The translations under genes were made by a program, and so were the position numbers. From positions 1 through 64,000 of the forward strand of contig JALRBQ010000027.1 of assembly GCA_023257655.1 (NCBI GenBank): a stretch of DNA of 64,000 nucleotides, in the 5' to 3' direction. How positions within the stretch are numbered: position 1 is the stretch's first letter; each line of letters starts with the position of its first letter. This stretch comes from Pseudomonadales bacterium (GTDB taxonomy: Bacteria > Pseudomonadota > Gammaproteobacteria > Pseudomonadales > Pseudohongiellaceae). This document shows, piece after piece, positions 1 through 64,000 of the stretch. Below the pieces are notes generated by a model. That model was given only the letters and a program-made list of their open reading frames with translations. It did not search any database and was not told the origin of the DNA.

Positions 1-1196
1 GTGCCGATGAAGTCGCGGCGACGCGAGCGAGTCTGGGCTGGGACTACCCACCCTTCGAAATACCGGCCGCGATCAAGCAGGCCTGGGATGCAACGGAGAA
101 GGGTTTTCAGGCCGAAACCGCCTGGAAAGAAAAGCTCGTCAGCTATGAAGAAGAACATCCCATGCTGGCGATGGAGCTCGTGCGCCGCATCAAGAAACAA
201 CTGCCAAGCCACTTTAGCGACAAGGCAGACACGTATATCGCCAGGTGCCAACAGACAGCCGACAATATTGCCAGCCGCAAGGCCTCCCAGAACTGCATCG
301 AAACCTATGCCGCCCTGTTGCCCGAGCTGATTGGCGGTTCGGCAGATCTCACCGGTTCCAATCTCACCAACTGGTCGGGCAGCACCCCCATTACCGAGAA
401 GGCCGACGGCAACTACATTTATTTTGGGGTCCGTGAATTCGGCATGACGGCCATTGCCTCCGGCATGGCCCTGCATGGCGGTTTCATTCCCTACACCGCG
501 ACCTTCCTGATTTTCATGGAGTATGCCCGCAACGCGGTGCGAATGGCCGCGTTGATGAAGCAGCAAAGTATCTTCGTCTACACCCATGACTCCATCGGCC
601 AGGGTGAAGACGGCCCCACGCACCAGCCGGTAGAACAACTGGCGAACCTGCGAACGACACCGAACTTGTCCGTGTGGCGTCCCTGTGACAATGTTGAATC
701 GGCCGTGGCCTGGAAGGCGGCGATCGAACGCCAGAACGGCCCGAGCGCGCTCGTGTTCTCACGTCAGAACCTGCCGCATCAGACGCGCACGACTGACCAA
801 TTGCAGGCGATCGCCCGCGGTGGCTATATCTTGGAAGACTGCGAGGGCACGCCCGAACTCATCCTCATTGCGACTGGTTCCGAAGTCGCCGTTTGCCGGG
901 AAGCGACCTTGAGCTTGCAGACTCAGGGAGTCGCCGCGCGACTCGTTTCGTTGCCGAGCGTTGACACGTTCGAAGCCCAGGATGCAGCTTACCGCGAAGC
1001 AGTGCTGCCCGCCGCCGTCACGCGCCGGCTCGCAGTCGAAGCGGCGGGGGTGGATTACTGGTACAAGTTTGTCGGACTCAACGGCAAGATCATCGGCATG
1101 CATACATTCGGCGAATCCGCCCCGGGCGGCGTGCTCATGAAGCATTTTGGCTTCACGGCGGACAATGTGATCGCCGTTGCGAAATCCTTCGACTGA
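1..1196 (+). CDS. tkt: Transketolase, C-terminal part (5' end outside window)
   Basis: Thiamine-diphosphate enzyme of the non-oxidative pentose phosphate pathway, moving two-carbon units between ketose and aldose phosphates in the cytoplasm. The reading frame is open from base 3 and enters from the left, so the gene is cut by the window edge rather than starting at an internal ATG (162). Visible family signatures are [10 protein letters not shown], the FGVREFGM stretch that carries the cofactor-activating glutamate, and [18 protein letters not shown] of the pyrimidine-binding domain. The C-terminal transketolase domain follows, up to the TGA at 1194-1196. It is followed after 37 bases by epd, as in the tkt-epd-pgk-fba order of many gammaproteobacteria, so the four genes are probably co-transcribed. 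Confidence 0.96.
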
Positions 1197-1233
1197 TGCG
1201 CCGGCAGACTTTTGTCATTCACGGTAACCGGGC

Positions 1234-2256
1234 ATGACCTGTAGCATTGCCATTAATGGATATGGTCGGATTGGTCGGTGTGTGCTGCGGGCATTTTATG
1301 AGTCCACAGACTACCCCGAACTCCGCATCGTGGCGCTGAACGATCTCGCGGATATCCGCACGCTCGCGCACCTCACCCGCTACGACAGCACCCATGGGCG
1401 CTTTCTTGGCACGGTGGAAGAAGCAGCCAACAGCCTGATTATCAACGGCGATGCCATTCGTGTATCGAATGTCGCGGACGTGACCGCGTTGTCATGGCGC
1501 GAACTGGACGTGGATCTGGTGATGGAGTGCAGTGGCGCCTTTACAGATCGGGCGACCGCGGAACTGCACCGCCAGCAGGGCGCGAGTCGCGTCCTGTTTT
1601 CCCAACCGGCTGAAAGTGACGTCGATGCCACGATCGTTTTCGGCGTGAATCATCACACGTTGACCGCGAACGACCGGGTCATTTCCAATGCTTCCTGTAC
1701 GACCAACTGTATCGTGCCAGTATTGCAAGTTCTCGATGGCAGTTTCGGCATCGAATCGGGTGTCATCACGACGATCCATTCGGCGATGAATGACCAGCCG
1801 GTCATCGACAGCTATCACCACAATGACCTGCGCAAGACGCGCAGTGCCATGCAATCAATAATTCCCGTCGACACGGCTCTGGCCAAGGGCATCGAACGCA
1901 TTCTGCCAGGACTTGCCGGGAAGCTCGAAGCTCAGGCAGTGAGAGTGCCGACGGTCAACGTCTCGGCCATGGATCTCACCGTCGTCGTCGCCCGGGCGAC
2001 AGACATCGCCACAGTTAATGCTGCCATTATTGCCGCCAGTGAGAACCTCGCCACCAATGTGCTGGGCTACACCGACGCGCCGCTGGCATCCTGCGACTTC
2101 AATCACGACCCGCGCTCCGCAATCGTCGATCTCAGTCAGACAAGAGTAGCCGGTGGCAATCTGGTCAAGTTGCTGGTGTGGTTTGACAATGAATGGGCAT
2201 ACGCCAACCGGATGCTGGACGTTGCCAATCTGATTCACAGCTTGAACAGGAAATAG
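1234..2256 (+). CDS. epd: Erythrose-4-phosphate dehydrogenase (GapA paralog)
   Basis: NAD-dependent oxidation of erythrose 4-phosphate to 4-phosphoerythronate, first step of the DXP-dependent pyridoxal phosphate pathway. The 340-residue protein has the Rossmann motif GYGRIGR (9-15), the SNASCTTNC active site with Cys155, and a TTIHSAM stretch with His182. The stretch reading Y-H-H-N-D-L-R-K-T-R-S-A-M-Q-S matches Epd rather than classical GapA (E. coli Epd is 339 residues). Position between tkt and pgk supports Epd over a glycolytic GAPDH. A residual GAPDH activity cannot be excluded from sequence. It ends 12 bases before pgk, so the two are translated from one transcript. Confidence 0.88.
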   Translation: MTCSIAINGYGRIGRCVLRAFYESTDYPELRIVALNDLADIRTLAHLTRYDSTHGRFLGTVEEAANSLIINGDAIRVSNVADVTALSWRELDVDLVMECSGAFTDRATAELHRQQGASRVLFSQPAESDVDATIVFGVNHHTLTANDRVISNASCTTNCIVPVLQVLDGSFGIESGVITTIHSAMNDQPVIDSYHHNDLRKTRSAMQSIIPVDTALAKGIERILPGLAGKLEAQAVRVPTVNVSAMDLTVVVARATDIATVNAAIIAASENLATNVLGYTDAPLASCDFNHDPRSAIVDLSQTRVAGGNLVKLLVWFDNEWAYANRMLDVANLIHSLNRK

Positions 2257-2268
2257 AGGAACCAGTCT

Positions 2269-3453
2269 ATGGCGTTTCTGCGAATGGAGCAGATCGATCT
2301 CGCCGGCAAACGTGTGCTGATTCGCGAAGATCTCAATGTGGGCATCGAAGGCGGGGAAATCGTTAATGACACTCGCATTCGAGCAGCACTGCCAACCTTG
2401 CGTCTGGCATTAGATGCCGGTGCGCAAGTGCTTGTGATGTCCCATCTCGGTCGGCCGGAAGAAGGCCAGCCGATCGACACTCAAATGGAGTATTCACTCC
2501 AGCCAGTCGCTGATCGTCTGGCGCTTTTGCTGGACTGTGAGGTGCAACTGAACCGGGATTATCTGACCAATCCGCAAGGACTTTCAGCGAAAGCAGGCTC
2601 CGTGATCCTGCTTGAGAACGTGCGAGTGAACAAGGGTGAAATCAAGGACGACCCTGCATTGGCACAGCGTTATGCCGATCTGTGCGATGTGTTTGTCATG
2701 GACGCGTTTGGCACGGCCCATCGGGCCCAGGCAAGCACCCATGGCGTGGCACGACTGGCCCCTATTGCTTGTGCCGGACCCCTGCTCGCAAGCGAGCTGG
2801 ATGCTTTGCACCGGTCTCTGGAGCAGCCCGAGCGGCCGATGCTTGCGATCGTCGGCGGTGCCAAGGTATCCAGCAAGCTGGAGGTTCTGCAGAATCTGGC
2901 GACGAAGGTGGACAACCTGATCGTGGGCGGGGGGATCGCCAACACCTTTCTCGCTGCCGCCGGCTTCAAAGTCGGCAAATCCCTGTATGAACCGGAACTG
3001 GTACCAGTGGCCGCCGCGTTGATGCAGAAGACTCACATTCCGATGCCGACCGACGTAGTCGTTGCCAAGACTTTTGCTGCGGATGCCAGCGCCGAGGTCA
3101 AGCCCGTGGACAATCTCGATGAGGACGATATGATTCTGGACATTGGTCCGGCAACGGCGCAGGCATTCGCCGAGATTGTAGACGGCATGAAGACGATCAT
3201 CTGGAATGGGCCACTCGGGGTATTCGAGTTTGAATCCTTTGCCGCGGGCACGGAGACTATTGCGAGGGCGATCGCGCGCAACCAGGGCTTCTCGATCGCA
3301 GGCGGAGGAGAAACCATCGCTGCGATCGACAAGTTTGGCATTACCGCAGCGGTTTCCTATATTTCGACAGGTGGTGGAGCCTTCCTCGAATACGTGCAGG
3401 GAACAATCTTGCCCGCGGTGCAAATACTGGAACAGCGCGCGAGCGAAGGTTGA
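2269..3453 (+). CDS. pgk: Phosphoglycerate kinase
   Basis: Transfers phosphate from 1,3-bisphosphoglycerate to ADP in lower glycolysis, or the reverse in gluconeogenesis; cytoplasmic monomer. At 394 residues it has the usual length for bacterial Pgk. Signatures seen include the N-terminal REDLNV substrate loop (19-24), SHLGRP, the GGAKVSSK hinge region, GPLGVFE, and the C-terminal nucleotide loop [13 protein letters not shown] followed by [10 protein letters not shown] Glu stands where E. coli has Asp in the GGGDT loop, a conservative change. The gene sits 12 bases after epd and 71 bases before fba. No pyruvate kinase gene lies between pgk and fba, unlike the order found in some relatives. 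Confidence 0.97.
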
Positions 3454-3524
3454 TCGGAGTCCGCTATACCTAGACGATGCGCTTCACAGACTGGAATTGA
3501 ACGTATAAATAACGAGGTTCGAAC

Positions 3525-4574
3525 ATGGCACTCATAAGTCTACGACAACTGTTGGATCATGCCGCCGAAAACGATTATGGCGTGCCGGCATTCAACGTCA
3601 ACAACCTGGAACAGATTCGCGCAATTATGGAAGCGGCGAATGAGGCAAACAGTCCGGTAATTCTGCAGGCCAGTGCCGGCGCACGTAAATATGCCGGATC
3701 GAATTTTCTGAAACACCTGATTCAGGCCGCGATAGAAGAGTTTCCACATATACCAATTGTGATGCATCAGGATCACGGAGTATCACCTGCTGTCTGTCAA
3801 CGTTCCATTCAGCTTGGATTTTCTTCAGTTATGATGGATGGCTCTCTGGCAGAGGATGGCAAGACTCCGACAAGTTTCGAATATAACGTGCGTGTAACAA
3901 AACTCGCCGTGGAAATGGCTCACGCCTGTGGCGTCTCGGTGGAAGGCGAGATCGGCTGTCTTGGATCGCTGGAAACCGGTATGGCTGGCGAGGAAGATGG
4001 CATCGGCGCGGAAGGACAATTGTCGATGGCACAGATGCTAACTGATGTCGATGAGGCTGCCGCGTTTGTCAGCGCAACTGGAGTCGACGCCCTGGCGATC
4101 GCAGTGGGAACGAGCCATGGTGCCTACAAGTTCAGTCGGCCACCGACCGGGGATATTCTCGCCATCGACCGTATCAAGGAGATCCACGCCAGACTGCCCA
4201 ATACACACCTCGTAATGCATGGCTCCTCGTCGGTGCCGCAAGAGTGGCTGGCCGTGATCAATGCCTACGGAGGTGAGATCGCCGAGACCTATGGAGTGCC
4301 CGTGGAAGAGATCCAACTGGGCATCAAACACGGCGTCCGCAAGGTAAATATCGACACCGACTTGAGACTGGCTTCGACCGGAGCAGTACGTAAATTCCTC
4401 GCCGAGAACAAGTCCGAGTTCGATCCGCGCAAGTTCCTGAGCCACACCATTGTAGCGATGAAGGGAATCGTCAAGGCGCGTCTCGAGGCATTTGGTTGCG
4501 CAGGTCAGGTGGCCAACATTGGCAAGGTGTACAGCCTCGAGGAAATGGTCGACCGCTATTCCAAGGCATCCTGA
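3525..4574 (+). CDS. fba: Class II fructose-1,6-bisphosphate aldolase
   Basis: Zinc-dependent reversible cleavage of fructose 1,6-bisphosphate to dihydroxyacetone phosphate and glyceraldehyde 3-phosphate. The 349-residue protein starts [10 protein letters not shown] and carries [12 protein letters not shown]. The metal/catalytic segment is HQDHG at 81-85, with later GTSHGAYKF and VMHGSSS segments and [13 protein letters not shown] near the C-terminus. Length and N-terminus are those of the Calvin-cycle-like class IIB aldolases of Pseudomonas, not the longer E. coli FbaA. A start at 3525 is supported by the purine-rich AACGAGG stretch upstream. It closes the tkt-epd-pgk-fba operon. Confidence 0.96.
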
Positions 4575-4615
4575 GTACCGCGGCCGGAAATCGATGCCGC
4601 CAGCGCAGCCATGCG

Positions 4616-4703
4616 TAAAGAGCGAGTAAAGAGAGTCTAGAGAGTGCATAGAGAGTGCATAGAGAGCGCCTAGAGCGTGCCTAGAGTGTGCCTAGAGTGT
4701 GCA
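4616..4703. repeat. 11-bp degenerate tandem repeat, eight units, just upstream of a start codon
   Basis: Eight consecutive 11-base units fill 4616-4703. The last six begin with TAGAG (4638, 4649, 4660, 4671, 4682, 4693), and the first two are the variants taaagagcgag and taaagagagtc. Neighbouring units differ by one to three substitutions, and the drift from AGTGCA to TGTGCC to TGTGCA is gradual. The array ends one base before the GGAG ribosome-binding site of the next gene, so it forms that gene's upstream region or leader. The period is close to one helical turn. Confidence 0.85.
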
Positions 4704-4716
4704 GGAGTTTTGAAAC

Positions 4717-5688
4717 GTGTTTAGTCGAGACGACGCTGACAATCTGCGCCGCTCACTCGGGCCGATGCGGTTTCATGGCTCGACACCCCGTTCGTCCCTG
4801 ATCAAGGCCTACTGCGATTTCTACGGTCTGCATTTCGCCAGCGAAGCGAGGCCCGTAGAACACAGCCTCGGATTGTTGCGCAGTGGCGAATTCGACGTCG
4901 TGTGCCAGCATTTTCAGTTGCAGACATCGGAGCAGCGCGGCACCGTGTTTCTGCTCCACGGCTACTTTGACCATGTCGGCATTTATAATCATCTCATCCA
5001 GCACTGTCTCGATACGGGATTCTCGGTGGTGATCTTCGACCTGCCGGGTCACGGACTCTCTAGCGGCACCCCTGCGAGTATTCGCGCCTTCGACCAGTAC
5101 AGCGCCGCCTTGTTCTCTTGCCTCGAACAGGCCCAGACGCAGGAGGTCAATTCACCCTGGGTGGCGATCGGACAAAGCACCGGTGGTGCGATTCTATTGC
5201 AGGCACTGTTGCACGAGCAGCTGACAGCTCGCTATCAGTTCGAGTCGATCATACTGCTCGCACCGCTACTGCGACCGCGTCATTGGTGGCGATCCTATTT
5301 GCTGTTCCTGCTTACACGACCATTTATCACTGCAACGCCGCGAACCTTTGCGGAGAATAGTCAAGATCAGGCCTTTCTGGAATTTCTGCAGAACAGCGAT
5401 GCTTTGCAGAGTCAATTTCTGCAAGGGGATTGGGTTAAGGCAATGATTCGTTATCAGTCTCTGTTCGAACGGAGTTCGCAGCAACGGCAGGCGCTGAATC
5501 TCATCCAGGGCAGTGAAGATGGTACGGTAAACTGGCAATACAATCTGCGGCGCATCACCGAGAAATTTCCGGATAGCAAGATCTATATGATTGAAGGAGC
5601 GGGCCATCACCTCGTCAACGAGTCGGAACGTTACCGCGACAGAGTCTTTACCGCAATCGACAATATCCTCATCGCCGCCAGGATCTGA
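4717..5688 (+). CDS. Alpha/beta hydrolase, lysophospholipase/monoglyceride lipase-like
   Basis: Serine hydrolase of the Hydrolase_4 (S33-like) type, 323 residues, probably cytoplasmic as no signal peptide is visible. The start is GTG at 4717, preceded by GGAG at 4704-4707. The oxyanion-side motif is FLLHGYFDH (near 78-86), followed by DLPGHGLSSG (108-117). The nucleophile elbow is GQSTG (152-156, Ser154), the acid is probably Asp268 in GSEDG, and the base is His297 or His298 in GAGHH. Lysophospholipase, monoacylglycerol lipase and esterase are all possible; the substrate cannot be read from sequence. It follows the glycolytic operon behind an 11-bp tandem array and converges on serA, so it may be an independent transcription unit. 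Confidence 0.85.
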   Translation: MFSRDDADNLRRSLGPMRFHGSTPRSSLIKAYCDFYGLHFASEARPVEHSLGLLRSGEFDVVCQHFQLQTSEQRGTVFLLHGYFDHVGIYNHLIQHCLDTGFSVVIFDLPGHGLSSGTPASIRAFDQYSAALFSCLEQAQTQEVNSPWVAIGQSTGGAILLQALLHEQLTARYQFESIILLAPLLRPRHWWRSYLLFLLTRPFITATPRTFAENSQDQAFLEFLQNSDALQSQFLQGDWVKAMIRYQSLFERSSQQRQALNLIQGSEDGTVNWQYNLRRITEKFPDSKIYMIEGAGHHLVNESERYRDRVFTAIDNILIAARI

Positions 5689-5779
5689 AGTGGAGCGTGC
5701 GCACCAGGCTAACGATCAGTAGCAGACCGAGCCTCGGATAAATTCTTCAGAAGTCCACCTGGGAGAACTGATTCAGGCT

Positions 5780-7009
5780 CTAGAACAATACCCGTGTGCG
5801 AATCGTGCCGCGTACCTGATTGAGTTTTTCGAGGGCCAATTCGCTGGACTGCATGTCGATATCCATGACGACATATCCTACCTTCTCGTTGGTTTGCAGA
5901 TACTGCGAACTGATATTGATGCCAATCTCCGAAAAAATGCCGTTGATCTCCGTGAGGACACCTGGCACGTTTTCGTGGATATGCAGCAATCGGTGTTTGC
6001 CGGGATGAGCAGGAAGTGCCACTTCGGGGAAGTTGACCGAGGTGAAGCTGGAGCCATTATCGCTGTATTTGATGAGTTTTTCGCTCACCTCCAGACCGAT
6101 GTTCTCCTGCGCTTCCATGGTGCTGCCTCCAACGTGCGGAGTGATTATGCAGTTGTCGAATTCTCGCAATGGGGACAGGAACTCTTCGTCATTTGATTTC
6201 GGTTCAACCGGAAATACGTCGATAGCAGCGCCGGCAATCTTTCCCTTCTTGAGTGCGTCTGCCAGGTCGTTGATGTTGACGACGGAACCGCGGGAAGCAT
6301 TGATAAATACCGCTTCTGGCTTCATCCAGTTCAACTGCTTGGCGGTGATCATCTCCTGCGTGTGAGGCGTCTCTGGCACATGCAGGCTGATGACGTCGCA
6401 TTCACTCATCAGCGTTTGCAGTGAATCCACCTGCACGGCGTTGCCCAATGGAAGTTTGTTCACCACGTCATAAAGATAAACTTTCATGCCCATCGCTTCG
6501 GCGAGCACGCTCAGCTGAGAACCGATGTTGCCATAACCGACGATACCCAACTTCTTGCCGCGAGTCTCGAATGAACCCTGCGCGGCCTTCTCCCAGACAC
6601 CGCGGTGCAACAAGGCATTCTTTTTCGGAATACCCCGCAATAACAGGATGGCCTGACCAATGACGAGTTCGGCGACACTGCGAGTATTGGAGAACGGGGC
6701 GTTGAAAACCGGAATGCCGCGAACCAGCGCCGAGGTCAGATCAACCTGGTTCGTGCCGATGCAGAAGCAACCCACGGCTTGTAATTTACCGGCGGCGGCG
6801 AAGGCCTTCGCATCCAGTTGAGTACGTGACCGGATGCCAATAAAGTGCACATCGGCGATCCGGGAATATAACTCGTCACCTTCCAGCGAAGTCTTCAGAG
6901 ACTCTACATTTTCATAGCCTGCCTTGGCCAGGGCCTTCACGGCGTTGGGGTGAATTCCTTCCAGCAAGAGGAACTTGATTTTCCGTTTTTCGAGGGAAGT
7001 CGGTTGCAT
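5780..7009 (-). CDS. serA: D-3-phosphoglycerate dehydrogenase
   Basis: First step of serine synthesis: NAD-dependent oxidation of 3-phosphoglycerate to 3-phosphohydroxypyruvate. The 409-residue protein has the E. coli type layout (410 residues): a substrate domain; a nucleotide domain with GYGNIGS (158-164), Arg240 in NASRGS, Glu269 in PVEP and His292 in PHVGGST; and a C-terminal ACT domain from about 338 (HRLLHIHENVPGVL), the serine-feedback module. It is divergent from a D-2-hydroxyglutarate dehydrogenase gene. SerA of this class is known to reduce 2-oxoglutarate to D-2-hydroxyglutarate, which helps pull the unfavourable forward reaction, so the partner gene recycles the side product. The 150-base gap between them should hold both promoters. 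Confidence 0.97.
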   Translation of the reverse strand: MQPTSLEKRKIKFLLLEGIHPNAVKALAKAGYENVESLKTSLEGDELYSRIADVHFIGIRSRTQLDAKAFAAAGKLQAVGCFCIGTNQVDLTSALVRGIPVFNAPFSNTRSVAELVIGQAILLLRGIPKKNALLHRGVWEKAAQGSFETRGKKLGIVGYGNIGSQLSVLAEAMGMKVYLYDVVNKLPLGNAVQVDSLQTLMSECDVISLHVPETPHTQEMITAKQLNWMKPEAVFINASRGSVVNINDLADALKKGKIAGAAIDVFPVEPKSNDEEFLSPLREFDNCIITPHVGGSTMEAQENIGLEVSEKLIKYSDNGSSFTSVNFPEVALPAHPGKHRLLHIHENVPGVLTEINGIFSEIGINISSQYLQTNEKVGYVVMDIDMQSSELALEKLNQVRGTIRTRVLF

Positions 7010-7120
7010 AGGACGTTATTGGAACCTGGTAATTTCCGGGGGCAATGCTCAAAAAGCCGGCGCATGGTACCATATTTCCCCCGTCCGTTAGCTCAATGCC
7101 GGGACGAATCCGCGACTACT

Positions 7121-7137
7121 GCGCCCGGGTCGGGCGC
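7121..7137 (+). promoter_or_regulatory. GC-rich hairpin before the ribosome-binding site of the hydroxyglutarate dehydrogenase gene
   Basis: Seven perfect base pairs (GCGCCCG at 7121-7127 with CGGGCGC at 7131-7137) close a three-base loop. It lies 22 bases before the ATG at 7160 and about ten before the purine-rich site at 7148-7153. A second weaker pairing (cgtcc/ggacg, 7082-7105) lies just upstream. Together they suggest a folded leader; no known riboswitch class was recognised. Confidence 0.4.
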
Positions 7138-7159
7138 GCTCACTTACAGGAAATCCAGA

Positions 7160-8560
7160 ATGAATTGCAGTAAATCCGACCTGCTCGAGCAGTTGGCCGC
7201 GATCGTAGGAGCGGAATGGGTGAAGCAGGATCCGGCCGATCTGAATAATTATGGCAAGGACTGGACCAAGGCCTATGCACCTGCTCCGATCGCCGTGGTG
7301 TTGCCAGGCAGCATTGACGCCGTCGTCGATTTGGTGAAGCTGGCTAACCGACTCGGTCTCGCCATTGTGCCCTCGGGAGGTCGTACGGGACTCAGCGGCG
7401 GTGCTGTCGCTGCATCCGGCGAGCTGGTCATCGCCTTCGACCGCATGAACAGGATTCTGGAATTTGACGCGAGCGACCGGCAAGTTGTGTGTCAAGCCGG
7501 AGTGGTGACCGAACAATTGCAGCAATTTGCCGACGAGCATGACTTGTTCTATCCCGTCGATTTTGCCTCGTCAGGCTCCAGTCAGCTCGGAGGCAATGTC
7601 GCCACCAATGCTGGTGGCATCAAGGTAATCCGGTATGGCATGACGCGAAATTGGGTACAGGGTCTCAAGGTGGTTACTGGCAAGGGCGATTTGCTTGATC
7701 TCAATCGTGGTCTCGTGAAAAACGCGACAGGATACGATTTCCGGCATCTGTTCATTGGCTCGGAAGGCACCTTGGGCCTGATCGTGGAAGTCACCATGGG
7801 CCTTGCCAGCAAGCCGCAAGACCCAACGGTGATGGTGTTTGGCATTGAAACCATGGCCGCCGCGATGCCCGTGCTGCAGAGTTTCCAGAAACAACTGAAG
7901 CTGACGGCGTTCGAATTTTTCTCGGAGAAAGCCTTGCGTCATGTGCTCGCTGAGAAAGGCTTGCCACGGCCTTTCGAGACCGAATGCCCGTTCTACACCC
8001 TGGTGGAGTTTGAAAATTACTCTGAACAGGATCTTGAAACCGCGATGGCGACTTTCGAGTCCTGCGTCGAGGCAGGCTGGATCCTCGACGGCACGATGAG
8101 TCAGAACTCCTCACAGGCGGCGAATTTATGGCGGCTGCGCGAGGACATTTCCGAGACAATCGCCAAATTTACACCCTATAAAAATGACATTTCTGTGAAA
8201 GCATCAAAGGTGCCGGGATTTCTTGAGGAAGTCGACGCACTTGTTGCTGCGCAGTATCCGGACTTTGAGATTATCTGGTTTGGCCACATCGGTGACGGCA
8301 ATGTGCACCTCAACATCCTCAAACCCGACGCGTTGCCGGCGGCGGATTTTTTTGCAGAGTGCGCACGGGTTTCCGACGGGGTATTCGAACTGGTGCGCAA
8401 GCACGGCGGCAGCGTTTCTGCCGAACACGGGGTCGGCCTGCTGAAAAAACCGTTCCTGCACTATTCGAGGTCACCCCAGGAAGTGGACTATATGCGCGCC
8501 ATGAAGCGGCTGTTTGATCCCAACAACATCATGAATCCAGGCAAGCTGGTGGATGTCTGA
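7160..8560 (+). CDS. FAD-linked D-2-hydroxyglutarate dehydrogenase
   Basis: FAD-dependent 2-hydroxy-acid dehydrogenase of the GlcD/D2HGDH family, 466 residues. The FAD domain shows PSGGRTGLSGG (71-81), GNVATNAGG (145-153) and NATGYDFRHLFIGSEGTLG (188-206). The C-terminal domain has the metal-binding GHIGDGNVH (375-383) and AEHGVG (421-426). The frame is open upstream to 6950, but that extension overlaps the start of serA, and the conserved protein begins at ATG 7160 behind CAGGAAA. A neighbouring divergent serA is the known arrangement in Pseudomonas, where the two enzymes form a couple: SerA makes D-2-hydroxyglutarate and this enzyme oxidises it back to 2-oxoglutarate, passing electrons to the respiratory chain via ETF. 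D-lactate or glycolate dehydrogenase are less likely alternatives. Confidence 0.85.
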   Translation: MNCSKSDLLEQLAAIVGAEWVKQDPADLNNYGKDWTKAYAPAPIAVVLPGSIDAVVDLVKLANRLGLAIVPSGGRTGLSGGAVAASGELVIAFDRMNRILEFDASDRQVVCQAGVVTEQLQQFADEHDLFYPVDFASSGSSQLGGNVATNAGGIKVIRYGMTRNWVQGLKVVTGKGDLLDLNRGLVKNATGYDFRHLFIGSEGTLGLIVEVTMGLASKPQDPTVMVFGIETMAAAMPVLQSFQKQLKLTAFEFFSEKALRHVLAEKGLPRPFETECPFYTLVEFENYSEQDLETAMATFESCVEAGWILDGTMSQNSSQAANLWRLREDISETIAKFTPYKNDISVKASKVPGFLEEVDALVAAQYPDFEIIWFGHIGDGNVHLNILKPDALPAADFFAECARVSDGVFELVRKHGGSVSAEHGVGLLKKPFLHYSRSPQEVDYMRAMKRLFDPNNIMNPGKLVDV

Positions 8561-8766
8561 GTCCCACCCTGCAGCGGAGAAAGCACAGCCCCATTCCGTG
8601 TAAGAATCGGCGTTACCGGGACTGAGAAATCGTTACAATTTAAGACAAATACAGTTTCCATCTACCATACGATAGGCGTACACTGATCCCTCGGTTGCTC
8701 TGGACCGACGGATTGCTGCGGTCAGCGATTCGATATTTTACAATTTTTTTATAGCACGAGAGTTAT
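8561..8766 (+). other. Long leader/intergenic region of the cold-shock gene
   Basis: These 206 bases hold no coding frame. An inverted repeat (gaccg/cggtc around 8703-8723) is followed by an AT-rich stretch ending in seven T residues (8745-8751) just before the csp ribosome-binding site (GAGAG near 8759-8763). Long structured leaders are known for cold-shock genes. Whether this one is such a leader, or partly the terminator of the preceding gene, cannot be settled by eye. Confidence 0.35.
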
Positions 8767-8976
8767 ATGTCAGACACAGTTGAAGGTACCGTTAAGTGGT
8801 TTAATGACGAGAAGGGATTCGGCTTCATAGAGCAAGAGGGTGGCAAGGATGTATTCGTACATTTCAGCGCCATTAACGGTTCTGGAAGAAGAACGCTTCA
8901 CGAAGGTCAGAAAGTAACGATGGAAGTTACGCAAGGTCAAAAAGGGCCGCAGGCGGAAAACGTAACTCCGCTCTAG
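8767..8976 (+). CDS. Cold-shock domain protein (CspA family)
   Basis: Small single-stranded nucleic-acid-binding protein of 69 residues, acting as an RNA chaperone or antiterminator in the cytoplasm. It is one complete cold-shock domain with [14 protein letters not shown] (RNP1) and DVFVHFSAI (RNP2), the aromatic patch that stacks on bases. The insertion [15 protein letters not shown] and the final [10 protein letters not shown] are normal for the family. Sequence does not say whether it is cold-induced or constitutive. It is a monocistronic gene, convergent with rpiA across a 173-base gap containing a nested inverted repeat. Confidence 0.95.
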
Positions 8977-9033
8977 CTTTACCTCTTTCTCCTATTGGCA
9001 GGATGCATAGCTCGAGCAGTCTGGCTTTGATTG

Positions 9034-9094
9034 AAACATGAAAAGGTGAGAACTTCTGGTCTGACCAGAAACGGATTCGAACCTTTTCAGTTTT
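9034..9094. repeat. Nested inverted repeat between convergent genes
   Basis: An outer arm, tgaaaaggt (9039-9047), pairs with accttttca (9081-9089) and can be extended by aaac/gttt with one bulge. Inside it lies a perfect 17-base palindrome at 9054-9070. The whole could form a long imperfect hairpin on either strand between the 3' ends of the csp and rpiA genes. There is no clear T-tract, so a terminator role is only one option. Confidence 0.6.
9054..9070. promoter_or_regulatory. FadR/GntR-type palindrome TTCTGGTCTGACCAGAA
   Basis: A perfect 8+1+8 palindrome whose core TGGTCTGACCA matches the operator pattern of the FadR subfamily of GntR regulators (TGGTnnnACCA; FadR itself prefers ACTGGTCnGACCAGT). 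It lies 78 bases after the csp stop and 80 bases from the rpiA stop, an odd place for an operator, so function is uncertain. Confidence 0.35.
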
Positions 9095-9149
9095 AACCAG
9101 GTCCTGAGCTGATTTCACCCAAGCAGCATGCTGAGGCACTTCTCCGTAT

Positions 9150-9821
9150 TCAGGGCAGGAAAGTCTTGACGCCCGAACTCGTGCCCAAAATTAGCCGATC
9201 CGCTCCCCGTTCCGCAAACAAGCCGTTGGTGACAACACCTACGATTTGATTGAGCTGCCGTTCCAGTTCCCGTGGATTCAGAATTTCCAGATTATAGATA
9301 TCGAGGATGTGGTTGCCATTGTCAGTGACACACGCTTCCCGATAGACTGGATCACCGCCCAGCTTGACGATTTGTCGCGCCACGTAGCTGCGTGACATCG
9401 GAATCACCTCGACAGGCAAGGGGAACTTACCGAGAACCGGGACCAACTTCGACTCATCAGCGATGCAAACGAATTCCTCTGCGACGGCGGCAATGATCTT
9501 TTCACGCGTCAGGGCAGCGCCTCCACCCTTGATCAGCTGCAGGTGTTTATTGCTCTCATCGGCGCCATCCACATAAATCGCAATCCCGTCCACGCTGTTC
9601 AGGTCGTAGACGGGAATACCAAGCTCGCGCAGACGCCGGGCCGACTCATCGGAACTCGCGACGGTGCCAGCGAGTTTGTGTTTGAGCTTGCCTAACTCGG
9701 CAATGAACAGATTAGTTGTTGAACCGGTACCGATACCGATGATCATTTCGTCATCGAGCCGCGCTTCGACATAGTCAAACGCCGCCTTTGCGACTGCCAG
9801 TTTTAATTCATCTTGAGTCAT
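9150..9821 (-). CDS. rpiA: Ribose-5-phosphate isomerase A
   Basis: Interconverts ribose 5-phosphate and ribulose 5-phosphate in the pentose phosphate pathway. The protein is 223 residues when started at the ATG at 9821 ([10 protein letters not shown]), close to E. coli RpiA (219). The frame is open further, to 10067, but the extension lies inside psd and has no family similarity. Motifs are GTGSTT (31-36), SSDES, the catalytic DGADE (85-89) and [11 protein letters not shown] (98-108). It is the last gene of a likely rhdA-psd-rpiA transcription unit, 32 bases after psd. With the transketolase at the left edge, two non-oxidative pentose phosphate enzymes lie in the window. Confidence 0.96.
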
Positions 9822-9853
9822 CTTTGATTTCTGCTCCCAGGTTGGCGTTGCGT

Positions 9854-10708
9854 TCAAATAACGTGTTGTCCCAGTAATTGGCCCATGCGCACCGGAGTAT
9901 CGGCAACCAGGTCGGAGGCCAATGTGACACTGCCCGGACCGAATAAAACGATTGCCGTTGAGCCCAATTTGAAACGACCGAGCTCGGCGCCGGTTGGCAG
10001 TGTTATCGCGGGTGCGCGGTTCGAGTAATCTTCGGTGAATCCCTGGCTTTGCAGCGCGCCCGGGCAAACCTGGCCCGACCAGCTGGTTTCAATGGCGGCA
10101 ACGATCATCGCACCTACCAGCACTACAGCCATGGGACCTGCTGCCGTCGTGAACAGGCACACCACACGCTCATTGCGCGCAAATACGCGGGGCACGTTCT
10201 CGGCAGTGAGCTTGTTTACCGAGAACAGCTTGCCTGGCACATAGGTCATCGACTGCAGTTTACCCGTCAGCGGCATGTGCACGCGGTGATAGTCACGGGG
10301 CGACAAATACACGGTCGCAAACACGCCATCCTGAAATTGTTGTGCAATCGCGGCATCGCATGCGAGCAATTCTGCGACGGTATAATCATGACCTTTCGCC
10401 TGAAAAATACGATCGGCATCGATTCCACCCAATTGACTGATGCTGCCGTCTGCCGGACACACAATCGCACCCGATTCTGTTGCAAGTGGCCGCGATCCTG
10501 GTTGCAGTTCCCGTGTGAAGAATGCATTGAAATGGGCGAAGTCGTCCGCTTTTTTGATTACCGCCTCGCTCATGTCGACCTTATACCGCTTGATAAATGC
10601 GCGAATAAGAATTGTGCGACCGGTGTGCATACGTGCCAGGACGCCGACCAGACGCGAAAGCAGATGGTGTGGCAGCAAATACTGCAAGATAATGAACACA
10701 CGTGTCAT
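9854..10708 (-). CDS. psd: Phosphatidylserine decarboxylase proenzyme
   Basis: Makes phosphatidylethanolamine at the inner membrane using a pyruvoyl group generated by self-cleavage. The 284-residue proenzyme has the cleavage motif LGST at 248-251, giving a short alpha chain that starts at Ser250. The other members of the self-cleavage triad are the Asp of CPADGS (near 87) and the His of SPRDYHRVH (near 141). The N-terminal 20-25 residues are hydrophobic, consistent with membrane association. It lies four bases after the rhodanese gene, the same rhdA-psd order as in Pseudomonas, and in the rsgA neighbourhood as in E. coli. Confidence 0.96.
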
Positions 10709-10712
10709 ATGG

Positions 10713-11540
10713 CTATTGCTTGGGCCCAGTTTCTATCGGTGTATCCGGGAGATTGCCCCACTCGGACCAGGAGCCATCATACGCCTTTATGTCGAGACAC
10801 AGGGCCTTGCCGACGATGTAGGTGAGACCCGAGCGATGGTGGGTCTGACAATGAGTAATGATACGGTGTTGTTCCTTAAGCCCCAGTGCTGCCAGTCGTT
10901 CGGCGATGTCTGGTAGAGGCAACAGACGCAGATCGTTATCCCTGTCCATCAGATCGAGCCAGTCGAGATTAAAGGCGCCAGGAATATGTCCGTTACGCAG
11001 CGCGGTAACTTTTGTGCCCTCGTATTCCTCACGGGAACGCGCATCCCATACGATTGACAGTGGATCGTCGAGACTGCGCTTGACGGCGTCGAGTGGCACG
11101 AGTTGTGATTCGTCAATGTGAGCCGTGTATTCCGTTGGAGCAACTGCCGAGGGTCCGGCCTCCATCGGCAGACCTGCAGCACGCCATGCGTTCAGCCCAC
11201 CATTCAGAAAAGAGTAGTGCCGATGTCCCAGCACGTCCAGTGTCCAGATCAGTCGACCGGCCCAACCACCGCCCTCATCATCATAGGCAATGACATGTTT
11301 GCCAGCAGCGAGACCCACGCGTGAAAACAGGGTGTTAAGTCGCGTTACGTCAGGAAGTTTGCCGACGGCAGGTTTGATCCCGCTGACCAGTTCGCCAGGC
11401 TGGATCAGCGCTGAACCGGGCAGGTGGTGGGTGATAAACACCTGCTCCTGACAGACGCCGATAAGCAGCAGGTCGGAGTCTGGCAGTCTCGTCTGCAAGT
11501 CTTCGATCTCGAGAATCAGGGGGAGAGTTGTTGCTGTCAT
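10713..11540 (-). CDS. rhdA: Thiosulfate sulfurtransferase (tandem rhodanese, RhdA type)
   Basis: Two-domain rhodanese, 275 residues, transferring sulfane sulfur from thiosulfate to cyanide or thiol acceptors. The N-terminal domain (about 1-125) lacks a catalytic Cys. The C-terminal domain carries Cys231 in the loop CQTHHRS, the electropositive active-site loop described for Azotobacter vinelandii RhdA, where the Cys is at position 230. Other supports are GHIPGAFNLDW and the WDARSREEYEG segment. Mercaptopyruvate sulfurtransferases have a different loop, so thiosulfate is the better guess. It is the first gene of the rhdA-psd-rpiA unit. Confidence 0.9.
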   Translation of the reverse strand: MTATTLPLILEIEDLQTRLPDSDLLLIGVCQEQVFITHHLPGSALIQPGELVSGIKPAVGKLPDVTRLNTLFSRVGLAAGKHVIAYDDEGGGWAGRLIWTLDVLGHRHYSFLNGGLNAWRAAGLPMEAGPSAVAPTEYTAHIDESQLVPLDAVKRSLDDPLSIVWDARSREEYEGTKVTALRNGHIPGAFNLDWLDLMDRDNDLRLLPLPDIAERLAALGLKEQHRIITHCQTHHRSGLTYIVGKALCLDIKAYDGSWSEWGNLPDTPIETGPKQ

Positions 11541-11597
11541 AGTTGTTGTGTTCCCGGGGCATTTATTGATCGAGAAAATCTATCCAGTTTACCTGCA

Positions 11598-12623
11598 TCA
11601 GCGACCCGCGTTATCCAGAGATTGCAGAATCTGAAAATAACTGTCGACGCGCTGCGGCGAAATCGCGCCGGCGGCGAGAGCCTTGTTTAGCGCGCAATCC
11701 GGTTCCGTTTGATGGCTGCAATCCCGAAACTTGCACTGGCCTTCAAATTGCCTGAATTCACGAAAACCGGCGAAGACCGCGGAGGCATCGATGTGACCCA
11801 GGCTGAGTTCGCGGATTCCCGGTGAATCAATGAGGTCACAGTCTGGCAGATGGAACAGGCGAGCGGTGGTGGTGGTGTGTGTGCCCTTGGGACCCGCCGT
11901 CGAGAGTGAGCCCACTGCGGCATCATTATTGACACCGAAGCTGTTGATCAAGGACGACTTGCCGACACCGGATTGTCCCACGATAACGGTTGTGAGACCC
12001 GACAGCGACGCCAGCAAAGGGGCGATGCCGGCATTGTCGACAGTCGAAACCCGATGGGTCTCGTAGCCGAGGCCCTCATATAATGACAATAGCTTGTCAA
12101 GCCGCTGATTCGCGATTTCTGCGTGCAGATCGCTTTTATTCAACACCAGCACCGCCTGCAACTGCAGGGTTTCGATGGCTACCAGATAGCGATCGATCAG
12201 ATTCGGGAATGGCTCCGGCAGTGGCGCAATAACCAGCAGTACGCGGTCAATGTTGGCCGCCATCGGTTTGAAATTGCCACTAAAAGCCGGTCGCCCAAAA
12301 ACGCTCTTACGCTCGGCAACAGCGGTGATGACGCCGGTGTCGTTGTCACCCGCCTCCCAGACAACCAGATCACCTGTGACGAGTGCGGGCAGATTGGCGC
12401 GCTGGAAACAGCGTACCGATGTCCCGCTTGAGCTACCTGCCTCGAGTGTTTCGACCAGTAGTTGTTGACCGAGATGGCTGACGATTCGGCCATTGCAGCG
12501 CTCCCCACTAACCCCGTCGCTGCTTTCTCTCGCGCCGCCGGCTTCGTTGCCGCTGACAAGCTCGCGCTGATGGCGCTCGCTGATGCGAGCCTGTTGCTGA
12601 TTGCTGAGTCGGCGTTTCGTCAT
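11598..12623 (-). CDS. rsgA: Ribosome small-subunit biogenesis GTPase RsgA
   Basis: Circularly permuted GTPase that checks maturation of the 30S decoding centre. The ATG at 12623 ([14 protein letters not shown]) matches the E. coli start and gives 341 residues; a longer frame to 12725 is a shadow extension overlapping the orn promoter. Domain order is an OB-fold (about 45-115), the permuted GTPase with NKSD (162-165), GQSGVGKSS (216-224), GTHTTT and DSPG (266-269), and then a zinc knuckle with Cys297, Cys302, His304 and Cys310. It is divergent from orn, the same arrangement as in E. coli, and points towards rhdA-psd. Confidence 0.95.
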
Positions 12624-12697
12624 GGGTTCCAGAGCGGTGGTGGTGTCTGTGGGCTCAACCGCGCCGGGATTATTGCATATTCGCGCCGGGTAAGCTT

Positions 12698-12706
12698 TGC
12701 TACAAT
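12698..12706 (+). promoter_or_regulatory. Candidate extended -10 promoter of orn
   Basis: TGCTACAAT gives a TGn extension plus a five-of-six -10 hexamer, 48 bases before the orn start. No good -35 is seen at 17 bases. It is compatible with a short leader; the assignment is by pattern only. Confidence 0.35.
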
Positions 12707-12754
12707 TCTTTAGCACGCTCACCAACCGACGCGAACAGGGTATCCGAACGATTC

Positions 12755-13297
12755 ATGGACAAACAGCTCAATCTGATCTGGCTCGATTTGGAAATGACAG
12801 GACTGCAGCCGGAAACCGATCTCATCATCGAAATCGCTACTCTGGTCACTGACGCTCAACTGAACATCCTCGCCGAAGGCCCGACCTTGGCGATTCACCA
12901 ATCGGATGCTGCTCTGGCCGCCATGGACGACTGGAATCAGCGACACCATGGCGCTTCCGGTCTGATCGAACGTGTGCGCACTAGTCGAATCGACGAAGCA
13001 GAAGCAACGCGGCAGACGCTCGCCTTCCTTGAACAGTATTCTGTGAAAAATGCCTCTCCCTTGTGCGGCAACAGCATCTGCCAGGATCGTCGCTTCATGG
13101 CGAAGCATATGCCAGAACTGGAAAGCTTCTTTCATTACCGCAATCTTGATGTCAGCACGCTGAAAGAACTGGTGCGTCGCTGGAAACCGGAGTTGTTGCA
13201 GGGCCTGAGCAAACAGGGTTCCCACCAGGCAATGGCGGACATTCGCGACTCCGTGAATGAACTTCGCTACTACCGCCAGAATTTCATCGCGCTCTAG
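12755..13297 (+). CDS. orn: Oligoribonuclease
   Basis: DEDDh-family 3'-5' exoribonuclease that degrades two- to five-base RNAs, including pGpG from cyclic-di-GMP turnover. The 180-residue protein starts [17 protein letters not shown] with the metal ligands Asp11 and Glu13. It continues with [11 protein letters not shown], which carries the third acidic residue, and ends with the [15 protein letters not shown] segment carrying the catalytic His and last Asp. Length matches E. coli Orn (181). Its partner rsgA lies divergently. Orn is usually essential or strongly growth-affecting in gammaproteobacteria. Confidence 0.97.
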
Positions 13298-13489
13298 TAA
13301 TTAGCATTGAATCGTGTGCGGGACACAAGGGCTGCACTATTGCCGGACTTGGTCAGGCGCATCTTCCGATCGGGACTGTTACAACAGTAATCTACTCGAC
13401 TGGAAAATACTTTTGGCACTGACCCAACTCCCCGCATCACTCGCAATTCGTCCTTCTGATGAAAACTGCTATTGCCGGAAAGACTAAGG

Positions 13490-14542
13490 CTAATGATGGA
13501 GTTGTTTGAGCGCCCACTCTACGTGTTCGCGTACGAGGGATGAGGGATGCTGGCGGCGCTGCTCAAGTGCAGTGACTATCTTCGCTGAGTGTGGCGCATT
13601 GCCGAGTGCAACAGCGAGGTTCCGTAGCCAGCACTCGTAGCCGATGCGTCGAATGGGTGACCCCGCGGTATTCTCCAAAAATTGCTGTTCAGTCCAATTG
13701 AACAGCTCCACAAGCTCGGTGGAATCGAGTTTGTGACGTGGCGAAAAATCCGCTTCCTTAGTCACTTGAGTAAATTTGTTCCAGGGGCAAACCAGTTGGC
13801 AATCATCACAACCAAACACGCGATTGCCCATAGCCTTACGAAACTGCTCTGGAATAGACGTCCGTAATTCGATAGTCAGATACGAGATGCAGCGGGTCGC
13901 ATCAAGCAGGTTCGGCGCGACGAACGCCTGGGTCGGACACACATCGAGACAGGCTCGGCAAGTGCCGCAGTGTTCACTATCAGGCGTATCGACAGGCAGT
14001 GGCAGGTCTGTAAACAGCTCGCCCAGGAAAAACCAGGAACCTGCCTGCTTGTTGATCAGCATCGTATTCTTGCCAATCCAGCCCAGACCTGATTTCTCTG
14101 CCAACGCGCGTTCAAGCACGGGGGCACTGTCGACGAAGGCGCGATAACCCATCGGCCCGACAAGCCTCTCAATCTTGTCCGCGAGCGCTTGCAGGCGCTT
14201 GCGCATCACCTTGTGATAGTCGCGTCCACGTGCGTAACGTGCAATATATCCGATGCTTTTTTGTTCCAGAGGCTGCAGTGAATTCTGCCGCTCGTTCGCA
14301 TAACCCATCCGCACGCAGATGACACGAATGGTTCCCGGGTGCAATTGATCCGGATGACTGCGCAAGTCATGATTGCGGGCCATATAATTCATGGCTCCAT
14401 GGAAATTCTTCGCGACCCATTCCCGCAGTCGCGGTTCGTAAGCCGACAGATCGATGTCAGTAATTGCCACTTGCTGAAAGCCAAGTTCCACGCCCCAGGA
14501 CTTGATGTCCGCAGCGAGTTGTACATAGTCAACAGCAATCAT
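13490..14542 (-). CDS. queG: Epoxyqueuosine reductase
   Basis: Cobalamin- and iron-sulfur-dependent reduction of epoxyqueuosine to queuosine in the wobble position of GUN tRNAs. In the 350-residue protein, the catalytic Asp138 sits in VDSAPVLER. The first [4Fe-4S] set is CGTCRACLDVC (Cys192, 195, 198, 202) and the second is CDDCQLVCPWN (Cys245, 248, 252), with Cys218 as a likely further ligand. The C-terminal HEAT-like tail (about 270-350) binds tRNA. Proximity to orn is the same as in E. coli, here in convergent orientation. No other queuosine gene is in the window. Confidence 0.95.
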   Translation of the reverse strand: MIAVDYVQLAADIKSWGVELGFQQVAITDIDLSAYEPRLREWVAKNFHGAMNYMARNHDLRSHPDQLHPGTIRVICVRMGYANERQNSLQPLEQKSIGYIARYARGRDYHKVMRKRLQALADKIERLVGPMGYRAFVDSAPVLERALAEKSGLGWIGKNTMLINKQAGSWFFLGELFTDLPLPVDTPDSEHCGTCRACLDVCPTQAFVAPNLLDATRCISYLTIELRTSIPEQFRKAMGNRVFGCDDCQLVCPWNKFTQVTKEADFSPRHKLDSTELVELFNWTEQQFLENTAGSPIRRIGYECWLRNLAVALGNAPHSAKIVTALEQRRQHPSSLVREHVEWALKQLHH

Positions 14543-14550
14543 CGTAGCCG

Positions 14551-15690
14551 CTACAACGCACAGAGAATGGAGGACGCGTTTTCCAATGTTGCAGTGTCCT
14601 TACAGAAGCAGAAACGAATAATGCGGGTATTGGGTGCTTGCGCATAAAACGGCGTGAGAGGAATCGCCGCAACACCTTTTTCCTGCGTGAGCAATTTCAC
14701 AAACGCCATGTCGTCGAGATCGCTGATGGCGCTGTAATCGACGAGTTGAAAATAAGTACCTTGCGAAGGCGTGAAGCTGAATCGGGAGGGCTTGATCAAT
14801 TCGCAGAACTGGTCTCGCTTGGCCTGATAAAATGCCGGTAGCTCCAAGGCGTGTTGCGGGCATTCCTGCATGAAATCGGCCAGTGCATATTGCACGAAAC
14901 TCGAGGTTGTGAACGTTACAAACTGATGCACTTTCCTGAACTCGACGGTGAGCTCGGGGATCGCAACACAGTAGGCCAGCTTCCAACCCGTGGCATGATA
15001 GGTCTTGCCGAAAGAAAACACGGCAAAGCTTCTGGACTTCAGTTCGTCGTGACTCAACACGCTGAGATGCGTGCGGTTGTCATAAACCATGTGCTCATAG
15101 ACTTCGTCTGATAAAACCAGAATCGAAGTATCCCGAATCAACGCGGCCAAGGTATCCAGATCGTTCTGGGTCAAGATACAACCGCAGGGGTTATGGGGTG
15201 TATTGATGATAATCAGGCGAGTTCGCGGCGTAATGGCTGCGCGCACGCGGTCCCAGTCGATATGATAATCCGGCAGGCTCAGCGGAATATGAATGGCGAT
15301 GCCGCCTGCGAGTTTTATCCCCGGTTCGTAGGAGTCATACGCGGGATCGAATACGATCACCTCATCGCCATTACCCACGGTGGCCTGAATTGCATCGAAC
15401 AGGGCCTCGGTGGCGCCCGATGTCACCGTCACTTCGGTCTCCGGATCTGCTGGATAGCCGTACAAGGCAGTGATCTTTTCGGCAATGCGCTGACGTAGAG
15501 GGAGAATGCCTGCCATTGGTGGGTACTGATTCTTGCGGTCATTCAGGTAATGCGCCACCAGTTCCCGCAGACGGTCAGGGCAATCGAAATCCGGAAAGCC
15601 CTGCGACAGGTTGATGGCGTTATAATCCTGAGCCATTTTTGACATAACTGTAAAAATAGTTGTGCCAACATCGGGTAATTTACTTTGCAA
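14551..15690 (-). CDS. PLP-dependent aminotransferase, methionine aminotransferase (YbdL) type
   Basis: Fold-type I class I/II aminotransferase, 379 residues. The Schiff-base lysine is Lys229 in SFGKTYHATGWK. NTPHNP (163-168), DEVYEH (195-200) and the IRFCF stretch with the carboxylate-binding Arg are all present. It follows E. coli YbdL closely through the start QSKLPDVGTTIFT, GFPDFDCP and the end EKGVAAIPLTPFY. YbdL prefers methionine, histidine and phenylalanine. It lies divergently 121 bases from ovoA, which makes a sulfur-amino-acid role, or even service as the PLP lyase partner of ovothiol synthesis, worth testing. It ends eight bases before queG begins, so they may share a transcript. 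Confidence 0.85.
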   Translation of the reverse strand: MQSKLPDVGTTIFTVMSKMAQDYNAINLSQGFPDFDCPDRLRELVAHYLNDRKNQYPPMAGILPLRQRIAEKITALYGYPADPETEVTVTSGATEALFDAIQATVGNGDEVIVFDPAYDSYEPGIKLAGGIAIHIPLSLPDYHIDWDRVRAAITPRTRLIIINTPHNPCGCILTQNDLDTLAALIRDTSILVLSDEVYEHMVYDNRTHLSVLSHDELKSRSFAVFSFGKTYHATGWKLAYCVAIPELTVEFRKVHQFVTFTTSSFVQYALADFMQECPQHALELPAFYQAKRDQFCELIKPSRFSFTPSQGTYFQLVDYSAISDLDDMAFVKLLTQEKGVAAIPLTPFYAQAPNTRIIRFCFCKDTATLENASSILCAL

Positions 15691-15775
15691 GAGGATTCCC
15701 CTACGGTAGGTCTCGTCTAGTCGGGACGGGTTAATGGAATTCTAACCGATCTACCCGGTTAATCAGAGTCACGGG

Positions 15776-15781
15776 TATAAA
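15776..15781 (+). promoter_or_regulatory. Candidate -10 element of ovoA
   Basis: TATAAA, five of six matches, 30 bases before the ovoA start in the divergent gap. No convincing -35 is seen. An inverted repeat (ggtta/taacc, 15730-15746) lies about 30 bases upstream and could be an operator. Confidence 0.3.
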
Positions 15782-15811
15782 ATACAGAACAGAACAAGGC
15801 AGGAACAGGTT

Positions 15812-18136
15812 ATGCCGGGAACAGATCATGCGATGGCCACTAAGGCCACTCGCAACCCAACCACTTTATCGCGAGACGGGCAGCAGATCAGCGCTGCCAG
15901 CCGCCCCCTCCACTCGCTACCGCAGCTCAATCTGCAGGCTGGCAGGGCGGCAGTGCTCGCCTATTTTGAAAACACCTGGGCGCTCACAGAATGCCTGTTT
16001 GCGGGCCTGACCAGCGAAGCGGCATTCCTGGTGCGCCCGTACCACAAGACCCGACATCCATTGATCTTCTATTACACACATCCCGTGTGCTTCTATGTCA
16101 ACAAGCTGCTTGTCAGTGGTCTCATTGACGAACCGGTCAACCCCGCATTCGAATTGTTATTCGAGACCGGCGTCGATGAAATGAACTGGGACGACCTGCA
16201 TGAAGGCAAGGATGATATCTGGCCGAGCCTGGAAGCGGTTAAAGCCTATCGTCAGCAGGTCTACGATCTGGTGAAGGGGATTATCCAGTCGCATCCGTGT
16301 CTGGATGATCCGATTACCATTGATTCACCGGCCTGGGCGTTGGCGATGGCGTTCGAGCATGAACGTATCCACCTCGAAACGTCCAGCGTACTGATGCGGG
16401 AGTTGCCGCTTGAGTACGTCAGGACTCCACCCAACTGGCCGGCGCTGAGCAAGACGGAATCCGCACAGATCTTCGAGCCAGCCGCAGGCGATGATTACCC
16501 GCGTAATTCCCTGATCAAGCTAGCCTCGACTGCAGTAACCCTGGGCAAGCCTGCCGACTGGCCGAGTTTTGGCTGGGACAATGAATACGGACATGACGAG
16601 CGGGATGTGCTCGCCTTCAAGGCATCGAGGTATCTCATCAGTAACGGCGAGTTTCATGAGTTCGTGCGCGCTGGCGGCTATGAGCAAGCCCAGTACTGGA
16701 GTGAACAGGGTTGGCGCTGGCGCCAGTTCCGGAATGTCAAATGGCCAACGTTCTGGGTACAGGCCGGTCCTGCCGGCTCCCATCGCTACAAGCTGCGCAC
16801 GACATTCACCGAGGTGCCCATGCAATGGAGCTGGCCAGCGGTCGTAAATTATTACGAGGCCAAGGCCTACTGTAACTGGCGTAGTGAACGCGATGGTAGC
16901 GCTGTGGCTTATCGGCTGCCCCATGAGGCAGAGCATCTGGCCATGCGAGCGGCCGATCAACGCCATCCGCTGCAGCACGACACCGTCGGAAATCCGGTGC
17001 TCACAGACTGGAGTATGTCACGCACACCACAGCGACTCGTGAATCACAATCTCAAGTTTGGCAGCGAAGGACCGGTTGATGCGTGTGAGGCCAACGAGCT
17101 GGGAATGCACGACACACTGGGTAATGTATGGCAGTGGTGTGAAGATACTTTTCACCCACTGGCCGATTTCGCCTTCCATCCCTATTACACAGACTTTAGC
17201 ACCCCCTGCTTCGACAACGAGCACCAGATGATCCTCGGCGGATCGTTCGTCAGCACCGGCGATGAAGCGAGCATGTGGGCGCGTTTCCATTTCCGACCGC
17301 ACTTCTTCCAACATGCCGGGTTTCGCATCGTGCAGGAGACCGCGTCTGATGCGAAGAGTAACAAGTATGAGACCAGTGAGCTCGTTAACCAGTATCTGCT
17401 GTTTCACTTCGGCAGCGATGCTGAGCAGCGTGATACCGAAATTGCGCAACGCGCACCGTTCCCCTCGGTTTCGAATCTGATCGAGCGCACCGTCGAGTTG
17501 ATGAATGAATACAGCCAGGGAGACCGCAGCGCACTGGATCTTGGTTGCGCCGTCGCACGCAGCAGTTTCGAACTGGCGCGCACGTTCACTCGTGTCATTG
17601 GAATCGATTACAGCGAAGAATTTATCCGTGTCGCCAATCAGCTGAAGCAGGCGGGTGAGCTTTCCTATCGTCGTCGTGAGACAGGACGGCACATGACCGA
17701 GCTCAAGGCGAGGATAGCAACCGAGATCGATCGCTCACGGATCGAATTTCTGCAAGGGGATGCTTCCCGACTTCACGCGATTGAACAGCTCGGTAATACG
17801 CCGTCTGCCCCGTTCGATGCAATTCTGTTGAGCAACCTGTTGTGTCGTCTGGAAGATCCCGAGGCGTGTCTGCATCAGTTCGTTCATTCAGACCGGTGGC
17901 TGGCCAGAGGCGGAATTCTGGTTCTGGCATCGCCAAATACCTGGATGACAGAATATACGCGCACCGAGCGTTTCCTTGATGGACAGGACAGTACCGCTAC
18001 CCTGGCCGCCATCGGGAACCGCTTGCAGGGATTCACACTGCTGCATGAGGAGGATTGCCCCTTCATGATCCGGGAACACCGCCGCAAGTACGAGTATATT
18101 GTTAGTCAGGTGTCAGTCTGGCGGAAGCAGACATAA
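15812..18136 (+). CDS. ovoA: 5-histidylcysteine sulfoxide synthase fused to mercaptohistidine methyltransferase (ovothiol synthase)
   Basis: Bifunctional ovothiol A enzyme of 774 residues. The N-terminal DinB-like domain (about 45-230) carries the non-heme iron set: His90 (YYTHPVCFY) and HERIHLE with His183 and His187. The FGE/sulfatase-like C-type lectin fold follows (about 240-510, ending GGSFVSTGDEASMWARFHFRPHF). It couples cysteine and histidine oxidatively into 5-histidylcysteine sulfoxide. The C-terminal Rossmann methyltransferase (about 540-774) has SAM motif LDLGCAVARSSFELA near 573 and IGIDYSEEF, and N-methylates 5-thiohistidine. EgtB lacks this fused domain, so OvoA is the better call. 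The start follows AGGAAC. A PLP C-S lyase (OvoB) is also needed, and none is annotated beside it except the divergent aminotransferase. Confidence 0.92.
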   Translation: MPGTDHAMATKATRNPTTLSRDGQQISAASRPLHSLPQLNLQAGRAAVLAYFENTWALTECLFAGLTSEAAFLVRPYHKTRHPLIFYYTHPVCFYVNKLLVSGLIDEPVNPAFELLFETGVDEMNWDDLHEGKDDIWPSLEAVKAYRQQVYDLVKGIIQSHPCLDDPITIDSPAWALAMAFEHERIHLETSSVLMRELPLEYVRTPPNWPALSKTESAQIFEPAAGDDYPRNSLIKLASTAVTLGKPADWPSFGWDNEYGHDERDVLAFKASRYLISNGEFHEFVRAGGYEQAQYWSEQGWRWRQFRNVKWPTFWVQAGPAGSHRYKLRTTFTEVPMQWSWPAVVNYYEAKAYCNWRSERDGSAVAYRLPHEAEHLAMRAADQRHPLQHDTVGNPVLTDWSMSRTPQRLVNHNLKFGSEGPVDACEANELGMHDTLGNVWQWCEDTFHPLADFAFHPYYTDFSTPCFDNEHQMILGGSFVSTGDEASMWARFHFRPHFFQHAGFRIVQETASDAKSNKYETSELVNQYLLFHFGSDAEQRDTEIAQRAPFPSVSNLIERTVELMNEYSQGDRSALDLGCAVARSSFELARTFTRVIGIDYSEEFIRVANQLKQAGELSYRRRETGRHMTELKARIATEIDRSRIEFLQGDASRLHAIEQLGNTPSAPFDAILLSNLLCRLEDPEACLHQFVHSDRWLARGGILVLASPNTWMTEYTRTERFLDGQDSTATLAAIGNRLQGFTLLHEEDCPFMIREHRRKYEYIVSQVSVWRKQT

Positions 18137-18137
18137 G

Positions 18138-18162
18138 TGGCGCTCGCTCTTTGCAAGCGCCA
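18138..18162. terminator. Hairpin between convergent ovoA and aguB
   Basis: tggcgct (18138-18144) pairs with agcgcca (18156-18162) around an 11-base loop, in the 36-base gap between the two stop codons. Without a T-tract it is a weak bidirectional terminator candidate. Confidence 0.35.
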
Positions 18163-18172
18163 GCTGTCCGCA

Positions 18173-19033
18173 TCAGGCAGTGTAGAGATCTTCGCGTCGG
18201 TCTCTGAAGAAACCCCAGGCGCTGCGGTGTGTCCTCAGGAACGTGAGATCGAAGCTGTGAACGAGCACTCCTTCTTCTTTATCACCGAAGGACTCAACCA
18301 GGTCACCGCGATGATCGGCAATAAATGAATTGCCGTAGAATGATTGTGGTGCCCCGAGACCGGACTCGGTGCCGACGCGATTTGCTGCAACTACCGGCAC
18401 AACATTGGACACCGCGTGACCCTGCATTGCCCGGCGCCACGGGGCTGCTGTGTCAAGTGAGCTATCGTGAGGCTCTGACCCAATCGCTGTCGGATAGAGC
18501 AGGATGTCGGCGCCGCGCAACATCAGTTGTCGCGCAGTCTCTGGGAACCATTGATCCCAGCAAATACCGACACCTATCTTGCCATAGACGGTATCCCATA
18601 CCTTGAAGCCGGTATTACCCGGTCGGAAATAATATTTTTCCTGGTATCCGGGACCATCGGGAATATGACTCTTGCGGTAGACACCCATGATGTTGCCAGC
18701 ATTGTCCAGCATCGCGATGCTGTTATAAGTGTGTTGGCCATCGCGTTCGAAGATAGATACCGGTATGACGAGTTGCAGTGATTTTGCTACGGGCTGGAGC
18801 GCGACGACACAGGGATGAGTGGCGACAGGGTAGGCAGAATCAAACCAGCGTTCATCCTGGGTAGTGCAAAAATAAGGCCCTTGAAACAGTTCCGAAGGTA
18901 ATACCACCTGCGCACCACGCCGCGCAGCCTCTTCGATGAAGCCGATGGTTTTGTCGATGTTTTCCTTGATGTCGGAACCGTAGGAGGACTGTATTGCCGC
19001 TACCGTCAATTCCTGCTTTTTGTCTGATTTCAT
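18173..19033 (-). CDS. aguB: N-carbamoylputrescine amidase
   Basis: Nitrilase-superfamily enzyme hydrolysing N-carbamoylputrescine to putrescine, CO2 and ammonia. It has 286 residues from the ATG at 19033; a longer frame to 19162 lies inside aguA. The catalytic triad is Glu48 (LPSELFQG), Lys121 (YRKSHIPDGPGYQEK) and Cys158 (GICWDQWFPE). The start codon overlaps the last base of the aguA stop (TAATG), a sign of translational coupling. With aguA it completes the agmatine-to-putrescine route; the arginine decarboxylase that would supply agmatine is not in the window. Confidence 0.95.
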   Translation of the reverse strand: MKSDKKQELTVAAIQSSYGSDIKENIDKTIGFIEEAARRGAQVVLPSELFQGPYFCTTQDERWFDSAYPVATHPCVVALQPVAKSLQLVIPVSIFERDGQHTYNSIAMLDNAGNIMGVYRKSHIPDGPGYQEKYYFRPGNTGFKVWDTVYGKIGVGICWDQWFPETARQLMLRGADILLYPTAIGSEPHDSSLDTAAPWRRAMQGHAVSNVVPVVAANRVGTESGLGAPQSFYGNSFIADHRGDLVESFGDKEEGVLVHSFDLTFLRTHRSAWGFFRDRREDLYTA

Positions 19034-20025
19034 TACAAGGGCTCTTGTTGGGTTATGCAGTGGAAGGATCCGCCACCTGTAAGCAGGTGTGTCGACGGCA
19101 GCCCCACGACTTTGCGACCCGGAAACAGTGGCTGCAGTGCCGCCACCGCCTCGGCGCCACAAGCCGTGTCATAGGTTGGCACGACCACCGTCTCATTGCC
19201 AATAATGAAATTCATGTGCGATGCCGGCATTGGCTCGCCGTCTTCATCGCAGACAAGTCCGGGCGAGGGGATGGTGTGTACCTTCAGTCCCATGTCTTGC
19301 AGAGCGGCCTCGATATTTCCGAAGAGCTCCGCATTTGGATCGTCGCTGCCACTGGGAGACTGGCAGATGATCTCATCACGTGCGCTAAAGCGCGCGAGAT
19401 TGTCGATATGACCATCGGTGTGGTCGTTGCGCAATCCTGTTTCGAGCCACAATACGCGCCGACAATTGAGTGCGCGACGCAGCTTGGCTTCTGCTTCGGA
19501 TTGGTTCCATCCTGGATTACGGTTCGGATTAAGCAGGCATTGACGGGTTGTTAGAATGCAGCCATCGCCATTGTGTTCCAGCGCGCCACCCTCGAGGATG
19601 AACGGCTGTCGCACAATTTCGATGTTTGCGAATGTGGCGAGACTGTCGCCCACGGTATCGTCGCCAGGTAACGAATACTTGCCACCCCAGCCATTGTTCA
19701 GGAAACGAATCGCGACATGGCCATCGCCAGCTTTCGCAATAATGGGCCCCGTGTCCCGCAACCAGATATCGCCAAAGGCGGCATCAAACAGTGTGGCCTT
19801 ATCTCCAAGGGCTAATGCCGCTGATGCGAGCGCTTCCTCCCCGTTGCATAACACCTTGACTGTGTCCCCCGGTGTAAGGGCCAGGATCATGGCAGCGACT
19901 TCCTCGCGTGCGCCCTCGAGATCGGCTTCCCAAAGGTCGGGATGGGACGGCCAGGCCGTCCACAAGGCCCTGTGGGGAAGCCACTCGGCGGGAATGGTGA
20001 GGAATGACGAAGACGGATCAGACAT
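19033..20025 (-). CDS. aguA: Agmatine deiminase
   Basis: Converts agmatine to N-carbamoylputrescine and ammonia. The 330-residue protein belongs to the guanidino-group-modifying superfamily (peptidylarginine deiminase-like PAD_porph). It starts with IPAEWLPHRALWTAWPSH and contains the catalytic stretch ETGLRNDHTDGHIDNLARF, with the acid/His pair, and RDTGPI near 90-95. It ends GGGSFHCITQQ with nucleophile Cys323. It is first in the aguA-aguB pair. The gap to tolC (56 bases) is short, but tolC is upstream on the same strand, so read-through from tolC is possible. Confidence 0.95.
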   Translation of the reverse strand: MSDPSSSFLTIPAEWLPHRALWTAWPSHPDLWEADLEGAREEVAAMILALTPGDTVKVLCNGEEALASAALALGDKATLFDAAFGDIWLRDTGPIIAKAGDGHVAIRFLNNGWGGKYSLPGDDTVGDSLATFANIEIVRQPFILEGGALEHNGDGCILTTRQCLLNPNRNPGWNQSEAEAKLRRALNCRRVLWLETGLRNDHTDGHIDNLARFSARDEIICQSPSGSDDPNAELFGNIEAALQDMGLKVHTIPSPGLVCDEDGEPMPASHMNFIIGNETVVVPTYDTACGAEAVAALQPLFPGRKVVGLPSTHLLTGGGSFHCITQQEPL

Positions 20026-20081
20026 GAGGATTCCCTGACTCCTGAAATCAGCTGCCTGCTCAGGCCGGGCTGGTTGAAATC

Positions 20082-21482
20082 TTACAGAGTCTCTTCCTGA
20101 AGCCAGGCATTCAACTCGATGATGTCCTGCGGTGTCAGGATACCGGCGACCTGTTTCAGTATCAAACTGTCGAGGACGTAGTTGTACCGTGAGTCGGCAT
20201 ATTGGCGCAGCGCGCGGAATAGATTCTCCCGAGCCCGGAGGACTTCCACGATATTGCGTGAACCGACTTCGGCACCAAGCTCGGTCGCATCGAGTGCGCT
20301 CTGAGCCGAGGTAATCGATTGCTGACGCTGAGCGATTACCAGCACATCGGTATTCACACGACGATAGGCATTGCGGATGTTCTGGGTGAGCTGTCGCTTG
20401 GTCAGCTCCAGTGATTCTTTGGCGGCAATCACATTGTATTCTGCGGCACGGCGGCGTGAGCTGGCAGCGCCACCAGTATACAGCGGGATGCTGAGGCTGA
20501 GGGCCAGAGAGGTGCGGTCACTGGCTCCACCGCCAATCTGAATACCCTGACTGGTAATCGGTGCGGTCACTGAGTGGCCGAACTGCCCCGCCAGCGCAAC
20601 AGTGGGCAAGTGGTCGGATTTGCGGGCCTTCAGGTTGTTGCGCGAGGCCTCCAGATTGAACTCTGCCGCGGCAATCGCGAGGCTGTTGGAGTCGGCCTGG
20701 TTTTCCCAGTCATCGAGTTCGCCCTCGGCTTGCACGATGGGAAAGTCTTCGCGCAGCACTTCGATATCCGGATGGGGCTGGCCGGTGATGGCTTCCAGTG
20801 CCTCATATCGGGATTGCAGAATGTCGCGTTGCAAAATGGTCGTGTTGCGGGCCAGGTCGTAGGCAGCCTGGCTGTCATAAACGTCGGTGATCGTAACCAG
20901 ACCGACTTCCTCTCGTTGGCGGGTCTGGTCGAGCGAACGCAGGGCAGCTTCTTCTTCCTGGATATTGGTCTGAAGTGTGTCGAGTGCTCTCAACACATCA
21001 AAATAGGCGGCGGCAACCCGCATGATCAGGTCCTGCTCCTGCGCCGCCAGGTTAACGGCGGCTGCCTTGTCGCTGGCCTGGGCGCTCTGGAAGGAATACC
21101 AGGCGGCTATGTTGACCAGGCTCTGATTCAGATTGATGCCCCAGCCGTGATTGTTAACGCCGGGAGAGAAATCGTGGTCGTTTTGCACTCGAACACGCAT
21201 GGTCTCGCCGGTGACCGGGTCAGTGACATTGGCATAGACAGAGTCAGTAGGGCCGCTGGTGAGACGCGAAGTCGAGCCGCCAATACCGATAGTGGGCAAC
21301 AGGGCTGAGCGACTCTGGATGACGTTCTCGCGGTTGGCTCGATAGCTTGCCTCCGCCTGACGCAGGCTCGGGTCATTATCGAGCGCGAGCTGCAGAATCC
21401 CGTACAGATCGTCGGCATAGCTGGGCGTCAGGGTCATTCCACCGAGTAAGAAACTTCCAAATATCTTCGCTATTCGTCCCAT
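20082..21482 (-). CDS. tolC: TolC-family outer membrane channel protein
   Basis: Trimeric outer-membrane exit duct for type I secretion and RND efflux. The ATG at 21482 gives 466 residues with a clear signal peptide (MGRIAKIFGSFLLGGMTLTPSYA, cleaved near 23). The longer frame to 21560 adds a non-signal extension and is unlikely. Two repeats of the OEP domain are visible, with the periodic coiled-coil pattern around 120-200 and 340-440, and typical segments such as VAAAYFDVLRA, RQREEVGLVTITDVYDSQA and ELGAEVGSRNIVEVLRARENLF. The divergent thiC neighbour is the same as in Pseudomonas. No RND or ABC partner is nearby, so it is likely the general-purpose TolC. Confidence 0.93.
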   Translation of the reverse strand: MGRIAKIFGSFLLGGMTLTPSYADDLYGILQLALDNDPSLRQAEASYRANRENVIQSRSALLPTIGIGGSTSRLTSGPTDSVYANVTDPVTGETMRVRVQNDHDFSPGVNNHGWGINLNQSLVNIAAWYSFQSAQASDKAAAVNLAAQEQDLIMRVAAAYFDVLRALDTLQTNIQEEEAALRSLDQTRQREEVGLVTITDVYDSQAAYDLARNTTILQRDILQSRYEALEAITGQPHPDIEVLREDFPIVQAEGELDDWENQADSNSLAIAAAEFNLEASRNNLKARKSDHLPTVALAGQFGHSVTAPITSQGIQIGGGASDRTSLALSLSIPLYTGGAASSRRRAAEYNVIAAKESLELTKRQLTQNIRNAYRRVNTDVLVIAQRQQSITSAQSALDATELGAEVGSRNIVEVLRARENLFRALRQYADSRYNYVLDSLILKQVAGILTPQDIIELNAWLQEETL

Positions 21483-21828
21483 AATGTCTGACCTGTTGAC
21501 TTGATAAATTGTTAAATAAAGCTGGGCGAGCGCCGCTTCCGGTTGGCGGATTTCAGGCAAGCGGGCATTCTACACAGTGTAACCAAAAGTGACAATTGAA
21601 TCCCTCCCTTTGCGATGGGCCGCCATACCCCTATGAGACGTCGGCAGAGACGCGGGCGTTACATCGGCCGCGACAGCTGACAGCGTTTATCTTTTGACGT
21701 CGCGTGGGGCATAATGGTCACTCATACTTACCGTCTGAGCAGTGTCTTCACGACCTTCACGTTCTCCGCCAGTGCATGCCGACCGGGGACTTGCGTGGAT
21801 TTCCAGGTCATGACAACAGGAATATTGA
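21483..21828. other. Divergent tolC/thiC intergenic region
   Basis: These 346 bases carry no supportable gene. On the thiC side TTGACG (21694-21699) and CATAAT (21710-21715) look promoter-like, but their spacing is only ten bases. The TPP riboswitch hallmarks (CTGAGA, and the ACCC/GAACCTGAT and TAATACC segments) were looked for and not found. Confidence 0.5.
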
Positions 21829-23712
<1,884 letters not shown>

Positions 23713-23730
23713 GCCAGCTCGATCTCGTCC

Positions 23731-24873
23731 CTAGATAGCCTGGCCTTGTCGCCGTAGATGAGTCTCCAGTGCTTCGAGACAGGAATGTGCGAGCGCCTTG
23801 CAGCGTAACGGCGACCAGCCAAACTGCGGATCCGGCGTCGCAGTGGTATCCTTGAACGGCATCTCCAAGGTCATCGCAAGACAGCGGTAGATCGAGGCTA
23901 TCTGACCAGTACTCATGGTCAGGTTTGCCTCTCCCCGTGGCTTCGGTGGATAGCCATGTTCCGTCTGGAAATCGGGGTTCAGTGCAGCCAGTCTATTGCG
24001 ATAAAAATCCAGACTGGCCTGATCTGCCTCGCTCCAATCAATCAATCCCTCTGTACCGGCGATGAAGCAATACGGCAGTGACTCATCGCCGTGCACATCC
24101 AACAGGAAATCGACACCGGTAGCCTGCATTGCCTGCTTGACCAGGTAAACTTCCGGGCTGGCGGCCAGACTGGGATCTGCCCACTCGCGATTGAGGTTTC
24201 GACCGGCTGCATTCGTGCGTAAATGTCCACGTCGGCTGCCGTCCGGATTCATGTTCGGCACCAGGTAGAGATCACACAGTTCCAGCAAGCTGGCACTCTG
24301 GGTGCGCTCGGGGTCCAGCAGAGCTTCGAGGCAGCCTTCCATCCACCACTCGGCCATCGTCTCACCCGGATGTTGCCGCGCAATAATCCAGCACTGTTTG
24401 CGGGCCTTGCCGTGACCGGGTAGTGTGATCTTCAGCAGGTCCAGGTCCTGCCCGTCGAGGGTCTGGCCCAACAGGGTATGGTGGCAGCGAGGCGACAGCA
24501 GACTGCGCGCTATCAGGTCGTGATGGCGCTCCATCGAATAGGGTGCGAAATACGCGAAATACACGGCATCCTGATCCGGCGTGAAATCGATGTGCAGGAT
24601 GCCATCTCGCAGCGTTGTCGGGTGACGTCGCCAATTCTGCCGGTCATAGGAATAGGTCACGCGATAGTCAGAGAATCCGGGTGGATAGGCCGCCCCCGCC
24701 GCATTCAGGATCTCCAGGTGACACCGGGTACCGCGCACGCCACTCAATCGGAAATAAAACCACTGGTAAAAATCGGAATGGGCATCATTGCGGATTTGCA
24801 GGCGGATGGAGCTGGGATCGTCGCAGGCAATAACCTCAATATTTCCCGCATCGAAATTCTGGCTGATAAACAC
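23731..24873 (-). CDS. M14 zinc carboxypeptidase, cytosolic (CCP/Nna1-like) type
   Basis: Metallocarboxypeptidase of the M14D branch, related to eukaryotic tubulin deglutamylases; bacterial substrates are unknown. A strong site, CAGGAGA, precedes the GTG at 24873, giving MFISQNFDAGNIEV, the usual family start, so I prefer it to the GTG at 24891. The protein has 380 residues: an N-terminal beta-sandwich domain (about 1-115), then the peptidase domain. Zinc ligands are His168 and Glu171 (RQHPGETMAEWW) and His261 (DVHGDE). NMNPDGSRRGHLRTNAAG with GRNLNREW gives the substrate-binding residues, and the catalytic Glu is near 337 (MTLEMPF). There is no signal peptide. It converges on thiC with an 18-base gap. 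Confidence 0.88.
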   Translation of the reverse strand: MFISQNFDAGNIEVIACDDPSSIRLQIRNDAHSDFYQWFYFRLSGVRGTRCHLEILNAAGAAYPPGFSDYRVTYSYDRQNWRRHPTTLRDGILHIDFTPDQDAVYFAYFAPYSMERHHDLIARSLLSPRCHHTLLGQTLDGQDLDLLKITLPGHGKARKQCWIIARQHPGETMAEWWMEGCLEALLDPERTQSASLLELCDLYLVPNMNPDGSRRGHLRTNAAGRNLNREWADPSLAASPEVYLVKQAMQATGVDFLLDVHGDESLPYCFIAGTEGLIDWSEADQASLDFYRNRLAALNPDFQTEHGYPPKPRGEANLTMSTGQIASIYRCLAMTLEMPFKDTTATPDPQFGWSPLRCKALAHSCLEALETHLRRQGQAI

Positions 24874-24938
24874 GAAATCTCCTGATGGCACGTCGTCTAA
24901 AAAGAGAGGGCGGTAGTATGACTTTGCTGGTGCGGATT

Positions 24939-24947
24939 TGCTATCAT
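24939..24947 (+). promoter_or_regulatory. Extended -10 promoter of aroG
   Basis: TGCTATCAT gives the TGn extension and a five-of-six -10 hexamer. Transcription would begin near 24954, which places the first usable starts at 24975 or 24981 and argues against the longer frame opening at 24885. Confidence 0.5.
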
Positions 24948-24974
24948 TGCCGCCCCAAATTATCCCGTGGACAC

Positions 24975-26045
24975 ATGCTAATGTTGGCAGTTACTGACAA
25001 TCTTAATATCGCGTCAAATATCGCGTTGCTTACACCGGAGCAACTGAAAGCCGAACTGCCCCTGGCTGGCTCGGCGCTCGCTGCTGTACAGCAAGCGCGG
25101 CAGACGATTTTTTCCATCCTGGATCGCAAGGACCCGCGACTGTTTATCGTTGTCGGACCCTGTTCGATTCATGACGTCGATGCCGCGATGGACTATGCGG
25201 CGCGGTTGAAGCAGTTGTCCGAACAAGTGAAGGATACCTTGTATCTCGTCATGCGTGTGTATTTTGAGAAACCGCGTACGTCGATTGGCTGGAAAGGATT
25301 GATCAATGATCCCTATCTGGATGATTCCTTCAAGATCGAAGACGGCTTGCGCAAGGGACGCAAATTGCTGCTGGATATTGTCGAAACCGGATTGCCAACC
25401 TCCACAGAGGCGCTCGATCCCATCTCTCCACAATACCTTCAAGACATCATTGCCTGGTCGGCAATCGGGGCCCGCACTACGGAATCCCAAACCCATCGTG
25501 AAATGTCATCAGGGCTTTCTTCGGCGATCGGATTCAAGAATGGTACTGATGGCGGACTCATGGTGGCAGTCAATGCCATGCAGTCAGTCTCCAATCCGCA
25601 TCGTTTTCTTGGAATCAATGAACAGGGACAAGTCTCAGTCGTCACGACCAAAGGGAATCCCTATGCGCATGTCGTGCTGCGAGGTGGCAGCAATGGTCCA
25701 AATTACGACACCGTCCATGTGACCCAGTGCGAGAAAGCACTGCGTGATGGTGGTGTGAGCACTAACATCATGATCGATTGCAGTCACGCCAACTCCAGCA
25801 AAGATCCCGATGTGCAACCGTTGGTGCTGAAAGACATTACGCACCAGATTCTGGAAGGCAACAAGTCAATCATCGGCGTAATGCTCGAAAGCAACATCAA
25901 CGCCGGTAATCAGTCCATCCCCAAGGACCTCTCACAATTAAAATATGGGGTGTCGGTAACGGATGCCTGCATGGACTGGAACACAACCGAGAAAGCAATA
26001 CTGGAGATGGCCGAAAAACTGCGGCCAGTACTGGCGACTCGCTAG
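24975..26045 (+). CDS. aroG: 3-deoxy-7-phosphoheptulonate (DAHP) synthase, class I
   Basis: First step of the shikimate pathway: phosphoenolpyruvate plus erythrose 4-phosphate to DAHP. It is a metal-dependent AroF/G/H type protein of about 356 residues. Signatures are VGPCSIHD, VMRVYFEKPRTSIGWKGLINDP, GARTTESQTHREMSSGLS, GFKNGTDG, HVVLRGG, MIDCSHANSSKD and GVSVTDACMDWN. The start is uncertain between ATG 24975 and ATG 24981. The promoter position and family N-termini exclude the ORF opening at 24885. The feedback-inhibiting amino acid (Phe, Tyr or Trp) cannot be assigned safely by eye, so the symbol is provisional. Confidence 0.93.
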   Translation: MLMLAVTDNLNIASNIALLTPEQLKAELPLAGSALAAVQQARQTIFSILDRKDPRLFIVVGPCSIHDVDAAMDYAARLKQLSEQVKDTLYLVMRVYFEKPRTSIGWKGLINDPYLDDSFKIEDGLRKGRKLLLDIVETGLPTSTEALDPISPQYLQDIIAWSAIGARTTESQTHREMSSGLSSAIGFKNGTDGGLMVAVNAMQSVSNPHRFLGINEQGQVSVVTTKGNPYAHVVLRGGSNGPNYDTVHVTQCEKALRDGGVSTNIMIDCSHANSSKDPDVQPLVLKDITHQILEGNKSIIGVMLESNINAGNQSIPKDLSQLKYGVSVTDACMDWNTTEKAILEMAEKLRPVLATR

Positions 26046-26064
26046 TCGCGTAATACGTCTCATT

Positions 26065-26604
26065 TCAGAATGATGAGCCTGGACGCGACAGAAACTCGAG
26101 TTCTTCGGCAGTTGATTCGCGTCCCAGAATGGCATTGCGATGCGGGTAACGCCCAAAGCGTTCAATAATTTCCTTGTGCTTCAACTCGAAATGCAGATTG
26201 TCTTCGAGTCCCGCCTGATTGAACAGAAACACAGCAATCTCGTGAATCTCGAGTGACTCACTGTGCATGAATGGCATGTACAGAAAAGCGCGCTGCGAGT
26301 TATCCAGCTCGTTGTCGAGCTTGCGCCTGATCGCTTCCTGCGCCAATACCAAAGCCAGCGGGTCATAGGCAAAGGCTTCGGGGGTATCCCGAAACATGTT
26401 CCGTGAGAACTGATCGAGTACGATGATCTCGGCCAGCGCGTCGAGTGGGTGTTCACGCCAGGTATAAAGCAGACCCAAGCGTGCTCGCTGATGCACGTCA
26501 AGGAAACGGGTTCTGATCAATTCATCGAAGTCGAGGTCTTTGGCAAAGCGTTTTCGGGGTTCGATTTCATGAAACCAGAACTGGATGATGTCGGTGGCGG
26601 CCAA
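26065..26604 (-). CDS. DUF924 family protein
   Basis: Cytoplasmic protein of 179 residues belonging to the uncharacterised DUF924 family (all-helical, TPR-like fold). The family pattern is clear: an FWFHE segment near the start, then FAKDLDFDELIRTRF, LDQFSRNMFR, FAYDPLAL, the YMPFMHSESLEIHE stretch and GRYPHRNAILGRESTAEE at the C-terminus. The molecular function is not known to me. It is convergent with aroG (19-base gap). A small inverted repeat with gatcg/cgatc arms lies around 26637-26653, upstream of its start. Confidence 0.88.
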   Translation of the reverse strand: MAATDIIQFWFHEIEPRKRFAKDLDFDELIRTRFLDVHQRARLGLLYTWREHPLDALAEIIVLDQFSRNMFRDTPEAFAYDPLALVLAQEAIRRKLDNELDNSQRAFLYMPFMHSESLEIHEIAVFLFNQAGLEDNLHFELKHKEIIERFGRYPHRNAILGRESTAEELEFLSRPGSSF

Positions 26605-26731
26605 GGTGAGTTTCCCGGATTGCTATCGTACGCAAAGATCGTCCAAAACGATCGTACTAACAGGGTATCGACTGAATTCGGTGGCAGAATAGATTCACTC
26701 TGGCGGCGGCAGTTTTGACTTGCCAGAAACG

Positions 26732-26759
26732 GAGAGAGGCCGGTAAGCCGACCTCTCTC
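26732..26759 (-). terminator. Stem-loop after the GST gene
   Basis: GAGAGAGG (26732-26739) pairs perfectly with CCTCTCTC (26752-26759), and three more inner pairs (cgg/ccg) close a four-base loop. It begins 22 bases after the GST stop on the minus strand. The following T-run is poor, so it is a terminator candidate or an mRNA-end stabiliser. Confidence 0.5.
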
Positions 26760-26780
26760 GGGACGAAGGTAGCAAGGGAT

Positions 26781-27440
26781 CTAGCCGTAGCTGCCATGGA
26801 CGACAGACAGCGCTTCCTTTTCCCGGCGGCCCAGCGTAATCCATTTCTGGACGAAGGGGTTGTCGAGTAGGGTTTGCATATAGATATGGGCTTCTTCACT
26901 GAGCTCCGCACCATAAGCGTTAAAGCTGACGGCAACAGGAGCAAACAGGCAATCGGCGATGGAGAAACGGCCATAGAGATAGTTCCCGTTCTCACCAAAA
27001 CGGCGACGGCAACAGGCCCAGATCGCATCGATGCGGGCTATTTCCTCCGACAGTTTTTCGGAAGGGGTGAGGGTATAGGATGCCTTGCAGTTCATTGGCC
27101 AATCGGCTTTCAGAATCGGGAAGCCAGAGTGAATCTCCGCGCTGACTGAGCGCGCTGAAGCTCGGCGCTTCGGGTGCGAGGGCCATCCACCCCGGTTTAA
27201 TAATTCTTCAGAGATGTACTCGCAAATCGACAGCGAATCCCACACGGTGATGTCCTTGTGCAATAACACCGGCACCTTGAGTGAAGGCGAGTAGGGTCCA
27301 AGTTTTTCCGCCGTATTGTCCTGATACAGAGCGATCTGAATTTCTTCAAACTCGATATCGAACATTTTCAGCAAGAGCCAGGGGCACATAGACCAGGATG
27401 AATAATTCTTGTTGCCGATCACCAATCTCAACGTCTTCAT
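26781..27440 (-). CDS. Glutathione S-transferase family protein
   Basis: Two-domain GST-fold protein of 219 residues. The N-terminal thioredoxin-like domain has LVIGNKNYSSWSMCPWLLLK, with the Ser-rich start typical of zeta/tau-like bacterial GSTs (Ser15/Ser17 candidates for the thiol-activating residue), followed by the cis-Pro segment LKVPVLLHKD and WDSLSICEYI for glutathione contacts. The helical C-terminal domain contains YLYGRFSIADCLFAPVA, the conserved N-capping region. It starts at ATG 27440 and is probably monocistronic. The physiological substrate is unknown; detoxification or a redox role are equally possible. Confidence 0.88.
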   Translation of the reverse strand: MKTLRLVIGNKNYSSWSMCPWLLLKMFDIEFEEIQIALYQDNTAEKLGPYSPSLKVPVLLHKDITVWDSLSICEYISEELLNRGGWPSHPKRRASARSVSAEIHSGFPILKADWPMNCKASYTLTPSEKLSEEIARIDAIWACCRRRFGENGNYLYGRFSIADCLFAPVAVSFNAYGAELSEEAHIYMQTLLDNPFVQKWITLGRREKEALSVVHGSYG

Positions 27441-27470
27441 TGGACGGACTCCTCTTCTGTTCTGGTGCTG

Positions 27471-28247
27471 TTATCTGCCTTCCGGATTCTGGGTCAACAT
27501 CTGCTTACTGGCATCTCGCAGTCTGACGATGACCCGACGGTCAAAGAAATCGGATTCGAGGTTCTGCTCTGCTTGCAACGGCTTTGCCTCGCCGTACGCC
27601 ACAGTAGTCATTGCAGCGTCGGCGATTCCTTGATGCTCCAGATAGTGTTTGACAGCAGCGCCTCGTGCGCGTGACAACAGCAAATTACGCTCGGCATCGC
27701 CGTTGCGATCGGCATATCCGGTAATTTCCACGACGGCCGTCGGCATCTGTCGAGCGAGTCGGACCAAACTCTGCAACTGTTCCTCAAACTGCGGTTCTAT
27801 GGTGCTGGAACCGGATCGAAAATGCAGTGACAGGACAGTGTTGTCACAACAGGGCGCAACACTCTGCGTCTCAAATCGTGTCGGTTGCACTGCAGAAGTT
27901 CCCGTGTTCAGGGTTTCCAATTGGGACTTCGCCAACTGATAATTGCGTCGCAGTGCGTCAGTCTCCTCATGTTGCTGCGCGAGCATAAGTTGCAACTCAT
28001 AGATGTTCGCCTGCATATCGCCTACGCGTTGTTTGGCATTCCAGCCATCACCCATGAATGCACCGAGAGCACCTCCGACGATCGCACCAGGCGGACCGCC
28101 GACGAGACTGCCGAAGACGATGCCGCTAAAAAACCCCGTGGTTTCTTCTTTGCTGGCAACCTGTGTGTACTGGTTCTCGCCTTGATCTGCTTGCGCCGTG
28201 ACGCTGGCTACTGCGAGTGCGATAGCGAGGAATGCGTGTCTGTTCAT
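27471..28247 (-). CDS. pdsO: Sortase-associated OmpA-like protein PdsO
   Basis: Outer-membrane/periplasmic OmpA-type protein of 258 residues. It has a signal peptide (1-20), a glycine-zipper segment (41-67) able to insert in a membrane, a coiled-coil stretch (about 75-115), and an OmpA peptidoglycan-binding domain (136-245) with GYADRNGD (177-184), LSRARGAAVKHYL and DFFDRRV (233-239). The combination of glycine zipper plus this OmpA domain ending in NLESDFFDRRV is that of PdsO, a component of the proteobacterial dedicated sortase system. The matching sensor kinase and regulator lie just beyond a 538-base gap, divergently. I infer PdsO from family pattern; a generic OmpA-C protein is the alternative. 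Confidence 0.78.
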   Translation of the reverse strand: MNRHAFLAIALAVASVTAQADQGENQYTQVASKEETTGFFSGIVFGSLVGGPPGAIVGGALGAFMGDGWNAKQRVGDMQANIYELQLMLAQQHEETDALRRNYQLAKSQLETLNTGTSAVQPTRFETQSVAPCCDNTVLSLHFRSGSSTIEPQFEEQLQSLVRLARQMPTAVVEITGYADRNGDAERNLLLSRARGAAVKHYLEHQGIADAAMTTVAYGEAKPLQAEQNLESDFFDRRVIVRLRDASKQMLTQNPEGR

Positions 28248-28785
28248 GTTTCTGGGTCCTGTGTCTGAGGTTTCGGTGGATGCGTTCTCATGCTGGTTAC
28301 TGTGTTTGTGTTTCGTTTACTCGTTTACTATTCACGCCTGAAGTTTGATGTTCATATCTGAGATCAAAGTTGTCCTTTTGCTTCCTGTTGCTTTAAGTTG
28401 CTTGCAGTTGCTTTCGGTTATTTGCAGTTACTTGCAGTTATTTGCAGTTACTAACTGCTACTAGCTACCTCCTGCTACTCGCAGCATTTCCGGCGTTTGC
28501 TCTCTGTCACTGTCCTGTCTTTCAGATTGCTGACAAAAAAGAGGTAGGTTCTAGGCTGCTGTCAGGCGTCGATGTCTCGGGGAGCCTTGCTGCTCCCGGT
28601 TGTCATGGGAGTTTGTATTAAACCTGACGTTTATTGCTTGCGCAGGCGCGGAAAAGGGCTATGTGCTGATTAAATATGGCAGAATAATGACATTTGACGG
28701 AGGCGCGTCGTGCGCGCTCTGTTTCCTCAGGCAATTGCGGTATAGTCGCCGCTAAATTCCTGTAACCCGTAGAGAAAACCCGAAA
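28248..28785. other. 538-base divergent region between pdsO and pdsR
   Basis: No coding frame of 60 codons or more is supportable here, and no sortase-like TLxTC motif was seen in the longer frames. It holds a 10-bp tandem array (28387-28466), a pair of gtttactcgtttac repeats (28314-28327), and near the pdsR end TATAGT (28741-28746) as a possible -10 element, 40 bases before the pdsR start. Confidence 0.5.
28387..28466. repeat. 10-bp degenerate tandem repeat, eight units
   Basis: Eight units of exactly ten bases begin at 28387, 28397, 28407, 28417, 28427, 28437, 28447 and 28457, following the pattern GTT(G/A)(C/T)TTGCA. The fifth and sixth units differ at one base. The array ends about 140 bases upstream of pdsO (minus strand) and 320 bases upstream of pdsR. 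The helical-turn period recalls the arrays elsewhere in this window. Confidence 0.85.
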
Positions 28786-29481
28786 ATGAGTCGCCGAATC
28801 GCAATCGTCGAAGATGAAGCTGCCATCCGCGAAAACTACGCCGATGTGTTGCGCAAGCAAGGTTATGAAGTTCAGACTTACGCCAATCGCAAAGATGCGA
28901 TGCTGGCGTTTGACATCAGATTGCCAAATCTCGCAATCATTGATATTGGGCTGGAGAATGAAATCGATGGCGGGTTTACACTGTGCCAGTCTCTGCGTTC
29001 ACTGTCCGATACACTGCCAATCATTTTCCTGACGGCACGTGACAATGATTTCGATACGGTGAGTGGCCTGCGAATGGGCGCTGATGACTATCTGACGAAA
29101 GACATCAGCCTTCCGCATCTAAGCGCACGTATTGCGGCCTTGTTCCGACGCCTCGATGTAATCGATCAACCGCCCTCTCCGGAAAATCTGCTGCAGCGTG
29201 GCAAGCTGTCACTCGATATTGGTCGCTTGACCGTGCAATGGGAGAATCAGCCAGTCCCGCTCACCGTCACCGAGTTCTGGATGGTTCACGCGTTGACTAA
29301 ATTCCCCGGGCACGTCAAAAGTCGCCAGGTGCTGATGCAGGAATCAAAAATATTTGTCGACGGCAGCACGATAACTTCGCACATCAAACGCATCCGCAAA
29401 AAATTCATGCAACTCGATGCCAGTTTCGATTGTATCGAAACGGTCTACGGCATGGGTTATCGTTGGAACATCGCCCAATAA
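28786..29481 (+). CDS. pdsR: Dedicated sortase system response regulator (OmpR family)
   Basis: DNA-binding response regulator of 231 residues. The receiver domain (1-120) has the acidic pair Asp10/Glu11, phosphoacceptor Asp53 (LAIIDIGLE), and switch residues in FLTARDND and TKDISLPHLSAR. The winged-helix output domain (about 140-231) ends with HIKRIRKKFMQLDASFDCIETVYGMGYRW. The unusual IDIGLENEIDGGFTLCQ around the phosphorylation site matches the sortase-linked regulators I know. It is followed after 22 bases by its kinase. Targets are presumably pdsO and whatever surface protein the system controls. Confidence 0.85.
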   Translation: MSRRIAIVEDEAAIRENYADVLRKQGYEVQTYANRKDAMLAFDIRLPNLAIIDIGLENEIDGGFTLCQSLRSLSDTLPIIFLTARDNDFDTVSGLRMGADDYLTKDISLPHLSARIAALFRRLDVIDQPPSPENLLQRGKLSLDIGRLTVQWENQPVPLTVTEFWMVHALTKFPGHVKSRQVLMQESKIFVDGSTITSHIKRIRKKFMQLDASFDCIETVYGMGYRWNIAQ

Positions 29482-29503
29482 CTGCGCTCCGGGAAACGCT
29501 TGA

Positions 29504-31687
29504 ATGAGCCATTCATTCAAAAATCCGTTTGGCATTCGCTTTCAACTGGTATTTTTGTCCAGTTTTTTGCTGGTGATTCCGTGGCTGGGTTATCGCTACA
29601 TTCTCGAAATGGAGCAATACCTTCGGCGCGGTCAGGAACAGACGATTCTCGGGACGGCACAGGCGCTGGCGACGGCTTTGAACGAACGCCCAGAACTCTT
29701 CGACGAGGGCAGTTACAGCCCGGCGCGGCGCAGCGAAGACTTGTACGTCTATCCCATCTTCTCGCCGCTGTCACTCGATGATGGTTCGCTCGATGACTGG
29801 GGCTCCTATCAGCAGTACGAAGTGGCGTACGGGTATCGGGACTATATTCGCACACCACTCAACCCGTCCCGGTACTACCAGAATGAAAGCTCGCTGCAGT
29901 TCAAGACGATGGTCGGAGAACACGACGGCTCACTGTATGCCTACTTCAAGGTTACCGACGACAAGATCATCTACCGCAGTCGCGATGCCTTGAGTGTGAA
30001 CCGAAGTGATTTCCTGCACATTGCGCTGCTGGGACGGAACGGCGAGGCCGTGCACAACTATGTTATTGCGCCGCATGAGCCGGAGTTCCTGTATCCGTTC
30101 AGCGTCGATGACAATTTCGCCAACCCGATTTACGAGGACCGCATCAGTGGTCAGTGGTATGAGACGGAGTCAGGCTACGAGATCGAACTGCAGATTCCCA
30201 TGGACATGCTGGGAGATCGGCTGGGGTTCGCAATTTTCGATGTGGATGACCAGAAAACCCGGACCATGAATACGGTCGTCGCCACCTACAAGGCGGCCGA
30301 TGCGGAACATCTCGGATCTCTCCGCATTCCGACACCTGAGATCGATCGCATCGTGGCGGGCATGGGGCACAACAATTCCCGCATTCAGGTTGTGGATCGC
30401 AGCGGGCGCGTATTGCTCACCGTGGGCGATATTCAGACGGCGACTGGACTTGCTCTTGCCAGTCCCATAACCCAGGAAAAGGTGAATAAATATTGGCTCT
30501 TTGTCCAGAATCGCATTCTGGATCCGATTTACTACCAGATTCTCACAAAGCCCAGTAACGATTTTATCGACGAGCTCTACTCCGATGTCACGCGAGAAGG
30601 CGCGCATATTGATGCAGCCTTGCAGGGACGCGCCTTCACCCAGTTCCGCACACTCTCTGACACCGACACACGTCTGCTGGAGGCTGCCCATCCGATACTC
30701 GCCGATGGCGAAGTCATGGGCGCAGTCGTGGTCGACCAAAACATGAACGGACTGCGGACGTTCAGAAACCAGGCACTCGAAACCCTGTTCAATACCATAC
30801 TCGCCGTCATGCTGTTTGTCGCCCTCGGATTGTTCCTGTTCGCCTCACGGATTTCAAATCGCATCCGCGGATTGCGCAACCAGGCAGAGAATATCATCGA
30901 TGAGACCGGCAGAATTCGTAACACGATCGTTGCTTCACGCAACTCGGATGAGATTGGTGATTTGTCGCGAAGCTTCTCCAGCATCGTCGAACGACTGACG
31001 CAGTACACCAGTTACCTTGAGAACATGTCATCACGGTTGTCACATGAGTTGCGAACACCCGTTACGGTCGTGCGATCGTCTCTGGAAAACCTCGGTTTGA
31101 CGGCCAAGGACAAGGAATCGGCGGTCTATATCGAGCGGGCGGAGGAAGGCATCAGTCGTCTTAACCTGATTCTAACAAACATGAGTGAAGCGACGCGTCT
31201 GGAGCAGATGCTACAGACTTCAGAGAAGGAGAAGATCGATCTGGGTGCGGTGCTCAATGGCTGTGTCGAAGGATACCGTTTGGCTTATCCGGAATCCGAG
31301 TTCCAGCTCGATATTCCCGAGTACCCGGTAAATATCAACGGCGTGCCCGAATACATTGCGCAATTATTGGACAAGTTGATCGCAAACGCCGTCGAATTTT
31401 CCTATCCCGACCAGCCGATCGTGCTCTTCTGTCGGGCTTTGCGCGATCACGCCGTGTTCAAGGTTGCCAACGCCGGGCCGTATCTGCCGGAAGAGATGAA
31501 GGGGCGTCTATTCGACTCCATGATTTCGGTGCGACCCCAGGAAAAGCAGAAGCAACCGCATCTCGGTATGGGCCTGCATATCGCACGCATTATCACGGAT
31601 TTTCATGGCGGGCATATCAAGGCGGATAACCGCGAAGATCAGGAAGGAGCGGTAATCACCGTCGTCATTCCGCAGTTTTATCGATAA
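29504..31687 (+). CDS. pdsS: Dedicated sortase system sensor histidine kinase
   Basis: Inner-membrane histidine kinase, 727 residues. TM1 lies at about 13-31, followed by the family-specific IPWLGYRYILEMEQYLRRGQ and a large periplasmic region to about 425, part of which resembles a carbohydrate-binding beta-sandwich (YAYFKVTDD, LHIALLG, YEIELQIPMDMLGDRLGFAIFDVDD). TM2 is LFNTILAVMLFVALGLFLFA, followed by HAMP, a HisKA domain with His514 (RLSHELRTPV) and a HATPase domain with a variant N-box (KLIANAVEFS), NAGP and LGMGLHIAR. It matches the kinase of the marine proteobacterial dedicated sortase system. No sortase or LPXTG-type substrate gene lies on either side. Confidence 0.85.
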   Translation: MSHSFKNPFGIRFQLVFLSSFLLVIPWLGYRYILEMEQYLRRGQEQTILGTAQALATALNERPELFDEGSYSPARRSEDLYVYPIFSPLSLDDGSLDDWGSYQQYEVAYGYRDYIRTPLNPSRYYQNESSLQFKTMVGEHDGSLYAYFKVTDDKIIYRSRDALSVNRSDFLHIALLGRNGEAVHNYVIAPHEPEFLYPFSVDDNFANPIYEDRISGQWYETESGYEIELQIPMDMLGDRLGFAIFDVDDQKTRTMNTVVATYKAADAEHLGSLRIPTPEIDRIVAGMGHNNSRIQVVDRSGRVLLTVGDIQTATGLALASPITQEKVNKYWLFVQNRILDPIYYQILTKPSNDFIDELYSDVTREGAHIDAALQGRAFTQFRTLSDTDTRLLEAAHPILADGEVMGAVVVDQNMNGLRTFRNQALETLFNTILAVMLFVALGLFLFASRISNRIRGLRNQAENIIDETGRIRNTIVASRNSDEIGDLSRSFSSIVERLTQYTSYLENMSSRLSHELRTPVTVVRSSLENLGLTAKDKESAVYIERAEEGISRLNLILTNMSEATRLEQMLQTSEKEKIDLGAVLNGCVEGYRLAYPESEFQLDIPEYPVNINGVPEYIAQLLDKLIANAVEFSYPDQPIVLFCRALRDHAVFKVANAGPYLPEEMKGRLFDSMISVRPQEKQKQPHLGMGLHIARIITDFHGGHIKADNREDQEGAVITVVIPQFYR

Positions 31688-31750
31688 GGGTTGCACAGCC
31701 ATGCGTGCTGACGGGACGGCGGCGGCGACACAGGGCGCGCACCTTCGAGA

Positions 31751-32326
31751 CTAGCTGGAGGCGTCGGGTCCTGTGTAGTATTTCGGCGCGTTTTCCTTGA
31801 CCACGGGCGAATCAGTCGACCAGGCGTGACAGGTATCGAGTACTACCGGCCGTTTATCTGATTTGCCTACATCCGAATCCGCCTTGTTCTGTCGATGACG
31901 CAGCAGCGGCCAGATGGTCTGCATGGCCACAGTCGCCATCGGGAACAACAACTCGGTGAGGTGTGTACATCCATCGACACCACCAACCTTCTGTCTGATC
32001 GCCTTGCGCCAACCCAGGCCCATTTTGATCCCAATCAACGCCTTGTAATTCAGTGTGATCTCGGGGCAGATCTTGAAGGGGCTGTTGTCAGTAACGGCGA
32101 TCACATCACGAATTACAAAATCATCATCGATCGTAACGCGCAACAACATCTCGTGCAGTGGAGTGCCAACCGCGACCGTCCCTCGCCAGTTGTTCTTGAA
32201 CTCGTAGGTCTTCGTATCGGTCATATGGGCTTCAATGTCCCACATGCCGTCGTCACGTTCGAATCCGCGGTAATTGATCGCGCGGGTATGGACGTGTTTT
32301 CGTGATGTTGCTGCTGGCAATGGCAT
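31751..32326 (-). CDS. DUF2889 family protein
   Basis: Protein of 191 residues matching the uncharacterised DUF2889 family. It begins with HTRAINYRGFERDDGMWDIEAHMTDTKTY, continues with PLHEMLLRVTIDDDFVIRDV and carries GCTHLTELL near 140. Conserved acids, His and Cys suggest a metal- or ligand-binding site, but no activity is established to my knowledge. The start ATG at 32326 is inside a conserved region, so little or nothing is missing. A perfect TATAAT on this strand lies 111 bases upstream. No operon partner. Confidence 0.8.
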   Translation of the reverse strand: MPLPAATSRKHVHTRAINYRGFERDDGMWDIEAHMTDTKTYEFKNNWRGTVAVGTPLHEMLLRVTIDDDFVIRDVIAVTDNSPFKICPEITLNYKALIGIKMGLGWRKAIRQKVGGVDGCTHLTELLFPMATVAMQTIWPLLRHRQNKADSDVGKSDKRPVVLDTCHAWSTDSPVVKENAPKYYTGPDASS

Positions 32327-32436
32327 GGTTGTACCTGTGACTGTGGAGGCGGTCAGATGATCCTGAAGCTGGAGAATTGGGCGCTTGCGTGTATCGAACG
32401 GATTGGCGGGACCGAACGGCCAGCCCCAAGCGCGCC

Positions 32437-32442
32437 ATTATA
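32437..32442 (-). promoter_or_regulatory. Candidate -10 element of the DUF2889 gene
   Basis: The minus strand reads TATAAT within gggttataatggc, a perfect -10 hexamer. The start codon is 111 bases downstream, which implies a leader of about 100 bases. No strong -35 was found. Confidence 0.4.
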
Positions 32443-32484
32443 ACCCAGATTGTTTTAATTGTGGGCCTGATAAATTGGTTGGGG

Positions 32485-32490
32485 CATAAT
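32485..32490 (+). promoter_or_regulatory. Candidate -10 element of ppiC
   Basis: CATAAT in the block TGGGGCATAATG (32480-32491), 35 bases before the ppiC start. The same 12 bases occur upstream of thiC (21705-21716). The -35 is not clear. Confidence 0.4.
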
Positions 32491-32525
32491 GCACGACTCG
32501 ATTGAATCTACAGAGGAACATCACC

Positions 32526-32804
32526 ATGGCTATAGCTAGCGCACGCCACATACTGGTCAGTACAGAAGCGGAATGCCTCGCATTGAAAAACAGAATCGAT
32601 GCCGGCGAAGACTTTGCCGATATCGCCCGCGCCTATTCGCAATGTCCGTCAAAGGCGCAGGGTGGTGATCTCGGTCAGTTCGGCCCGGGCATGATGGTCA
32701 GGGAGTTTGATGAAGTCGTATTCAGTGCCGATGTCAATACACTACAGGGGCCGGTCAAGACCCAGTTTGGGTATCATTTGCTGGAAGTAACCAGCCGCAG
32801 TTAA
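32526..32804 (+). CDS. ppiC: Parvulin-type peptidyl-prolyl isomerase
   Basis: Single-domain rotamase of 92 residues (E. coli PpiC is 93), catalysing cis-trans isomerisation of Xaa-Pro bonds in the cytoplasm. The start at ATG 32526 follows GAGGAACATC; a longer frame from 32502 adds eight residues without family support. Parvulin motifs include ASARHILV, GEDFADIARAYSQCPSK, GGDLGQFGPGMMVREFDEVVF and TQFGYHLLEV, with the active-site His residues near 8 and 85. It has no signal peptide, so it is not SurA or PpiD. Followed by a 15-bp repeat pair and arsC. Confidence 0.95.
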   Translation: MAIASARHILVSTEAECLALKNRIDAGEDFADIARAYSQCPSKAQGGDLGQFGPGMMVREFDEVVFSADVNTLQGPVKTQFGYHLLEVTSRS

Positions 32805-32810
32805 CGCGAC

Positions 32811-32840
32811 TGGATGTAACTTTACTTGATGTAACTCTAC
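32811..32840. repeat. 15-bp tandem repeat, two units, upstream of arsC
   Basis: tggatgtaactttac (32811-32825) and ttgatgtaactctac (32826-32840) match at 13 of 15 bases and end directly before the AGGTGG ribosome-binding site of the next gene. Same style as the other arrays in the window, only shorter. Confidence 0.75.
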
Positions 32841-32852
32841 AGGTGGATTCCT

Positions 32853-33293
32853 TTGCACTTGCTCTTTCTCTGTACCGGTAATTCCTGTCGATCGCAGATG
32901 GCAGAAGGCTGGGCCAGGGCTTTGGCAGAGACGGTTACACCGGATTTTCCTGTAACTGTGAGCTCGGCTGGCATCGAAACCCACGGTCTGAATGCCCGCG
33001 CAGTGCGCAGCATGAGTCGCCACGGTATCGACATTTCAGGACAGCGCTCCAAGTTGCTCACAGACAAGATGTTGGAATCAGCCGATCTTGTCGTGAGCGT
33101 ATGCTCACATGCAGACGCGAATTGTCCGCTGTTGCCGGGCCATGTGGCGCGGCGCCATCTGCCCTTTCCTGACCCGGCACAAGCGCAGGGTGATGAGGCT
33201 CAGATTACGGCGCATTTCGATGCGGTGTGCCTGCAGATCAAGCAGGGTGTCACCGATTTGCTCTCGGAATTGGCCGCACAACAGCGGAGATAA
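32853..33293 (+). CDS. arsC: Arsenate reductase/low-molecular-weight phosphatase, thioredoxin-coupled ArsC type
   Basis: LMW tyrosine-phosphatase-fold protein of 146 residues. The P-loop CTGNSCR (Cys7, Cys12, Arg13) starts the catalytic site. The redox pair Cys84 and Cys91 (VCSHADANC), spaced like Cys82/Cys89 of Staphylococcus aureus ArsC, is what separates arsenate reductases from phosphatases, and IETHGLNARAV and FPDPA are also shared. The start is TTG at 32853 behind AGGTGG. No arsR, arsB or acr3 gene lies nearby, so arsenite export must be encoded elsewhere. It ends six bases before nudF, suggesting co-transcription. Confidence 0.85.
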   Translation: MHLLFLCTGNSCRSQMAEGWARALAETVTPDFPVTVSSAGIETHGLNARAVRSMSRHGIDISGQRSKLLTDKMLESADLVVSVCSHADANCPLLPGHVARRHLPFPDPAQAQGDEAQITAHFDAVCLQIKQGVTDLLSELAAQQRR

Positions 33294-33298
33294 ATGAT

Positions 33299-33928
33299 AT
33301 GGAAGCGCTGGATAGCCCCTTTCAACCAGACGACATCGACATTCAGTCCCGCACCACCAGCCATTCCGGGTTCCTGCGCATCGATACGCTGCGTCTGCGA
33401 CATCGACTCTTCGATGGTGGCTGGAGCGACAACATGCAGCGCGAACTGCTGGTCCGGCCACCCGCGGTCGGGGTGCTACTGTTTGATCCGGTGCGCGATG
33501 AAATCGTACTGGTCAGGCAATTTCGTATCGGTGTGCTCGATGAGGATAATGACAAGTGGTTGCTCGAACTCGTTGCGGGTATGGTCGATCCAGGCGAGGC
33601 CCCGCTGGAAGTAGCAAGACGCGAAGCACAGGAAGAAGCCGATTGTAGTCCCGCCGATCTGGTCGCCATCGGAGAGTATTACAATAGTCCGGGAATCAGC
33701 AGTGAAAAGATCAGTTTGTTTTGTGGCCGTGTGGACGCTCGCTCGCTGGGGGGAGTGCACGGGCTCGCAGCGGAACATGAAGACATCGAAGTCGTCGTGT
33801 TGAGCGCCGAGACTGTCTATGAGGCAGTCAGGACCGGGCGTATCAATAACGCCATGACCATAATCGCAGTGCAATGGTTGCAATTGCATAAGGCCACGCT
33901 ACTCGCGGGCTGGAGCAGCCCGGCCTAG
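33299..33928 (+). CDS. nudF: ADP-ribose pyrophosphatase (Nudix)
   Basis: Hydrolyses ADP-ribose to AMP and ribose 5-phosphate. It has 209 residues from the ATG at 33299 (E. coli NudF is also 209); the upstream extension to 33227 lies inside arsC. The Nudix box runs G-x5-E-x7-R-E-x2-E-E around residues 96-118 (GMVDPGEAPLEVARREAQEEADC), with Asp where the usual Gly stands after EEA. The residues after it, YYNSPGISSEKISLF, match the ADP-ribose subfamily. It opens the conserved nudF-yqiB-cpdA-yqiA-parE run. Confidence 0.92.
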   Translation: MEALDSPFQPDDIDIQSRTTSHSGFLRIDTLRLRHRLFDGGWSDNMQRELLVRPPAVGVLLFDPVRDEIVLVRQFRIGVLDEDNDKWLLELVAGMVDPGEAPLEVARREAQEEADCSPADLVAIGEYYNSPGISSEKISLFCGRVDARSLGGVHGLAAEHEDIEVVVLSAETVYEAVRTGRINNAMTIIAVQWLQLHKATLLAGWSSPA

Positions 33929-34085
33929 CACGAATCCCGGGCCCCTACAAACCAATTAAGTTGGGCGATTAGCTCGCAATAATGCAGTAAATGGTTACAA
34001 TTACCTGAACTGGATGCGAACAGTATCTATTTTAAATCAGGAATTATCCGATAAGATCAGAATCAAGGGCTCTTTGTTAACGATT

Positions 34086-34655
34086 ATGGCTAGGGGTAAC
34101 TACAGCATCGATTTGATCAGGCAGATGGCTGAGTGTGATGCGAATTACATACGTCTGCTCAAACTCGTCCCACAGCTGCAGGCATACAAAGACCGGTCTT
34201 TCATCGAATACGCATTGCAGCCTACCGATCGTCTCGATCAATCCCCGGCGCAACACCCCACTCTCGAATTGGAACCTGAGAAACACCTGGAAGGATTGGC
34301 TTCAGAATTCTGTATTGCCGAGCGCGGTTATGATGAAGAGAACGTAACTGTCACAATCAGGATTCTGGAAGCGTTTAAATATACGACGACTCTGGAGATT
34401 ATTCAGAAGCCGGAATTCAGGCAGTGGATGACAAACCCGTCCATGCTCGTTCGGGTTTATCATGATGCAAGTACTGCAGAGGTGATTTCCTATCAGGGTC
34501 ACCGAAATTTGCAAGCTCGTTACGCGCAACCGAATCCGTCGATGTATCACGCGGATGAAAAAATGCAGGTGAATCAATTTTTGGGAGAATGGCTGACACA
34601 CTGTCTAAATGTTGGGCGTAGCCTGAAAAAGCCAGACTTGTTACTAAACAGTTAA
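34086..34655 (+). CDS. yqiB: DUF1249 protein (YqiB)
   Basis: Uncharacterised cytoplasmic protein of about 189 residues if started at ATG 34086; ATG 34014 is an alternative and neither has a clear ribosome-binding site. It is longer than E. coli YqiB (140), with an insertion or divergent segment around 50-80. The family core is plain: DLIRQMAECDANYIRLLKLVP, YTTTLEIIQ, PSMLVRVYHDASTAEVISYQ, ARYAQPNPSMYHADEKMQVNQFLGEWLTHCL. Its place between nudF and cpdA is conserved in gammaproteobacteria. Function unknown. Confidence 0.85.
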   Translation: MARGNYSIDLIRQMAECDANYIRLLKLVPQLQAYKDRSFIEYALQPTDRLDQSPAQHPTLELEPEKHLEGLASEFCIAERGYDEENVTVTIRILEAFKYTTTLEIIQKPEFRQWMTNPSMLVRVYHDASTAEVISYQGHRNLQARYAQPNPSMYHADEKMQVNQFLGEWLTHCLNVGRSLKKPDLLLNS

Positions 34656-34675
34656 CCAGCATCTGCATAGAAGTC

Positions 34676-35494
34676 ATGACTCTGATGACTACACAAAATT
34701 CGATCAATATTGTGCAAATCACCGATACTCATTTGTATGGTCGGTCGAGTGGCACGTTGTTGAAAATGAATACTGCAGACAGTCTCGCCCGGGTCATCCA
34801 GAAGATGACCGAAAAAGAAAAAAAAATCGACCTTATTCTTGCAACGGGTGACATCGCCCAGGATGCCTCACAAGTTGCCTATGAAAATTTTGTAGACATT
34901 ATCGATGCGCTGAAGATTCCGTTTCGATGGATACCCGGCAATCACGACGATGTTGCTATCATGCATCAGGTCGGTGCTGGCAAAGAGATCAATGAGAAAC
35001 TGGTAACGATCAACAATTGGTTGATCATCATGCTGGACAGTCACATACAGGGACAGGTACATGGTCGACTCTCCGAATCGGAAATGGAATTCCTGAAATG
35101 GAGTCTGCAAACTGCTGACGAATCTGACACGATAGAGCACTGCCTGATATGCCTGCATCATAACCCGGTACCGGGTACCGCCGGCTGGATGCGCGACATT
35201 GGTCTCGAGAACGGTCAGGAGTTCTTCCAGACCATCGCGGCGTTTCCCAAGGTGAGAAGTGTGGTTTACGCCCACATCCATCAGGCGCTGGATTACATTC
35301 TGAATGGCGTGCGTTGCTTCTGCACACCATCTACCTGTATCCAGTTCAAGCCCAACGTCACCAATTTCACACTGGACAGACTCTGTCCTGGCTATCGCCG
35401 GCTGAAGCTGTCTGTCGATGGTTCCATCGATTCCGAGGTAATCCGCATCGATGGAGATGGTCTGGAAGCCGACTTCAGCAGCGGCGGTTATTAG
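34676..35494 (+). CDS. cpdA: 3',5'-cyclic-AMP phosphodiesterase
   Basis: Dinuclear metallophosphoesterase (class III PDE) that hydrolyses cAMP, lowering CRP/Vfr signalling. The 272 residues have the full metal set: Asp17 and His19 (ITDTHLYG), Asp59 (ATGDIAQD), Asn89-His90 (GNHDD), His in CLHHNP and the AHIH pair. It lies 20 bases after yqiB and overlaps yqiA by one base (TAGTG), so the two are translationally coupled. A protein with a decayed nucleotidyl-cyclase-like domain is encoded about 5 kb away, but it looks inactive and is not an obvious partner. Confidence 0.94.
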   Translation: MTLMTTQNSINIVQITDTHLYGRSSGTLLKMNTADSLARVIQKMTEKEKKIDLILATGDIAQDASQVAYENFVDIIDALKIPFRWIPGNHDDVAIMHQVGAGKEINEKLVTINNWLIIMLDSHIQGQVHGRLSESEMEFLKWSLQTADESDTIEHCLICLHHNPVPGTAGWMRDIGLENGQEFFQTIAAFPKVRSVVYAHIHQALDYILNGVRCFCTPSTCIQFKPNVTNFTLDRLCPGYRRLKLSVDGSIDSEVIRIDGDGLEADFSSGGY

Positions 35495-36096
35495 TGCCAA
35501 GACCGACCTTACTGCTGTACCTGCACGGGTTTCTCAGTTCGCCTCACTCACACAAGGCCACGCAGACCGCTGACTTTTGTGCGTCCAACGCTTCGATCGA
35601 TGTTCTGCTCATTCCCGAGTTACCCTGGGGCCCGGCAATCGCGCTGGAGTTTCTGCACACACAGATCCAGGATCACAGCGACAGCGATATCCTGCTGATT
35701 GGCAGCTCTCTCGGAGGATTTTATGCAAGCGTGCTCGCCGAGGAGTATAGTGTACCGGCGGCTCTTATCAATCCAGCCGTACGTCCCTGGGAATACTGGC
35801 GAACCCATCTTGGCCGCCATAAGCACTTTTACTCGGATGACACTCTGGAAGTGACAGAACAACACGTCGCCGAGCTCAGGCAAATGGACAAAGGCCAGGT
35901 GAGTCAACCGGACAATTTCCTGCTACTGGTCGAGACGGGTGATGAAACTCTGGACTGTCGTCGTGCCCTGGATTGTTTCGCCGAGTCACCGAAAATCGTC
36001 AGGGAAGGCGGCAGCCACAGCTATGAAAATTATGCCGCGGATTTGCCCGCAATCATCGAGTTTCTGCTATCAAGAATCGACAAATCTGCGCGATAA
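35494..36096 (+). CDS. yqiA: YqiA/UPF0227 family esterase
   Basis: Small alpha/beta hydrolase with esterase activity in E. coli. The start is GTG at 35494, overlapping the cpdA stop, giving 200 residues (E. coli YqiA 193); the longer frame from 35314 lies inside cpdA. Motifs: LLLYLHGFLSSPHSHKA near the start, nucleophile elbow GSSLGG, INPAVRPWEYW, then VETGDETLDCRRA with the acid and EGGSHSYENY with the catalytic His. It precedes parE by 53 bases, as in E. coli and Pseudomonas. Confidence 0.93.
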   Translation: MPRPTLLLYLHGFLSSPHSHKATQTADFCASNASIDVLLIPELPWGPAIALEFLHTQIQDHSDSDILLIGSSLGGFYASVLAEEYSVPAALINPAVRPWEYWRTHLGRHKHFYSDDTLEVTEQHVAELRQMDKGQVSQPDNFLLLVETGDETLDCRRALDCFAESPKIVREGGSHSYENYAADLPAIIEFLLSRIDKSAR

Positions 36097-36149
36097 AATA
36101 CTATTCGATTGCTGTCACTGTTGCACTCCCTCTGCTTTGAGATTTATCC

Positions 36150-38072
36150 ATGAGTAACGATTACAACGCCGATGCGATCGAGGTCCTCACCGGCCTTGAT
36201 CCAGTCAGAAAAAGGCCGGGTATGTATACCGATACCACCCGGCCAAACCACCTCGTTCAGGAAGTAATCGATAACAGTGTCGATGAAGCGCTCGCCGGTC
36301 ACGCCACCACCATCACCCTCACTCTGAACAAGGATGGATCGGTGCAGGTAGAAGATGATGGGCGGGGCATGCCCGTTGACAAGCACAAGGGCGAGAAGGT
36401 GAGCGGAGTCGAACTGATCCTCACCCGACTTCACGCCGGCGGCAAGTTCTCCAACAAGAATTACCAGTATTCAGGCGGCCTTCACGGCGTCGGTGTATCA
36501 GTTGTCAACGCCCTTTCCAAATACCTCGAAGTTCTCGTGAAGCGAGATGGAAAGCTGTATTCGATGAAGTTCAAGGGAGGAGAGAAAGCCTCCGAGCTGA
36601 AACCCATCGACACCGTTGGCAAGCGCAATACCGGTACGACGGTTATTTTTCTGCCAGACGAGAAATATTTTGACTCGCCTAAAATCTCCATCTCGCGGCT
36701 GAAGCATGTACTGCGCGCAAAGGCAGTTCTGTGCTCGGGGTTGCGGGTCATCTTCATCGATAACACCGTGCCCGCCGACAAGTCGCAGAGCGAGGAATGG
36801 CTCTATCAGGATGGTCTCATTGACTACCTGACCCAGTCGACGTCCCAGTATGAGACGATACCGGTTGAACCGTTTACAGGCTCTGTACAGGGCAACGACG
36901 AAGCCGTGGACTGGGCAGTGCAATGGTTACCTGAGGGTGGAGAGATTACCGGTGAAAGCTATGTCAACCTGATTCCGACACCGCTCGGCGGCACCCATGT
37001 TTCCGGGCTGCGGACCGGCTTGCTGGAATCACTGCGCGAGTTCTGTGAGTTCCGGAATTTGTTACCCCGGGGGCTGAAACTGTCACCCGAAGACGTCTGG
37101 GACAAGTGCTGTTTCGTGTTGTCTTCCAAGATTGTTGATCCACAGTTCTCAGGCCAGACCAAGGAGCGCTTGTCGTCCCGCGAATGCGCCGTGTTCGTCG
37201 CCGGAGTGGTCAAGGATGCTTTCAGTCTGTGGTTGAATCAGCACACAGACGAAGCCGAAGCCATCGCCGATCTGTGTATCAGCAATGCACAACGCCGACT
37301 GAAGGCAAGCAAGACGGTGGCGAGGAAGAAGATTACCTCGGGTCCGGCACTGCCTGGCAAACTCGCAGATTGTTCAACCGAGGATGTAATGGCAGGCGAG
37401 CTGTTCCTCGTTGAGGGCGATTCCGCCGGTGGTTCCGCCAAGCAGGCTCGGGATCGCGAGTTTCAGGCCATCATGCCGCTACGAGGCAAGATCCTGAACA
37501 CCTGGGATGTGGATTCCAGTGAGATCCTGGCTTCCCAGACCGTTCACGATATTGCTGTCGCACTGGGCGTCGATCCCGGATCGCCAAGCATCGAAGGATT
37601 ACGTTATGGCAAGATCTGCATACTGGCCGACGCAGATTCAGATGGTCTCCACATCGCGACGCTGTTGTGCGCGCTGTTTGTGAAACACTTCCGTCCCGTG
37701 GTCGAAGCCGGACATGTCTATGTAGCGATGCCACCTCTGTTTCGCATCGACGTCGGCAAGGATGTCTACTACGCGCTCGACGAGAGTGAGAAGAACGGCA
37801 TTCTGGATCGGCTGGCTGCTGAGAAGAAGAATGGCAAGATCAATGTGCAGCGATTCAAGGGATTGGGTGAGATGAATCCACTGCAGCTGCGCGAAACAAC
37901 GATGGCGCGCGATACGCGACGTTTGGTGCAACTGACGCTGGAAGACAATCCGGCCGCGAAGAAAAAATCCAGCACGTTTGAGATCATGGACATGTTGCTG
38001 GCGAAGAACCGGGCACCCGATCGCAAGACCTGGCTAGAGGACAGCGGCAACCTCGCCGACTTCGCCGACTAA
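36150..38072 (+). CDS. parE: DNA topoisomerase IV subunit B
   Basis: ATPase subunit of the chromosome-decatenating topoisomerase. At 640 residues it has the length of short (E. coli-like) ParE. The GHKL ATPase has EVIDNSVDEALAG, EDDGRGMPV and the YSGGLHGVGVSVVNALS loop. The transducer follows, then the TOPRIM domain with EGDSAGG and DADSDG, and QRFKGLGEMNP near the C-terminus. Short length and the pairing with parC argue against gyrB. Translation starts at ATG 36150 (MSNDYNADAIEVLTGLDPV). Confidence 0.96.
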   Translation: MSNDYNADAIEVLTGLDPVRKRPGMYTDTTRPNHLVQEVIDNSVDEALAGHATTITLTLNKDGSVQVEDDGRGMPVDKHKGEKVSGVELILTRLHAGGKFSNKNYQYSGGLHGVGVSVVNALSKYLEVLVKRDGKLYSMKFKGGEKASELKPIDTVGKRNTGTTVIFLPDEKYFDSPKISISRLKHVLRAKAVLCSGLRVIFIDNTVPADKSQSEEWLYQDGLIDYLTQSTSQYETIPVEPFTGSVQGNDEAVDWAVQWLPEGGEITGESYVNLIPTPLGGTHVSGLRTGLLESLREFCEFRNLLPRGLKLSPEDVWDKCCFVLSSKIVDPQFSGQTKERLSSRECAVFVAGVVKDAFSLWLNQHTDEAEAIADLCISNAQRRLKASKTVARKKITSGPALPGKLADCSTEDVMAGELFLVEGDSAGGSAKQARDREFQAIMPLRGKILNTWDVDSSEILASQTVHDIAVALGVDPGSPSIEGLRYGKICILADADSDGLHIATLLCALFVKHFRPVVEAGHVYVAMPPLFRIDVGKDVYYALDESEKNGILDRLAAEKKNGKINVQRFKGLGEMNPLQLRETTMARDTRRLVQLTLEDNPAAKKKSSTFEIMDMLLAKNRAPDRKTWLEDSGNLADFAD

Positions 38073-38158
38073 AGAAAACAAGGCAGGAAGGTGGCTGTGT
38101 CTGCACAGTGAAAAGACAGACGAATGCCCAAACAGCGAATCACTAAACAGAGAAAAAA

Positions 38159-40450
38159 ATGAATCAGGACATCACACTCAACGAAGACGGCATCGAACAG
38201 ATCGAGCTGCGTCACTACACGCAAAACGCCTATCTGAATTACTCGATGTATGTGATCAATGACCGAGCCTTGCCAAATCTGTGTGATGGCCTGAAGCCCG
38301 TACAGCGCCGCATCGTTTACGCCATGTCGGAACTGGGCCTGAAGGCCAGCGCGAAATTCAAGAAATCAGCGCGTACGATTGGCGACGTCATTGGCAAGTT
38401 CCATCCGCACGGTGACTCGGCTTGTTACGAGGCAATGGTGCTGATGGCGCAGTCGTTCACCTATCGTTATCCCCTTGTCGACGGTCAGGGGAACTGGGGT
38501 TCCCAGGATGACCCCAAATCCTTCGCCGCGATGCGTTACACCGAATCCCGTCTCCAGAACTACGCCGATATCCTGCTCGCTGAGCTGGGGCAGGGCACGG
38601 TCGAGTGGAAGCCAAATTTCGATGGCACGCTCGAGGAGCCGGAAATTCTACCGGCACGGCTACCCAATGTGCTGCTAAATGGTGGCAGCGGCATCGCCGT
38701 CGGTATGGCAACAGACATCCCTCCGCACAATCTGCGCGAGGTCGCGAGTGCGTGTGTTCATTTGTTGGAAAACCCGAAGGCGAGCGTGGCCGAAATTTGC
38801 AAACACATCAAAGGCCCGGATTTCCCTACAGAAGCCGAGCTGATAACACCTGCCGCGGAGATTCGGGAACTGTATCAAACCGGACGAGGTTCCCTGAAGG
38901 CCCGTGCAACCTATGTCATAGAAAATGGTGAGATCGTCATTAACGCCTTGCCCTATCAAGTCTCGGGCGCCAAGGTGCTGGAGCAGATCGCGGCGCAGAT
39001 GCAGAAGAAGAAACTGCCCATGGTTGTCGATTTGCGCGACGAATCTGACCATGAAAATCCGACGCGCATCGTTATCGTTCCGCGGTCCAATCGTATCGAT
39101 CAGGACAGTGTGATGTCGCACCTGTTTTCGACAACGGACCTGGAGAAGAATTACCGCGTCAACTTCAACATGATAGGCATCAACAAGCGCCCGCAAGTAA
39201 AGGATATTGCGACGCTACTGACTGAGTGGTTGCAGTTCCGCACTGTCACGGTCCGCCGTCGATTGCAGAACCGGCTCGACAAGATTCTGGATCGGCTGCA
39301 CATCCTGGAAGGCCTGTTGATCGCCTTTCTGAACATCGACGAAGTCATCAAGATTATCCGCAAGGAAGACAAGCCAAAACCCGCCCTGATGAAGGCATTC
39401 TCACTCAGTGAACGCCAGGCGGAGGCGATTCTCGAACTGAAATTGCGCCAGTTGGCCAAGCTCGAAGAAATCAAGATCAAGACTGAACAGAAAGAATTGA
39501 GTGAGGAACGCAAGACTCTGGAAGCCTTGCTCAAGTCCGCGACGAAGCTAAAGCAATTTATCAAGGCCGAAATTATCGCAGACGCCGAAAAATTCGGTGA
39601 TGCACGTCGCACGCCATTGGTGGAGCGTGAAGAAGCCAAGGCATTCAGTGAAGTTGAGCTGATCTCCACCGAGCCTGTCACGATTGTCCTGTCCGAACGC
39701 GGTTGGGTGCGCGCAGCGAAAGGTCACGATGTAGATCCTGCTGCGCTCCAGTACAAGTCCGGTGACAGCTTCAAGCTGGCCGCTTATGGCAAGAGCAGTC
39801 AACTTGCGATCTTCATGGATTCAACGGGCAAGGCGTATTCCCTGCCTGCCCATAGTCTGCCCTCGGCACGGGGACAGGGTGAGCCACTCTCGGGCAGGGT
39901 CACTGCCCCTTCCGGTGCGAGTTTCAAAGGCGTCATCATAGGTGAAGATGAACGCGATGTACTGCTCGCTAGTGACGCTGGTTATGGTTTCGTGGCAAAA
40001 ATCGGCGACCTCACCAGCAAGAACAAGACCGGCAAGAATATACTGCGCCTGCCGAAGGGTGCCGAAGTGCTGCCTGCCCTCGTGGTCAATGATTATGAGA
40101 AGGACTTGATCATTGCGGTTACCAACGAGGGTCGCATGCTGATGTTTGCGATCAACCAATTACCGCGTCTTGCCAAGGGCAAGGGCAACAAGATCATCGG
40201 AATTCCCAGTGGTCGTGTCGCCGATCGCATTGAATTCGTTGTCGCGATCACGACGCTTGGAGAGGAAGACAGCCTCACCGTGTATGCCGGTCGCCGCCAC
40301 CACAATCTGAAACCTGCCGATCTGCAGCACTATTTCGGTGAGCGCGGTCGACGTGGCAACAAGCTACCGCGCGGATTCCAGAATGTGGATCGTATTGAAG
40401 TGAATGCGAAAGACAAGCCGGCGGTGAACAAGGAAAGTGCCGACGACTAG
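38159..40450 (+). CDS. parC: DNA topoisomerase IV subunit A
   Basis: DNA-cleaving subunit, 763 residues. The winged-helix domain has the active-site Tyr127 ([10 protein letters not shown]). The quinolone-determining segment [12 protein letters not shown] keeps Ser87 and Glu91 (E. coli Ser80 and Glu84), the drug-sensitive wild-type residues. The C-terminal beta-pinwheel (about 500-745) is shorter than in GyrA and lacks a GyrA box, supporting ParC. It lies 86 bases after parE. The stop codon shares the palindrome CTAG with the stop of the convergent next gene, so the two coding regions overlap by four bases. Confidence 0.96.
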
Positions 40451-41859
40451 TTTGCGTAGAGTGCAACCAGTTGTAATGCCTGGCGTTCGAGCAGCAGGCC
40501 GTAATCCGACATCGCCGTATGCGCCAGATACAATGTGATGGCATCGACAGCGTCGTCGATTTCGCCAAATAACTCGCCATCGACTCGGGTGCCCGCGCCA
40601 GCATGATCAAAAGCCGGACCGCTGATCAACACGCAATTATCCGGGCACTCGTCGCAAATTCGACGAGTCATGTCAATCGAAGCCCCAGTCAGGTTATTGG
40701 TTTCCTGGGTAATGGGTGAATAAAGTCCGCTCACCTGATGGCCGCTGTGCACTGCGATTCGCAGTTTCAGTGGCACTTGTTCGCCTTCAATATCTGCCAT
40801 ATCACCCAGCAACTGCAACATGAGCTGGCCGGCGCAGATGCCATAGAATGCCTGTTCTTCCTCGAGTTGAGGATCCGAAAAATGGATGATCAATTCGCCG
40901 TCGGCACAGTAGCTCACCGATCCGTTGTAAAGCTGGCTGACCTTGCCGGCCAGAAAATAATACTTATTCAGCAAGGCAATCAATACTGACTCGTGCAGGG
41001 TAGAGGCAAGGTATTGGAAATTCGAGATGCGCACGCATAGCAGAGTCAGGTCCTGGGTACCTGGCATTGCCTTGAAATGCGGAGATTCACCGTCGGGTAT
41101 CCGCCGCCCAAAATTGTCGAGAAAAGTATTCTGTGCGAGAAATTCCGCAGTCGCGTTGAACTGACGAATGGCAGTACTGATCTCGTTGCTGTTTTCCGGC
41201 TCCGGGCAGGTATCGATTTCGCCCTTGCGAATATTACTGATTGCGAATGCCAGCAGCCGTGCGGGGAAGCTGATCAGATACTGCAAGTAGGTTGAAATCA
41301 GCGATGCAGCTACCGTCATCAGTAATACAGTCGCGGCTAGAATGAAAAGCAAATTGTTGATCAGCGCGGTTTCGATGTAACTAAGATCCAGCGTTATGCG
41401 CACATAACCGGCGATGGAGTCGGCCAGAGTGATCGGCGCCTGATAGACCGACTGCACGCGGGTAATTGGAATATTGAAGGGAAGAATTGATTTGGGAGGT
41501 GTCGTACTGGTTGTGGCGGCAGCGATTACATCATTGGAAATATTGAGTACGGTGACTTCGGCGATGGCTGCGTCCTGCGCCAGCTTAGCCAGTACGACAT
41601 TCATACTGATGAGGTCATTGGCTAATACCAGTTCGGTGAGTTGCAGGGCAGTCTGGTATGCCAGGGTAGTGCCGAGCCGATCAGCCTGTTGGCGTAACAA
41701 ATTCTGTGTGTTGTAGTTGCTGATGAGCCAAAACACACACATCGATAGCAGTACCAGCAGACACACAGACACCGAGAATACTCTGGAAATCGAAGTGGGC
41801 TTTTTCACCGAGGAGCCGGGCACGGATGCGGGGTCTGCGTGTTCCTTTTCTGCTTGCAA
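40447..41859 (-). CDS. AhpA/SMP_2-type membrane protein with a decayed class III cyclase-like domain
   Basis: Inner-membrane protein of 470 residues, start TTG at 41859. TM1 lies at about 27-47, then a periplasmic segment with the YtjB/AhpA (SMP_2) pattern ([30 protein letters not shown]), TM2 at about 165-188, and HAMP-like helices. The cytoplasmic part (270-440) has the outline of a class III nucleotidyl cyclase: beta1 [34 protein letters not shown] and [12 protein letters not shown]. The first metal Asp is replaced by Arg277 and the ribose-binding Asn by Asp396, so catalysis is unlikely; Asp320 remains. Pseudomonas has similar proteins next to parC. The role is probably scaffolding or sensing. 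Confidence 0.7.
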
Positions 41860-41970
41860 GGTCGGGTCTCTTCAGGGCGACTTGGTGCTTCGGTGCCGAT
41901 CGGCGCAACGACGCGCTACGGAGACGCAAGGATAGCAGGAGCGCTGCGCATCCCCAATCAGTTTATCGGT

Positions 41971-43290
41971 TCAGCGCGGGTCGGGTGGAGCCGGGCTCAG
42001 GGTCATTCGCCGCGGGAAGTTGTAAGCCAATTGCTGGGATGGTGCGGCGAGACAATTGCCCTGGACATAATTGATACCGGCAGACCACAAGCGGGGTAGT
42101 AACGCCATCGCATCCACCTGACCAGCGATACTGCGCAGACCAAGCGCCTGCAATCGTGCCGTCAATGCCAGCAGGTGTTCCAGGTCTTCATTGTCGCGCT
42201 CAACGGCAATAGTCAACGAGGAATCTAGTTTCACGTAGTGCGCCTGCAGCAATGACAGATAGCGGCAGGGGTCCGGCGTACACCCGAAATAACTGATGCT
42301 TAACTGGCAACCTTGCGCCGTGAGGATTTCGCTGTAACGCTGCACGTGATGCTGGGCTGAGAGCAGGTCCAGTTCGCTGATCTGGAATACCAGCGAGGCC
42401 GCCCGTGCGCCAAGTTCGGCCACCCTTGAGGCGAGCCACTCGAGAAACGGCCGGCTGACGAGGGAGTTTTGGGTCAGATTGATGAGCAAGTGGAGTGGGC
42501 TGGATCGAACCTTTCTTAATTCATGCAAGGCGCTGGACACGATCCAGCGGTCGAGACGCTCCCCGAGCGCATTCTGCACAATCTGTTCAATCAGGGCAGC
42601 AGTACCAATTCTGGGGTCATGACAGGCGGTGCGAATTTCGAAGAAGGGCGTACTGTCACCTGCCAGTGAAACAACCGGTTGGAAAGTAGGCTGGAGTTGC
42701 CGTTGTTGTAACAAGGCCAGTAGCTGTGATGGTGTCGGTGTTTTCCCAGCCACGCCATTCTCCTCTTCGACAGCTGGTTCGGACTCACCGCGGCGAGCGA
42801 GAGTACGGCTGAGGCTGTGGCGGGCGCGGGCAAAGCACGCCTCGGCACAGGAGATGTCACCGTCGAAGTCGGCCAGTCCTACGGCACAGCGTAGTTCGAG
42901 TTGGGGCGGTATGGCCGGTGACGAGGCAGAGCGCAGTGCCTGCTTGATGCGTTCGATGAGGTGTTGCGCTCGCGCCCGGGTTAGCTCAGGCAATAACACG
43001 GCGAATTCGTAGCGCTGACACCGACACAGCAAAGCGGAGTCTGGCAGGAGCGTGTGCAAGGAAGCGGCGATTGTATTGAATAGCAAATCGGCTTCAGCCT
43101 TGCCCACCCAACCCCGAATCTCGTAGAAGTTCTCGAGCTGGAGCAGAGCGAGGATGGCGGGCTGTGCCGAACTTCCCTGCCGTCGGCGGGCGGTCAATGA
43201 CCACAACATGAAGTCCTGCTGATACAGACCGGTGAGCGGGTCACGTGGGAAAGCCGGCGGATTCTGAGCAAACGCAGTGGCCTGAACCAT
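41971..43290 (-). CDS. Degenerate GGDEF-EAL protein, FimX-like
   Basis: Cytoplasmic protein of 439 residues from ATG 43290, behind AGGAGT. The frame continues upstream through the 12-bp array to a TTG at 43413, but that start has no support. The GGDEF domain (about 18-165) keeps DPLTGLY but has CQRYEF (91-96) where GGDEF should be. The EAL domain (about 190-430) has FEIRT (Glu218) for EAL, FQISE, SYFG instead of DDFG, and VKLD. The catalytic sets of both cyclase and phosphodiesterase are lost, as in P. aeruginosa FimX, which binds c-di-GMP through a similar decayed EAL and controls type IV pili. Unlike FimX it has no REC or PAS domain. Downstream of epmB, upstream of the AhpA-like gene. Confidence 0.78.
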   Translation of the reverse strand: MVQATAFAQNPPAFPRDPLTGLYQQDFMLWSLTARRRQGSSAQPAILALLQLENFYEIRGWVGKAEADLLFNTIAASLHTLLPDSALLCRCQRYEFAVLLPELTRARAQHLIERIKQALRSASSPAIPPQLELRCAVGLADFDGDISCAEACFARARHSLSRTLARRGESEPAVEEENGVAGKTPTPSQLLALLQQRQLQPTFQPVVSLAGDSTPFFEIRTACHDPRIGTAALIEQIVQNALGERLDRWIVSSALHELRKVRSSPLHLLINLTQNSLVSRPFLEWLASRVAELGARAASLVFQISELDLLSAQHHVQRYSEILTAQGCQLSISYFGCTPDPCRYLSLLQAHYVKLDSSLTIAVERDNEDLEHLLALTARLQALGLRSIAGQVDAMALLPRLWSAGINYVQGNCLAAPSQQLAYNFPRRMTLSPAPPDPR

Positions 43291-43314
43291 GGCAGGTAGA
43301 CTCCTGGATTTCGC

Positions 43315-43435
43315 GACGACTATCACGACAATAGTCCCGACGATAGTCCCGACGAAAGTACCGGCGATTGTCCCTGGCGAGAGTGCCGACCATCGTCCCG
43401 GCGAGCAGGCCAAATATTGGCCCGGCGGGTATCCC
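43315..43435. repeat. 12-bp degenerate tandem repeat, ten units
   Basis: Ten units following G(A/G)CGATnGTCCC fill 43315-43435 (starts 43315, 43327, 43339, 43351, 43363, 43375, 43388, 43400, 43412, 43424; one unit has 13 bases). The first four are nearly identical and the rest drift. The array lies between the epmB stop (43455) and the ribosome-binding site of the FimX-like gene. Read on the minus strand, part of it would encode Gly-Thr-Ile-Val/Ala repeats if translation started upstream. Confidence 0.85.
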
Positions 43436-43454
43436 GGAGACCGGGACGACTGGA

Positions 43455-44471
43455 TCAGGCCAGTCGAGTCTTGGCGCTGGCGCCAGGTTGTTCCTGCACG
43501 AGTGTGGGGACGAGATAGCCTGGAAGCTGGGCCTGCATCCCGCTTATCAATTCTCTACCGGTCGCTGCGCTCACCTGAAAATGTGCCGTGCCCGCAACCC
43601 GGTCGGGCAGATGCAGGTAATAGGGTAGAACATGGAGTTGGAACAGGCGCTTGCTGAGCGCTACCAGTGCGGGGAGATTGTCGTTAACATCCCGTAAAAG
43701 GACGGCTTGATTCAGCAAAATGATGCGATTGTCTGTTAACTGGCCCAATGCAGAAGCTACCTGCAGGTCCAGTTCCTGGGCGTGGTTGCAATGGACCACC
43801 AACACTGGTTTGGCCCGGCTACCACCCAGTAAAGCGGCCAGCCCGGGCGTGACTCTCTGGGGCAGCACGATGGGCAATCGCGTATGCAGGCGCAAGCTGC
43901 TGACATGTTCGATGTCATTGATCCGGTCAATCAGCCAGCGCAGGTGCCGATCCGAGGCCGCCAGTGGATCGCCGCCACTGAGAATTACCTCGGTGATACC
44001 TGGGTCGGCGGCAATGTAGTCTATGGCCTTCACCCACTCGCTGCGGTTCGGGGCATTGCCCGCATAATCGAAGTGGCGACGGAAGCAATAGCGGCAATGC
44101 ACGGCACAATGGGGTACCGCGGTCAGCAGCACACGCCCGGCGTATTTGTGCAGCAATCCCGGTACCGGATTGGCTGCCGCTTCCTGCAAGGGATCCGCCA
44201 CCAGCCCTTCGACCTGCACAGCCTCGAGCGAGCTGGGAAGCACCTGGAGCAGCAGTGGATCACGCCAGTTACCCGCTTCCATTCGCGCGGCAAAGGGACG
44301 CGGAACCTTCATCGGGAACTGCCGCAGCATGTCGGGATCACCCGGGTAATCCGTTGCATTCAGACCCAGAATTTGTAGTAATTCCTTTGGATCTGTAATG
44401 AGATCGGATAACATCTGTTGCCATTTTTCAGGCTGGTCTGAGTCAATTATCGAAACGACGGGACTGGTCAT
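43455..44471 (-). CDS. epmB: EF-P beta-lysylation protein EpmB (lysine 2,3-aminomutase)
   Basis: Radical-SAM, PLP-dependent aminomutase converting (S)-alpha-lysine to (R)-beta-lysine for attachment to EF-P. The 338 residues have the cluster motif CAVHCRYC (Cys122, 126, 129), SGGDPLAASDRHL, RLHTRLPIVLPQRVT, and the PLP lysine near the C-terminus (Lys334; E. coli EpmB uses Lys332). It is divergent from efp across a 91-base gap and shares its pathway with epmA, which follows efp. Clostridial-type lysine mutases are longer (over 400 residues). Confidence 0.95.
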   Translation of the reverse strand: MTSPVVSIIDSDQPEKWQQMLSDLITDPKELLQILGLNATDYPGDPDMLRQFPMKVPRPFAARMEAGNWRDPLLLQVLPSSLEAVQVEGLVADPLQEAAANPVPGLLHKYAGRVLLTAVPHCAVHCRYCFRRHFDYAGNAPNRSEWVKAIDYIAADPGITEVILSGGDPLAASDRHLRWLIDRINDIEHVSSLRLHTRLPIVLPQRVTPGLAALLGGSRAKPVLVVHCNHAQELDLQVASALGQLTDNRIILLNQAVLLRDVNDNLPALVALSKRLFQLHVLPYYLHLPDRVAGTAHFQVSAATGRELISGMQAQLPGYLVPTLVQEQPGASAKTRLA

Positions 44472-44562
44472 GAGCTGGCGGATCGCTGGGTTTTGGGCGA
44501 GGCCTGATCATAACAACAAATCTGATTGGCAAACATTGGCACGCACTGATTGAGAGGACGCC

Positions 44563-45135
44563 ATGGCAAGTTATTCCACGAATGAATTCAAATCCGGATT
44601 GAAAGTGCTGATCGACGGCGATCCCTGCTCGATCCTGGAAAACGAAATCGTCAAACCCGGCAAGGGCCAGGCCTTTAACCGGGTCAAGTTTCGCAACCTG
44701 AAAAACGGGCGTGTGCTGGAACGCACCTTGAAGTCAGGAGACTCGGTCGACGCTGCGGACGTGGTCGAAAGCGATATGGAATATTTGTACACCGATGGCG
44801 AGTTCTGGCATTTCATGAAGACAGACGGCAGCTATGAACAAATCGCTGCCGACGCCGCCGCCATCGAAGACGCCAAGGACTGGTTGAAGGAACAGGCGGT
44901 CTATATGGTGGTGCAGTGGAACGATGCCCCGATATCCGTGTCTCCACCGAACTTCGTCGAGTTGGAGGTCGTGCAGACTGATCCCGGTCTCAAGGGCGAT
45001 ACTGCCCAGGGTGGCACCAAGCCGGCCACTTTGAGCTCTGGCGCCGTCGTCAAGGTGCCTTTGTTCGTCAACATCGGTGACGTCTTGCGCGTGGATACCC
45101 GCAGCCGCGAATACCAGAATCGCGTCAGCAAGTAA
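44563..45135 (+). CDS. efp: Translation elongation factor P
   Basis: Rescues ribosomes stalled at polyproline. The protein is 190 residues in three beta-barrel domains. The modified lysine is Lys34 in VKPGKGQAF, in the loop that reaches the peptidyl-transferase centre; a Lys (not Arg) here means beta-lysylation by EpmA/EpmB, both encoded next door, rather than rhamnosylation by EarP as in Pseudomonas aeruginosa. The C-terminal signature [16 protein letters not shown] is intact. The start ATG 44563 follows GAGAGGACGCC. Confidence 0.98.
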
Positions 45136-45219
45136 TTCCTCGCGATAACCCAGGCCCTGACCCAACCACTCGACTCTCTGGTCAACCCAGCCACTCACCC
45201 CAACGAAAGCGGCCGTGTA

Positions 45220-46170
45220 ATGAAGAACTGGAAGCCCGGCACTGCGCAGGAAACGCTCAGGGCCCGGGCTGCCTTGCTGGCAGACTTGCGCCGCTTCTTC
45301 GCCGAGCGGGGAGTGTTGGAAGTTGATACGCCGCTGCTCGGGTCCAGCACTGCGACCGACGTCTATATCGAGAGCTTCGCGGTCTTTGACACCACGCCTG
45401 CGATTCCCGTCACGCAGTACCTGCAGACATCGCCGGAATTTGCGATGAAACGGCTTTTGGCTGCCGGTAGTGGCGCCATCTATCAACTGGGTAAGGTGTT
45501 TCGCCGGGGCGAATCGAGCCCGCGTCACAACCCTGAATTCACCCTGCTGGAATGGTATCAACCCGGCTATTCACTCACCGAGCTGATGGATGAGGTAGAG
45601 ATTTTACTGCAGGCCGTGCTGGCCTGTGGCCCGATTGCCCGCCTCAGTTATCGTGAGCTGTTTCAACAGCACCTGCACTTCGATCCTCATCGGATGAGCC
45701 CGGAAGCTTTACGAAATTATGCCCGCGCCCGCATCGACTTTGGCAGCGATGACTTCAGTGCGACCGACTACTTACAGATGTTGCTGGCGCAATGCATCGA
45801 GCCGGAATTGCCCGAATTCTGTTTCATCTATGACTATCCGGTTGCCCAGGCGGCTCTGGCCCGAATCGAGACCGATGCCGAGGGTCAGGCTGTGGCACGT
45901 CGATTCGAGTTGTTTGGCAGGGGCATGGAAATCGCCAATGGCTATTTTGAGCTGACCGCGAGTGAGGAGCAGCGCATCCGTTTCGAGTCGGATAACGCGC
46001 GTCGTGCGGCACTGGGTCTGACGCAGTATCCCATTGATGAACTGCTACTGGCCGCATTGGACAGCGGATTACCGGCTTGTTCCGGTGTCGCCCTTGGTGT
46101 TGATAGATTGCTGATGCTGTTGCTCGGCGTCGACGACATCCGCCAGGTAATCAGTTTCACAAACTCCTAG
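45220..46170 (+). CDS. epmA: EF-P lysine ligase EpmA (GenX/PoxA)
   Basis: Truncated class II lysyl-tRNA synthetase paralog that ligates beta-lysine to Lys34 of EF-P. It has 316 residues (E. coli 325) with only the catalytic domain and no anticodon-binding OB fold. Motif 2 is FRRGESSPRHNPEFTLLEWY and motif 3 is GVALGVDRLLMLLLG; SPEFAMKRLLAAG and MEIANGYFEL are also typical. It lies 85 bases after efp, in a gap rich in ACCCA and CCACTC near-repeats. The optional EpmC hydroxylase gene is not in the window. Confidence 0.95.
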   Translation: MKNWKPGTAQETLRARAALLADLRRFFAERGVLEVDTPLLGSSTATDVYIESFAVFDTTPAIPVTQYLQTSPEFAMKRLLAAGSGAIYQLGKVFRRGESSPRHNPEFTLLEWYQPGYSLTELMDEVEILLQAVLACGPIARLSYRELFQQHLHFDPHRMSPEALRNYARARIDFGSDDFSATDYLQMLLAQCIEPELPEFCFIYDYPVAQAALARIETDAEGQAVARRFELFGRGMEIANGYFELTASEEQRIRFESDNARRAALGLTQYPIDELLLAALDSGLPACSGVALGVDRLLMLLLGVDDIRQVISFTNS

Positions 46171-46209
46171 TCGTCTGTTTACCGCCGCCGTGAATCCATC
46201 TCAGGTCAG

Positions 46210-47253
46210 CTATGGAGTCGTCACCACTCCCAGATCCAGCAGGCTCTCTGCCGTGGCGACCACGGCATCCTGCCAGGTGCGTGGCTGCCAACCGAGCACT
46301 CGTTGAGCCTTCGCACTGGACGCATTACGCACCTTGCCAAGTAGCGGTACGAGATCGCGCATTTCGATATTGAAGAGAGCGACTACACGGATAATGAGAT
46401 TGGGGAGTCGACGTACTGGGACCGCGTGTGCCCGGTCTCTCAGGCGCTCCCGCAAGACAGCGGCAATGGCAAGCATCGAAACAGCACTGCCCTGAGTTGC
46501 AATGAAGCGTTCGTTGGCGGCTTCCGGGGCGGTCATCGCCCGCAGGTGCAAGTCAGCCACATCACGGACATCGACAACTCCGAACCACAGATCGGGACAC
46601 GCGGGCATACTGCCATTCATAAGTCGCTTGATCAGTTCCAGCGAGGACGAAAAATCCGGACTCAGCGCTGGCCCAAAGATTCCGGAAGGATTGATCACGG
46701 CAAGTTCGAGTGCGCCACCCTCGCGCGCCATGAAATCCCACGCCGCCCGTTCGGCCAGCGTCTTCGATTTTACGTACGCACTCATATCGCCACCGGCGAC
46801 ATCGGTCCAATCGGTCTCGTCAAAGGCTTCCGCACGCAGCGGATGACCGTAGTAGATGGCGCCGCAGGTCGACGTGAAGACAACGCGGCGAACGCCGTTA
46901 TCCCTCGCCGCACGGAGTACACGCAATACACCGTCGACTGCGGGCCGAATGACTTCTTCCTCGTTTTTTGTCGCCGTCAACGGAGAGGCAACATGCATGA
47001 CATAGCTGCAGTCGGCGCAGGCTTGATCCCAGCCAGAGTCACTCAGCAAATCGGCAACACAGAATTCGAGCTCGGATGTGTGAGGGATTCCGGCCCTTTG
47101 CAGAGCCTCCCGCACGATGCCCTGCTTGTCGAGCGAACGCACGCTGGTGCGCACGCGATAACCAGATTGCAATAGCTGCAGGATGACGTGACTGCCGACA
47201 AAACCCGAACCACCGGTAACAAGGACGCGTTCGCGCATTTTAACCACTTCCAT
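46210..47253 (-). CDS. NAD(P)-dependent epimerase/dihydroflavonol-reductase-like oxidoreductase
   Basis: Extended short-chain dehydrogenase of about 347 residues. The start at ATG 47253 follows AAAGAG; 47238 and 47277 are alternatives. The cofactor motif is LVTGGSGFVGSH, an Arg-rich RTSVRS after beta2 suggests NADPH, and the catalytic set is the Ser/Thr of VVFTSTCGAI plus YVKSK (Tyr-x3-Lys). The pattern HVASPLT...EEEVIRPAVDGVLRVLRAA and VINPSGIFGP is that of dihydroflavonol-4-reductase/cinnamoyl-CoA-reductase-like enzymes. In bacteria these reduce various aldehydes and ketones, so the substrate stays open. It is convergent with epmA and co-oriented with the downstream part of the FMN reductase cluster. 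Confidence 0.82.
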   Translation of the reverse strand: MEVVKMRERVLVTGGSGFVGSHVILQLLQSGYRVRTSVRSLDKQGIVREALQRAGIPHTSELEFCVADLLSDSGWDQACADCSYVMHVASPLTATKNEEEVIRPAVDGVLRVLRAARDNGVRRVVFTSTCGAIYYGHPLRAEAFDETDWTDVAGGDMSAYVKSKTLAERAAWDFMAREGGALELAVINPSGIFGPALSPDFSSSLELIKRLMNGSMPACPDLWFGVVDVRDVADLHLRAMTAPEAANERFIATQGSAVSMLAIAAVLRERLRDRAHAVPVRRLPNLIIRVVALFNIEMRDLVPLLGKVRNASSAKAQRVLGWQPRTWQDAVVATAESLLDLGVVTTP

Positions 47254-47310
47254 ATCAAGCTCTTTAAGATTAACCAATTTCGCAAATCATGCTCCGACAA
47301 ACTCGCCGCG

Positions 47311-47838
47311 CTACACCAGAAACGCCGACACTGCGTCCAGCAGTTTTGCCGCGAGCTCAGGGTTCTTTAGCCGGCCAGATTCAAGATCGAAATTATCATT
47401 AAAATTGGGAATGGAAAGACTGGCTTTGACAACTCCGCCAAAGAATGGCGCCGACGTGAGTGCCGCAGCAAGCACGCTGGCACCGCCGCGCCCGCCCGGC
47501 GACGTGGAGAGCAGCACCATAGGTTTGCTCTGGAATACTTTCGGGTTGACTCTTGAGCACCAATCAAACAGGTTCTTGTAAGCCGCTGAGTAAGACCCAT
47601 TGTGCTCCGCAAATGAAATCATCAGCGCATCTGCGCTGGCGATCTTGTCGAGAAATTTCCTGGCAAGCTCGGGATGCCCTAACTCACGTTCTCTGTCGAC
47701 ACTGAAGAGTGGCATCTCAAAGTCATTCAGATCCAGGATCTCGGTCTCAGTGGTTGCCAGCAAGCTGGCAGCGTGACTGACCAACGCCTTGTTAATGGAG
47801 TTGCGACTGCTGCTGGCCGCGAATGCGAGCAATTTCAT
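47311..47838 (-). CDS. NAD(P)H-dependent FMN reductase
   Basis: Flavodoxin-fold reductase of 175 residues. The phosphate-binding loop FAASSSRNSINKAL lies near the N-terminus, followed by DLNDFEMPLFSVD, the SFAEHNGSYSAAYKNLFDWCSR stretch, where family members have PEYNxSxPxxLKNxxDWxSR, and LLSTSPGGRGGASVL. The Glu-His-Asn for the usual Pro-Glu-Tyr-Asn is a small deviation at the flavin contact. It probably supplies reduced FMN or acts as a quinone reductase. Last-but-one gene of a minus-strand run with the aminotransferase upstream (79-base gap). Confidence 0.85.
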   Translation of the reverse strand: MKLLAFAASSSRNSINKALVSHAASLLATTETEILDLNDFEMPLFSVDRERELGHPELARKFLDKIASADALMISFAEHNGSYSAAYKNLFDWCSRVNPKVFQSKPMVLLSTSPGGRGGASVLAAALTSAPFFGGVVKASLSIPNFNDNFDLESGRLKNPELAAKLLDAVSAFLV

Positions 47839-47917
47839 AGGGCCTCTTCGATTCTGATCAGGCTTCTGGAAGGGTCAGGTACTTTGGGAGTGAGAAGCAT
47901 GCTGCTGGGGCCGAATT

Positions 47918-48778
47918 TCAGCCAGACACGCCCGCCTCCTGTAATAGCCGGGCCTTATAAAGTTCGCGGAGGCGCATCGTGATCGGACCAGGCGTGCCCG
48001 TACCGATCTGCTGGCCGTCGATGCTGACCACTGGCATGACGATCGTGGTGGCGCTGCTGATGAAAGCCTCGTCTGCGGCAAGGGCCTCGGCAACGGTGAA
48101 CGGGCGTTCTTCTACTTCCAGGTTCGCCTTGGCGGCTATTTCCAGCAGAGTGCGGCGTCGTATTCCCGGCAAAATCCAGTTGGATAGTGGGCGCGTAATA
48201 ACCTTGCCTCCACTGACGATATAGGCAGAAGAAGAGACGCCTTCGGTAACGTAGCCGTCTTCGACCATCCAGCCTTCCACCGCGCCCTGACTGACTGCAT
48301 CCTGCTTGGCCAGGCATTGGGCCAGCAGATTGATGGATTTGATGTCGCGTCGTTTCCAGCGCAGGTCAGCGGTGATGGCAAGCGCAATCCCGGAGGCAAC
48401 CTGCGGATTGTCCAGCAATTGTAATTCCGAGGTAAACGCCACAAGTGTCGTCGGAGTCGCTTCCGGGAAAGAAAAATTGCGTTCGGCAACGCCGCGCGTC
48501 ACCTGGGAATAGACCATGCCTTCGACGAGCTGGTTGCGTGCGATCAGAGCTTCCATCACAGCAATGTAGTCCTCTTTGGAACAGGGCCAGGCTATCTTGA
48601 GTTCGCCCAGACTGCGTTGCAGGCGTTCCAGGAAATACTGTTTGTCGACGAGTTGGCCATTGAGTACCGGCACTACTTCATAGACACCGTCGCCGAAAAT
48701 GAAGCCGCGGTCGAAGATAGAGACCTTGGCCTCTTCGGGTGCGACGTAGTCGCCGTTCACATAGACGATCCTGCTCAC
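47918..48778 (-). CDS. dat: D-amino-acid transaminase (fold type IV PLP enzyme)
   Basis: Interconverts D-alanine and 2-oxo acids with D-glutamate and similar partners. The 286 residues include Lys147 (RRDIKSINLL), the PLP lysine, Glu179 (TEGVSSSAYIV), and the D-enzyme signature SQVTRGVAERNFSFP around 91-105. FDRGFIFGDGVYEV at the N-terminus is common to fold type IV. The signature favours D-alanine transaminase over branched-chain transaminase or aminodeoxychorismate lyase, though substrate breadth is unknown. Likely feeds peptidoglycan D-amino acid supply or D-amino acid use. Confidence 0.87.
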   Translation of the reverse strand: MSRIVYVNGDYVAPEEAKVSIFDRGFIFGDGVYEVVPVLNGQLVDKQYFLERLQRSLGELKIAWPCSKEDYIAVMEALIARNQLVEGMVYSQVTRGVAERNFSFPEATPTTLVAFTSELQLLDNPQVASGIALAITADLRWKRRDIKSINLLAQCLAKQDAVSQGAVEGWMVEDGYVTEGVSSSAYIVSGGKVITRPLSNWILPGIRRRTLLEIAAKANLEVEERPFTVAEALAADEAFISSATTIVMPVVSIDGQQIGTGTPGPITMRLRELYKARLLQEAGVSG

Positions 48779-48810
48779 TGTATCAATCTCCCTTTCTCCA
48801 TGGCCTGAGT

Positions 48811-51713
<2,903 letters not shown>

Positions 51714-51767
51714 TTCATCTAGTTCAGCCTGGTGCATCGCGGCGCCGAGTCCCGCTTTTTCCAGACC

Positions 51768-51799
51768 AAAAAAAAGCCCACCATGCGGTGGGCTTTTTT
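51768..51799. terminator. Bidirectional intrinsic terminator between icd and the NHL gene
   Basis: GCCCACC (51776-51782) pairs with GGTGGGC (51787-51793) around a four-base loop, with eight A before and six T after. It works on both strands, for icd (+) and the convergent minus-strand gene, whose stop is 15 bases away. Confidence 0.9.
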
Positions 51800-51814
51800 A
51801 TTTGTAAGGTCGTG

Positions 51815-52867
51815 TTAGTTTGCAGGTCGGACGTAGCGTTTGATGCCGCCAACCGGGCCGACTTCAGCGCCATAGACCACGCCATGCTTGTCAACGACAA
51901 CGCCTTCAGCGGTGCAAGTACCTGAGCAATCCGGATCCGGATCAGGGATCAGATATTCAACTTCGCCAGTGATCGCGCTGCCGATGCGGATGCCACGGAA
52001 CCAGTCGCCGTGCTCGGGATTGACCGAACCGGATTCGGAATCGGCGCCGTACAGCACATCGTTGTCATCGATGAAGATGCCGCTCAGACGGCTAAACTGC
52101 GGCCAGACTTCCAGCAGTTTGCCGGACTGGTCGAAAATCTGGATGCGGTTGTTGCCGCGGTCAGCGACGAACAGACGGCCTTTGGAATCCATCGCCAGAC
52201 TGTGTGGCTGACGGAATTGTCCGGGACCTTCACCCCATTCACCGAATGAGAAGAGGTGATTGCCGTCGGCATCGAATTTGTGAACGCGGTTCACTGAGCC
52301 TTCCGCGCTGGTATGACCCTCACCAACAAAGATTGAGCCATCGGGAGCGACGAGGACGTCATTTGGGGTATAGAAGAATTCGTCCCCATTGCCGCCGCCT
52401 TTCTTGCCCAGAGTCATCAGATGGATACCGGTGGGGCTGAATTTGTGAACCTGGTGACCATAGGCCGGGCCGTTATTGGAGCCGTTATCGCGGCCATCGG
52501 CGATCCACACATTGCCGTCAGCGTCGACGTCAATGCCATGAGGCCAGGTGATATAGCCCGCGCCGAAGCTGCGCACCATGTTGCCGTCCTTGTCGAACAG
52601 CATCACCATATTCACGTCCGGATTCTGCACACAGGCGTTGATATTGCCGCCACAGCGCTCGGCTACCCAGACGCTCTCACCATCGGGAGCGATATCGACG
52701 GCGCTGGAAGAGCCCCAGGCGCGGCCCGCCGGCATTTTCAAATAACCGGATTGGGTCATATAGGGGTTGGGCAAATCGTTTGTAGGCGCGTCAGACTGGG
52801 CGATGCCGAGTGCTGGTGCCAGTAACAGGGCGATGAAAACCGCGTTTTTGCTGTTCTTTTTAATCAT
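51815..52867 (-). CDS. Exported NHL-repeat beta-propeller protein (PAL-like)
   Basis: Secreted or periplasmic protein of 350 residues from ATG 52867; GTG 52882 is an alternative. It has an N-terminal signal peptide (MIKKNSKNAVFIALLLAPALGIAQ). At least four NHL blades are visible, each with the pattern PHGIDVDADGNVWIAD...NRVHKFDADGNHLFSFG, including GQFRQPHSLAMDSKGRLFVADRGNNRIQIFD. The arrangement resembles the peptidylglycine alpha-amidating lyase (PAL) propeller, but the bacterial function is unknown; ligand binding or a lyase activity are possible. Convergent with icd. Confidence 0.82.
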   Translation of the reverse strand: MIKKNSKNAVFIALLLAPALGIAQSDAPTNDLPNPYMTQSGYLKMPAGRAWGSSSAVDIAPDGESVWVAERCGGNINACVQNPDVNMVMLFDKDGNMVRSFGAGYITWPHGIDVDADGNVWIADGRDNGSNNGPAYGHQVHKFSPTGIHLMTLGKKGGGNGDEFFYTPNDVLVAPDGSIFVGEGHTSAEGSVNRVHKFDADGNHLFSFGEWGEGPGQFRQPHSLAMDSKGRLFVADRGNNRIQIFDQSGKLLEVWPQFSRLSGIFIDDNDVLYGADSESGSVNPEHGDWFRGIRIGSAITGEVEYLIPDPDPDCSGTCTAEGVVVDKHGVVYGAEVGPVGGIKRYVRPAN

Positions 52868-53038
52868 CAGTTCAACTCTCACTGCATAAAAATGGGGGCA
52901 TCAAGAATAAACCACGGATATTGGCAATTCAATGAGATTCCGGGCGATGCCGTGCTCACAGGTCGCATGTGTGGCTGCAGTTGCACGGACTCGCCGGCCT
53001 GCGCAACATTCCTGTTCGCGGCATTGAGCCAATGGAGA

Positions 53039-53656
53039 TCAAGTGCGGTTTGTGGCAGCAAGAAAAGCACTGGCGGCAATGTACAAAGCGCCACTTAACC
53101 CATTTTGAATCCGGTTCGCTCGTTGTGCGCGTTGGGACAGATAGTGACTGGCGCGCGAGGCCAGAAAGGCGTAGGTGCTGTCGATTACACAGGCGAGTAG
53201 CAGAAAGCACACAGCCAACACCGCATATTGCGACAGGTACCTGTCCGGCGTGCTAATAAACTGCGGCAGGAAAGCACTGAAGAACAGAATCGTCTTCGGG
53301 TTTGTGAACGACGTGAGAAAGCCGCGCTGAAACGATCCACTGGCCGTGGCCACAACCGGTGGCGTGTGTTTCCAGAAATGAAACAGGGCCCGCAAACCCA
53401 GGAACATGAGATAACTCACACCCAGCCACTTGAGCCAGCGCAAACCCTCATTGAGGACTACTAGGAGCGACGTGGTGGCGATCGCCGCAATCACTAACTG
53501 AATCATCATCGCACTCGCCGTGCCAGCAACCGTCTGCAGGCCACGAGTCCGGCCGGACATCAGACTGGTGGAAACGATGACAAGAATATTCGGTCCGGGA
53601 ATGGCAATGAAGATTGCCGAGATGATCAGGAAACCAACAAGTTGTTCAGGAACCAT
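53039..53656 (-). CDS. LysE/RhtB-family amino acid exporter
   Basis: Inner-membrane exporter of 205 residues with about six transmembrane helices. It starts LVGFLIISAIFIAIPGPNILVIVSTSLMSGRTRGL, the typical PGPN turn between helices 1 and 2, followed by TVAGTASAMMIQL, FLGLRALFHFW and SFQRGFLTSFTNPKTILFFSAFLPQF, the second family signature. The substrate (lysine, homoserine/threonine, leucine or others) cannot be decided. It lies 14 bases downstream of the small exported protein gene on the same strand, so both may be co-transcribed. Confidence 0.9.
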   Translation of the reverse strand: MVPEQLVGFLIISAIFIAIPGPNILVIVSTSLMSGRTRGLQTVAGTASAMMIQLVIAAIATTSLLVVLNEGLRWLKWLGVSYLMFLGLRALFHFWKHTPPVVATASGSFQRGFLTSFTNPKTILFFSAFLPQFISTPDRYLSQYAVLAVCFLLLACVIDSTYAFLASRASHYLSQRAQRANRIQNGLSGALYIAASAFLAATNRT

Positions 53657-53670
53657 GAGGCGGTCTCGGT

Positions 53671-54114
53671 TTAATGGGTGGGATCGCTGACCCGGATACC
53701 GAATTGATCAATTTCAATCAGGGCACCAGAGTAATCGGTGATGTCAAAGGCAGGAGTCTCAGAGTCATCGTGTCGCGCGAAGACGAGTATCCGTTTCGCT
53801 TGCTTCAGTCTCTCCGGCAATGGCGGGTCGACAGTGTCGAAACCCTGGGGCACAAAGGTATTGACGATATCCAGTTTGTCGCCGGCATTGCGTGTGAGCA
53901 TGAATTTGGCCGAATACCAGTCCTTCTTGGTGGCTGGAAAGCCGGCCGCTAACTCGGCGTCATAGATGCAGACGATGTCAACTTCAGTAATGATAATGGC
54001 ATTCGGATCCAGTCTGGAGACGATGTGTATCGTGTCCGGGACAGCAGCAACCGGGCCTGCGCACAGCGCAGTGATCAGCAATCCGATCAGCGTGGAAATT
54101 TGGGTGCGAGTCAT
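53671..54114 (-). CDS. Exported protein of unknown function
   Basis: 147 residues with a clear signal peptide (MTRTQISTLIGLLITALCAGPVAA, cleavage near 24). I do not recognise the family. The mature part reads like a small beta-rich domain, with IITEVDIVCIYDAELAAGFPATKKDWYSAKF, a single Cys near 50, and an acidic RHDDSETPAFDITDYSG segment near the end. It sits directly upstream of a LysE exporter with a 14-base gap. Coding is supported by the frame, the signal peptide and the tight neighbour spacing rather than by homology. Confidence 0.65.
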   Translation of the reverse strand: MTRTQISTLIGLLITALCAGPVAAVPDTIHIVSRLDPNAIIITEVDIVCIYDAELAAGFPATKKDWYSAKFMLTRNAGDKLDIVNTFVPQGFDTVDPPLPERLKQAKRILVFARHDDSETPAFDITDYSGALIEIDQFGIRVSDPTH

Positions 54115-54193
54115 GAATCTGTATTGCCTGTCAGTGAATGATCTGACCGCTGCGTGCTTGCCTCAGTACCGCACGGAGTATGCCACGGTGTTG

Positions 54194-54218
54194 CAAAAAA
54201 ATGGGCCTTGCGGCCCAT
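54194..54218 (-). terminator. Intrinsic terminator of the CHEGNHG paralog pair
   Basis: ATGGGCC (54201-54207) pairs with GGCCCAT (54212-54218) around TTGC. On the minus strand a run of T follows (complement of the A-run 54195-54201). It lies 27 bases past the stop at 54245. Confidence 0.85.
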
Positions 54219-54244
54219 TTCTCTGGAGTGGTCTCGCGACCGGT

Positions 54245-55270
54245 TTATTTTTCTTCGATGGCGTCCCGCGAGAAGTCCAGTTCGCCATCCTTCGGTGTGC
54301 CATCGCCCCACATGCCCATGGATTCATAGCGGCGCCAGCCTGCCATGACACCAGCGAGGCCGTGATTTCCTTCGTGACAGGCATATTCGTAGACCGGATC
54401 CGGTGAACGACTGAGCGGCATACGCGCCGACCAGGGCTGGGACCAGGTGTGGGGATCCTCAATTGTAAAATCGTAATCCAGCGTGTTCTCATCGACCCAA
54501 CTGATACGCTCGACGAGCTTCATATCGGCCGTGGCTCCGCCGTAATTCGCGTAGTAATAGAAATTGCGGGTCTCGATCACGAGCGTGTCGCCATCCCAAT
54601 GCGCGATGGAATCACCTTCCCACTTCGCCTGACCGGAAAATTCCTCGGCGAATGGAATGATCCGCGCCAGATGAATCATCTCGTTCAGAATCATGATGTG
54701 ATCCTTGGTCTGAACGATTTGCAGATTATTGTTATAGGATTTCGGCACCATGGGCACGGTACCACCGAAACTCATCAGGCAGCGCTCTGCCAGCGGACGC
54801 GCTTCGACGCCGATGCTGAGCTTGCGCATCATCGCCTCGTCCTTGCCGCGCGCAATGCCCTCCGCAGTAAGCGGTGGCATGCGGCCATTGGGTGGATCAT
54901 AGATGAGCGAGGTGCGACGACTCTCGATGGTCTCATTGCCACGTTCATACCAGAATTCATTGTACGAGATAACCCCGGGCGGATAGCCGGCACCACCGAC
55001 GCTGTCCACAATCAGATCGCGGTTCTGGCGCTGATTCTCATACGCTTCCCACTCCGCCGCTTCTGCTGGGGTCAGAGTCGCCTTGTCAGCCAGTTCGGTC
55101 GGGCGCTGCAGAGGCGTAATGGTGCGATAGGTAAAGAATCCCTGTAAGTCGGGGTAGCCATACTCTGTGCGCTTGATCGTGTCTTCCTGGGCCGCAACCG
55201 GCGCCGCCAGCAGCAAGCCGGCGGTGAGCAGGGAAAGCAGCTGGGCGCTGCGTGGCAGTGTTCCGGTCAT
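54245..55270 (-). CDS. Exported protein of an uncharacterised family with CHEGNHG motif (paralog 2)
   Basis: 341 residues with a signal peptide (MTGTLPRSAQLLSLLTAGLLLAAPVAAQ, cut near 28). It is very similar over its whole length to the gene directly upstream, so the pair is a tandem duplication. Shared segments include TSLIYDPPNGRMPPLT, NNNLQIVQTKDHIMILNEMIH, the AHWDGDTLVIETRNF stretch, ERISWVDENTLDYDFTIEDPHTW and YEYACHEGNHGLAG. Similar proteins occur as large paralog sets in Acidobacteria and marine Gammaproteobacteria, without known function as far as I know. His, Glu and Asp in the conserved motifs could bind metal. Starts two bases after the upstream stop. Confidence 0.8.
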   Translation of the reverse strand: MTGTLPRSAQLLSLLTAGLLLAAPVAAQEDTIKRTEYGYPDLQGFFTYRTITPLQRPTELADKATLTPAEAAEWEAYENQRQNRDLIVDSVGGAGYPPGVISYNEFWYERGNETIESRRTSLIYDPPNGRMPPLTAEGIARGKDEAMMRKLSIGVEARPLAERCLMSFGGTVPMVPKSYNNNLQIVQTKDHIMILNEMIHLARIIPFAEEFSGQAKWEGDSIAHWDGDTLVIETRNFYYYANYGGATADMKLVERISWVDENTLDYDFTIEDPHTWSQPWSARMPLSRSPDPVYEYACHEGNHGLAGVMAGWRRYESMGMWGDGTPKDGELDFSRDAIEEK

Positions 55271-55272
55271 GA

Positions 55273-56310
55273 TCAGATCTCGCTGTCGGGGCCCCGGCGA
55301 TTGGGGTCTTTGGATGTATCTTTGGGTGTACCATCACCGTTCATGCCCATGGACTCATAGCGTCTCCAGCCCGCCAGGATACCGGCCAGACCATGGTTAC
55401 CCTCATGACAGGCGTATTCATACACCGGGTCAGGTGAGCGTTGCAGAGGCAGACTCGCAGACCAGGATTGATCCCAGGTCAGGGGGTCCTCGACGGTAAA
55501 GTCATAGTTCAGTGTATTGGCATCAATCCAGCTGATGCGTTCCTCGATCACCGCCTGGTCAGACATGCCGCGCAGATTGTAATCGTAATAGAAATGGCGG
55601 GTGTTGATGACCAGGGTGTCGCCATCCCAATGGGCCACCGAATCGCCTTCCCACTTCAATTGCTTGGTGTTGTGCTCATCATTGAGGCGAATGATGCGGG
55701 CGGAGTGCACCATCTCATTGAGAATCATAATCTGGTCTTTGGTCTGCACAATCTGCATGTTGTTGTTGTACGAACCCGGAATCATGGGCGGGCCACCAAC
55801 GAACCCGGTCAGGCAGCGATCCACTGTGGTTCGTGCTTCCGGACCAGCGCTCTCGTTCAATCGTTCACCGTAGGCGGCATTGCGCTCACGACCGATCGCG
55901 TTCAAGGGAGGCACCCGACCATTGGGTGGATCGTAGACCAGAGAAGTGCGACGGCTCTCGATGGTCTCGTTGCCGCGTTCATACCAGAATTCATTGTACG
56001 AGATCACGCCCGGGGGATAACCGGCGCCACCCACGCTGTCGATAATCAGGTCGCGGTTCTGGCGCTCGTTCTCGTAAGCCTCCCATTCTGCCGCCTCTTC
56101 GGGAGTCAAGGTCGCCTTGTCGGCCAATTCGGCGGGACGATTCAGCGGGGTAATGGTGCGGAAGGTGTAAGTTCCCTGAAAATTGGGCTGCCCGTATTCG
56201 GTACGGGGCATGTCACTGGATTGCGGCGCAACGGACTGCGCAGACAGGTAGGGAGCCATAAACAGGGTCGCGAGCGTAGCGGCCTTTCTAATTATCATTT
56301 TGCTGCTCAT
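55273..56310 (-). CDS. Exported protein of an uncharacterised family with CHEGNHG motif (paralog 1)
   Basis: 345 residues, the first gene of the tandem pair. The start ATG 56310 follows GGAGAAG at a good distance. The signal peptide ends near residue 24 (FMAPYLSAQ). The mature protein starts TEYGQPNFQGTYTFRTITPLNRPAELADKATLT and shares all the conserved blocks with its neighbour, but the middle (about 125-170, RNAAYGERLNESAGPE) differs most, which may be where substrate choice diverged. Length and motifs mark a periplasmic enzyme or binding protein of unknown role. The pair ends at a strong terminator, so it forms a two-gene operon. Confidence 0.8.
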   Translation of the reverse strand: MSSKMIIRKAATLATLFMAPYLSAQSVAPQSSDMPRTEYGQPNFQGTYTFRTITPLNRPAELADKATLTPEEAAEWEAYENERQNRDLIIDSVGGAGYPPGVISYNEFWYERGNETIESRRTSLVYDPPNGRVPPLNAIGRERNAAYGERLNESAGPEARTTVDRCLTGFVGGPPMIPGSYNNNMQIVQTKDQIMILNEMVHSARIIRLNDEHNTKQLKWEGDSVAHWDGDTLVINTRHFYYDYNLRGMSDQAVIEERISWIDANTLNYDFTVEDPLTWDQSWSASLPLQRSPDPVYEYACHEGNHGLAGILAGWRRYESMGMNGDGTPKDTSKDPNRRGPDSEI

Positions 56311-56843
56311 TTGCTTCTCCGAAAAGATGACAAGGATTGTCGATTTAGCCCACTGAAACTACGCCTGTTGCAACGATTTTTCAAGGGGAAATTGGCAGAG
56401 TCAGAGTGCCGAGACTTCGTCAAAGCCGCGAAATACGGGCCTTTCCGCTGGGTGCACTGTTCCCTTGCCCCGGTGGGTGACAACCCGCGCAGCCGGACCC
56501 GAACGCGCCCCGGTTGGCTCCGCTCTGGTTAACCCCTTTCTGGTTCACCCCGCATTAGTTCACCCCGTATTAGTTCACCGCCTTCGGGCGCACAGGATGT
56601 TCCGAATATCCAGGCGGCAACACGCCTTCATCCCGCCAGCGCGCTGGAGGTGATTCAACGTAACAGGTGTAATGGGATTTCGCGTGACCGGAGCCTTCCG
56701 GTTCGGAGCGGGATCGGCCCCACGGGGGCGATGCCAGGGCGCGGTAAATTGAATTGCTAGGGGAGGTGGTTTATTCTTGCGCACTGCTGGATTCGGGCAG
56801 AGTTCCGCAGCAAATCTTCCGCTTCCTCAAGGACATACATCAA
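56311..56843. other. Intergenic region before the UnbU-like gene
   Basis: 533 bases without a supportable gene. The left third is the promoter side of the paralog operon. The middle holds the 15-bp tandem array (56526-56585). The right part contains GC-rich inverted repeats (for example ccgga/tccgg around 56689-56702) and a GGGAGGTGG stretch at 56760-56768 that could serve an upstream start. Confidence 0.45.
56526..56585. repeat. 15-bp tandem repeat, four units
   Basis: Units begin at 56526, 56541, 56556 and 56571 with consensus T(G/A)GTTCACCCCGTAT. Units two and three differ at two of 15 bases. A weaker fifth unit may precede them (56511-56525). The array lies 260 bases upstream of the UnbU-like gene and about 215 bases upstream of paralog 1. 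Confidence 0.85.
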
Positions 56844-58463
56844 ATGGCAGTCGCCGGTCACAAGGCAGTCAAAGCCAGAACGGACAACTCTGGGGCGCAA
56901 GCCAGAGTTATTGGCGCTGGCGCCGGAATATCCCAACGACGGTTTTTATTGCCGCTGGGTACGACCTTGGCCCTGCTGGCGCTGTCGTTCTCACCACGCG
57001 TGCAGCAGAACGCCACTCTCGTGTGGTCGTTTCTGGGTGCTGCTGCCGTGCTACTGGTTTGGCAACTGGTCTTGTTTCTATTGGCGCGACAGCGTAGCGA
57101 AGTGCGCGCCGTCAACATCGTGCTGCGACCCCAGCACTATGTGCAGGCGATGGTGCAGTTTAGCGTCTATGCCTATTGGGGCTATTACTGGCGGCCAGTG
57201 TATGACCATGCCTGGTTGATCGCCGCACAGCTGCTCTTTGTCTACACCTTCGATGCCTTGCTGTCATGGACCCGGCGTCGGGACTACACATTGGGCTTCG
57301 GTCCGATCCCGATCATATTCAGTACCAATTTATTCATGTGGTTCCGGGACGACTGGTTCTACATGCAATTCCTGATGATCGCCCTGGGCTTCATGGGCAA
57401 AGAGTATGTGCGCTGGCAACGGGACGGCCGCAATGTGCACATCTTCAACCCGTCTGCGTTCGCGCTCGGATTGTTCTCACTGGTACTGATTCTGACCGGC
57501 ACGACAGATCTGACCTGGGGTCAGGAGATTGCCTCCACCTTAACGCTCGCACCCAATATCTATACCTTCCTGTTCCTGGTCGGGCTGATCGTGATGTATC
57601 TCTTTTCCATCACACTCGTTGCCGGGTTTGCAGCAATTACCCTGTTCGGCTTTAGTGCACTCTATGGCAGTCTGGCAGGGGTTCCGTATTTCCTTGACTC
57701 GGAAATACCCGCCGCCGTATTTCTCGGCTTGCACCTGCTGATCACCGACCCGTCTACTTCTCCGCGCACGCCACTGGGCAAATCCATCTTTGGCGTGCTG
57801 TATGGCCTTGGAGTGTTTGGACTGTACAAACTACTCGGCAGTCTGGGTGTGCCGACGTTCTATGACAAACTGCTGTGCGTGCCGTTGCTTAATCTGAGCG
57901 TGATCATGATCGACCGGCTGGTCACGGCGATCAACTCCAAAGCCTTGCTCAACGTATGGCGGGATTCGTGGTTTGGAGGTCGTGCCAACCTGGCCCACAT
58001 GAGTATCTGGATTATCGTTTTCGCCACCATGACACTGCTGGGCAAGACGGACGGGCAGCATACCGGCGACAGCCTGCCGTTCTGGCAACAGGCTTGTGAC
58101 GATGGCCGCGTGAACGCCTGCAGTCGCTTGCTGCAATTGGAATCGACCTACTGCGGCGACAATGCCGCCTGGGCCTGCAATGAGCTCGGTCGCAATTATC
58201 GCCAAGGCCGCATCACCGAGCGAGACCCCGAACTGGCCTTCAGCTATTTCTCTCGTGCCTGTGAGCTGAAGTTTCAGGCCGCGTGTGCGAATCTGCTGAA
58301 TCCAGCCCTGCTGGCAACCGCCGAGCCACTCGAACTCGATCTGCGGCTGATGCTCCGCGAAGGTGGACTTAATCTGATGCAAACGCCAGTGCCGGAACTG
58401 ATGAATCGAGCGTGTGCGCATCACTGGCAATTTGCCTGCGATGCCAGTTCGAGCCCGCTATGA
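56844..58463 (+). CDS. UnbU/RnfD-like integral membrane protein fused to Sel1-like repeats
   Basis: Membrane protein of 539 residues from ATG 56844; earlier in-frame TTG/GTG starts (56754, 56766) are possible. Residues 35-400 hold about eight to ten transmembrane helices of the NqrB/RnfD/UnbU superfamily: DYTLGFGPIPIIFSTNLFMWF, GKEYVRWQRDGRNVHIFNPSAF (HIFNPSAF 199-206), SEIPAAVFLGLHLL and TDPSTSPRTPLGK (301-313). A covalent-flavin SGAT motif was not seen. Residues 414-539 are Cys-rich Sel1/TPR-like repeats (QQACDDGRVNACSRLLQ, SYFSRACELKFQAACANLL), as in Hcp proteins. The fusion is unusual. The stop overlaps the start of the next gene (ATGA), implying coupled translation and joint function. 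Confidence 0.72.
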   Translation: MAVAGHKAVKARTDNSGAQARVIGAGAGISQRRFLLPLGTTLALLALSFSPRVQQNATLVWSFLGAAAVLLVWQLVLFLLARQRSEVRAVNIVLRPQHYVQAMVQFSVYAYWGYYWRPVYDHAWLIAAQLLFVYTFDALLSWTRRRDYTLGFGPIPIIFSTNLFMWFRDDWFYMQFLMIALGFMGKEYVRWQRDGRNVHIFNPSAFALGLFSLVLILTGTTDLTWGQEIASTLTLAPNIYTFLFLVGLIVMYLFSITLVAGFAAITLFGFSALYGSLAGVPYFLDSEIPAAVFLGLHLLITDPSTSPRTPLGKSIFGVLYGLGVFGLYKLLGSLGVPTFYDKLLCVPLLNLSVIMIDRLVTAINSKALLNVWRDSWFGGRANLAHMSIWIIVFATMTLLGKTDGQHTGDSLPFWQQACDDGRVNACSRLLQLESTYCGDNAAWACNELGRNYRQGRITERDPELAFSYFSRACELKFQAACANLLNPALLATAEPLELDLRLMLREGGLNLMQTPVPELMNRACAHHWQFACDASSSPL

Positions 58464-59440
58464 GCGCGCCGACAACCCGCCCCACCGACACCGGTACGAC
58501 GCCGGACAGTGCCGCTCGTAAAGTTCCCGGCAGAGCGATCGGCTTTACCCTGATGACGCTGCTTATTCTGTTCGCAGGCTTCTGGATGCAGCATCAGAGC
58601 GAGCTGAGAGATAGCTCCGGTACGCAGGTAATGCCTGATGACACTGTCAATGTTGCCGGTTTCCGTACTGATGCCTTCTATTTACCCGATGATGCCTTAC
58701 TTGGCTTCGTGCTTGTTCCAGCTGGCAGCTTCATCATGGGCAGCAACCCGGTACTGGATCCGATGGCTTACGAGAACGAGCGCTGGTCCGCCAGTCGCCG
58801 GCAGGGCTCGGTGGAACTCGATGACTTTTACATCGGCCGCTTCGAGGTGACGATAGCGCAATTTCGGGCATTCGCCCTCGACAGGCAGCTCGCCATTGGC
58901 GCCAGTATGGAAGGGTTGCCGGGCAATCTGCCGGTGAGTAATGTCACCTGGCCCGAGGCGCTTGCCTATGCACGGTGGCTGGAAGCCGCCCTGCTTGCAT
59001 CCGACATCACCCCGCCGGAATTGCGCCAGGCACTTGGTAACGGAGCACACGTCACGCTCGCCTCTGAGGCAGAGTGGGAGAAGGCTGCACGGGGTGAGGA
59101 CGGTCGGGTCTTTCCCTGGGGTTCGGAGCGCACTGACAGCTTCGCCAACTTCGCCGGTGCTGGACCGATCGCCGTCGGGTCTATTCCCTGCCCGCTTTGC
59201 AGCTACGGTCTGTCTGATATGAGTGGCAATGTATGGGAATACACTCGCAGTCCCCTGCAGGACTATCCGTATGATTCCAGTGGTGACGAGACAAAGCTTT
59301 CCGGCGAGCCGCTTTGGGTCATGCGAGGGGGATCATTCTCTGACCAGATCAATAACGTACGCGCGGCCGTGCGCGGCGGCGTCGGCCCAGGCGTTCGTAG
59401 CCCGGGCATCGGCTTTCGTGTTGTCATCTCAAGTCAGTAA
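58460..59440 (+). CDS. Membrane-anchored formylglycine-generating-enzyme-fold protein
   Basis: 326 residues from ATG 58460, overlapping the upstream stop by four bases. One N-terminal membrane helix (27-43) and then a periplasmic FGE/SUMF1-like C-type lectin domain: LVPAGSFIMGS near 90, the FYIGRFEVTIAQFRAFA stretch, NVTWPEALAYARWLE, LASEAEWEKAARG, FPWGSE, GLSDMSGNVWEYT and WVMRGGSFSDQINNVRAAVR. The two catalytic cysteines of true formylglycine-generating enzymes are missing after RGGSF, so it should not make formylglycine; EgtB, PvdO and lectin-like relatives use the same fold for other tasks. Likely partner of the UnbU-like protein. Confidence 0.82.
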   Translation: MSAPTTRPTDTGTTPDSAARKVPGRAIGFTLMTLLILFAGFWMQHQSELRDSSGTQVMPDDTVNVAGFRTDAFYLPDDALLGFVLVPAGSFIMGSNPVLDPMAYENERWSASRRQGSVELDDFYIGRFEVTIAQFRAFALDRQLAIGASMEGLPGNLPVSNVTWPEALAYARWLEAALLASDITPPELRQALGNGAHVTLASEAEWEKAARGEDGRVFPWGSERTDSFANFAGAGPIAVGSIPCPLCSYGLSDMSGNVWEYTRSPLQDYPYDSSGDETKLSGEPLWVMRGGSFSDQINNVRAAVRGGVGPGVRSPGIGFRVVISSQ

Positions 59441-59443
59441 AGT

Positions 59444-61282
59444 CTAGTTTCGCTCCGGTAGTGCGAAGGTCAGGATAAGATCGCCTCCGCGTCGGCCACG
59501 ATCACCGCCGCCAGATGCCACTGTCACATACTCCTTACCATCAATCACATACACCGATGGTGAGGCAAACACACCCGCTCCGGTGTTGAACTTCCACAGC
59601 TCCTTGCCTGTCTTGGCATCGAAGGCATAGAAGTAACCAGCGAGATTGCTGCCAGTGCCTACAAAGACGATTCCGCCCGCAGTTACGACCGACCCGGCTT
59701 GTCCGTATCCCTCATAGATCTGTCTCCATATCAATTCTCCTGTGGTGGGATCATAGGCTGAGAAATAGCCTTTCGGATCCCTGCCCGAATTGAAGGGCTG
59801 GTCGATGGCGTTGATGTAGAGAAAGCCGGTTTGCGGACTGAATGCTATGGGTGAGTAATTGGAACCACCACCATAACCCGGTGCGAAAATCTGGTTAGGA
59901 CCAATAGGTGTAAATTGCTCTACCAGGGTGTTGGATTCCATGTGCTGCGCCGGTATGTCGATGGGGAACACGGGCGAGACAGGTTCCATACGCTCACCAT
60001 TGGCCTTGTGGGGAATTGGCTGGGTCGGCCAGGGCTCCTCACCCTCAAGGTCGGTCTCGGTTGATACTGGTGTCTCGATGATCGGATGAACCGGGGCTCC
60101 GGTCTCGCGATTGAGAATGTAGAGCCAGCTGTTCTTGCTGGCTTGTGCCAGAGCCTTTACCGGTAGACCATCGACTTCCATATCAAACAGCACGGGCTGA
60201 TTACCGGAATCATAGTCCCAGACATCGTGATGAACCTGCTGGTAATACCACTGAAGATGTCCATCATCCAGTGTCAGTGCGATCAGTGAGTCGGTGAACA
60301 GGTTCATCCCGTCGCGTTTGGTACTATCGCCGAATGGATTGCCGACGGCAAAGTAAATCAAACCCAATTCAGGGTCGATCGAGGGAGTTTCCCAGATGCC
60401 GCCACCATTGCGCTCACCTCCATCCCACGTCGGCCCAGCAATGTCCCATCCCTGATCGGTCTCATCTTGGGGAACAGTATTGAAATTCCATAACACCTCG
60501 CCTGTTTTGGCATCGATGGCGAGCACGTAGCCACCGGAGATATGGCTCTCGCTGCGTGTGGTGCCGAGGTAAACGACACCGTTGTAGATCTGTGGAGCGG
60601 TCGTGAACCAGTAGCCTTTGGAGATAGCCGTCTCGACACTCGGGTCCTTCAGGTGCAACACATCGAGGATGACGTCGGCCTTGCCATCGACGCCGAATCC
60701 CGGCAACGGTTCGCCGGTGGTGGCATCGAGGGCGAAGAGGAACGAGCCGGCGGCGGTATAGACGACGCCGTCGGCATAAGCCACGCCGCGGTGACGGAAG
60801 ATATAGCCTTCTCGACGACCGCCGCCGAGCAGGCGGGTCACATCATAGGTCCACAACAGCTGTCCATCGCGGGCGTCGAGCGCATACACACTGCCACGGG
60901 AGTCTGTGACGTACATGGTTGTTCCAATGATCACCGGCGTGGTCTGGTTGCTGACACCATCGATGACGCCGTGCTGGAACAACCAGACGGGCGTTAACGT
61001 GGCCACGTTGTCGGGCCTGATCTGGTCGCTGGGCGCGAAACGTGATCCGAACAGATCGAGATTATGGAGGGCCCAGTCCATGTTGCGCACCGAGGACTGG
61101 CGCGCGGCAGGGGAGGCAGGAGCCGAAGTTGCGGCGCCGCCGGAATTTTCGGCGCCGACTGAACTCGCACCGACTGGTACCGCAATTGATGTGGTGTCGC
61201 TGGCCGGTGAGCAAGCCAGTAACAGACAGGACAGGCTGAGAACAGCCAACAGGCGACTCGAATTCAGGTGGACAGCGGGCAT
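59444..61282 (-). CDS. PQQ-dependent dehydrogenase-like lipoprotein
   Basis: Quinoprotein of 612 residues with a lipoprotein signal: LLAC with Cys24, so it is tethered to a membrane facing the periplasm. The eight-bladed propeller has repeated blades with DAxTGExLW-like ends (ALDARDGQLLW, AIDAKTGEVLWNF, AFDAKTGKELWKF). The substrate/cofactor region holds GGGIWETPSIDPELGLIYFAVGNP and QVHHDVWDYDSGNQP, as in PQQ alcohol dehydrogenases. There is no adjacent-Cys pair of methanol dehydrogenase and no C-terminal heme domain; a separate cytochrome c5 gene lies 26 bases upstream. Substrate unknown; glucose/alcohol type is possible. Confidence 0.83.
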   Translation of the reverse strand: MPAVHLNSSRLLAVLSLSCLLLACSPASDTTSIAVPVGASSVGAENSGGAATSAPASPAARQSSVRNMDWALHNLDLFGSRFAPSDQIRPDNVATLTPVWLFQHGVIDGVSNQTTPVIIGTTMYVTDSRGSVYALDARDGQLLWTYDVTRLLGGGRREGYIFRHRGVAYADGVVYTAAGSFLFALDATTGEPLPGFGVDGKADVILDVLHLKDPSVETAISKGYWFTTAPQIYNGVVYLGTTRSESHISGGYVLAIDAKTGEVLWNFNTVPQDETDQGWDIAGPTWDGGERNGGGIWETPSIDPELGLIYFAVGNPFGDSTKRDGMNLFTDSLIALTLDDGHLQWYYQQVHHDVWDYDSGNQPVLFDMEVDGLPVKALAQASKNSWLYILNRETGAPVHPIIETPVSTETDLEGEEPWPTQPIPHKANGERMEPVSPVFPIDIPAQHMESNTLVEQFTPIGPNQIFAPGYGGGSNYSPIAFSPQTGFLYINAIDQPFNSGRDPKGYFSAYDPTTGELIWRQIYEGYGQAGSVVTAGGIVFVGTGSNLAGYFYAFDAKTGKELWKFNTGAGVFASPSVYVIDGKEYVTVASGGGDRGRRGGDLILTFALPERN

Positions 61283-61308
61283 AGGTATTCTCCGTTTCTG
61301 ATGACGAA

Positions 61309-61638
61309 TTATTGGCTGTTCTTGAGCATGAACTCCACCAGCGCTTTCATGTTCTCGTCACTGCACGTTGTGCAGAGACCCCGTGGAGGCATGATACCGT
61401 TGAGGCCGTTAATGCTGTTCTGCACCAGCGCATCAAGCCCCTTCTCGAGGCGAATCTCCCACTCGATTACGTCACCGACTTCAGGTGCGTGGGCGGCTCC
61501 CGTGCCATGGCAGGCGTAGCAGGTGTCCTGGTAGGTTTTGGCCGCATCGAAAGTATCCGCTTCCTCAGCGAAACTTACCGCGCAGGCAAGGCTGGTGAAC
61601 AGACCGAAGCAGGTATAGGAAAGAGAGCGAATGGTCAT
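61309..61638 (-). CDS. Cytochrome c5-type electron carrier
   Basis: Periplasmic monoheme cytochrome of 109 residues from ATG 61638, which follows GGAGA; a longer frame to 61755 has no support. The signal peptide ends near 24. The heme site is CYACH (Cys40, Cys43, His44), the sixth ligand is Met83 (IMPPRG), and Cys89/Cys92 (CTTC) form the c5-type disulfide. It is the first gene of an operon with the PQQ-type lipoprotein and is its likely electron acceptor, in place of a fused heme domain. Confidence 0.9.
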   Translation of the reverse strand: MTIRSLSYTCFGLFTSLACAVSFAEEADTFDAAKTYQDTCYACHGTGAAHAPEVGDVIEWEIRLEKGLDALVQNSINGLNGIMPPRGLCTTCSDENMKALVEFMLKNSQ

Positions 61639-61746
61639 CTTGCAATTCTCCACAGGGACGACGGAAGCAGAAGTGGGGTTGTTACCGACCCGGTAGTAGC
61701 GCCGGGACAGTGAATTACAGCCAGGTCTAACGCAATGTGGCAGGCA

Positions 61747-61798
61747 CTTGTACATGCTTGTTACGGACTTGCTATTGGCTTGTATTGGCTTGCCACAC
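61747..61798. repeat. 10-11-bp degenerate tandem repeat, five units
   Basis: Units starting CTTG at 61747, 61757, 61768, 61779 and 61789 (cttgtacatg, cttgttacgga, cttgctattgg, cttgtattgg, cttgccacac). It lies 109-160 bases upstream of the cytochrome c5 start on the minus strand. Weaker than the other arrays but of the same type. Confidence 0.6.
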
Positions 61799-61913
61799 TC
61801 GCCGGAGGTGTAGTGTCCGACGGTGCGGGTTTAGAGCATAAACCAAGTCAGGCGCAGTAATCAAAGGCGAGCCAGTTTACGCCACTGGTGGTGGCAGGAG
61901 TGCCGTTCAACGC

Positions 61914-62390
61914 TCAGTTAATAGTCTCATCGAAGAGTCTGGATTCGGCCAGCATGCGAATCATCGCAATCGCGTCCCGATCCACCTGCACATAGGCCGC
62001 CTTAAGATGTTCACCGACGGCGACCCGCTCGTCGTTGTCGTCCAGCTCTCGACGGTACGAGAAACGAACAAACAGGTAATCCGTCTCTGGCTCCTCGATG
62101 CAGGTAATGCTCTCGGAGTGGATCTGTTGCAAGTGCGGTAATGTGCGGGTGCTGATCTTTGATTCGGGTTCAAGCACAACCCGTTCACAAAAGCTGAACT
62201 CCCCAACCGCTATCGTGCGCAGGAATTCGTTACTGGAAACTTTTTCCGAATTGCATTCCAGTCCACCATTAAACTTGTCCGGATGGCGGGCCCGCAACAC
62301 GAGCCCTCGCCACAGCTGAGATCGTGACAGGACGCTAAGGCCCGAATTCGTCAAATCATTAACCTGCACAATGTGTTCGAATTCCAGCAA
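61914..62390 (-). CDS. SRPBCC (DUF1857/AtaL-like) family protein
   Basis: 158 residues of the START/Bet v1-like fold. The opening LEFEHIVQVNDLTNSGLSVLSRSQLWRGLVLRARHP is characteristic of the DUF1857/AtaL-like family, first named from a fungal acetylaranotin cluster. Members bind hydrophobic ligands, but no bacterial function is established to my knowledge. A Glu-rich SFCERVVLEPESKI segment follows. It ends 13 bases before surE begins on the other side (surE is upstream on the same strand), so they may be co-transcribed. Confidence 0.78.
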   Translation of the reverse strand: MLEFEHIVQVNDLTNSGLSVLSRSQLWRGLVLRARHPDKFNGGLECNSEKVSSNEFLRTIAVGEFSFCERVVLEPESKISTRTLPHLQQIHSESITCIEEPETDYLFVRFSYRRELDDNDERVAVGEHLKAAYVQVDRDAIAMIRMLAESRLFDETIN

Positions 62391-62402
62391 GGTTAATTCC
62401 CC

Positions 62403-63236
62403 TCAGTCCGCTAGCTGCAGATTCCAGGACTCGACGTCGTCAATAAAGTCGAGGGCAGTCCAGTCGAAAAGCAAAGGAGTTATTGTGACGTAACCTTGCT
62501 GGTAGGCATAGGTATCTGATGTTGTATTTGTGGACTGCACAATAACACGTTCGCGCTCATAGGTTGTGCGGTCACCGCTGCTCTCGACAGGGGTGTAGGC
62601 CGCCGTCTGTAAATAGGAATCGCCCATCGGCTTGACACTGACTCCCTTGAGTTCACCCCCGGGAATATTGATCGAAACCACGATACCCTCGGGGGCACCC
62701 TGCCGCTGATAGCGACGCACAATTTGCGCAGCAAACCGAGCCGATGCCTCGGTGTTGACGTTATTTACTTCCTGCGAAACGGCGATGGCGGGCACACCCT
62801 GATACAGCGCTTCCATCGCCGCGCCTACGGTGCCTGAGGAATGGGACACGTCGCCCACATTGGCGCCTCGATTGATTCCAGAGACAACGAGATCGAAAGG
62901 AGTTTCCTTGCCGAGTTCGACAATTCCAAACCGGACCGAATCAGCGGGTTTGCCATGTACGGAGTAGCCGAAGAACTCGCCTTCTTTGTAGAAACGATCG
63001 ACGACGAGTGGTGTCCCGACGCTGGACTGGCTGCTGCCAGACTGGTTTTCATTGGGGGCAGAGACCACAACTTCCACATCAGGCAATGCGGCGAGTTCCT
63101 GATACAGGGCATATAGCAGGGGAGACTCAATACCGTCATCGTTAGAAAGCAATATACGATAAGACTGTGCGCTACTGGTCAGGCTGGAGCAAAGCAGAAG
63201 CGTCAGTGTAAGTAATTGCAGCGGCAGCCCTTTCAT
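62403..63236 (-). CDS. surE: 5'/3'-nucleotidase SurE with an export signal
   Basis: Metal-dependent nucleotidase, 277 residues. The SurE core has LLSNDDGIESP with Asp33 and Asp34, NQSGSSQS, GKPADSVRFGI, the VVSGINRGANVG segment and SSGTVGAAMEAL, all with normal metal-site residues. Unlike E. coli SurE (253 residues, cytoplasmic) it starts with a signal peptide, MKGLPLQLLTLTLLLCSSLTSSAQ, so the mature enzyme should be periplasmic. It is divergent from a lipoprotein e(P4)-type phosphatase, which suggests nucleotide or NAD breakdown outside the cytoplasm and uptake of the nucleosides. Confidence 0.9.
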   Translation of the reverse strand: MKGLPLQLLTLTLLLCSSLTSSAQSYRILLSNDDGIESPLLYALYQELAALPDVEVVVSAPNENQSGSSQSSVGTPLVVDRFYKEGEFFGYSVHGKPADSVRFGIVELGKETPFDLVVSGINRGANVGDVSHSSGTVGAAMEALYQGVPAIAVSQEVNNVNTEASARFAAQIVRRYQRQGAPEGIVVSINIPGGELKGVSVKPMGDSYLQTAAYTPVESSGDRTTYERERVIVQSTNTTSDTYAYQQGYVTITPLLFDWTALDFIDDVESWNLQLAD

Positions 63237-63373
63237 GATTATTCTCGTTTTGGTTGGAATGAGGGGATGTGAGCAATATAGTACAGGTCACTTTGGAATT
63301 TCCATGTATTCCCCGCGTAAATTTCGCGAATTCACCCGCCTAACCGGCGAAAGGTATTACTGTGGAGTCAGGC

Positions 63374-64000
63374 ATGCCGTCAAACAAGCTGAAATATCTT
63401 ATCCTTTGTACCGTGTTAGGTGGATGTCTCTCTACGCCGCCAACCGATCAAACGGGACCGACTTCAGGCAACAATGCCTTGCTGTATGCGGTCGCTTGGA
63501 AACAGACGGCAGCCGAATACCGGGCACTGTATTACCAGGGATTTTCCCTGGCGCGACTGCGACTGGAACAGGCGCTGTCTGCGCCGGATGCCGGGCTACC
63601 GCTAGCAGTCATCACTGACCTCGATGAGACGCTGCTGCTCGCACCGGATTACTGGGGTTACCTGATCAATGCACAGCAGGATTTCTTCGATGACGCGAGC
63701 TGGGATCGCTGGGTAGCGAGCAATCGTTTCGTCGCGAGTCCGGGGGCTCTTGAGTTTCTGAGTTTCTGCGTCGAGCAGGGCATCGAAGTGTTCTATGTCA
63801 CGAACCGCGATCAGGGCGAAGCCACGCAGTCGCTCGCACTCGCCAATTTGCAGGCGTTGGACTTTCCGTTTGCAGATCCTGAGCACCTTGTCGTGCTGCG
63901 AGATACGTCCAACAAGGAAGTGGTGCAGAACCGTATCCGCGAGACTCACCACGTACCCGTATTACTGGGGGACAACCTTAATGATTTCAGTCGCCGTTTC
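63374..64000 (+). CDS. 5'-nucleotidase, lipoprotein e(P4) family (3' end outside window)
   Basis: Partial gene, 209 codons visible, frame open to the window end. The ATG at 63374 follows GGAG (63364-63367). The lipobox LGGC places the lipidated Cys at 18. The class C acid phosphatase (HAD) signature is TDLDETLL, with Asp82 and Asp84 the catalytic pair and YVTNRD (Thr143) as motif 2. Lys181 is the motif 3 lysine, and LGDNLNDFS with Asp200 and Asp204 the metal-binding motif 4. In Haemophilus this family dephosphorylates NMN and nucleotides at the outer membrane for NAD uptake. Divergent from surE. Confidence 0.9.
   Translation, partial: MPSNKLKYLILCTVLGGCLSTPPTDQTGPTSGNNALLYAVAWKQTAAEYRALYYQGFSLARLRLEQALSAPDAGLPLAVITDLDETLLLAPDYWGYLINAQQDFFDDASWDRWVASNRFVASPGALEFLSFCVEQGIEVFYVTNRDQGEATQSLALANLQALDFPFADPEHLVVLRDTSNKEVVQNRIRETHHVPVLLGDNLNDFSRRF

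Follow-up and report, generated by a model that had tools for sequence, protein, structure and literature searches.

The proteobacterial dedicated sortase system is described by models for a class GN sortase (TIGR03784), its VIT/VWA target (TIGR03788), PdsO (TIGR03789), the response regulator PdsR (TIGR03787) and the sensor kinase PdsS (TIGR03785). In 2023 the role of Gram-negative sortases was described as unknown, in a paper that refers to the GN class (PMC10581121), and the titles and opening lines of abstracts among the literature matches listed include no study of PdsO, PdsR or PdsS. Two further systems bear on what follows. In Rhodobacter sphaeroides, ChIP-seq, RNA-seq and gel shift have demonstrated that the OmpR-family regulator of CenKR acts directly on tolQRAB, at direct repeats with a 10-bp spacing (TGA-N8-TGA); a 2022 report presents CenKR as the first two-component system with direct control of Tol-Pal genes (PMC9275681). 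CreBC/BlrAB has the site TTCAC-N6-TTCAC and the known target creD (PMC4689548); among NCBIfam models CreB ranks second for PdsR and CreC ranks third for PdsS.

The window, that is the whole 64,000-nucleotide stretch of DNA analysed here, contains the regulatory genes of the dedicated sortase system (Table 1). All three products exceed the curated NCBIfam cut-offs, PdsO at 183.9 bits (cut-off 152.2), PdsR at 404.8 bits (335.7) and PdsS at 825.1 bits (612.2), and pdsR adjoins pdsS. The first-pass annotation had assigned the trio to the Pds proteins, and this stands; its coordinates, including those of the 538-base gap, are exact. D180 and R195 are invariant in an alignment of 10 PdsO sequences, and we take these to be the OmpA-type peptidoglycan-binding residues. 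The glutathione transferase-like gene directly adjoins pdsR in the fetched family loci that have no pdsO, and the DUF2889 gene is retained downstream in most of the family loci fetched. Our preferred reading, with a probability of about 0.58, is that this is the regulatory core of a former sortase system from which sortase and target have been lost, and that PdsRS now controls itself and Tol-Pal.

Table 1. Genes and predicted regulatory elements of the pds locus (positions in the window).
Feature	Position	Strand	Description
Glutathione transferase-like gene	26781-27440	minus	Conserved neighbour
pdsO	27471-28247	minus	Secreted OmpA-family protein with glycine zipper; TIGR03789
pdsO-pdsR gap	28248-28785		538 bases
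Possible -10 toward pdsO (inferred)	28616-28623	minus	TATTAAAC (minus-strand reading GTTTAATA), a conserved stretch of the 50-sequence profile
Predicted PdsR operator	28657-28694	plus	Half-sites GGC 28657, GGC 28678, GAC 28689; core TGATTAAATATGGCAGAATAATGACA at 28667-28692
Possible pdsR -10 (inferred)	28741-28746	plus	Conserved TATAGT
pdsR	28786-29481	plus	OmpR/PhoB-type response regulator; TIGR03787
pdsS	29504-31687	plus	Sensor histidine kinase; TIGR03785, Pfam HisKA + HATPase_c
DUF2889 protein	31751-32326	minus	PF11136, E 7e-45; conserved neighbour downstream

Neither a sortase nor its target accompanies these genes. The 929 stop-to-stop frames of the window, searched with sortase and target profiles built in this analysis, contain no sortase and no real target, and the profile and tblastn searches returned noise. 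The single weak match to the target profile (28621-28998, minus strand, 17 bits) lies antisense to the start of pdsR; we take it to be spurious, the result of an over-long reference ORF from genome G017, and a sortase hidden within the window is rejected on the same searches. The earlier statement that gap and flanks hold neither gene is thus confirmed for the whole window, and it extends to the window's own genome assembly (G000; 3.11 Mb in 101 contigs, 93.4% complete), where neither TIGR03784 nor the sortase family PF04203 has a match and TIGR03788 finds just an 18-bit fragment on another contig. The same target model gave nothing above 30 bits in the five family genomes scanned with it.

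Is this a peculiarity of one genome? We sampled 99 genomes of the family (Pseudohongiella/OM182, assigned by named relatives). PdsS was found in 93, with no internal stop in the listed places, and PF04203 sortases in two; the other 97, G000 included, have none. When the sample is confined to the 85 genomes with completeness of at least 90% and contamination of at most 5%, one sortase genome is left. The lack of a sortase is a trait of the family and not a quirk of G000. One exception, the congener G190, has a sortase-target pair unlinked to the pds locus, and a PdsR box at that sortase was rejected, there being no site scoring -4 or more; the other, in G196, is a fragment at a contig end. The suggestion that the sortase had moved elsewhere fits G190 and perhaps G196.

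The pdsO-pdsR gap contains an element that we predict to be the PdsR operator, built of three half-sites with spacings of 21 and 11. It is the only strong site in the window, scoring 46.6 as against 4.8 for the runner-up, and it is present in 50 non-redundant family loci, with a best match of at least 20 of 28 letters. The sortase-bearing genomes G292 and G356 have it at nearly the same position, and the predicted recognition helix of the regulator, TITSHIKRIRKKF, is identical in the window, G292, G280, G356 and G376. Outside the family the operator matrix beats every shuffle in 11 of 82 pdsR upstream regions, and among loci carrying a sortase it does so in 3 of 29. Tandem 10-bp repeats at 28378-28452 were rejected as regulator boxes, lying outside the conserved block. 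Phosphorylated PdsR would bind the three-part, 11/21-bp phased operator, and once bound would control its own gene and also pdsO in the loci that have it.

Other orders include genomes that carry the complete operon, which is divergent and runs sortase<-target<-PdsO / PdsR->PdsS, and pdsO adjoins pdsR in the full operons of loci L221, L222, L242 and L249. The window has this order minus the two distal genes. As to the position of the sortase, the genomes with complete operons carry it beyond the target and PdsO, and not between pdsO and pdsR, the place considered in the first-pass annotation. The sister of the family clade, G376 (support 1.0), has pdsO in place and its sortase elsewhere. Most likely, the ancestor of the family lost both the sortase and the surface protein that it sorts. 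The complete gene order is not the commonest arrangement, since our search places pdsO at the locus for 5 of the 29 tree rows that bear a sortase, and in 18 of 96 rows the sortase lies off the locus elsewhere in the assembly, some with contig breaks near pdsR. For these counts 11 loci were left out beforehand because they did not have both PdsR and PdsS in full; G031, whose weaker sortase (73 bits) is of a different kind, was scored as without, G520 as with on a 76-bit match, and G190 as elsewhere. The parsimony root state for the sortase is ambiguous, with a support of 0.57 at the joining node, so that an ancestral sortase is not certain.

This leaves room for an unlikely but serious contender, in which nothing was lost here: PdsRS would be an older autonomous envelope two-component system, and the sortase and target a client module that joined some lineages. 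Many genomes indeed have PdsS and no sortase. In the order sample (n=145) this holds for 22 of 48 PdsS genomes at E<=1e-80 and 29 of 56 at E<=1e-60, and in the class sample (n=321) for 32 of 65. The thresholds, 1e-80 in the order and 1e-60 in the class, were picked after viewing the tables, and for the order both are given. The off-locus sortases and the ambiguous root point the same way. Conversely, PdsS is present in 26 of 29 sortase genomes of the order (27 of 29 at the looser threshold) and 33 of 43 of the class, so that a sortase without PdsS is uncommon (3/29 and 10/43). This, the sortase of the sister G376, and the placing of pdsO in the window just as in the four complete loci, argue against autonomy. 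The counts among sortase-bearing rows for pdsO (5/29) and the operator (3/29) led us to give this alternative more weight, and to give less both to our preferred reading and to the proposal on Tol-Pal control made below.

A second site links the regulator to Tol-Pal. The pattern of the pdsR-upstream motif, from which the third half-site was left out, matched in 32 of 33 chosen genomes, and the reversed-pattern control gave one match across all 33. In G000 it finds two sites only, upstream of pdsR and in the ruvB-tolQRA gap, the latter being a predicted regulator site before tolQ identified by sequence comparison. Within the family the ruvB-tolQ gap scores at least 0 in 42 of 62 cases and at least 10 in 27, as against 5 and 0 of 658 background tiles; none of 18 outsider tolQ gaps reaches 0, the maximum being -5.6 in L366, which beats its own 30 shuffles at that score. 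All 42 family sites are on the minus strand, and 38 of them have the third half-site, which lies outside the search matrix. Among the sites of the scan the third half-site is present in 8/8 at tolQ versus 0/4 inside predicted open frames, one of these four being right where its frame begins. It is missing at the expected place from all five sites at TonB-receptor genes (G211, G201, G190) and GH17-GT2 genes (G044, G156), which we therefore set aside as chance or weaker targets, and also from a bolA site in G110. The 20 of 62 family gaps that score below 0 count against the Tol-Pal reading.

A site at tolQ does not go with PdsR in general, because nearly all non-family PdsR-bearing genomes tested are without it (17 of 18 tolQ gaps score below -4; the exception is G420, at 3.0, above all 30 of its shuffles), as is genus g97. 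This genus, which branches basally within the family tree, keeps PdsRS and is missing the site in 3/3 genomes tested (G150, G154, G159). A TolQ search in G292 gave no match. The g97 genomes would fit another regulator with a similar site owning the ruvB-tolQ element, with PdsRS regulating itself only, as would G149, whose tolQ site scores 23.3 although its assembly (480 contigs, 90% complete, 7% contaminated) yielded no PdsS. We consider this doubtful, given that the element was found by scanning genomes with the pdsR-upstream motif and matches both half-sites plus the third at its 21-bp spacing. With the operator also before tolQRA in most family members, the Tol-Pal machinery is probably under the control of PdsRS, with activation the likeliest direction. 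The products of these genes hold the outer membrane to the cell, and the predicted site in front of them suggests that the system takes part in maintaining the envelope.

It is very improbable that a sortase persists here unseen, too divergent for the models or in an unassembled part of the genome. The incompleteness of G000, the unlinked pair of its congener and the target-adjacent sortase-like gene of G520, with just 76 bits against our profile, are the grounds for such a view; the family-wide PF04203 counts and the target scan of five family genomes stand against it. Purifying selection on PdsR and PdsS is strong, with pN/pS of 0.07-0.12 and 0.14-0.28 respectively in six comparisons with family members. 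That the trio is a decaying, functionless remnant, as the fast evolution of pdsO (pN/pS 0.42-0.55, three comparisons) and its presence in under half of family genomes (43/99 at E<=1e-38) might hint, is already contradicted by this constraint and by the retention of intact PdsS, and can be dismissed. Former sortase regulation turned to another use thus remains our preferred reading: of the options first raised, a new function for the signalling part is favoured because the sortase is missing in 97/99 genomes, the pair is kept in 93/99 and constrained, and its predicted site recurs before tolQ. The first-pass annotation tied such a function to envelope-stress sensing through the OmpA domain of PdsO; this is a conjecture, and a pdsO-like match occurs in far fewer genomes than PdsS does (43/99 as against 93/99).

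The architecture of PdsS comprises a long N-terminal helix, a beta-rich CBM9-like domain, a further sheet, a HAMP-like region, HisKA and HATPase. Pfam finds the last two above cut-off in the window kinase, and HAMP at 16.8, below the cut-off of 25. Its AlphaFold model (mean pLDDT 80.6, pTM 0.49) places the beta-rich domain at residues ~107-274 and the further sheet at 293-413. On the segment of the periplasmic region first noticed as resembling a carbohydrate-binding beta-sandwich, the model shows this beta-rich domain, and CBM9_1 is matched by 29 of 60 aligned PdsS at E<=0.1 (best 1e-8); the window kinase itself has no CBM9_1 match. An envelope signal may be sensed through this domain.

We tentatively propose, at a little under even odds, that PdsRS arose independently as a second two-component system controlling Tol-Pal and gained tolQRA as a target within one family, and, with the same reserve, that the regulator retained kinase, operator and promoter when the sortase was lost. 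If so, it would be another direct controller of Tol-Pal, in a class other than that of CenKR, and 'dedicated' sortase systems may be one output of an envelope-integrity sensor. In a family with the regulator and no sortase, the signal monitored by the sensor can be told apart from the work of the sortase, and our reading predicts both the DNA site that the regulator recognises and a target that it acts on. For genomes of this kind 'dedicated sortase system', the product name given by NCBI, is misleading.

Thus the locus shares with the dedicated sortase system its PdsO, PdsR and PdsS, the divergent order of the complete loci and the gap operator found in sortase-bearing G292 and G356, and differs in lacking sortase and target and in the operator added before tolQ. 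The geometry of the PdsR site, TGGCA-N6-TGGCA, equals that reported for CreBC/BlrAB, whereas the half-site sequence differs and a third half-site is added 21 bp away. CenKR is alphaproteobacterial and its control of tolQRAB demonstrated, while that by PdsRS is proposed from sequence comparison and its site differs from the one published; yet both are two-component systems with an OmpR-family regulator and a site, predicted in the case of PdsRS, before tolQ.

The locus has the signalling part of a dedicated sortase system, and the sortase and its target are missing. That PdsO, PdsR and PdsS belong to the Pds families, as the first-pass annotation had proposed, is confirmed by the family models, with all three above the curated NCBIfam cut-offs. 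A gap of 538 bases separates pdsO from pdsR. The complete set (sortase<-target<-pdsO on one side, pdsR->pdsS on the other) is found at four loci of other orders (L221, L222, L242 and L249), and the window keeps this gene order minus the two distal genes. It had been suggested to look in related genomes for a sortase between pdsO and pdsR; at these four loci the sortase stands on the far side of the target and pdsO. pdsO is present at 5 of 29 sortase-bearing loci, in one of which (L241) it lies beyond the sortase. At the family loci examined that have no pdsO, the glutathione transferase-like gene stands immediately before pdsR.

Features of the pds locus and its surroundings in the window
Feature	Position	Strand	Remark
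glutathione transferase-like gene	26781-27440		neighbour of the pds locus
pdsO	within 27471-31687	minus	over curated NCBIfam cut-off
tandem 10-bp repeats, AGTTACTTGC-like	28378-28452		about 6 copies in the stretch from pdsO to the operator, not part of the conserved block
predicted PdsR operator	28657-28694		before pdsR
pdsR, pdsS	within 27471-31687	plus	both over curated NCBIfam cut-offs
DUF2889 gene	31751-32326		neighbour of the pds locus

The reported lack of a sortase and target in the locus and its flanks is borne out by home-built profiles (29 sortases, 2 targets) and by tblastn with 138 sortase and target ORFs, some of them the same gene from overlapping loci; neither reveals a real sortase or target in the window. 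The same holds for the assembled genome. In the window's genome (93.4% complete) neither the marine sortase model TIGR03784 nor Pfam PF04203 has a match, and the target model TIGR03788 finds just an 18-bit fragment on a different contig. Since the genome is incomplete, absence there is no proof by itself, and the weight comes from the family, Pseudohongiellaceae, whose named relatives include Pseudohongiella and OM182 bacteria. Of the 99 family genomes sampled, the window's among them, 93 have a PdsS match at E ≤ 1e-60 (over the cut-off in 87), 43 a PdsO match at E ≤ 1e-38 (over the cut-off in 36) and two, G190 and G196, a Pfam sortase. That of G196 is a fragment at the end of a contig. G190, of the window genome's genus, has a TIGR03784 sortase (164.7, cut-off 158.25) and a TIGR03788 target (702.4, cut-off 551.65) as a pair (L156, 5930-8648) that has no PdsR box and lies far away from the genome's own pdsO, pdsR and pdsS. 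The sortase is of class GN; it and the target share no more than 48% and 49% identity, respectively, with the others compared, and the pair is probably a later acquisition.

How closely is PdsS tied to the sortase more widely? In 145 genomes of the order, PdsS (E ≤ 1e-80) occurs in 48, marine sortase (≥146 bits) in 29 and both in 26; at E ≤ 1e-60 there are 56 with PdsS and 27 with PdsS and sortase. In 321 genomes of the class the counts are 65 (PdsS, E ≤ 1e-60), 43 (sortase, E ≤ 1e-30) and 33 (both). The association is strong (Fisher P = 1.5e-12 for the order and 2e-18 for the class, related genomes not being independent) but one-sided, in that most sortases accompany PdsS and about half of PdsS are without a sortase. 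A divergent sortase-like gene beside a target gene in G520 (L219, 3486-4226) scores 76 bits with the home-built profile; TIGR03784 at E 1e-30 does not pick up this genome, and the curated model may therefore overlook some sortases. On TIGR03785 (PdsS) and TIGR03789 (PdsO) the sortase-less family scores above those genomes in its order sample that do have a sortase, and hence naming genes by these models makes sortase systems seem commoner than they are.

The tree of PdsR and PdsS comprises 96 loci, 29 with the sortase at the locus, 18 with it elsewhere in the assembly and 49 without. The family clade lies beside G376 (support 1.0), a genome with pdsO in place and its sortase elsewhere in the assembly. 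Parsimony gives 22 changes, against a shuffled mean of 32.4, with an ambiguous root. Compared with 25 non-family PdsS from its own order, the window PdsS shows 28-34% identity; it clusters with other orders, so that transfer between orders is possible. In six comparisons pdsR has a pN/pS of 0.07-0.12 and pdsS one of 0.14-0.28, with synonymous sites near saturation; pdsO is looser at 0.42-0.55 (three comparisons). Judged by these ratios, the function of pdsR and pdsS is kept.

A single strongly conserved block, TGATTAAATATGGCAGAATNATGGCAAT, precedes pdsR in 50 non-redundant family loci, with GGC at -10 in 49, at +11 in 46 and at +22 in 44. We take these as the half-sites of a predicted PdsR operator. 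The window operator scores 46.6, the runner-up in 64 kb 4.8. Outside the family, 11 of 82 pdsR upstream regions exceed 6.9, the top score over all shuffles (20 per region): G376, G396, G468, G481, G303, G292, G434, G377, G356, G047 and G430. Three of these are among the 29 sortase-bearing loci (G292, 36.2; G356, 31.8; G047, 8.9). At the third half-site G356 and G376 have GGC, and G292 does not. By sequence, then, the predicted operator is common to some sortase-bearing relatives and diverged or absent in most others.

A second site lies upstream of tolQ. Allowing at most 3 mismatches, TGAYNAAWTRTGGCANAATNNTGGCA is found in 32 of the 33 genomes selected (28 from the family); the reversed pattern matches once over all 33. 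The window's genome has two sites, one before pdsR and one between ruvB and tolQRA (contig C72, 30099-30124), beside which TolQ and TolA are over cut-off. Seven other scanned genomes, of two genera, carry a site in the ruvB-tolQ gap.

The wider comparison took the best 80 of 212 TolQ relatives; the best matches listed in named genomes include uncultured Pseudohongiella and OM182 bacteria, along with many entries labelled simply as Gammaproteobacteria or Pseudomonadales. Within these 80, the family set is the 62 loci with TolQ at least 71% identical, two of which have fewer than 310 bases before tolQ and at least four of which come from genomes already carrying the ruvB-tolQ site in the pattern scan. 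The tolQ gap scores ≥0 in 42 of the 62 and ≥10 in 27; of 658 background tiles cut from these loci, 5 and 0 reach those scores. Of the family gaps, 20 score below 0, and the 18 outsider gaps are all at or below -5.6. Against 30 shuffles of their own, 45 of 62 family gaps win, 43 on the minus strand, compared with one outsider (L366, -5.6). All 42 sites scoring ≥0 are on the minus strand, and 41 are located 190-325 bases upstream of tolQ. The matrix covers two half-sites, and 38 of the 42 have G.C at the third, which lies 21 bp away and outside the matrix, while elsewhere outside the three half-sites no position exceeds 14; in the scan the third half-site is present in 8/8 tolQ sites versus 0/4 sites within predicted open frames.

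Seventeen of 18 non-family PdsR-bearing genomes tested are without such a site before tolQ; G420, also non-family, has a marginal one (3.0), and G292 has no TolQ match. In one family genus (g97) the site is missing from three tested genomes with PdsR and PdsS, and in G149 the site is present with PdsS undetected. Many family loci, such as L308, have a second conserved block, GTTAAATGC-TTTTCAC-AAACTATTT-TTGGCCGAAT, between operator and tolQ. Operator-like sites with the third half-site also occur at L294 3988 (G201), after a 743-aa frame resembling by eye a tail-specific protease, and at L298 2245 (G396), between 178-aa and 1161-aa frames; these are possible extra targets.

On this comparative evidence, PdsS, with a CBM9-like periplasmic domain that is beta-rich in the AlphaFold model, most likely relays an envelope signal to PdsR, which would bind the phased half-sites. 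CBM9_1 is matched in 29 of 60 aligned PdsS. The predicted site at tolQ is oriented as the pdsR operator is towards pdsO, target and sortase, and we therefore favour activation of both as the inferred mode of control. PdsO, an OmpA-domain protein scoring 60.5 bits with the Pal model (under its cut-off), has conserved D and R, the peptidoglycan-binding residues of OmpA-type domains, and would be a fitting co-regulated partner.

The literature search lists no study on Pds regulators among its matches. According to PMC8176591, deletion of the putative sortase gene srtA of Shewanella oneidensis did not significantly change current density. CenKR controls tolQRAB via direct repeats in Rhodobacter sphaeroides, according to PMC9275681, and the CreB site TTCAC-N6-TTCAC, as given in PMC4689548, has the same geometry as the predicted PdsR operator.
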